Source: an uncultured Holophagaceae bacterium
GTDB taxonomy: Bacteria; Acidobacteriota; Holophagae; Holophagales; Holophagaceae
Assembly: GCA_903880675.1 (NCBI GenBank)
Contig: CAIRQL010000029.1
Coordinates: 1 to 34,017 of the forward strand
DNA: 34,017 nt
Direction: 5' to 3'
The notes under the pieces are model-generated. The model saw only the letters and a list, made by a program, of their open reading frames with translations, made no database searches and was not told the origin of the DNA. Shown here piece after piece: positions 1-34,017 of the stretch. Position 1 is the first letter of the stretch. Each line of letters begins with the position of its first letter. The position numbers and the translations under genes were made by a program.

Positions 1-1
1 C

Positions 2-3000
2 CGCCCCATCGTGGCCATGGTGATTGCGATCATCACGCTCATCGCGGGCCTGGTGTCCATGCGCGGGTTGCCGGTGGCGCAGTTCCCGGAGATCGTCCCG
101 CCCCAGATCCAGATCACGACCTCCTACACGGGCGCCGACGCGGTGACCATCGAGCAGTCCGTGGCCGCGCCCCTGGAGCAGCAGCTCAACGGCGTGGACA
201 GCATGCTCTACATGCAGTCCACCAACGCCAACGACGGCACCATGAGCGAGACGGTCACCTTCGATGTGTCGACGGATGTCAGCCTTGACCAGGTGAATGC
301 CCAGAACCGCGTGGCGCAGGCCCAGCCCTTCCTCCCGGCGGATGTGAACCAGAACGGCATGGTCATCCGGAAGTCCACGGGCATGGCCCTCATGCTCGTC
401 GCCGTGTACTCGCCCAAGTCCACCTACGACTCCCTGTTCCTGGCCAACTACGCCACCATCAACATCATCGACCCGCTCTACCGCATCCCCGGCGTGGGCC
501 AGGTCATCATCTTCGGCGCCGGCGACTATGCCATGCGCATCTGGGTGAAGCCGGACCTCCTGGCCAAGCTGGGCATCACCGTGCCCGACATCAACAAGGC
601 TGTCCAGCAGCAGAGCACCGTGAACCCCTCGGGGCAGATCGGGGCCGAGCCCATGCCCAAGGGCCAGGAGATGACCTACACGGTGCGAGCCCAGGGCCGC
701 CTCCAGAGCCCGGAGGAGTTCGCCAAGATTGTGGTCCGCGCCAATCCGGATGGCTCCGTGGTCCGTCTGGGGGATGTGGCCCGGATCGAGCTGGGCGCCA
801 TGAGCTACAAGCAGATCAGCCGCTTCAATCGCCAGCCCGCCTGCATCATCGCCATCTTCCAGGCCCCAGGCTCCAACTCCCTGGCGGTGGGAGATGCGGT
901 GAAGAAGGAGATCGAGAACCTGAAGAAGCGGTACCCCGCCGACCTGCAAACCACCGTAGCTGTGGACACCACCCTGCCGGTCATGGAGGGCATCAAGGAG
1001 ATCCTCTGGACTCTGGCGGAGGCCATGCTGCTGGTGGTCTTCGTGGTCTACATCTTCCTGCAGAACTGGCGCGCCACGCTCATTCCCATGATTGCCGTGC
1101 CCGTTTCCCTCATCGGCACCTTTGCGGTCTTCCCCCTGCTGGGCTTCTCCATCAACACTCTGTCCCTCTTCGGGCTGGTGCTGGCCATCGGCCTGGTGGT
1201 GGATGACGCCATCGTGGTGGTGGAGGCTGTGGAGCACCACATCGAGCAGGGCATGATGCCCCGGGAGGCCACCCTCCAGGCGATGAAGGAGGTCTCGGGG
1301 CCGGTGGTGGGCATCGCCCTGGTGCTGTCGTCGGTGTTCCTGCCCGTGGCCTTCCTGGGGGGCATCCAGGGTCGGCTCAATAAACAGTTTGCCGTCACCA
1401 TCGCCATCTCCGTGCTCATCTCCGCCTTCAATGCGCTGACGCTCTCGCCGGCTCTGGCGGCGCTCATCCTCAAGCCCCGGGAGCAGATGTACGGCCGCAT
1501 GGCCCGGGTCTTCGAGGGCTTCAATACGGTTCTGCACAAGGCCACCAATGGCTACGTCTCGCTCTCCCACCGCCTCATCCGCAAGGCGATGATCCCCCTG
1601 GTGATCCTGGCGGCCTTTGCGCTGCTGGATGGCGTGCTGGGCAAGACCCTGCCCAGTAGCTTCGTGCCCTCGGAGGACAACGGCTACTTCTTCCTCAACA
1701 TGCAGCTGCCCCCTGCGGCCAGCCTCCAGCGCACAGACGAGGTGGGCAGGAAGGTCGAGGCCATCCTCTCGGAGACCGAGGGGGTGCGCTACATCACCAA
1801 CATCGAGGGCTTCAGCCTCCTCAACCGCGTGTCGGCCCCCTACTTCGGCTTCAGCTACGTGGCCCTCACGCCCTGGGATGACCGCAAGCACTCCCACATG
1901 GAGGCCGGGGAGATCCTCAAACGCCTCAACGCCCGCTTTGCTAAAGAGATCCCGGAGGCCAATGTCTTCGGCTTCCTGCCCAGCGCCATCCCGGGCCTGG
2001 GCACCTCCAACGGCTTCTCCCTCTGGCTACAGGACCGCAGCGGCGGCAACCCCGAGTATCTGGACCGCAATCTGAAGGCCTTCCTGGCGGCGGCGCGCAA
2101 GCGCCCGGAGCTGGCCGGCGTGACCTCCCTCTTCAACACAAGCACGCCCCAGATCTTGGCGGACGTGGACCGGGACAAGGCCCTGAAGCAGGGGGTGGCG
2201 GTGGGCGATGTGTACCAGACCCTGCAGGCCTACCTCGGGGGCCTCTACCTGAACCAGTTCAACCGCTTTGGTCGCCAGTGGCGGGTCTACCTCCAGGCCG
2301 AGGGCGAAGAACGCCGCAGCGTGGATGACATCGGCCGCTTCCATGTGCGCAATGCCGATGGGGCCATGGTGCCGCTGTCGGCCCTGGTGACGCCAAAGCG
2401 CATCCAGGGGCCGGAGTACACCAACCGCTTCAACCTCATGCGGGCCGCCCAGGTGCTAGGTTCTGCTGCACCGGGCTACAGCTCTGGCCAGGCCATGACC
2501 GCCCTGGAGCAGGTGGCCAAGGAGGTCCTGCCCCAGGACATGAGCTATGACTGGGCCGACCTCAGCTACCAGGAGAAGAAGGCCGAAGGCACCACCGCCC
2601 TGCTGTTCGCCCTGTCCATCGTGTTCGTCTTCCTCATCCTGGCGGCCCTCTACGAGAGCTGGTCGCTGCCCTTCTCGGTGCTCCTGTCAGTGCCCATCGC
2701 CATCTTCGGGGCCTTCCTGGGGCTGTGGCTGCGCAAGTTCGACTTCGGTGTCTTCGCCCAGATCGGCCTCGTGATGCTGGTGGGGCTCTCCGCCAAGAAC
2801 GCCATCCTCATCGTGGAGTTCGCCAAGGACGAGCTGAACAAGGGCCGGGGCCTGGTGGATGCTGCCTTGGAAGGCGCCAGGCTGCGCCTCCGGCCCATCC
2901 TCATGACCAGCTTCGCCTTCATCCTGGGCTGCGTGCCCCTCTGGACCGCCTCGGGTTCCGGTGCCGTGGCTCGGCGCATCCTGGGCACCGTGGTCATCGT

Positions 3001-3127
3001 GGGCATGCTGGCGGCCACTCTCATCGCCATCTTCGTCATCCCCGTCCTGTTCGTGGTGGTGGAGCGCCTGGCCGGCCACAAGGACGCCCCGCCCGCCGAG
3101 TCCGTGGAGAACGAGGGGGGGGCCTGA
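2..3127 (+). CDS. RND (HAE1/AcrB-MexB-like) multidrug efflux permease, 5' truncated by window edge
   Basis: Frame is open from base 2 (RPIVAMVIAIITLIAG...LPVAQFPEI.PPQI.I...YTGADA.T.EQ.V..PLEQQ.NG), matching the AcrB N-terminus after the usual start; also GLVVDDAIVVVEAVEHH and LVGLSAKNAILIVEFA. The ORF-track GTG at 11 is internal. Confidence 0.95.
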   Translation, partial: RPIVAMVIAIITLIAGLVSMRGLPVAQFPEIVPPQIQITTSYTGADAVTIEQSVAAPLEQQLNGVDSMLYMQSTNANDGTMSETVTFDVSTDVSLDQVNAQNRVAQAQPFLPADVNQNGMVIRKSTGMALMLVAVYSPKSTYDSLFLANYATINIIDPLYRIPGVGQVIIFGAGDYAMRIWVKPDLLAKLGITVPDINKAVQQQSTVNPSGQIGAEPMPKGQEMTYTVRAQGRLQSPEEFAKIVVRANPDGSVVRLGDVARIELGAMSYKQISRFNRQPACIIAIFQAPGSNSLAVGDAVKKEIENLKKRYPADLQTTVAVDTTLPVMEGIKEILWTLAEAMLLVVFVVYIFLQNWRATLIPMIAVPVSLIGTFAVFPLLGFSINTLSLFGLVLAIGLVVDDAIVVVEAVEHHIEQGMMPREATLQAMKEVSGPVVGIALVLSSVFLPVAFLGGIQGRLNKQFAVTIAISVLISAFNALTLSPALAALILKPREQMYGRMARVFEGFNTVLHKATNGYVSLSHRLIRKAMIPLVILAAFALLDGVLGKTLPSSFVPSEDNGYFFLNMQLPPAASLQRTDEVGRKVEAILSETEGVRYITNIEGFSLLNRVSAPYFGFSYVALTPWDDRKHSHMEAGEILKRLNARFAKEIPEANVFGFLPSAIPGLGTSNGFSLWLQDRSGGNPEYLDRNLKAFLAAARKRPELAGVTSLFNTSTPQILADVDRDKALKQGVAVGDVYQTLQAYLGGLYLNQFNRFGRQWRVYLQAEGEERRSVDDIGRFHVRNADGAMVPLSALVTPKRIQGPEYTNRFNLMRAAQVLGSAAPGYSSGQAMTALEQVAKEVLPQDMSYDWADLSYQEKKAEGTTALLFALSIVFVFLILAALYESWSLPFSVLLSVPIAIFGAFLGLWLRKFDFGVFAQIGLVMLVGLSAKNAILIVEFAKDELNKGRGLVDAALEGARLRLRPILMTSFAFILGCVPLWTASGSGAVARRILGTVVIVGMLAATLIAIFVIPVLFVVVERLAGHKDAPPAESVENEGGA

Positions 3128-3202
3128 GGGCCCAACACCTCCGGGAATCTCTTCCCTCCAACAGATTGCCGGCCGGCGTCATCCAATTGGACAGGGGGTT
3201 TT

Positions 3203-3658
3203 GTGCTGAAACGGATGGTGGAAGGCAGTCGCTACCTGGTGGTCATCGGAGTGATCTCATCCCTGATCGCCTCTCTGGCGGTCTTCGTGTGGGGCCTGGT
3301 GAAGACTGGCGTCGTGGTGCTGGGCCTGCTCCGCACCGGGGGGGCGGACCCGCTGACGGTGGTGCGGCTCATCGAGCTCATGGACAAGTTCCTCATTGCC
3401 GTGGGCCTCTACATCTTCGCGGTGGGCCTCTATGAGCTGTTCATCGGGGACCTGGACCTGCCGGACTGGCTGGTGATCCATGACCTGCATGACATCAAGA
3501 GCCGGCTGAGTCAGATCCTGATCCTCTTCATGGCCGTGACCTTCCTGGAGCACCTGGTGGAGTGGAAGGAGCCCCTGGCCACCCTCTACTTCGCCGTGGC
3601 CATCACCCTGGTGATGGGGGCCCTGATCGCCTTCAACCGGGTGGTGGGGAAGGAGTAG
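3203..3658 (+). CDS. YqhA/UPF0114 family membrane protein
   Basis: 151 aa, multiple TM segments, motif GLYELFIGDLDLPDWLVIHDLHDIKSRLSQILILFMAVTFLEHLVEW typical of UPF0114; GTG start. Confidence 0.8.
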   Translation: MLKRMVEGSRYLVVIGVISSLIASLAVFVWGLVKTGVVVLGLLRTGGADPLTVVRLIELMDKFLIAVGLYIFAVGLYELFIGDLDLPDWLVIHDLHDIKSRLSQILILFMAVTFLEHLVEWKEPLATLYFAVAITLVMGALIAFNRVVGKE

Positions 3659-3704
3659 GGGCGCTACCTGGCCGTGGCGCAAGGTCGGCTACGCGCCGGT
3701 TTCT

Positions 3705-3747
3705 GCCCTCTCACGGCGGGAACAGGGGTTCGATCTGCCTTGGGACT
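3705..3747 (+). pseudogene. tRNA-Glu 3'-half fragment (anticodon loop to acceptor)
   Basis: gccctctcacggcgggaacaggggttcgat is identical to the intact tRNA-Glu (minus strand, 4187-4229) over 30 nt, then tcccc>ctgcc, then ccttgggact again; opposite orientation to the intact gene; T-stem pairing broken. Confidence 0.85.
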
Positions 3748-3749
3748 CG

Positions 3750-3822
3750 GCAGGTTGGACGGCGGGGAATCCCTCCGCATCACCCCTGCGGCTGCGCCTC
3801 CGGGGTGACGCTCCGGCCGCAC
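3750..3822 (+). repeat. 73-bp direct repeat, copy 1
   Basis: gcaggttggacggcggggaatccctccgcatcacccctgcggctgcgcctccggggtgacgctccggccgcac; one mismatch to 3958-4030. Confidence 0.95.
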
Positions 3823-3859
3823 CATCCGACCGAAGCGGAGCGAAGGGAGGATAGGACGG

Positions 3860-3907
3860 AATCCGCGAAGCGGATTGCCGCCCCGAAGGGGCGAGGACCG
3901 GAGGTCC
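3860..3907 (+). repeat. Cluster of three consecutive short hairpins with 3-nt purine loops
   Basis: aatccgc-gaa-gcggatt (3860-3876), cgcccc-gaa-ggggcg (3879-3893), ggacc-gga-ggtcc (3895-3907). Confidence 0.8.
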
Positions 3908-3929
3908 GAGTCACGATGAAGCAATTCAG

Positions 3930-3950
3930 TGACTTCGATCCCCCTTGGGG
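3930..3950 (+). repeat. 21-bp tRNA-T-arm-like repeat, copy A
   Basis: tgacttcgatcccccttgggg, identical to 4121-4141; resembles the tRNA-Glu 3' end ttcgattccccttggga. Confidence 0.85.
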
Positions 3951-3957
3951 GGGCATA

Positions 3958-4030
3958 GCAGATTGGACGGCGGGGAATCCCTCCGCATCACCCCTGCGGC
4001 TGCGCCTCCGGGGTGACGCTCCGGCCGCAC
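3958..4030 (+). repeat. 73-bp direct repeat, copy 2
   Basis: gcagattggacggcggggaatccctccgcatcacccctgcggctgcgcctccggggtgacgctccggccgcac; one mismatch to 3750-3822. Confidence 0.95.
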
Positions 4031-4120
4031 GGCTGGCTGCGCACGGGCCTCCGCCTGCGGCGGACCGGTCGGAACAGCCCCCCGGGCTGTCCCAACCTGG
4101 CCCTACCTGCGCGCCATCCG

Positions 4121-4141
4121 TGACTTCGATCCCCCTTGGGG
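4121..4141 (+). repeat. 21-bp tRNA-T-arm-like repeat, copy B
   Basis: tgacttcgatcccccttgggg, identical to 3930-3950. Confidence 0.85.
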
Positions 4142-4206
4142 CTACCAAACGCAGAAACCCGCGCAATGCGCGGGTTTCCGTTTGGTAGTCCCAAGGGGAA
4201 TCGAAC
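4124..4206. repeat. Long imperfect inverted repeat containing the tRNA-Glu 3' end
   Basis: cttcgatcccccttggggctaccaaacgcagaaacccgcgc (4124-4164) versus the reverse complement of gcgcgggtttccgtttggtagtcccaaggggaatcgaac (4168-4206); about 40-bp arms with three mismatches and a 2-bp bulge. Confidence 0.85.
4154..4178 (-). terminator. Terminator-like hairpin downstream of tRNA-Glu
   Basis: gaaacccgcgc-aat-gcgcgggtttc, GC-rich stem immediately 3' of the tRNA on the minus strand. Confidence 0.6.
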
Positions 4207-4257
4207 CCCTGTTCCCGCCGTGAGAGGGCGGTGTACTAACCGCTATACGATGGGACC
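4183..4257 (-). tRNA. tRNA-Glu (anticodon CUC), CCA encoded
   Basis: GGTCCCATCGTATAGCGGTTAGTACACCGCCCTCTCACGGCGGGAACAGGGGTTCGATTCCCCTTGGGACTACCA folds as a cloverleaf; anticodon loop CTCTCAC. Confidence 0.95.
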
Positions 4258-4274
4258 ATCGAACAGGTTGTGAA

Positions 4275-4349
4275 TGGTTGGGGAGGAAGGATTTGAACCC
4301 TCACCTGACGGTACCAGAAACCGTTGTCCTACCATTAGACCACTCCCCA
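4275..4349 (-). tRNA. tRNA-Gln (anticodon CUG), CCA encoded
   Basis: TGGGGAGTGGTCTAATGGTAGGACAACGGTTTCTGGTACCGTCAGGTGAGGGTTCAAATCCTTCCTCCCCAACCA; anticodon loop TTCTGGT. Confidence 0.95.
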
Positions 4350-4364
4350 ATGAGTGGAAGATCC

Positions 4365-4392
4365 ACTGTATCAGGTGCGGGACAAAAGACAA
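4365..4392 (-). promoter_or_regulatory. Candidate promoter of the tRNA-Gln/tRNA-Glu unit
   Basis: Minus strand TTGTCT-N16-TACAGT about 16 bp upstream of tRNA-Gln. Confidence 0.4.
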
Positions 4393-4441
4393 GGGGCGCT
4401 TCTGCCGATGAGGGGTCTGCCTGCGTGGCAGAGGTGTATCC

Positions 4442-4990
4442 ATGGCGGAATCAATCAAGCTGGCGTACTTCATGGCGGTCAAGGAAGGCACGAGCTACCT
4501 CGGTGGCCTCCTGGTCACGGACACGTCCGGGATCCCGCTGGACTTCCGCTACACGGAGCCCATCACCCCCACGCACCTGCAGGGCATCCTCTACGGCAAG
4601 TCCCTGGAGCCGCACCTCAAGGAGGAGGTGATCCAGAAGACCCTGCTGAAGGAGCTGAAGTCCCCACCCGATCTCTTCATCCTCAGCGCCACGGAGCTGG
4701 CCGGGGGCTGGTCCGGCGATACGAAGTGCCCGGTGCTGGCGGTCCAGAAGACCCAGGACACGCCCCTGACCAAGGCCGGTGCGGTCTTCCGGGTGGGCGC
4801 CCGGGAAGTGCTCCTCCAGGTGGCTGACGGGGCGGCGCCCCTGCGGGTGCTGTTTGCCACCTCTGTGGACGCACCGACCCAGGAACAGACCGTGGTGAAG
4901 CTGCTGGAGGCGGGCTACCACATGGACCTGGCCGAGCCCCTGGAGCGGGTGGCGGCGGCGCTCCAGAGCCTGGTCATGAAGGGGTCCTGA
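4442..4990 (+). CDS. Conserved-looking uncharacterised protein, first gene of the kinase/FHA-GGDEF operon
   Basis: 182 aa, GTSYLGGLLVTDTSGIPLDFRYTEPITPTHLQGILYGKSLEPHLKEEVI; agagg SD upstream; stop overlaps the next ATG (TGATG). Confidence 0.85.
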   Translation: MAESIKLAYFMAVKEGTSYLGGLLVTDTSGIPLDFRYTEPITPTHLQGILYGKSLEPHLKEEVIQKTLLKELKSPPDLFILSATELAGGWSGDTKCPVLAVQKTQDTPLTKAGAVFRVGAREVLLQVADGAAPLRVLFATSVDAPTQEQTVVKLLEAGYHMDLAEPLERVAAALQSLVMKGS

Positions 4991-5850
4991 TGTTTGGCAA
5001 GGTCCGGGAAGTCATGGCTGATGCCGCCGAGACCCTGCGCCGGGCCTACTCGGGTCTGGCGGTGGTGGATGTCGCCCCGGAGCGCTTTCGGGCCCGCGGC
5101 CACGGCTCGCCTCTGCTAGATATTCAGCCCCGGGCGGGTCTGGAGTCCCTGGGGGCCTCGGCCCTGGCCTCGCGCTTGTTGGGGGACCAGCCGGTGCCTA
5201 TCCGGCAGATGGAGGTGCCGCGGGCTGTCCTCCACGCCGAGTCCGGCTGGGCCCGCTGGGACGCCGGGGCTGAGGTGGTGCGCATGGCGCCCCTGGCGGC
5301 TCGTCTGTCCCAGCCGCTGGCCCTGCCGACCCTGCCAGAGCGGGTGCCCGTGCACGGCGGGGTGGAGGCCTTGGGCCGACCTGTGGCCCGTCGGCTCACC
5401 CACGCTTTGCCAGGAACCTCGATCCGGCGGCTCGCCGAGCCCCTGACCCGACCCGCCACCCGGACCCTGGATCCCGGCCTCCGGGCCCCCGCCACCCGCA
5501 CCGCAGATTCGAGGCTCCAGGCACCCGCGGTCCGCCGGAGCCTCGAAGCGGCGCTCGCCTTTCCCGTGCCCATCCAGGCCGAGGACATCCAGCACCTGGC
5601 CAAGGGCCTGTGGATGCGGTACAGCCTGCAGCTGGTGCGTGGCACCGGGGAGAATGTCCGCAACCTGGAGGTCCTGGGCCTGTTCCGCATCCCCCGGAAG
5701 GGCGTGGCTGAGCTGCACCACGACCCCCGTCAGGGTCGGATCCTTGTTCGCTTCGAACCCACCGCGGTGGGGGCGCCGCGCATCCCCTTCATCCTGGCCC
5801 GCCGCAAGGATGACGGCGCCTTGGTGAGCTGTTTCGTGGAGGGCGCATGA
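4990..5850 (+). CDS. Uncharacterised protein with Pro/Arg/Ala-rich repetitive central linker
   Basis: 286 aa, start overlaps the previous stop, stop overlaps the next start; folded-looking C-terminal region YSLQLVRGTGENVRNLEVLGLFRIPRKGVAELHHDPRQGRILVRF. Confidence 0.8.
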   Translation: MFGKVREVMADAAETLRRAYSGLAVVDVAPERFRARGHGSPLLDIQPRAGLESLGASALASRLLGDQPVPIRQMEVPRAVLHAESGWARWDAGAEVVRMAPLAARLSQPLALPTLPERVPVHGGVEALGRPVARRLTHALPGTSIRRLAEPLTRPATRTLDPGLRAPATRTADSRLQAPAVRRSLEAALAFPVPIQAEDIQHLAKGLWMRYSLQLVRGTGENVRNLEVLGLFRIPRKGVAELHHDPRQGRILVRFEPTAVGAPRIPFILARRKDDGALVSCFVEGA

Positions 5851-6785
5851 TTCGCGGGCCTGTCAGCACCTTGTCCCTGGAGGGCGCCGAGACCCTTTCG
5901 GGGTTGCCGGAGATCCCCACGGCGGTGCGCCACCGGGAGCCCTGGGAAGGCCTGCCCGCAGTCTTGGAGTGGGCCCTGGTGGCCTACGCGGGGTCCACCC
6001 TGGGGCGTGTGTTCCCGCTGCCCCTCGGCGAGACCCTGCTGGGCCGGTCGCCAGACTGTGGTCTGGCCTTGCCGGACGGGGAAGTGAGCCGCCGCCACGC
6101 CTGCCTCCATGTGACACCCGGGGGGGTCCGCCTGGAGGACCTGGGCTCCACCAACGGGACTCGCCTGAACGGCATCCCCCTCCATGGCTCAGCCACCCTT
6201 CTAGCCGGGGACCGCGTGACGGTGGGCGGCCATGTCCTGAAGCTCGTTGCCATGGATCCCCTGGAGCGAGCCTTCCACGAGACCCTCCTGGACCTCAGCA
6301 CCCGGGATCCCCTCACCGGGCTGGCCAACCGCAGCTGTGTGCTGGCGGAGTTGCAGAACCGCTTCGGCCTCAGCCTTCGCTACGGGCGGCCCCTGTCCGT
6401 GGTCATCTGCGACCTGGACCACTTCAAGCGCGTCAACGACGCCCACGGCCATGCGGCTGGGGACCAGGTGCTCCGCGCTTTTGGGGCGTGGGCCACGGCC
6501 TCTCTGCGGGAAGCGGACCTGGCTGGCCGCATCGGTGGGGAAGAGTTCCTGATGGTGCTGCCAGAGACCGACCTCGCTGGGGCCCAGCCCTTCGCCGAGC
6601 GCCTGCGGCAGGTGGTGGCTTCCCGCCCCGTACCGGTGTCCTCCGGGGGCCTGGGTGTCACCTGTAGCCTGGGCATTGCCCAGCGCAGGCCCGACGACCT
6701 GGATGCGGGTCAGCTGCTGGCAAGGGCCGATGCGGCACTCTACCGGGCCAAGGCCGAGGGGCGCGACCGGGTGTGCTCGGACTGA
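5847..6785 (+). CDS. FHA domain-diguanylate cyclase (GGDEF) protein
   Basis: FHA: LLGRSPDCGLALPDGEVSRRHACLHV..LEDLGSTNGTRLNG; GGDEF: DPLTGLANR..DLDHFKRVNDAHGH..READLAGRIGGEEF (active GGEEF, RxxD I-site). Confidence 0.93.
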   Translation: MIRGPVSTLSLEGAETLSGLPEIPTAVRHREPWEGLPAVLEWALVAYAGSTLGRVFPLPLGETLLGRSPDCGLALPDGEVSRRHACLHVTPGGVRLEDLGSTNGTRLNGIPLHGSATLLAGDRVTVGGHVLKLVAMDPLERAFHETLLDLSTRDPLTGLANRSCVLAELQNRFGLSLRYGRPLSVVICDLDHFKRVNDAHGHAAGDQVLRAFGAWATASLREADLAGRIGGEEFLMVLPETDLAGAQPFAERLRQVVASRPVPVSSGGLGVTCSLGIAQRRPDDLDAGQLLARADAALYRAKAEGRDRVCSD

Positions 6786-6852
6786 GCCGGCGGTCCTCGG
6801 GGACCCATTGAAGTCATTCCAATTCAGGGGGAAGGGGCCTAGACTCACCACG

Positions 6853-7785
6853 ATGCCCAGCGATCCGACGCCACCCGACCTCCCCAAGTGGGACCCGGCC
6901 GCCTGGCCGGAAGAGGCCACTCACCCGGAGGGCATGGATCCGCGGGAGTGGGTGCTGGTCCGCTATGTGGGACAGCCCGCGGGCGAGACGCTCCAGATCC
7001 CCCTGCAGGGCCTGGACGTGGGGCGGGCCTCCGAGAACGGCCTGTGCCTCCCCGACCCGGAAGTGAGTCGCCGCCATGCCAGCCTTCACATCGCCCCCGA
7101 CGGCCTCTCCGTCGAGCTGCGGGACCTGGGCTCCACCAACGGCCTCTTCGTGAACGGGCGGCGGGTGCACGCCGATCCAGGTCCCGTGAGCCTGCGGGCC
7201 GAGGATGCCCTGCGGGTCGGCGGTCATGTCTTCAAGCTCAAGCACATGGATCCCCTGGAGCGGCGCTTCCACAAGGACCTGCTCGCCCGCACCACGCTGG
7301 ATGCCATGACGGGCCTCAACAACCGGGCCACCATCCTGCATCAGCTGGATGCCCAGGTAGAGCTGGCGCGCCGCCACCACCGCCCCCTCTCACTGTTCCT
7401 GGCGGACCTGGACTCCTTCAAGGAGGTCAACGACACCTACGGCCACCGGGCCGGCGATCTGGCCCTGGAGGGCTTCGCCTCCCTCCTGCGGGGTCGCCTG
7501 CGGGGTTCGGATGCTGTGGGACGCCTGGGCGGAGACGAGTTCGTCGCCATCCTCCCGGAAACGCCCGTGGCCTTGGCCCTGTCGGTGGCTGAGGACTTCC
7601 GCCTGTCCCTGGAGGCCAAGGACATCGTCCTCGACGATGGCCGGGTGGTGCACATCACCTGCAGCCTGGGCGTGGCTGAGCTCAAGCGTGACGACCTTGG
7701 CGGCGGGGCCTTCTTGGCCCGCGCCGATGCCGCCCTCTACGGAGCCAAGGCCGGGGGCCGCAACCGGTCCGTGCCAGCCCCATGA
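6853..7785 (+). CDS. FHA domain-diguanylate cyclase (GGDEF) protein, paralog of the preceding gene
   Basis: FHA: DVGRASENGLCLPDPEVSRRHASLHI..LRDLGSTNGLFVNG; GGDEF: DAMTGLNNR..DLDSFKEVNDTYGHRAGD..RGSDAVGRLGGDEF. Start placed at the 6853 ATG; the ORF-track start at 6655 lies inside the upstream gene. Confidence 0.92.
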   Translation: MPSDPTPPDLPKWDPAAWPEEATHPEGMDPREWVLVRYVGQPAGETLQIPLQGLDVGRASENGLCLPDPEVSRRHASLHIAPDGLSVELRDLGSTNGLFVNGRRVHADPGPVSLRAEDALRVGGHVFKLKHMDPLERRFHKDLLARTTLDAMTGLNNRATILHQLDAQVELARRHHRPLSLFLADLDSFKEVNDTYGHRAGDLALEGFASLLRGRLRGSDAVGRLGGDEFVAILPETPVALALSVAEDFRLSLEAKDIVLDDGRVVHITCSLGVAELKRDDLGGGAFLARADAALYGAKAGGRNRSVPAP

Positions 7786-9197
7786 GCCTGGCGGTCCCGG
7801 TCCGCATCGGCAGCGTGCGGCTGCTGGAACCCATTGGCGAGGGCGGTATGGCCCTGGTCTACCGGGGCGAGGATCGGTTTCGGCCCGGGGGCGTCTGCGC
7901 CATCAAGCTGCTGCGGCCAGAGGTGCACCAGGATGCGGATCTGGTGCGTCGGTTCCTGCGGGAGGGCGAGGTCCTCACCCATCTGGCCCATCCGGGTCTG
8001 GTGGAGGTCTTCGCCTTCGGGCACAGTGGCCCCTGGCCCTACCTGGTGATGGAGCTGCTGCCCGGTGGGAGCCTCAAGGACTGCCGGGGCGAGCCGCCTG
8101 CGGCCCTGGCCCGCCGCCTGATTCCGGCCTGCGCTGCCTTGGCTCACGCCCATGCCGCCGGGGTGGTGCACCGGGACCTCAAGCCTTCGAACCTCCTCTT
8201 CACCGGGGATGGTCGGCTCAAGGTCACGGACTTCGGCGTCTGCTACTGGGAAGGTGAAGAGGGCCGCACCCGCGCCACCCGCAGCCGGATGGTGGTGGGG
8301 ACGCTGGGCTACATGGCCCCGGAGCAGCACGGGGACCCCCGCCGGGTGGACGGCCGCTGCGATGTGTACGCCCTGGGGGCCATCCTCTACGAGTTCACCA
8401 CCGGCCAGGCCTATGCCCAGGTCCACCTGGCCCCAGCGGCCGCCCGGCCGGGCTTCCCCCCGCGTATGGCGGGGCTGATCATGCGGGCCCTGCAGCCGGA
8501 CCCCTCCCGGCGCCTACCGGACATGGAAACCCTCGCTCGCGAGCTGTCGGACTGGCTGGAGAGCGCCGAGGCAGCCGGGTGGGGCAGCGAGCCCCTGCCA
8601 GGCTTTACGCCGGCGGAGTGGGAGGCCACCACCGTGGCCGGACCCCGCCGGGAGGAGGAGCCAGGCCAGCGCCTGGGGCCCTACCTGGATGCCCTCTCGA
8701 CCGGACCCGTGGGGGTCCGCCGCGCCGCCGCCGAAGGCCTGGTATCCGCAGCGCGAGAGGGCGACGGGGTCTGGCTGGCGGCGGCCTTGGGGCGTGCACC
8801 CGAAGGCGCCCGCTTCGCCCTCACGGGCGCCCTGGGAAAAGTGGGTGGCGAGGCCGCCCTAGAGGCCCTGCTCGCCCTCCTTCAGGATCCCTTTGCCCAG
8901 GGGGATGCCGCCGAGGCCGCCGCAGCGGTGGCTCTCCGCACCGGGCAGGCTCCCCGGGCCCTGGCGGCTCTGCGGGAGTCGGGTCTGGGCTCGATCTGGC
9001 GCTGGGGTCCCCGAGCGGCCTTGGGCGATGCGGCCTGGGTCGGGGCCCTGGTGTTGGCCTGGCCAGGCCTGGCCCAGGCCTCCCGCCTGCAGGCTCTGCA
9101 GGCCGCCGTTCGTCTGCCGGAGGACCTGCGGCGCCAGGTGAAGGCCGCAACGGCCGATGCCTCGGGTCAAGTCCAGGCCGCCTGGCAGCAGCTCTGA
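7782..9197 (+). CDS. Hanks-type serine/threonine protein kinase with Ala-rich (HEAT-like?) C-terminal extension
   Basis: GEGGMALVYRGED, CAIKLLRPE, VVHRDLKPSNLLF, KVTDFGV, GTLGYMAPEQ, DVYALGAILYE; ATGA overlap with the preceding gene. Confidence 0.93.
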   Translation: MSLAVPVRIGSVRLLEPIGEGGMALVYRGEDRFRPGGVCAIKLLRPEVHQDADLVRRFLREGEVLTHLAHPGLVEVFAFGHSGPWPYLVMELLPGGSLKDCRGEPPAALARRLIPACAALAHAHAAGVVHRDLKPSNLLFTGDGRLKVTDFGVCYWEGEEGRTRATRSRMVVGTLGYMAPEQHGDPRRVDGRCDVYALGAILYEFTTGQAYAQVHLAPAAARPGFPPRMAGLIMRALQPDPSRRLPDMETLARELSDWLESAEAAGWGSEPLPGFTPAEWEATTVAGPRREEEPGQRLGPYLDALSTGPVGVRRAAAEGLVSAAREGDGVWLAAALGRAPEGARFALTGALGKVGGEAALEALLALLQDPFAQGDAAEAAAAVALRTGQAPRALAALRESGLGSIWRWGPRAALGDAAWVGALVLAWPGLAQASRLQALQAAVRLPEDLRRQVKAATADASGQVQAAWQQL

Positions 9198-9204
9198 AAC
9201 CTAC

Positions 9205-9792
9205 TCAGGCCAGGTAGCGCCACCAGATCCAGTAGACGATGGGGACCGCCGCTCCGGCCCCGGTCAGCCACAGGCCTCGGCCGAAGAAGCCCTTGGGCCC
9301 CTTGATGATGAACAGGCCCGTGAAGGCCAGGACGATGAGAGCCACCGCATACAGGTCCGCGATGACCGTCCACAGGCGCTTGGGGGCGTTGAGGTGCAGC
9401 TGGTTCATGGCGTAGAGGACGGGGCGGGGCCGCACGGCCTCCACCAGCACCTTCCCCGTGGGCAGGTCCACCGCATAGGTGATCCGCTCGTAGTACAGCT
9501 GCAGGGTGTCGTCATCCGGCTGGAAGGCGCTCTTGAACTTGCCCTCAGGCTTCAGCTGGGCCTGGGCCGCTCGCACCAGGACCTCCGTGGGGTCCGTCCG
9601 GCTCAGGGGCTGGATCTGGCGGACCTCTTTCACCTTGGCGTAGTTAGGATTCCAGCTGGCAATGTGGTTCACCGCCAGACCGGAGATGGCATAGGCCAAG
9701 GTGAGGGCCACGGTGACGTAGCCCACATCCCGGTGGGTGGCGGCGTTCCAGCGACGCCAGGGTTTGGCCCGGCGGGCCGGTTCGGAATTCAC
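9205..9792 (-). CDS. PepSY-associated TM helix family protein
   Basis: THRDVGYVTVALTLAYAISGLAVNHIASWNPNY ... VLYAMNQLHLNAPKRLWTVIADLYAVALIVLAFTGLFIIKG. Confidence 0.75.
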   Translation of the reverse strand: MNSEPARRAKPWRRWNAATHRDVGYVTVALTLAYAISGLAVNHIASWNPNYAKVKEVRQIQPLSRTDPTEVLVRAAQAQLKPEGKFKSAFQPDDDTLQLYYERITYAVDLPTGKVLVEAVRPRPVLYAMNQLHLNAPKRLWTVIADLYAVALIVLAFTGLFIIKGPKGFFGRGLWLTGAGAAVPIVYWIWWRYLA

Positions 9793-9799
9793 CCTGGGC

Positions 9800-10255
9800 C
9801 TACTGAACCTCGGCGCCGAGGCCTTCGATGCGAATGATGGTCTTGGGGCCGTTGATCTTGCCGTAGTCGGCCGGCTTGCTCAGGGCCTTGGCTTCCTTGT
9901 CGCACATGGCCTTCTGCTGCTCGACGGAGAGGACGCGCTTGGACACCGTGCCCTCGGCCACCACGGTGCCGCCCTTGGCGTCCATGGGGAAGGCGATGAC
10001 GCCGTCCTCGACCTTGAACATGATCTCCTTCTTGTCGGCGCCGATCTTGATCCAGCACCCGCGCTCTTCGCAGACTTCCGTCACGAGGCCTGTCACGCGG
10101 ACCTTCTTGCCAGCGTAGGCATCGGGGTTGGCAAGGATCTCGGCGACCTTTACTTCGGTCTTGAGGGCGAGGGGCTGGCCGTACTTGCGGGCCCCCGCAG
10201 CGCTGAGGCAGGCGGGAAGCAGGATCATGAGGGCAAGGGTGGCGGGGATGCGCAT
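9800..10255 (-). CDS. DUF4920-like secreted/lipoprotein-like protein
   Basis: Signal peptide MRIPATLALMILLPACLSA; ANPDAYAGKKVRVTGLVTEVCEERGCWIKIGADKKEIMFKVED...FPMDAKGGTVVAEGTV. Confidence 0.7.
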   Translation of the reverse strand: MRIPATLALMILLPACLSAAGARKYGQPLALKTEVKVAEILANPDAYAGKKVRVTGLVTEVCEERGCWIKIGADKKEIMFKVEDGVIAFPMDAKGGTVVAEGTVSKRVLSVEQQKAMCDKEAKALSKPADYGKINGPKTIIRIEGLGAEVQ

Positions 10256-10361
10256 GGAACCTCCGGGTGAACACCGATGATAACCGAGCTGTCATCAATG
10301 ATGCCTGAAATCTCCCAAGCCCGCCCTTTCCCTGTGAAGGCGAATCAGGCTCAACTGGGCT

Positions 10362-10622
10362 TCAGGGCTTCCGGTTGCGCGCCGACAGGCGGTCCAGCAT
10401 GTCCCAGACCTGGTGGCACTCGTCGCAGGTGGAGCGGGGCTCGCCGCAGGGGAAGCCCTCCACGCCCATGCCCTGGCAGCGGGGGTTGCTGAAGAAGAAC
10501 ACCAGCTCGCGCACGGAGCCCAGCATGCGGGCCTGCCGGGCCGCGTCTGGCAGGGACCGCAGGTCCTGGATGAGCTGCCACTCGGCGGGGCTGAGGTCGG
10601 GGCGGTCGATGGACTGGGACAT
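10362..10622 (-). CDS. Small Cys-containing uncharacterised protein
   Basis: 86 aa from ATG at 10622: MSQSIDRPDLSPAEWQLIQDLRSLPDAARQARMLGSVRELVFFFSNPRCQGMGVEGFPCGEPRSTCDECHQVWDMLDRL; four Cys suggest a metal site. Confidence 0.7.
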   Translation of the reverse strand: MSQSIDRPDLSPAEWQLIQDLRSLPDAARQARMLGSVRELVFFFSNPRCQGMGVEGFPCGEPRSTCDECHQVWDMLDRLSARNRKP

Positions 10623-10668
10623 GGGCCCTCCGGGAGGGCCAGTATAGGGGACGGACTCGCCCGCCTCC

Positions 10669-11727
10669 TCAGCGATACTTTGCGCCCATGGTCTTGATGA
10701 CCGAGGCCAGATGGGTCCGCAGGGTCTTCGGCTCCAGCACCTCGGCATCAGGGCCGAACTGCAGAATGAAGCGGGTGGGCCCCGAGGGCTCGGTGGCGAG
10801 GAAGGTGAGCAGGACGGTGCCCCCCTTCTCCTTGCGCACCTCGACGGAGGGCAGGGCCGGGGGGGCGTCCAGCAGGGCCTGGGGCCAGTTGGTGCCGCTG
10901 ATGCGCAGCTGGATGCGGAAGGGGGTCCCCGGACTGAACCAGCCGCCGATCTGACAGTCCCGGGCCTGCTCCATGGGGCCCTTGTCCGGGATCAGCCCCC
11001 GTCGGCCCAGGGCCTTGGCCTCGACGATGCGGGCCAGACGGAAGTGCCGGGGCTCCTGCTTGGCGGGATCCCAGGCCAGGAGAAAGGCGCCTCCTGAGAA
11101 GACATCGTGGGTGAGGGTGAAGGGGATGACGGTGCGGGTGCTGGTGCGGCCCGTGGAGGCGGCCTGGTAGGTGAGCTCCAGCTCCCGGGAGCCATCCGGG
11201 TGACCCAGGGCCAGCAGGACCTGGGTGAGCATCTTGGTGTCCAGGGCCTGCTGGTCGTCGGCGCCGCCGCGCACGCAGACGTGCTCCTGGAGGGCCTTGA
11301 AGAGGTCCCGGTCCCGGGTGCTCAGGTGGCTGTCTGCCAGCTTCCGCAGGCCTTCCAGCTGGTCGTACCAGAGTTCCGTGGCCGTGCCCTCCAGGGCCAT
11401 GAGGGCCACCTCGAGGGCCATGCGAGCGTGGGGGGTGATGCGGGTGTCCCACTCAGGCCCCTTTTCCAGGGTGAAGTGGATCACCGGGGGTCGGCCCTGG
11501 CGGTCCTTGCCGAAGCGGGCCCCCTGCTCCTCCAGCAGCTGAATGGCCCGGTCCACGGTGCGGGGAGCAACCCCGCCCAGGCGGCGAGTGAGGGCGGCCT
11601 TGGTGATGCCCTTCTCCCCGGCATCGCGGATGGACTCGAGCACCGCCTGCATGCGCTCGGGCTTCACGAGGTTCGCCCCGTCCGGCTTGGGGGACTCGAG
11701 GGGCTTGCGGCTAGGGGTTCCGGCCAT
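10669..11727 (-). CDS. HTH/WYL-domain transcriptional regulator
   Basis: N-terminal HTH-like region (KPERMQAVLESIRDAGEKGITKAALTRRLGGVAPRTVDRAIQLLEEQGA) and WYL-like core (LELTYQAAS.GRTSTRTVIPFTLTHDVFSGGAFLLAWDPAKQEPRHFRLARIVEA). Confidence 0.75.
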   Translation of the reverse strand: MAGTPSRKPLESPKPDGANLVKPERMQAVLESIRDAGEKGITKAALTRRLGGVAPRTVDRAIQLLEEQGARFGKDRQGRPPVIHFTLEKGPEWDTRITPHARMALEVALMALEGTATELWYDQLEGLRKLADSHLSTRDRDLFKALQEHVCVRGGADDQQALDTKMLTQVLLALGHPDGSRELELTYQAASTGRTSTRTVIPFTLTHDVFSGGAFLLAWDPAKQEPRHFRLARIVEAKALGRRGLIPDKGPMEQARDCQIGGWFSPGTPFRIQLRISGTNWPQALLDAPPALPSVEVRKEKGGTVLLTFLATEPSGPTRFILQFGPDAEVLEPKTLRTHLASVIKTMGAKYR

Positions 11728-11759
11728 GGGGGCCTCCGGGGACTGACCTTCAGGATTGG

Positions 11760-12368
11760 TCAGCCAATGTCCAATGGCAAGGGGTTTGGTGTTCCCCCCT
11801 CCCAGAGGTCCGTAAAGGGCTGCCCATCCCAGGGGGCCCCCGGGCGCAACACGGCGTGGCCCCCGGCATACAGCAGGCTCCAGAGGGCGGCGCGGGTGGC
11901 GGGTTCGCCGAGGCGGGGCAGGGGCAGCTCAACCTCGGTGTCATGGTCCCAGCCGAGGCGGACATTGAGGCGGCGGAGGCGGGCCAGGAGCTCGCCCTGC
12001 GCCAGTCCCGCAGCAAAGGGCGTGCTGGCACCCACCACCTGCTCCCGGGCATGGTAAGGACCCCGCCCGGCCTCATCGTTGAAACCGGGGCCGCCCAGGA
12101 GGTCCATCGGCAGGGGCTGCCCTGTGGGGTCCCAGGGCACGCCCGAGGCTGCGGCGGCCAGCTCGGCGAGCCAGTCCCAGGGGGTTCCCGTGGCCGAATG
12201 GATGGCCGTGGGGGGGATCGCCTGCCCCAGCATGCCCAGGGCCACGCCCTCCACCCGGTTGCGGAGCTGGGCGTAACTCAAGGTATTCCAACCCGGCGCC
12301 GTAAGGGCAGGGCGCTCCTGCAGCCGCGCCGCGCGCTGGATCAGCAGGTCTCTCAGGGTTTCGGCCAC
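11760..12368 (-). CDS. Shortened AMP-binding (adenylate-forming) enzyme-like protein, possible degenerate homolog
   Basis: MAETLRDLLIQRAARLQERPALTAPGWNTLSYAQLRNRVEGVALGML resembles acyl-CoA ligase/NRPS A-domain N-termini, but only 202 aa and no visible SGTTGxPK P-loop. Confidence 0.45.
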   Translation of the reverse strand: MAETLRDLLIQRAARLQERPALTAPGWNTLSYAQLRNRVEGVALGMLGQAIPPTAIHSATGTPWDWLAELAAAASGVPWDPTGQPLPMDLLGGPGFNDEAGRGPYHAREQVVGASTPFAAGLAQGELLARLRRLNVRLGWDHDTEVELPLPRLGEPATRAALWSLLYAGGHAVLRPGAPWDGQPFTDLWEGGTPNPLPLDIG

Positions 12369-12507
12369 GGAGACGAGTGTGACCCCCCGCCCGGGGAACC
12401 GGCCAGGCGAAATCTTCCGTCAACCCCTTCCCTGTGCGCCGGGTCAGTGGACTTACCGGATATAACCGTTCCATCTGGGCCCCGTGCCCGCTTCCTTGGA
12501 GCCAGTC

Positions 12508-14151
12508 ATGCGCCTCTCCTTCCGCTCTGTTGCGCTGTTCTCCGTACCGGTCCTGATTCTTGCCCTGGCGCTGGCCTGCGGGGGGAGCGCCAAGACCTCC
12601 CTGGTCGGCTCCGAGCCGCCCACGGGCACCGCCGCCATCATCCTGACGGACGCCCCCTCTGACCTCTGGTCATCTGTGGAAGTGGTGGTCACCCAGGTGA
12701 CCCTGCGCAGCAAGGCCGACCACACCAAGGAGGTGGTGGCCTTCTCGGGCACCTCCGCCAAGGTCAACCTGGTGGACCTGGATAGCGTGGGCGAGCTGCT
12801 GGCCACTGCCACGATCCCCGTGGGCACCTACGACGGCCTGCGGGTCACCATCGATCCCGCCAGCCTGACCCTGGTCAAGGCCGACGGCACCACCGTTCCC
12901 GCCAGCCAGGTGCACGTCCAGGGCAGCAGCATCATGGTCGAACTCAGCGCCGACCTGGTGGTCGCCGCCGGCAGCAACAACGCCGTGCAGCTCGACTTCG
13001 ACCTGGGCCATCCCCTCTTTATCGTCCAGCTCCCCAACGGGGACTGGGCCGTAAACCTCCAGATCAAGCACCGCCCCAATGCTGCCAGCCTCGCCGGCAT
13101 GGTCCTGCGCCATCGCCGTGGCACCGTGGCCTCGGTTGGCACCGCCAGCTTCGTGCTGCACACCGCCGCCGGCAACGACCTGACCATTCACACCGATGCC
13201 GCCACCTGGTACTGGAATGCCGACACCCGCGCCGCCGGCACCTTCGCCGGTCTGGCCGCAGGGAAGAACGTCCTAGCCTCACTCCGCATGCAGGCGGACG
13301 GCTCCCTCTGGGCCGTGCGCGTGTGGTACGGCGCCGCCGCCCTGCCCGAGTTCACCCCTGAGGGCCATGTGCTGGGCGTGGACCTGCGGACCGGCACCAT
13401 CAGTATCACCACCACCGCCGGCATGCCCCGTCCCGTGGTCATCGATGCGGACACCACCTTCACCTATGGCGGCCAGACCCTGGGCACGGGCACCGCCTTC
13501 CTGCCCAACGTCTGGGCCGGGTTCAAGGTGCAGCTGGAAGTGAAGGACCCCCTTGCCGCCCCCATGCACGCCCGCAGCCTGGACATCCAGCGGGCCGTGG
13601 ACGGCGGGATCATCAAGGCCGCCACCGCCACCGGGTTCACCTACCAGCACCCCAGGGCCGGGGACCGGACTCATGCCTTTGCCAGCCCCTTCACCTGGTG
13701 GTACCTGGGCTTCCCTGGCATCACCAGCACCAACTCCAACGCCTTTGTGGCGGCGGTGACCAACAACGGTGATGTGCTCTCGGCCGGTGCCAGCGACCTG
13801 CAGTGGAACCCCGGCACCCGCGCCTGGGACGCTGCAACGGCCATCTTCCTCCCCGTGGATCTGCCCACCGGCACCATCAGCACCTCCTACAACGCTGGCC
13901 AGCTGGCCTACACCTTCACCGGTGCCTCCGGCCGTCCCCAGACCATCACCGTGACCCTGAACACCACCGTGGGCATGCAGCCCACCGTGCTGGAGCTGAA
14001 CCGCCAGACTGGCATGATGTCGGCGGTGCCCCTGGCGCTGTCCGCCTGGCCCACCAAGCTCGTCGCCAATGCCAAAGCCAAGGTGGCCGTGGTGCCCAAG
14101 CCCAACGGTGACTTCGCGGCCTACGCTGTGGTGCTCTTCACCGGGTTCTGA
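12508..14151 (+). CDS. DUF4382 domain-containing lipoprotein
   Basis: Lipobox ALALA-C; TGTAAIILTDAPSDLWSSVEVVVTQVTL..VNLVDLDSVGELLATATIPVGTYDGLRVTID typical of DUF4382. Confidence 0.8.
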   Translation: MRLSFRSVALFSVPVLILALALACGGSAKTSLVGSEPPTGTAAIILTDAPSDLWSSVEVVVTQVTLRSKADHTKEVVAFSGTSAKVNLVDLDSVGELLATATIPVGTYDGLRVTIDPASLTLVKADGTTVPASQVHVQGSSIMVELSADLVVAAGSNNAVQLDFDLGHPLFIVQLPNGDWAVNLQIKHRPNAASLAGMVLRHRRGTVASVGTASFVLHTAAGNDLTIHTDAATWYWNADTRAAGTFAGLAAGKNVLASLRMQADGSLWAVRVWYGAAALPEFTPEGHVLGVDLRTGTISITTTAGMPRPVVIDADTTFTYGGQTLGTGTAFLPNVWAGFKVQLEVKDPLAAPMHARSLDIQRAVDGGIIKAATATGFTYQHPRAGDRTHAFASPFTWWYLGFPGITSTNSNAFVAAVTNNGDVLSAGASDLQWNPGTRAWDAATAIFLPVDLPTGTISTSYNAGQLAYTFTGASGRPQTITVTLNTTVGMQPTVLELNRQTGMMSAVPLALSAWPTKLVANAKAKVAVVPKPNGDFAAYAVVLFTGF

Positions 14152-14173
14152 GAACCGGGTCCGTAACAACTCG

Positions 14174-14209
14174 AACAGGCGGCGCCATGGGTGCCGCCTG
14201 TTTGCGTTT
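14174..14209 (+). terminator. Rho-independent terminator-like hairpin
   Basis: aacaggcggc (14174-14183) / gccgcctgtt (14193-14202), followed by T-rich tgcgttt, just 3' of the DUF4382 gene. Confidence 0.7.
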
Positions 14210-14231
14210 CAGGCCTGTCCGGTGCCCCCGG

Positions 14232-14978
14232 TCAGTCCTCTTGGAAGGTGCCCCAGCCCGCCCAGTCCAGCTTCTTAGCGGCAGTGTCGAGGGTGCCGTC
14301 GCGGCGCAGCGAGACCACGGTGCCCTTCTTCAGGGCCTGTCCCTGGTAGGTGATGTCTTGGCCCAGCATGGCCTGGCGCAGGCGGCCATCCTCGTAGAAC
14401 CACGCCATGGCCTGGGCGCCAAGCTTGACCGCAGTCCAGGCACCCCGCAGCACTGGTAGGGTCGAGGCACAGGGCAGGCCGTCGATGGTTTCCTCCTCGG
14501 CCAGCCAGACCGCGCGCAGCTTCCCGTTGGCGTGCAGCATGTGGCCCAGATAGCCCGTGTAGAACCGCCCCATGCCTCGGAGGCGATGCCCCTGGATGGT
14601 GGCCTCCTCAAAGAGCCAGAAGTGGCGCATCCGACCTGCCGGATCGAAGAACAGGGTGGCCTTGGCGGGCAGTAGCTGGTTGCTGACCAGGGTCGGGGCG
14701 CTGAGGACGGCTTCGGCGAGCTCCCCCGTCTTCTGGAAGGTGACCTGGGAACCGGCCGGGAGCATGACTTCGCCGTGGCGGTACTCCCGGGCCAGCGTGC
14801 ACTGCTCGACCTGCCCATTGTCAAAGCGCTTGGGGGTGCCTCCGCAGGGGACCTCTGCTCGGGGTGTCGGACCCTCCGGCAGGTTCTGTGCAGCCTGCAG
14901 GGAGCTCAACCCGAGGGTCAGGGCCAGGACGAGGATCGACTTCCGATTCAGAGTCGAAAAAATACGAGTCATATTCAT
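14232..14978 (-). CDS. Uncharacterised secreted protein
   Basis: 248 aa from ATG at 14978, signal peptide MNMTRIFSTLNRKSILVLALTLGLSSLQAAQ; the ORF-track start at 15347 overlaps the methyltransferase gene and is unlikely. Confidence 0.75.
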   Translation of the reverse strand: MNMTRIFSTLNRKSILVLALTLGLSSLQAAQNLPEGPTPRAEVPCGGTPKRFDNGQVEQCTLAREYRHGEVMLPAGSQVTFQKTGELAEAVLSAPTLVSNQLLPAKATLFFDPAGRMRHFWLFEEATIQGHRLRGMGRFYTGYLGHMLHANGKLRAVWLAEEETIDGLPCASTLPVLRGAWTAVKLGAQAMAWFYEDGRLRQAMLGQDITYQGQALKKGTVVSLRRDGTLDTAAKKLDWAGWGTFQED

Positions 14979-14996
14979 GCCTCGCTTTTTGTTTGG

Positions 14997-15025
14997 GATA
15001 TACCCAATGGTAGTGCGGCATGCAA
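14997..15025 (-). promoter_or_regulatory. Candidate promoter for the 14232-14978 gene
   Basis: Minus strand TTGCAT-N17-TATATC; the -10 overlaps the interrupted palindrome ttggg-atata-cccaa (14993-15007). Confidence 0.4.
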
Positions 15026-15103
15026 GGAGGCGGAGGCGGCGTCTGCTACCTCCCCCAGCACCGGACGGTCCGGGCGAAGGCCGTAGACCTAGCGCGCTGA
15101 ACC

Positions 15104-16267
15104 TTACACTGTGGCGGCGATGGCCCCCACGGTGAAGTCCGGGTGCAGGTCCATGAGGGGCCGCGGCGGGGGCGTGGCCTGGACCTGGCTGAAGCCGGCG
15201 TGGCGCAGGGCCGTCGCCCAGGCCTCCGGCGTGAGGAACCCGTGGCGGGGCCGCCACTGGGGATCCAGCTCCACCTCCGTGAAGCTGCTGATGAAGGTGA
15301 AGAAGAACTCCAGGTAGAGCGGGTGATCCAGGCTCGGCTTGAGGCACTCCCCGATGACCAGGCGGCCACCGGGCCGTAGGCGGCTGCGAAGATCCACCAG
15401 GGTGCGCTCCAGGTTCTGGGCCACGTGGAGGACGTTGATGCCGACGATGGCATCCAGGCTGGCGGCCTCAATGCCCTGGGCCCCCAGGTCCCGGTTCAGG
15501 TCCAGGCTCTGGAAGCTCAGTGGCAGACCCGGCGCAGTGCCCCGCAGGTCCCGCTGGGCCCGGCGGAGGAAGGCCAGGGCGACGTCGGTGTAGCGGTAGT
15601 CCGCAATGCGGTCCAGCCAGCCCTCCGCAGCGCCCCGCTGGGCCACCAGTTGGGCAAAAGACCCCGCCCCCGCTCCCAGCTCCAGGACCTTCGCCCCCTC
15701 GGGTAGGCCCTCCCGCAGGGCCAGGAGGGTGAGCAGGTTGTTGGGCAGGTAGGCCAGGTTTTCGTTACGGAAATAGCCGAGCCAAAGCGGAAACAGGGCC
15801 AGGTCGAAGAGCAGCGACTCGCCGGTGCGGCCCTCCATGAAGAAGGGCCGGATGTGGGAGCGCACGCCGTCCAGGAGGTCGAAGTTGCTTAGGTGGCCGG
15901 GGGCTGCGGCCTCCACCTCGCTGCGCAGGCCCTCCAGGTCCAGGTCCGGCGTGCCCGCCAGCCGGAAGATCGGGCCGTCGTGGTGCAGCAGGCCCGCGCT
16001 GGCCAGGAAGGGCAGCATCCAGGCCAGGGGCTTGCGGGCCTGGGCTGGCAGGTCCTGGCAGAGGCCCTCGAGGGTAAGGCCCTGGCGGAGGCGGGCCTCC
16101 CAGCCCAGGTCCAGGAGCAGCAACAGGCACACCCGGGCCGTGTAGACCTCCGAGAGCCGGTGCACAGCCAGGAAGGGGGGCGTGAAGAGGCAGGCGATCT
16201 CGGCCCCGCAGGGCCCCAGGAGGTCAAGACCGGGCGGCGTCCCGGAGGGGTCCGCCCGCAGGGTCAT
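15104..16267 (-). CDS. Class I SAM-dependent methyltransferase
   Basis: AKVLELGAGAGSFAQLVAQ (motif I), ASLDAIVGINVLHVAQNLERTLVDLRSRLRPGGRLVIGE; N-terminal helical region. Confidence 0.85.
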   Translation of the reverse strand: MTLRADPSGTPPGLDLLGPCGAEIACLFTPPFLAVHRLSEVYTARVCLLLLLDLGWEARLRQGLTLEGLCQDLPAQARKPLAWMLPFLASAGLLHHDGPIFRLAGTPDLDLEGLRSEVEAAAPGHLSNFDLLDGVRSHIRPFFMEGRTGESLLFDLALFPLWLGYFRNENLAYLPNNLLTLLALREGLPEGAKVLELGAGAGSFAQLVAQRGAAEGWLDRIADYRYTDVALAFLRRAQRDLRGTAPGLPLSFQSLDLNRDLGAQGIEAASLDAIVGINVLHVAQNLERTLVDLRSRLRPGGRLVIGECLKPSLDHPLYLEFFFTFISSFTEVELDPQWRPRHGFLTPEAWATALRHAGFSQVQATPPPRPLMDLHPDFTVGAIAATV

Positions 16268-17214
16268 GAGTCCATCATCTCGCTGATGCTGCGGCCTCCG
16301 TGGATGCGCAGGATGGCGTCCCCGAAGACCCCGGCGGTGGAGAGCACCTTGAGGTTGGGCAGGGCCAGGCGCTGGGCGGCGGAGACGGGGATGCTGTCCG
16401 TGACCACCAGCTCATCCAGCTCGGCGGAGCGCAGGGTCTCCATGGCATTGCCGGACAGGACGGGGTGGGTGACGCCCACGCGGACCGTGCGGGCATTGAA
16501 CTCGCGGAGGATGCGGGCGGCTTCCTTGATGGAGCCGCCGGTGGCGATCTCGTCGTCGTAGATGATGGCGTCCCGGCCTTCCACATCACCGATGAGGGCC
16601 ACGCTCTGGGCCTTTTCGGAGTCGTCGAAGCGGCGCTTGTCGATGATGGCCATGGGCACGGACAGGCGCTTGGCAAAGTGGCCTGCGAACTTCGCAGCAC
16701 CGGCGTCGGTGGCCACCACCACGGCGTTGGAGAGATCCTTGGTCTTGAAGTAGTTGGTGAGGATCGGCGTGGCCAGCAGCTGATCGGCGGGCTTGCGGAA
16801 GAAGCCCAGGATCTGCGGTGCGTGCAGGGTCATGGTGAGCACGCGGTCGGCACCGGCGGTCTCCAGCAGATCGGCCACCAGGCGGGCCGTGATGGAGATG
16901 CGCGCCTCGTCCTTCTTGTCGCTGCGGGCGTAGGGGAAGTAGGGCAGCACCGCCGTGATGCGCGCCGCCGATGCGAACTTCAGCGCATCGATGAGGATCA
17001 GCAGCTCCAGCAGGTGGTCGCTGACGGGCGGGCAGGAGGACTGGATCACGAAGACATCTGCCTCGCGGACATTCTCCTCGATCTTCACCTTGATGTTCTC
17101 GTTGGAGAAGCGGGTCACCTTCAGGCGCCCCAGCGGCATGCCCATGTGCGTGGCGATGCCCCTCGCCAGGTCCGGGTGACTGCTCCCGGAAAAGACCTTC
17201 ATCTCGCCGAACAT
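16264..17214 (-). CDS. prs: Ribose-phosphate pyrophosphokinase (PRPP synthetase), divergent
   Basis: KVFSGSSHPDLARGIATHMGMPLGRLKVTRFSNENIKVKIEENVREADVFVIQS..LPYFPYARSDKKDEARISITARLVADLLETAGADRVLTMTLHAPQI..YDDEIATGGSIKEAA. Confidence 0.88.
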   Translation of the reverse strand: MFGEMKVFSGSSHPDLARGIATHMGMPLGRLKVTRFSNENIKVKIEENVREADVFVIQSSCPPVSDHLLELLILIDALKFASAARITAVLPYFPYARSDKKDEARISITARLVADLLETAGADRVLTMTLHAPQILGFFRKPADQLLATPILTNYFKTKDLSNAVVVATDAGAAKFAGHFAKRLSVPMAIIDKRRFDDSEKAQSVALIGDVEGRDAIIYDDEIATGGSIKEAARILREFNARTVRVGVTHPVLSGNAMETLRSAELDELVVTDSIPVSAAQRLALPNLKVLSTAGVFGDAILRIHGGRSISEMMDS

Positions 17215-17271
17215 GGATCCCCCGAGTCTGGGTCCAGTGTAACCCAGCGGACGCCCTCGGTGGCCTGGGAG

Positions 17272-18426
17272 CTAGGCCTGGATGTAGTGGGGCACGAAGG
17301 CGCTGGTGTTGTCCGTCACCGGCCCGGCGGACTCCCGGATGCCCAGGCCGGCGGGTTCCCCGTCCACCACCCAGGTGCCCAGCACCGGGTGGAACCCGTC
17401 CAGACAGGGGATGGGGGCCAGGGCCTGGTAGACGATGCCTTCGGCGCCGTACTCGGGCCGCTCGGGGGCGAAGAAGATGGGCTGGCCCGGCCGGTGGAGC
17501 TCCACGTTGGCCCCCTCCCGCCCCAGGATGGGCTTCTTCACGAAGCCCTTTTGAGCCAGCTCCCGGGGATAGTCCAGGTAGGCCGGCAGGAGCAGCTCGT
17601 GGCCCGGGAACAGCTCCCACAGCACGGCCAGCAGGGCCTTATTGGAGAGCAAGAGCTTCCAGGCGGGCTCCAGGAAGAGGCAGGGGCGGGGGCTGAGGGC
17701 CAGGTGGGGGGCGAAGGCATCCCGGGCCATGAACTCCCAGGGGTAGAGCTTGAAGGCGGCGGCCACGGGGCGCTCATCCAGGTCCACAAAGAGCTTGCGG
17801 CGCTCGTCCCAGCCCAGGTCCTCCAGGGGCATCTGGAGGCTCTGTACCCCCGCCTGGTCCGCCGTGTCCCGCAGGTAGGCCACGGTCTGGATGTCTTCCA
17901 GGGTGTCCTGGTGCAGGAAGGCCACAGGGGCCAGGGGCAGGAAGGCCTTGGCCCGCCCCCAGGCCGCCACCAGGCGCTCGTGGAGGGCGTTGAACTGGTC
18001 CCGCTCCGGCATCAGATCCTGGAGCCAGAACCACTGGATGATGGCCGCCTCCACCAGGGCGGTGGGGGTATCAGCGTTGTACTCCAGCAGCTTGGGGGGG
18101 CCTGCGCCGTCGTAGGCCAGGTCGAAGCGGCCGTAGATGGACACCTCATCCTGCTCCCAGGAGGCCTCGATGATCGGGGCCAGAAAGCCGGGGATACCCA
18201 GGTCTGCGTAGCGCCGGGTGCTGATGATGTGCTGGGCGGCCTCCAGGCAGAGGGCCTGCAGGGTGGTCGTGGCGGCCTCCAGGGTGTGGATCTCGGCGGG
18301 AGTGAAGCGGTAGGCCGTCCCCTCCTTCCAATAGGGCTGGCCGTCGTCGTGGGTGTGGTGGAGCAGGCCCTGGGCCTCCACGGTCTGCTGCCAGCCGTCC
18401 CGCTGGCGGTGGGTGGTCCGCTGCAT
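17272..18426 (-). CDS. Glutathionylspermidine synthase-like ATP-grasp protein (YgiC/YjfC type)
   Basis: Start placed at ATG 18426; PYWKEGTAYRFTPAEIHTLEAATTTLQALC, EVSIYGRFDLAYDGAGPPKLLEYNADTPTALVEAAIIQWFWL, ILGREGANVELH typical of the GSP_synth family. Confidence 0.88.
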   Translation of the reverse strand: MQRTTHRQRDGWQQTVEAQGLLHHTHDDGQPYWKEGTAYRFTPAEIHTLEAATTTLQALCLEAAQHIISTRRYADLGIPGFLAPIIEASWEQDEVSIYGRFDLAYDGAGPPKLLEYNADTPTALVEAAIIQWFWLQDLMPERDQFNALHERLVAAWGRAKAFLPLAPVAFLHQDTLEDIQTVAYLRDTADQAGVQSLQMPLEDLGWDERRKLFVDLDERPVAAAFKLYPWEFMARDAFAPHLALSPRPCLFLEPAWKLLLSNKALLAVLWELFPGHELLLPAYLDYPRELAQKGFVKKPILGREGANVELHRPGQPIFFAPERPEYGAEGIVYQALAPIPCLDGFHPVLGTWVVDGEPAGLGIRESAGPVTDNTSAFVPHYIQA

Positions 18427-18436
18427 GGGTTGCTCC

Positions 18437-19327
18437 TCAGGATCCGGCGGCGGCGCCGCGACCGATGCCGCCAAAGCCGCTGCGGGCCACGCCGCCCATG
18501 CCGGTCTTGCCAGTGACGCCGCCCGCCGCCCCGGCTACGCCGTAGGCCTGGCCGGAGATGGGGACCTCGGAGGCCCGGGGTGGGTTCCATGCCTGGCCGC
18601 TGAGGAACACGCCGGAGCGGCCACCGGTGGCGGCAGCAGCGCTCTGGTAGGGTCGGGCGTCCTCCTGCTGGAAGGGGCGGCCAGGGGCGTTGAAGCGGTA
18701 GCCCATGGGGTGGGGCGCAAAGCCGGACCCGTAGCCGAAGCCCATGGGGGAGGGCCGGTTGAAGAGGAAGTGCCAGAGCAGGTAGTCGTCCAGCCAGGAG
18801 CGGTGACCCCAGCTACTGCGCTCGGGGTGCCGCTCGCGCACCGCCGCCACCTCCCCGGCGATGCCGTGGCGCTGGGCCAGGGCCTCCATCTTGGCGGCGT
18901 CGACCTTGTTGATGACCCACAGAAAGCCGCGGTCCTCGGTGGTGTTCTCACCCGCGGGACGGATATCCCGCAGACGCTCGGCACTGAGCTGGCGCACGAC
19001 GGCATTCCCGGTGCCACCCTCCGTGGCGTTGACGCCCACCAGGTAGAGGTTCGGGGTGAGCTGGGTAAAGGAGAACCCCTGCACGCTCACATCCGCCTGG
19101 TGCTCCGTCATGAAGTCCTGGGACGCCACGCGCAGCTGCTCCAGCACCGCTGGGCTGGGGGGCTGCAACTCCTCGCGCTGGCGGCGGGCGGCCTCCTCTG
19201 CTTGGGCCTTCCGGGTGCGCTCAGCCTCCTGGCGGCCGCAGCCCATGTAGGTCGCAGAGAGGGCCAGCATCAGGATGCCGGGGACGCGCAGGGATCGGTA
19301 GAACGAACGCTGGCTCACAGTGGACAC
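18437..19327 (-). CDS. Lipoprotein with Gly-rich C-terminal tail, coupled to the ATP-grasp gene
   Basis: Signal with Cys (VPGILMLALSATYMGCGRQ); C-terminus ISGQAYGVAGAAGGVTGKTGMGGVARSGFGGIGRGAAAGS. Start codon uncertain (GTG 19327 or 19318; longest ORF from 19399). Confidence 0.7.
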   Translation of the reverse strand: MSTVSQRSFYRSLRVPGILMLALSATYMGCGRQEAERTRKAQAEEAARRQREELQPPSPAVLEQLRVASQDFMTEHQADVSVQGFSFTQLTPNLYLVGVNATEGGTGNAVVRQLSAERLRDIRPAGENTTEDRGFLWVINKVDAAKMEALAQRHGIAGEVAAVRERHPERSSWGHRSWLDDYLLWHFLFNRPSPMGFGYGSGFAPHPMGYRFNAPGRPFQQEDARPYQSAAAATGGRSGVFLSGQAWNPPRASEVPISGQAYGVAGAAGGVTGKTGMGGVARSGFGGIGRGAAAGS

Positions 19328-19361
19328 CTTGAGGCCCGGCGTGGGCCGGGGAGGATGGAGT

Positions 19362-20663
<1,302 letters not shown>

Positions 20664-20760
20664 CGATTCTCCCGCCCTCCAGCGTAGCCCATTCGGCCCG
20701 GGGACCGGGTCTCCACGCTTTTCCTGCCCGGATTTCCGGCATTGGCCTGAAAATCCCCCC

Positions 20761-23700
20761 ATGCCGCATCCCGTCATGAGCCCCTCCTGTGGCACCCCGC
20801 TGCTCCGCTACGTGGGGGATCGGGTGGTCTTCCGCCTGGCCCACCCCGAGCCCGGGGCCCAGGGCTGGCGGGCCTTTCTGCGGACCAACCTGACCCGTGG
20901 GGGCCGCATGCGGGAGGAGACCTTGGCCCTGCTGGGGGAGCGCCTGCGGGACCCGGCGGGTTCCTCCTGGCGGGACATTCCGCTGCGGGAGGACGGGGCT
21001 GGCTGGCACCTGGACCTGGCCCTCACAGAGCCAGGCCCCTTCCGGGCCAAGGCCTATTGTGTGGACCCGGAGGGACGCCAGCACTGGCCTGAGGGCGAAG
21101 ATGTGGGCTTGTCCGTGCATCCGGACCGCCTGCGCACGGGCAACACGATCTACTGCGCCTTCCCCCGCATGTTCGGTGGCGCCGCCGGTCGGCAGCGGCC
21201 CGACCTGGCCCCGGCTGTGGCGGCCCTGGATGCGGCGGGCTATGCGGTCATCCCTCCCTCGGGCACCCTGCGGGACCTGACCACCGCCGTGCCCCACATC
21301 CTGGACGACCTGGGCTGCCGCTTCCTGCACCTGCTGCCCGTGGGGCCCGTCCCCACCACCTTCGCCCGCATGGGCCGCTTCGGCAGCCCCTATGCCCAGC
21401 TCGACCTCACAGCCATCGACCCCGCCCTGGTGGAGCTGGACCGCCGCACCACGGCGGAGGACCAGTTCCGGGAGCTGACCTCGGCGGTCCACCAGCGCGG
21501 GGGGCAGGTCCTGCTCGACATCCTGGTGAACCACACGGGCTGGGGCAGCCGCCTGTTGGAGCACCGGCCGGACTGGTTCCGCCGCAATGCCGATGGCACC
21601 TTCCACAGTCCCGGTGCCTGGGGTACCACCTGGGAGGATTTGGTGGAGCTGGACCAAGGCAGCCCGGCCCTGTGGGACACCGTGGCCCGGGCCCTGATCA
21701 TCTGGTGCGAGCGAGGCGTGGACGGCTTCCGCTGCGATGCGGGCTACATGGTCCCGCTGCCGGCCTGGCAGTACATCACGGCCAAGGTCCATCAGGCCTA
21801 TCCCGAGGCGATCTTCCTGCTGGAGGGCCTGGGCGGGGCCTGGGAGGCCACGGACACCCTGCTGGCCCGGGGCGGCATGCACTGGGCCTACTCGGAGCTG
21901 TTCCAGAACCACACCCCCACCGATGTGGCCCCCTATCTGGACCACTGCTTCCGGGCGGGGGCTCGCACGGGGCTCCTGGTCCACTACAGCGAGACCCATG
22001 ACAACCAGCGCCTGGCCCAGCGGGGGGCCTCCTGGTCCCTGCTGCGGAACCGCCTCTGCGCCCTGGCCAGCCAGAGCGGGGGCTTCGGCTTCACCTGCGG
22101 GGCCGAGTGGCTGGCGGCGGACAAGGTGGATGTCCACGAAGCCCGGGACCTGGCCTGGGGCGCCGAGCCCAACCTGGTGAAGGAGCTGGCGGCGCTGAAC
22201 GCCCTCATCTCGGACCACCCCTGCTTCTTCGACGGGGCCCAGGTACGCCGGGTGAGCGGACCCGCAGACCCGGTGCTGGCCCTGCTGAGAACCTCGGCCG
22301 AGGGCCTGGATCAGGTCCTGGTGCTGGTGAACCTGGATACGGAAGTCGCCCGCACCTGTCCCGTGGCGGGACCGGACTGGGAGGGCCTGGGCGAGGCCTG
22401 CGTGGACCTGCTGGGCCAGGCTGTTCCCGACGGCAAAGCCCTGCCGGGTGGCGGCCGGGCCCTGACCCTGCGGCCCGGCGAGAGCTTCTGCCTGGCGGCC
22501 CAAGCCGAGCCCTCCGGCCTGGCCGGCGAGGCCTACCGACGCACCCGGGCCCTGGCGGCCTGGGCCCTCCAGGCTCTGGCCGCCGTCCATCCTGCCGAGG
22601 CCCTGGGCCCTGGAGACTGGCGGGGTCTGGCGGAGCGGGTCGAGCGGGATCCCGCAGCCTTTCTGGCGGCCCTGGCGCACCTGGAGCCGGCGCACCTGGC
22701 CCACAGCCTCTTGGGGTGCCTGGACGCTGCCTTGGCCAAGGGCGTCTTCCCCCGGGTGACGCCCTGGGCGACGGGGGATGCCCGCCGGGTGAGCCTGGTC
22801 CCCCCCGGGCATTGGCTGCTGCTGACGGATCCCGGGCCCTTCGAGGCCACCCTCTCTCTACCAGGGCTGCCCGACCTCCACCTGCGCAGCGTGGCGGCCG
22901 GTGACGCCTGGATGGCCACCGTGCCCCCGGACCTAGGCCGGAGTGGGGAGGGCACCCTCCATCTGCGCCGCCACCGGGAGGGCCTGGCGGTCCTCCAGGC
23001 CACCCTCCGCTTCCTACCCGCCGAGCCCAGCGCTGCTGCCACCAGCGCCTCATCGGGTCTGGCCCTCCTCACCAACGGCCGGGGCGGCATGGCCCGCCTG
23101 CAGGCGGACCTGGGGGCCATCGCCTCCAAGTACGACTGCCTCCTGGCGGCGAATCTCCACCCCACCGCCCCCTCGGACCGGCATGTGCTGGCCAAGCGCC
23201 TGCGGGCCTGGGTGAATGCGGACGGCTTCATCACGGCTCTGGATGGCCTCAACCTGGTGCGCTTCGAGGCCGGTCCGCCGGTGCGGTGGACCTTCCAGGC
23301 CAGTGCCGGAGACGGTCGCCGGGTGGAGGTGGGCCTGGAGGCCTGGATGCTCCCGGACCAGAACGCCGTGGGCCTGCGCTGGACCCGGCCCAAGGGGGCG
23401 GGACAGGCCGCCGACCTGCCCCCGGACCGGCAGGTTCGCCTCACGGTGCGCCTGGACCTGGAAGACCGCTCCTTCCACGGGGAGACGCACCTGGATCCGG
23501 GCCTGGAGGCCCACTTCCGGGCTGCTACCTCCGTCTTGGCGAAGGCCCCGGGCTTCCGCTTTGCGCCGGCTTCCGGTCGGCAACTGGCGGCCTGGGCGGA
23601 CGCCGGGTCCTACCACCCGGAGCCTGAGTCCTGTCGGGGCATCCCCCACCCCGTAGAGGCCTCCCGAGGACTGGCGGCCTCTGGAGATGCCTGGAGCCCA

Positions 23701-25053
23701 GGCTGGTTTGACCTGGATCTGCCGCCGGGAGCCGCCATCCACATGGCCCTCTCGGCCGAGGCGACCCCCCTGGACGAGGCCATCCCTCCCGGAGCGCCGC
23801 CCTCCGCGACCTTCCAGGACCGCCTGATCTTGGCACTGGAGGCCTACCTCGCCCGCCGGGAGGACGGCCTCACGGTCATCGCCGGGTACCCCTGGTTCCT
23901 GGACTGGGGCCGGGACACCCTCATCGCCTGCCGGGGCCTGCTGGCCGCCGGCTGGTCCGAGGACGCGGGCCTCATCCTCCGTACCTTCGCCGCCCTGGAG
24001 CGGGAGGGCACCCTCCCCAACATGCTGGGGACAGACAGCACTGCCGACCGGGACACCTCGGACGCCCCCCTCTGGCTGGCCGTGGCCTGCGAGGAGGCCG
24101 TTGCGCACCTGGGCCCGGAGTTCCTGCAGGCCGACGCCGGCGGGCGCACGGTGGAAGAAGTGCTCACCTCCCTGGGCGAGCACCTCCGTCTGGGCGCCCC
24201 CAATGGGGTCTGCATGGACCTGGCTTCCGGGCTGCTCTGGAGTCCGGCCCACTTCACCTGGATGGACACTCGCTACCCCATGGGCACGCCCCGCGAGGGC
24301 TACCCAGTGGAGATCCAGGCCCTGTGGATCCGCCTCCTGCGCTTCCTGGACCGCATGGGCGCCCCCAGTGATGGAGAGCCCTGGGCCACCACGGCAGCCC
24401 GGGCCGAGACCTCCCTGGAGGCCTTCTGGATGGAGGACCGGGGCTGGTTTGCCGATGTCCTGCTGGCCCCCGCCGGCACCCCCGCTGCCCAGGCCGAGGT
24501 GTGCGACCACCTGCGGCCCAATCAGCTGCTCCTGGTGGCTCTGGACCTGGTGACCGGTGACCAGGCCCGGCGGGCCGTGGCCGCCTGCGCCCGCCACCTG
24601 CTGGTGCCCGGGGGCCTCCGCAGCCTGGCGCCCCTGCCGGTGACCTCAGCCCTACCGATCCCGGCGCCCTGGGGCGGCACCCTCAACGAGCCCCTCAGCC
24701 CCTACTGGGGCCGCTACGAGGGCGATGAGGACACCCGCCGCAAGCCCGCCTATCACAACGGCACGGCCTGGGTCTGGCCGCTGCCGCTTCTCTGCGAGGC
24801 CCTGGACCGGGCCTGGGAAGGGGATCCGGATGCCCGAGCCACGGCGCGGGCCTGGCTGGGGTCCACGGCGGCCCTCCTGGACAGCGGCTGTGTGGGTCAG
24901 CTGCCGGAGATCCTGGATGGTGACGCCCCCCACGAGGCCCGAGGCTGCGACGCCCAGGCCTGGAGCGTGAGCGAGACCCTGCGCGTGTGGCTGGCGCTGG
25001 GCTCACCGGGAGGAAGCAGGTCGGGGGTTGACACCGAATTTGATTTGTTATAA
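20761..25053 (+). CDS. Fusion of a GH13 alpha-amylase-superfamily domain with a GH133 amylo-alpha-1,6-glucosidase (glycogen debranching enzyme-like)
   Basis: GH13 regions: LLDILVNHTGW, GVDGFRCDAGY, IFLLEGLGG, ETHDNQR. GDE: GYPWFLDWGRDTLIACRGLL, EGTLPNMLGTDSTADRDTSDAPLWLAVACEE, EPLSPYWGRYEGDEDTRRKPAYHNGTAWVWPLPL. Start ATG 20761 (20776 also possible). Confidence 0.88.
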   Translation: MPHPVMSPSCGTPLLRYVGDRVVFRLAHPEPGAQGWRAFLRTNLTRGGRMREETLALLGERLRDPAGSSWRDIPLREDGAGWHLDLALTEPGPFRAKAYCVDPEGRQHWPEGEDVGLSVHPDRLRTGNTIYCAFPRMFGGAAGRQRPDLAPAVAALDAAGYAVIPPSGTLRDLTTAVPHILDDLGCRFLHLLPVGPVPTTFARMGRFGSPYAQLDLTAIDPALVELDRRTTAEDQFRELTSAVHQRGGQVLLDILVNHTGWGSRLLEHRPDWFRRNADGTFHSPGAWGTTWEDLVELDQGSPALWDTVARALIIWCERGVDGFRCDAGYMVPLPAWQYITAKVHQAYPEAIFLLEGLGGAWEATDTLLARGGMHWAYSELFQNHTPTDVAPYLDHCFRAGARTGLLVHYSETHDNQRLAQRGASWSLLRNRLCALASQSGGFGFTCGAEWLAADKVDVHEARDLAWGAEPNLVKELAALNALISDHPCFFDGAQVRRVSGPADPVLALLRTSAEGLDQVLVLVNLDTEVARTCPVAGPDWEGLGEACVDLLGQAVPDGKALPGGGRALTLRPGESFCLAAQAEPSGLAGEAYRRTRALAAWALQALAAVHPAEALGPGDWRGLAERVERDPAAFLAALAHLEPAHLAHSLLGCLDAALAKGVFPRVTPWATGDARRVSLVPPGHWLLLTDPGPFEATLSLPGLPDLHLRSVAAGDAWMATVPPDLGRSGEGTLHLRRHREGLAVLQATLRFLPAEPSAAATSASSGLALLTNGRGGMARLQADLGAIASKYDCLLAANLHPTAPSDRHVLAKRLRAWVNADGFITALDGLNLVRFEAGPPVRWTFQASAGDGRRVEVGLEAWMLPDQNAVGLRWTRPKGAGQAADLPPDRQVRLTVRLDLEDRSFHGETHLDPGLEAHFRAATSVLAKAPGFRFAPASGRQLAAWADAGSYHPEPESCRGIPHPVEASRGLAASGDAWSPGWFDLDLPPGAAIHMALSAEATPLDEAIPPGAPPSATFQDRLILALEAYLARREDGLTVIAGYPWFLDWGRDTLIACRGLLAAGWSEDAGLILRTFAALEREGTLPNMLGTDSTADRDTSDAPLWLAVACEEAVAHLGPEFLQADAGGRTVEEVLTSLGEHLRLGAPNGVCMDLASGLLWSPAHFTWMDTRYPMGTPREGYPVEIQALWIRLLRFLDRMGAPSDGEPWATTAARAETSLEAFWMEDRGWFADVLLAPAGTPAAQAEVCDHLRPNQLLLVALDLVTGDQARRAVAACARHLLVPGGLRSLAPLPVTSALPIPAPWGGTLNEPLSPYWGRYEGDEDTRRKPAYHNGTAWVWPLPLLCEALDRAWEGDPDARATARAWLGSTAALLDSGCVGQLPEILDGDAPHEARGCDAQAWSVSETLRVWLALGSPGGSRSGVDTEFDLL

Positions 25054-25054
25054 A
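25028..25054 (+). promoter_or_regulatory. Candidate sigma70-type promoter for the metY-like gene
   Basis: Consensus -35 TTGACA (25028-25033) and TATAAA (25049-25054, 15-bp spacer; taaaca would give 17) in an AT-rich island overlapping the end of the upstream CDS. Confidence 0.5.
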
Positions 25055-25075
25055 CATAATCAAGTAACTTAAGAA

Positions 25076-26404
25076 ATGTCTTCCAACCCCCTTCCACCCG
25101 GAGTCCCCGTGACCCAGTCCTACCGTCCCGAAACCATCGCCCTGCATGGCGGGCAGGTGCCCGATCCCTCCACCCTCAGCCGCGGCGTGCCCATCCACCG
25201 CACCAGCTCCTACGTGTTCAAGAACACCCAGCACGCGGCGAACCTCTTCGCCCTCAAGGAGCTGGGGAACATCTACACGCGGCTGATGAACCCCACCACC
25301 GATGTGCTGGAGCAGCGCGTGAGCCAGCTGGAGGGCGGCGCGGCCTCCGTGGCCCTGGCCTCGGGCACGGCGGCCGTGTTCTACGCCATCATCACGCTGG
25401 CCCAGGGTGGCGACGAGATCGTCAGCGCCAACAACCTGTACGGCGGCACCTACACCCAGTTCGACGCCATCCTGCCCACCTTCGGCATCAAGGTGAACTT
25501 CGTGGATCCCAAGGATCCCGAGAACTTCCAGAAGGCCATCACCCCCAAGACCCGGGCCATCTTCATCGAAGCCATCGGCAACCCCGTGCTGGATGTGGCC
25601 GATATCGAGGCCATCGCCGAGGTGGCCCATCGCAACGGCCTGCCCCTCATCGTGGATGCCACCTTCTCCACGCCCTACCTGCTGCAGACCATCAAGCACG
25701 GCGCCGACATCGTGGTGAACTCCCTCACCAAGTGGATCGGCGGCCACGGCACCGGCATCGGCGGCATCATCACCGACTCCGGGCGCTTTGACTGGAAGTC
25801 TGGCAAGCACCCGCTGTTCTCAGAGCCCGATCCCAACTACCACGGCCTCCGCTGGGGCCATGACCTGCCCGAGGCCCTGGCGCCCATCGCCTTCGCCCTG
25901 CGGGTGCGGACCGTGCCCCTGCGCAACCTGGGCGCCGCCATTGCGCCGGACAACTCCTGGCTGTTCCTGCAGGGCCTGGAGACCCTGCCCCTGCGCATCG
26001 TCCGCCACAGCGAGAACGCCCTCAAGGTGGCCGAGTTCCTTGAGAAGCATCCGCAGGTGGCCTGGGTCCGCTACCCCGGTCTCCCCGGGGATCCCTCCCA
26101 CGCCAACGCCACGAAGTACCTCAAGCGCGGCTTCGGCGGCATGGTGGTCTTCGGCATCAAGGGCGGCCAGGAGGCGGCGGTGAAGCTCATCGACAACATC
26201 TCCCTCTTCTCGCACCTGGCCAACGTGGGCGATGCCAAGAGCCTGATCCTCCACCCGGCCAGCACTTCCCACTCCCAGCTCACCGAGGCCCAGCAGCGGG
26301 AAGGGGGCCTCACCCCCGACCTGGTGCGCCTATCCATCGGCATCGAGCACATCGACGACATCCTCGGCGCCCTGGAAGAAGGCCTCGCGGCTGCCAAGGC
26401 CTAA
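25076..26404 (+). CDS. metY: O-acetylhomoserine sulfhydrylase / Cys-Met metabolism PLP-dependent enzyme
   Basis: PETIALHGGQVPDPSTLSRGVPIHRTSSYVFKNTQHAANLFALKELGNIYTRLMNPTTDVLEQRVSQLEGG..ASGTAAVFYAI..VNSLTKWIGGHGTGIGG. Confidence 0.93.
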   Translation: MSSNPLPPGVPVTQSYRPETIALHGGQVPDPSTLSRGVPIHRTSSYVFKNTQHAANLFALKELGNIYTRLMNPTTDVLEQRVSQLEGGAASVALASGTAAVFYAIITLAQGGDEIVSANNLYGGTYTQFDAILPTFGIKVNFVDPKDPENFQKAITPKTRAIFIEAIGNPVLDVADIEAIAEVAHRNGLPLIVDATFSTPYLLQTIKHGADIVVNSLTKWIGGHGTGIGGIITDSGRFDWKSGKHPLFSEPDPNYHGLRWGHDLPEALAPIAFALRVRTVPLRNLGAAIAPDNSWLFLQGLETLPLRIVRHSENALKVAEFLEKHPQVAWVRYPGLPGDPSHANATKYLKRGFGGMVVFGIKGGQEAAVKLIDNISLFSHLANVGDAKSLILHPASTSHSQLTEAQQREGGLTPDLVRLSIGIEHIDDILGALEEGLAAAKA

Positions 26405-26423
26405 GCCCCGTCCAACCAGCCAC

Positions 26424-26458
26424 AAAAAAAGGGACAGCAGTCGGCTGTCCCTTTTTTT
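26424..26458. terminator. Bidirectional rho-independent terminator
   Basis: aaaaaaagggacagc-agtcg-gctgtcccttttttt, perfect stem flanked by A7 and T7. Confidence 0.95.
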
Positions 26459-26580
26459 GCCTCCAGAGAGCCTGCCAGATGACCGACCCCACGCCGTAAT
26501 TGGGAAAATTGTTCGGGATATGTGAAAAACCAGCCAAAGTCCAGGCTTACACCCGGGGCCGCCCCGTCCTAGAATGGACC

Positions 26581-28497
26581 ATGGAACCTTGCGACCCCGC
26601 CTCGACCTTGGGCGATCTGGATCTGCACCTGCTGGGCGAAGGCACCCACCTGCGGGCCTACGAAAAACTCGGCGCCCACCCCCGCCAGCTGGGGGGGATG
26701 GACGGCGTCTCCTTCGCGGTCTGGGCGCCCAATGCGCAGTCGGTCAGCGTGGTCGGGGACTTCAACGGCTGGGACGGCCGCTGTCATCCCCTGCGTCAGC
26801 CCGGGGCCAACGGCTTCTGGGAGATCTTCGTGCCCGGGGTCGGCCTCGGCGCCCTCTACAAGTTCCAGATCCACGGTCCTGCGGGCAATCTGCTGCCCCT
26901 GAAGGCCGATCCCTTCGCCTTCCGCTGCGAGGCGGCCCCCGGCACGGCCTCCATCGTCCATGGCCTGCAGGACCACCCCTGGGGGGACGGGGCCTGGATG
27001 GAGACCCGGCGCCGCACCCGCACCCACGAGGCCCCCGTCAGCATCTACGAGCTGCACCTGGGCTCCTGGCGGCGACGGCCCGACGGCACCTACATGACCT
27101 ACGGCGAGATCGCCGCCGACCTGGCGCCCTATGCCAGCTGGCTGGGCTTCACCCATGTGCAGTTGCTGCCGATCATGGAGCATCCCTTCGATCCCTCCTG
27201 GGGCTACCAGCCCCTGGGCCTCTTCGCCCCCACCAGCCGCTTCGGCGGGCCTGAGGACTTCAAGCTCTTCGTGGACACCCTGCACCAGGCGGGCCTGGGG
27301 GTGATCCTGGACTGGGTTCCGGCCCACTTCCCCGAGGACAGCCACGGCCTGGGCCAGTTCGATGGCACGCACCTCTACGAGCATGCGGACCCCCGCCAGG
27401 GCCGGCACATGGACTGGGGCACCCTGATCTACAACTTCGGCCGCACCGAGGTGCAGAACTTCCTCATTGCCAACGCCCTGTTCTGGCTCGACCGCTATCA
27501 CATCGACGGTCTCCGGGTGGACGCCGTGGCCTCGATGCTCTACCTGGACTACAGCCGGGAGGCCGGCCAGTGGATCCCCAACCGCCACGGGGGCCGCGAG
27601 AACCTGGAGGCTGTGGCCTTCCTCCGCCGCCTCAACGAGGTGGTCTACGGCCACTTCCCGGATGCCTGCACCATCGCCGAGGAGTCCACCGCCTGGCCCG
27701 CCGTCTCCCGGCCCACGGACCAGGGCGGCCTGGGCTTCGGCTTCAAGTGGGACATGGGCTGGATGCACGACACCCTGCGCTACCTTGGGCAGGGCATGAT
27801 GGCCCGTCCCCACCATCACGACCAGATCACCTTCTCCATGCTCTACCACGACTCCGAGAACTATGTCCTGCCCCTGTCCCACGATGAGGTGGTGCACGGC
27901 AAGCGCAGCATCCTGGGTCGCATGCCCGGCGATGCCTGGGAGCGCATGGCGAACCTGCGCCTGCTCTATGCCTGGCTCTACGCCCACGGCGGCAAGAAGC
28001 TGCTGTTCATGGGCGGCGAGTTCGGCCAGGGGCGGGAGTGGAACCACGACACGGCCCTGGACTGGGGCCTGCTGGAGCAGCCGGCCCACAAGGGCATCCA
28101 TGACCTGGTGCGCGACCTGAACGGCCTCTACCGCAGCCACACGGCCCTCCACCAGGGGGACTGCCAGTCCGGCGGCTTCTCCTGGATCGACTGCGGCGAC
28201 CGCTTCAACAGCGTACTCACGCTCCTGCGCCGGGGTGCCGATTCAGCGGACTTCATGGCCATCGCCTTCAACTTCACCAGCCTCACCCAGAGCGGCTACC
28301 GGGTCGGCGTGCCGCAGGCTGGCACCTACACCGAGCTGCTGAACACGGACTCCATGCACTATGGCGGCAGGAACGAGGGCAACACGGGGCGGATCCGCAC
28401 CGAGCCGGTCCCGGCCCATGGCTTCCCTCAGTCCCTCAACCTCACACTGCCTCCCTTGGCCGCACTCTTTCTGCGGCCTGAATCCAACGAGCCCTGA
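26581..28497 (+). CDS. glgB: 1,4-alpha-glucan branching enzyme
   Basis: [78 protein letters not shown]. Confidence 0.96.
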
Positions 28498-28511
28498 CTT
28501 TAGGAACGACC

Positions 28512-30638
28512 ATGGACAAGCTACTTCCGAAACTGCAGCAGCTCACGCAGAACCTCTGGTGGACCTGGAAACCCGAGGTCCGCACCATCTTCCGGGACCT
28601 GGATCTGGACCTCTACACCAAGGCCCACCAGAACCCCATGTCCGTGCTCAAGCAGATCACCCCCGATCAGCTGGAGCAGCGGGCGGCGGATGTGGATGTG
28701 CCGGCGCGGGTGGACCGTGCCCTCCGGCAGCTGCACGAGTACTGCACCCCCGTCACCACCTGGGGCATCACCCACGCCGGGGCCATGCGCTCCCGCCCCA
28801 TCGCCTACTTCTGCATGGAGTTCGGCATCCACGAGTCCCTGCCCATCTACTCGGGCGGCCTGGGCATCCTGGCGGGCGACCACCTCAAGTCCGCGTCCGA
28901 CCTGGGCATCCCCCTGGTGGGTGTGGGCCTGCTCTACCACGAGGGCTACACCAGCCAGGTGCTGAACAAGGAACTGTGGCAGCAGGATGTGGTGGAGCCC
29001 TTCGACATCGCCGACCTGCCCCTGGTGCCGGCGGTGGACCGCCACGGCGAGCCCGTGCAGGTCAGCGTCGAGCTGCCGGGCCGCACCGTGCACGCGGCCG
29101 TGCTGGAGGTCATGGTGGGCCGTATCCGCCTGATCCTCCTGGACACCCGGGTGAAGGCCAACGGCCCCCAGGATGTCGCCCTTACGGCCCGCCTCTACGG
29201 CGGCGACCAGCGCATGCGCATCCAGCAGGAGCTGCTGCTGGGCGTGGGGGGCGCCCGCGCTCTGCGGGCCCTGGGCATCAATGCCAGCGTCTTCCACCTG
29301 AACGAGGGCCACTCGGCCTTCGCCCTCCTGGAGCGGGCCCGCTACCGCATCCAGGCCGACGGGATGGACCCCCACAAGGCCCTGGCCGAGGTCGCCTCCG
29401 CCTCGGTCTTCACCACCCACACCCCCGTGGATGCCGGCCATGACCGCTTCCCCGCCGACCTCGCCACCGAGCACCTGCGGCCCCTGGCCGAGGGCCTGAA
29501 GCTGTCCCTGGACGAAGTCATGGGCCTGGGCCGCGTGAACCCCCACGACCACGGCTCCCCCTTCATGCCCACCGTGCTGGCCCTCAAGCTGACGCGCCGG
29601 GCCAACGGCGTCTCGGCCCTCCATGGCGTGGTGTCCCGCAAGATGTGGAACCACCTCTACCCGGGCACCCGGGAGGATGCGGTGCCCATCGGCCACGTCA
29701 CCAACGGCGTGCACCTGCCCACCTGGCTGGCCACGGAGATGAACCACCTCTACGAGGCCCACCTGGGACCCGCCTACCAGAGCTCCCTCACCCGGCCCGA
29801 CACCTGGACCCCCATCATGTCCGTGTCCTCCTCGGAGATCTGGGAGACCAAGCAGGTGCTCAAGGCCCGCACCATCCGCTTCATCCGCAAGCGCTCTGCC
29901 GCCATGCGGGAGCGCCTGGGCCTGCCGGCTATCGAGCCCGCGCCCCTGGATCCGGATGCCCTGCTCATCGGCTTCGCCCGCCGCTTTGTCCCCTACAAGC
30001 GCCCGGACCTGCTCTTCACGGACCTGGACCGCCTGGATCGCCTGGTGAACAACCCATCGCGGCCCGTGAACCTCGTGTTCTCCGGTCGGGCCCACCCTGC
30101 CGACCAGACGGGCAAGGGTCTCATCCAGAGGGTGGCGCAGATCCTCGAGGACCCGCGCTTCCGCCACCGGATCCTGTTCATCGAGAACTACAACATCCGC
30201 GTGGGCCGCATGCTCTACCAGGGCATCGATGGCTGGCTCAACAATCCCCAGCGCCCTCTGGAGGCCTGCGGCACCAGTGGCATGAAGGTGGTGCTCAACG
30301 GCGGCCTGCACATCTCCGTCCGGGACGGGTGGTGGGCCGAGGCCTATGACGGTGCGAACGGCTTCGCCATCGGGACCGGTGAGATCCATGCAGATCAGGC
30401 CATCCAGGACCAGCGGGATGCCGAAGACCTCTTCCGCCTCCTCGAAGAGGAAGTGGTGCCCCTCTACTACGACGACCGGAACGCCGCCGGCATGCCCCTC
30501 GGCTGGGTGGAGCGCATGAAGCACTCCATCCGCACCCTGGGCTGGCGCTTCAACGCCGACCGGATGGTTCAGGACTACGTGAACCACCTCTACCTGCCCG
30601 CTGCCATCGGCAGCAGCTGCCAGATGCCCCCTCCATAG
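28512..30638 (+). CDS. glgP: Alpha-glucan phosphorylase (GT35, short type with DUF3417-like N-terminus)
   Basis: NLWWTWKPEVRTIFRDLD; YFCMEFGIHESLPIYSGGLGILAGDHLKSASDLGIPLVGVGLLY; VFHLNEGHSAFALLE; PLEACGTSGMKVVLNGGLHISVRDGWW. Confidence 0.94.
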   Translation: MDKLLPKLQQLTQNLWWTWKPEVRTIFRDLDLDLYTKAHQNPMSVLKQITPDQLEQRAADVDVPARVDRALRQLHEYCTPVTTWGITHAGAMRSRPIAYFCMEFGIHESLPIYSGGLGILAGDHLKSASDLGIPLVGVGLLYHEGYTSQVLNKELWQQDVVEPFDIADLPLVPAVDRHGEPVQVSVELPGRTVHAAVLEVMVGRIRLILLDTRVKANGPQDVALTARLYGGDQRMRIQQELLLGVGGARALRALGINASVFHLNEGHSAFALLERARYRIQADGMDPHKALAEVASASVFTTHTPVDAGHDRFPADLATEHLRPLAEGLKLSLDEVMGLGRVNPHDHGSPFMPTVLALKLTRRANGVSALHGVVSRKMWNHLYPGTREDAVPIGHVTNGVHLPTWLATEMNHLYEAHLGPAYQSSLTRPDTWTPIMSVSSSEIWETKQVLKARTIRFIRKRSAAMRERLGLPAIEPAPLDPDALLIGFARRFVPYKRPDLLFTDLDRLDRLVNNPSRPVNLVFSGRAHPADQTGKGLIQRVAQILEDPRFRHRILFIENYNIRVGRMLYQGIDGWLNNPQRPLEACGTSGMKVVLNGGLHISVRDGWWAEAYDGANGFAIGTGEIHADQAIQDQRDAEDLFRLLEEEVVPLYYDDRNAAGMPLGWVERMKHSIRTLGWRFNADRMVQDYVNHLYLPAAIGSSCQMPPP

Positions 30639-30704
30639 GCCTGGGTACCTGTAACTCAAGCCAAGAGTGCGCCTGCCGATAGGATGCCCAGGAGGGTGTC
30701 CGGG

Positions 30705-31334
30705 ATGAGTGCGCCCGTGACCGGCAATGCAGTGGAGGGCCGCCTGGAGGCTGAGCGCCAGGCCTTCCTGGAACTGCTCCGCATGGCCAACACCCTGACT
30801 CCGCCCTCAGCCATCGCCCAGCAGCTGGCCACCCTGGCCCAGCACTTCTCCTGCTGCGAGGCGGTGGCCATCCGGCTTAAGGCTGGCCCCGACTTTCCCT
30901 ATGCCGCCAGCCTGGGCTTCACCGAGGGCTTCGTGGCCCTGGAGAGCAGCCTCTGTCAGGAGGATGCCGAGGGCCGCCTGGTGCGGGATGCCCTGCGCAA
31001 CCCCCTCCTGGCCTGCATGTGCGGGGCCGTCCTCACCCAGCAGGTGGACTCGTCCCAGCCCTTCTTCACCGAGAGCGGCGCCTTCTGGACCAACGCCACC
31101 TCGGCGCTCCTGGCCTCCGCCACCCCCATCACGCTGCCCTGCCCGGTCCGGGGCCGCTGCCACACCGTCGGCTTCGAGTCCGTGGGCCTCTTCCCCATCC
31201 GGCGGGATGGTGTCACCTACGGCCTGATCCAGTGCAACGACCGGCAGCCCGGCCGCTTCACGCCCGAGCGGCTGGCCCTGCTGGAGAGCCTCTGCCAGAG
31301 CGCCGCCCACCTGCTGCAGCTGTCGATGGCATAG
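30705..31334 (+). CDS. Stand-alone GAF-domain protein with conserved Cys pattern
   Basis: CMCGAVLTQQVDSSQPFFTESGAFWTNATSALLAS..PCPVRGRCHTVGFESVGLFPIRRDGVTYGLIQCNDRQPGRFTPERLALLESLCQSAAHLL; aggagg SD 9 nt upstream of ATG 30705. Confidence 0.75.
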   Translation: MSAPVTGNAVEGRLEAERQAFLELLRMANTLTPPSAIAQQLATLAQHFSCCEAVAIRLKAGPDFPYAASLGFTEGFVALESSLCQEDAEGRLVRDALRNPLLACMCGAVLTQQVDSSQPFFTESGAFWTNATSALLASATPITLPCPVRGRCHTVGFESVGLFPIRRDGVTYGLIQCNDRQPGRFTPERLALLESLCQSAAHLLQLSMA

Positions 31335-31340
31335 CTGGTG

Positions 31341-31389
31341 GCTGTCAGCTGTCAGCTATCAGCTATCAGCTATCGGCTATTGGCTGTCA
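31341..31389 (+). repeat. Heptanucleotide tandem repeat, about 7 units of gct(a/g)t(c/t)(a/g)
   Basis: gctgtca gctgtca gctatca gctatca gctatcg gctattg gctgtca. Confidence 0.9.
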
Positions 31390-32523
31390 GCTGAGGCCGA
31401 GGCGCTTGAAGGTTCGCTTTTTGCCGTCCTCGACTTCGGGCTGGTCGAAGGGGTCCAGGTCCATGGCGAAGCCCAGGATGCCGATGATGGCCTGCCAGGC
31501 CATCATGAAGGCGCCCACTTCCCGCTCGCTCAAGGACGGCAGGGACCAGCGCAGGAGGGGCACCCCTGCGGCTTCCAGGGCACCGGCGGTGCCCTCGGCC
31601 TGAGCGCGGAGGATCTCGCCACCTTGCAGCGAGGCCAGGCCCGGGTAGGGGGAGCCCGGCGGCGGGTCCAGCCGCTCCGGCGCTGGCGTGCCTTCCACGG
31701 TCATGAGGATGACGCCCAGGTTGCGGGGGCCGGCCATCCAGCGCTGGAGCTGGCTGTGCTGGTCCACGGGGCCCACGGCGCGGATGGGGGTGAAGCCCTT
31801 GCGCTGACCGTCCCGGGCCACCTTGCCCAGAGACTCGGCCACCAGCTGCACCCACCAGGCGGACAGGTTGTCCAGGCGCATGGCGTAGGGCATGAGCACC
31901 CATTCTGTGACGCCGTCCCGGTGGGCATCCAGCAGGAGGTCCACGGTGGCGGCGATGCGGTCATGCCAGGGACCGGCACCGGCCTCCACCTGGGCGATGA
32001 CGTCCCGGCCACCCTGGAGGAAGCCGGCGGCATCGCGCCCCATCCAGGCCAGGGGCAGGGTGCCGATGGGCGTGAAGGCAGAGAACCGTCCCCCCACTTC
32101 CACGGGGATGGGCAGGATGCTGCAGCCGTTGGCCCGGCCCCAGGTGGCCAGGGGGTTGGCATCGTCCTGGGTGATGAGAAGGGGCGGAGCCAGCTCCGCG
32201 AAGCCAGGCAGGGCGCGGAGCCGGGCGACCCAGGTCCAGAGCTCCAGGGTCTTGCCGCTCTTGGAGGCCAGCACCAGCTGATCGCCGGGCTGGAGGCGGA
32301 AGTCCGGTGCGGGCTCGGGCGAGGCCAGGGGCACCCAGTTGCGGAAGGACCGATCGTCGCCGAAGGCGCGGACCAGGGTCTCCGAGGGCAGCAGCGAGCC
32401 CCCGATGCCACACCAGAGCAACCGTCGCTCCGGGTCCAAGGCCGGCAGGGTCGGCTCAGCTACCGTTCTCCAGCCCCCCATGGGATGGCCTGCGATGCCC
32501 TGCCAGTGGGTGCGAATGTCCAT
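31387..32523 (-). CDS. pgi: Glucose-6-phosphate isomerase
   Basis: ATG 32523; LLWCGIGGSLLPSETL; VLASKSGKTLELW; VGGRFSAFTPIGTLPLA; GPVDQHSQLQRWMAGP. Confidence 0.9.
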   Translation of the reverse strand: MDIRTHWQGIAGHPMGGWRTVAEPTLPALDPERRLLWCGIGGSLLPSETLVRAFGDDRSFRNWVPLASPEPAPDFRLQPGDQLVLASKSGKTLELWTWVARLRALPGFAELAPPLLITQDDANPLATWGRANGCSILPIPVEVGGRFSAFTPIGTLPLAWMGRDAAGFLQGGRDVIAQVEAGAGPWHDRIAATVDLLLDAHRDGVTEWVLMPYAMRLDNLSAWWVQLVAESLGKVARDGQRKGFTPIRAVGPVDQHSQLQRWMAGPRNLGVILMTVEGTPAPERLDPPPGSPYPGLASLQGGEILRAQAEGTAGALEAAGVPLLRWSLPSLSEREVGAFMMAWQAIIGILGFAMDLDPFDQPEVEDGKKRTFKRLGLS

Positions 32524-32524
32524 G

Positions 32525-33958
32525 TCAGCCCTCGTTCGGTGGGATGGAAGCGTAGAGGTCCAGGTAGGCTCGGGCGGGGCCTTCCCACCCAAAGTCCGTG
32601 TCCATGCCCTGGCGCTGCACCCGGCGCCAGGCCCGGGGGTTGCGGAAGAGGGCCAAGGCCTGGTTGATGGCCTCGCCCAGGGCCCAGCCGTTGGCCCGGT
32701 CGAACACAAAGCCCGTGGCGGTGCCGTCGGCGAGGGTTTGCGGGGTCGCCCCAATGACCGTATCGGCCAAGCCGCCGGTGCGCCGCACCAGAGGCAGGGC
32801 CCCATAGGCCTGGGCATAGAGCTGGGTGAGGCCGCAGGGCTCCTGGCGGGAGGGCACGAGCACCACATCCGAACCCGCGAAGGCCCGGTGGGCCAGGGCC
32901 TCGTCATAGCTCAGGAACACGGCCACGCGGCCGGGGTGGCGGGCGGCCGCCTGCTTGAAGGCACCCTCGGCATGGGGATCGCCGGTGCCGATCACGGCCA
33001 GCTGGGCGCCGCAGGCCACCAGGTGATCCACGTTCTCCAGCACCAGGTCCAGGCCCTTCAGGGGGTCCAGGCGGCTCACGGTCGTGAACAGGGGGGCATC
33101 GGGATCCTCCGCAAGACCCAAACGCTGCTGGAAGTCCGCGCGGTTGGGCCGGCGGCGGCCGGGGTGGCGGCTGTCGAAGCGGCTGTGCAGGTGCGGGTCC
33201 CGGGCGGGGTTCCACACCCCCCCGTCGACGCCGTTGATGATGCCCGTCAGCTCAGCGGAGCGGTGAGCCAGCAGGCCCTCCAGTCCGTGGCCGCCGAAGT
33301 GCTGGATCTCGCCGGCGTAGGTCGGACTCACGGTGGTGATGCGATCCGCGAGGCGGAGGCCGGCCTTGAGGTAGCAGATGTCCTTGTGAAACTCCACGCC
33401 CTCCGGCGTGAAGGCCCGGGGTGGCAGCCCCAGGTCCGGCAGGAGAGCGGCGGGGAACCGGCCCTGGTAGGCGATGTTGTGGATGGTCATCACCGTGGCG
33501 GGGCGAGGGCTGGACCCATAGGCCACGTAGGCCGGCATAAGCCCCGCATGCCAGTCATGGCCGTGGATCACATCGGGCTGCCAGCCGGCGAGGTCGCCGG
33601 AACGCCCCAGGTGCGCCGCCGCCCAGGCCAGGGCTGCGAAGCGGTGAGGCAGGTCCTCGGGTTGGCCGTAGGGCCCCCCGGGTCGGTCGAAGAAGCCGGG
33701 CTGGTCCAGCAGGTAGAGGGGGAGGCCCGGGGCATCGGCCCGAATGAGCCGAGCGGGGCCGCCGCCCATGAGGTCCGGGAACACCGCCGCCACTTCCTCA
33801 CCTACCACGGCGGACCGAATGGCGGGGTAGGCGGGGACCAGCAAGCGGACATCCGCGCCCAGGGCACGCAGGGCCAGGGGAAGGGCCGCCATCACATCGC
33901 CCAGACCACCGGTCTTGACGTAGGGGAACAGCTCGGAGGCAACGAAAAGAACCTTCAA
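32525..33958 (-). CDS. glgA: Glycogen synthase (ADP-glucose type, GT5)
   Basis: MKVLFVASELFPYVKTGGLGDVMAALPLALRALGADVRLLVPAY; VIHGHDWHAGLMPAY; VPSRQEPCGLTQLYAQAYGALPLVRRTGGLADTV. Confidence 0.96.
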   Translation of the reverse strand: MKVLFVASELFPYVKTGGLGDVMAALPLALRALGADVRLLVPAYPAIRSAVVGEEVAAVFPDLMGGGPARLIRADAPGLPLYLLDQPGFFDRPGGPYGQPEDLPHRFAALAWAAAHLGRSGDLAGWQPDVIHGHDWHAGLMPAYVAYGSSPRPATVMTIHNIAYQGRFPAALLPDLGLPPRAFTPEGVEFHKDICYLKAGLRLADRITTVSPTYAGEIQHFGGHGLEGLLAHRSAELTGIINGVDGGVWNPARDPHLHSRFDSRHPGRRRPNRADFQQRLGLAEDPDAPLFTTVSRLDPLKGLDLVLENVDHLVACGAQLAVIGTGDPHAEGAFKQAAARHPGRVAVFLSYDEALAHRAFAGSDVVLVPSRQEPCGLTQLYAQAYGALPLVRRTGGLADTVIGATPQTLADGTATGFVFDRANGWALGEAINQALALFRNPRAWRRVQRQGMDTDFGWEGPARAYLDLYASIPPNEG

Positions 33959-33961
33959 AAT

Positions 33962-34017
33962 CTAGGACTCCAGCTGACTCAGCATGCGCTGGGAGATGAG
34001 GGTGACGCCGCCTTCCG
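33962..34017 (-). CDS. C-terminal end of a CDS truncated by window edge, probably glucose-1-phosphate adenylyltransferase
   Basis: Minus-strand frame ends ...EGGVTLISQRMLSQLES*, resembling the end of GlgC (GVTLVTxxML); position directly upstream of glgA agrees. Confidence 0.5.
   Translation of the reverse strand, partial: EGGVTLISQRMLSQLES

Follow-up and report, generated by a model that had tools for sequence, protein, structure and literature searches.

Structured repeat units at tRNA 3′ ends in Holophagaceae are candidate miniature, gene-free elements

Why should a tRNA gene be followed by several copies of its own 3′ end, with the conspicuous ones in the opposite orientation? The question is raised by a tRNA-Glu locus within the 34,017-nt stretch of DNA analyzed here in full (the window), contig C29 of a Geothrix MAG that is 72% complete (Acidobacteriota, Holophagaceae), the genus being assigned through matches to contigs of G. 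fuzhouensis and G. terrae. An earlier note had described tRNA-Glu copies spaced at about 200 bp and a 73-bp repeat, and its coordinates and spacings proved correct: the two 73-bp repeats are 99% identical and 208 bp apart, and all three tRNA-end copies match the gene closely (Table 1). Around the terminator-like hairpin, positions 4125–4162 and 4168–4205 form a 38-nt palindrome with 82% complementarity. In the direction of the tRNA, the order is tRNA-Glu, hairpin, inverted copy, core, 73-bp repeat, second inverted copy, unit 2 with its A element, second 73-bp repeat, and the 43-nt inverted copy. The window holds a two-unit array, partly decayed, whose second unit has been interrupted by an A repeat. 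The units had been taken to be inverted relative to the tRNA. This description fits the copy at the near end of each unit, but the units themselves run in the tRNA direction and carry a direct copy at the far end. Inverted copies alone are conspicuous in the window because the direct copies there have eroded to 9 nt. With Rfam, only tRNAs scored above threshold in the window and in six relatives' loci. The counterpart of inverted copy 3 in the sister species G039 (L022) is more decayed, the A element has matches in most Geothrix genomes (query 161–258), and a UPF0114 family gene (Pfam PF03350) lies directly past the array at 3203–3658.

Table 1 Features of the tRNA-Glu array in the window, listed in the direction of the tRNA.
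Feature	Position (nt)	Strand	Remarks
tRNA-Gln(ctg)	4275–4349	-	Co-directional, upstream neighbor of tRNA-Glu; ARAGORN and Rfam
tRNA-Glu(ctc), host gene	4183–4257	-	ARAGORN and Rfam
Terminator-like perfect hairpin	4154–4178	-	12-bp arms; center of the tRNA-end palindrome
Inverted copy 1 of tRNA-Glu 3′ end	4125–4147	+	TTCGATCCCCCTTGGGGCTACCA; within a 21/24 match to the 3′-terminal 24 nt of tRNA-Glu
Unit 1, class I structured core, intact	4023–4133	-	Covariance model R2, 121.9 bits, this core being one of the 17 sequences used to build R2
Unit 1, distal part, 73-bp repeat copy	3958–4030	-	
Unit 1, eroded direct copy of tRNA-Glu 3′ end	3972–3980	-	GGATTCCCC, 9 nt; a relative's locus (L061) has all 20 nt of the copy here
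Unit 2, inverted copy 2 of tRNA end and first core bases	3926–3950	+	GTGACTTCGATCCCCCTTGGGG; 3934–3949 is 94% complementary to the tRNA-Glu 3′ part over 16 nt
A element, separate dispersed REP-like repeat inside unit 2	3823–3917	no strand	CCATCCGACC...GAGTCA
Unit 2, distal part, 73-bp repeat copy	3750–3822	-	Eroded 9-nt direct copy (GGATTCCCC) at 3764–3772
Inverted copy 3, tRNA-Glu anticodon arm to acceptor	3705–3747	+	43 nt, 93% complementary to 4187–4229

The full layout is seen in relatives with intact units, where the 3′ end of the tRNA is followed by a terminator hairpin, then by an inverted copy of that end, by a structured core, and by a direct copy of it, often 20/20 nt. These units are gene-free, measure about 125–290 bp (~200 bp in the window), sometimes stand in tandem, and in many cases lie behind a strong terminator. 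At tRNA-Glu of G. fuzhouensis (G005) there are two full units, each with a perfect GATTCCCCTTGGGACTACCA end and with identical 75-nt blocks of tRNA end, terminator, and inverted end. In the same species, perfect 20/20 direct copies are found 3′ of Arg-ccg, Cys, Glu-ctc, Phe, Ser-tga, and Val-gac. Two divergent tRNA-Ser genes stand back to back in G005 and G008 (L096 and L129), both with units in varied states of decay, and form a natural dating series. Elsewhere in the window's own genome, contig C46 (L004 1480–1910) carries, next to AT-rich DNA, a tmRNA-like 3′ fragment (17.7 bits, under the cut-off of 47) and, after it, a complete unit whose 20-nt direct end is perfect. On contig C166 (L009 1119–1160), a tRNA-Glu-like half is joined to a tmRNA/tRNA-Glu(ttc)-like 3′ end near apparent recombinase and type I restriction genes.

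Two classes of core are found in these units, class I at Glu, Gln, Ser, Cys, Val, and Gly tRNAs (and at Pro in another genus) and class II at Pro, Thr, Arg, His, Met, and Asp tRNAs. The two look related through a common central hairpin module, and in most class II units the direct copy is reduced to a T-loop-like remainder. Linkage to tRNA genes was measured by comparing the region downstream of each of 95 tRNA genes, covering almost every tRNA locus in G005 and G008, with the gene's own tail. Seven of the 95 genes have a direct copy of 18/20 nt or better downstream, compared with a mean of 0.37 for tails of mismatched isotype and none upstream. Inverted copies of at least 14/16 nt lie downstream of eight, with none in any mismatched set and two upstream. 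Across all loci examined, inverted copies adjoin tRNAs of 19 isoacceptors, and occurrence throughout the genome with no tRNA association was not found. Matches to the core covariance models have a same-strand tRNA just upstream, mostly 27–57 nt away, at 71 of 80 loci, some of which had contributed sequences to the models; the remaining nine include contig ends and a unit displaced by an island. A weak match of a class II unit to tRNA-Sec (24.7 bits, cut-off 47) was set aside since the loop sequences vary, and a 23-nt core pattern in Frateuria lies within an apparent coding sequence and was taken as chance.

Orthologous loci allow occupied and empty sites to be compared. In G008, the tRNA-Gln(ttg) gene runs straight into ATGCTGTCCCGGGGG... 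(...CCCCAACCA|ATGCTGTCC...), whereas in G046 and G001 a ~190-bp element comes next, beyond which a second ...TCCTTCCTCCCCAACCA adjoins ATGCGTCCGGGGG... / ATGTTGTCCGGGGG..., so that the far copy is followed by the same downstream DNA (...CCCCAACCA|ATGCGTCC... / ATGTTGTCC...). This is a clean empty/occupied pair at a tRNA 3′ end, in which the original downstream sequence resumes past the far direct copy. The tRNA-Glu locus, occupied by two full units in G005, is bare in G008, where the terminator (AGAGAAATCTAGG...) resembles the sequence after the G005 array. A tree of the cores clusters mostly by tRNA identity, indicating that most cores are old residents and that transfers are rare. The exceptions include the Ser-gct core of G016, which is 75–82% identical to Glu and Gln cores but 52–56% identical to other Ser-gct cores, and whose unit ends in a perfect Ser-gct end. 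The Glu core of G046 falls among Ser cores, at the end of a long branch. As judged from these comparisons, some cores seem to have changed tRNA, with their ends matching the new one, and the elements appear to come, go, and jump between tRNA genes. The loss of encoded CCA from the occupied tRNA-Gln genes was considered as proof of end replacement; it amounts to a single base change and is suggestive only.

With the layout, the tRNA specificity, the paired empty and occupied sites, the tandem arrays, a covarying core, and cores at more than one tRNA all observed directly, we consider that the units are probably miniature, gene-free, non-autonomous elements that insert at the 3′ ends of Holophagaceae tRNA genes. 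The suggestion of a tRNA-seeded mobile repeat, made from the window alone, has held up well. Weighing against mobility are the rarity of transfers, the T-loop-like direct copies of most class II units, and the small number of tyrosine recombinase matches in complete Geothrix genomes; neither a circular form nor an excision was observed. Alternatively, the units could be immobile, locus-bound products of replication error, with fold-back copying at the terminator hairpin giving the inverted copy, slippage or unequal exchange producing the tandem units along with their direct copies, and the match to the tRNA being maintained by quasipalindrome correction. Every inverted copy indeed mirrors its own tRNA around the terminator, at the Gln locus the two arms of the palindrome carry the CCA-to-CGA change in mirror image, a very long palindrome on such a hairpin was found in G030 (L173), and the clustering of cores mostly by tRNA points the same way. 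However, this process leaves unexplained why one conserved, covarying core occurs at many tRNAs, why Glu-like cores stand at a Ser tRNA, and why units are nearly absent away from tRNAs, and we regard it as unlikely. The G030 palindrome itself (contig C40, L173 1440–1830) is near-perfect, has the terminator hairpin at its center between two class II units, lacks a tRNA, and is either an assembly artifact or a genuine fold-back duplication.

Covariation supports a conserved fold of the core in both classes. For class II (A1), 95% of cells are paired, with 34 doubly changed cells compared with 9.6 after shuffling and at most 9 after sliding; for class I (A2), there are 73, compared with 25.8 and at most 26. 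The observed count was reached in none of 500 shuffles for either class. G-U mismatches exceed A-C mismatches in class I helices (55:18) and, counted as distinct events, in the pairing of the tRNA with its inverted copy (34:11), while the class II totals of 105:17 are dominated by a single fixed U-G pair. The excess in class I helices and in the tRNA pairing points to folding of the sense strand. A noncoding RNA role for the locus, raised in the earlier note, is possible. In the manner of E. coli rttR, which is annotated as a small RNA, the core fold and the segment complementary to the tRNA might act within a read-through transcript to regulate 3′ processing, termination, or the quality of the tRNA, a function for which the element would be retained. 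The location of units on the same strand as the tRNA, at a fixed spacing from it, is consistent with such a function, as are the strong covariation and the G-U excess. However, a strong terminator precedes many units, some orthologous tRNAs in close species have no unit, and the G-U excess fits folding of RNA or of single-stranded DNA alike, with transcription-associated mutation as a possible confounder. We consider it unlikely that this function explains the units.

The proposed insertion of miniature elements at tRNA 3′ ends recalls larger elements that target the same sites. The suggestion that the locus may be a remnant of site-specific integration fits in kind, but no integrase lies within or beside the window's unit, and the units consist of repeats and a folded core. 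An island is present at tRNA-Glu in G010 (L139 2300–9800), where ~7 kb encoding a tyrosine integrase (Phage_integrase) and a DUF927/primase-type protein lie between the gene and the unit. Could the array in the window then be an attachment site left behind in tRNA-Glu by an ordinary island with its own integrase? Besides the G010 island, the 43-nt inverted copy in the window is about the length of an island att repeat. In contrast to the units, with their 20-nt ends, lack of genes, and common core at many tRNAs, the island repeats are direct and ~43–45 nt long, and the G010 unit lies past the island as seen from tRNA-Glu, making this origin highly improbable. The island is a phenomenon separate from the units, although it may account for the window's 43-nt inverted copy. 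Copies of 43–45 nt of the tRNA-Glu 3′ end also occur 3–38 kb from the gene in several other Geothrix. Complete Geothrix genomes have 5–6 tyrosine recombinase matches each, fewer than would be needed if every tRNA had a dedicated integrase.

If the units are mobile elements of this kind, insertion would occur by recombination at the ~20-nt tRNA 3′ end, so that the tRNA remains whole and the far side of the element gains another 3′ end, and the recombinase would act in trans. The tRNA end, hairpin, and inverted copy could fold on the sense strand into a duplex that is recognized, arrays could grow after insertion by unequal exchange, and palindrome correction or selection could preserve the match of both ends, inverted and direct, to the tRNA beside them. 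Folded single-strand attachment sites are known from the attC sites of integrons and the attP site of CTX phage. By analogy, and judged from fold potential, the paired inverted half-sites of the units lie on one strand and could form a duplex attachment site. A retroelement origin, in which the inverted copy is a tRNA primer-binding site, was considered and is unsupported.

Among known repeats, those at E. coli tyrT/tyrV (rtT/RttR, Rfam RF00391) are closest in form, and the comparison with tyrT in the earlier note holds well. There, tandem ~178-bp units directly 3′ of the tRNA each end in a 19/20 copy of its 3′ end, and in this analysis each was also seen to contain an inverted GGGGAAGGAT (10 nt, the complement of tRNA-Tyr ATCCTTCCCC), giving the same layout. 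The E. coli repeats differ in being confined to one tRNA in one group, whereas Geothrix units stand at about twenty tRNA genes, and in having an inverted copy of merely 10 nt and no dedicated terminator seen per unit. The Rfam RtT covariance model matched none of six Holophagaceae genomes while finding its E. coli control, and the reverse search of E. coli with the Geothrix core models was empty. The units may be said to resemble tyrT in working and layout, a likeness without sequence or model match that is not a claim of homology. With tRNA-targeting islands and integrative elements, they share a far-side direct copy of the tRNA 3′ end, an intact near-side tRNA, and empty sites in relatives, the end duplication and empty site being found together at tRNA-Gln and tRNA-Glu. 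They differ in their small size (125–290 bp), the lack of any gene and hence of an encoded integrase, the extra inverted copy, and the use of about twenty tRNA targets by one core family. REP/BIME sequences are likewise short, palindromic, intergenic, and multi-copy, and the A element in unit 2 looks REP-like, but the units are tied to tRNA 3′ ends and their orientation and are not dispersed irrespective of tRNA. A broader proposal, which we find somewhat unlikely, is that the units are a minimal class of mobile DNA not described before. Host tRNA 3′ ends would serve as both target and terminal repeats, with the ends re-tailored to each tRNA entered and a housekeeping or shared recombinase moving the folded single strand in trans, and the tyrT repeats of E. 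coli would be left over from this strategy in a different phylum.

The tyrT repeats, so far an isolated curiosity, now have a counterpart in a system that extends across a family, with dozens of members and two classes of covarying core. Its empty sites and apparent jumps make the origin and mobility of tRNA-end repeats testable, and it also allows a test of structured RNA in the trailer of a tRNA transcript. If mobile, the units would be among the smallest tRNA-targeting elements. We found no account of elements like these for Geothrix or Acidobacteria in the open-access literature, and no matches to the units in phage and plasmid collections. Class I is present in 41 of 47 Geothrix genomes and in both sister genera in the scan of these groups. 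Class II is confined to Holophagaceae among the 297 Acidobacteriota scanned, with matches listed in 21 of 22 sampled Geothrix genomes and two sister genera and none in the remaining ~270, where the stricter filters used at this scale may miss weak members. Tandem arrays of the A repeat, with 215–217-bp units, occur in G002 (L044 2673–3406) and G032 (L046 2585–3058). Each of these units holds the last codons and terminator of an apparent peroxiredoxin (ahpC-like) gene, and the arrays appear to be a case of gene-end capture at a protein gene.
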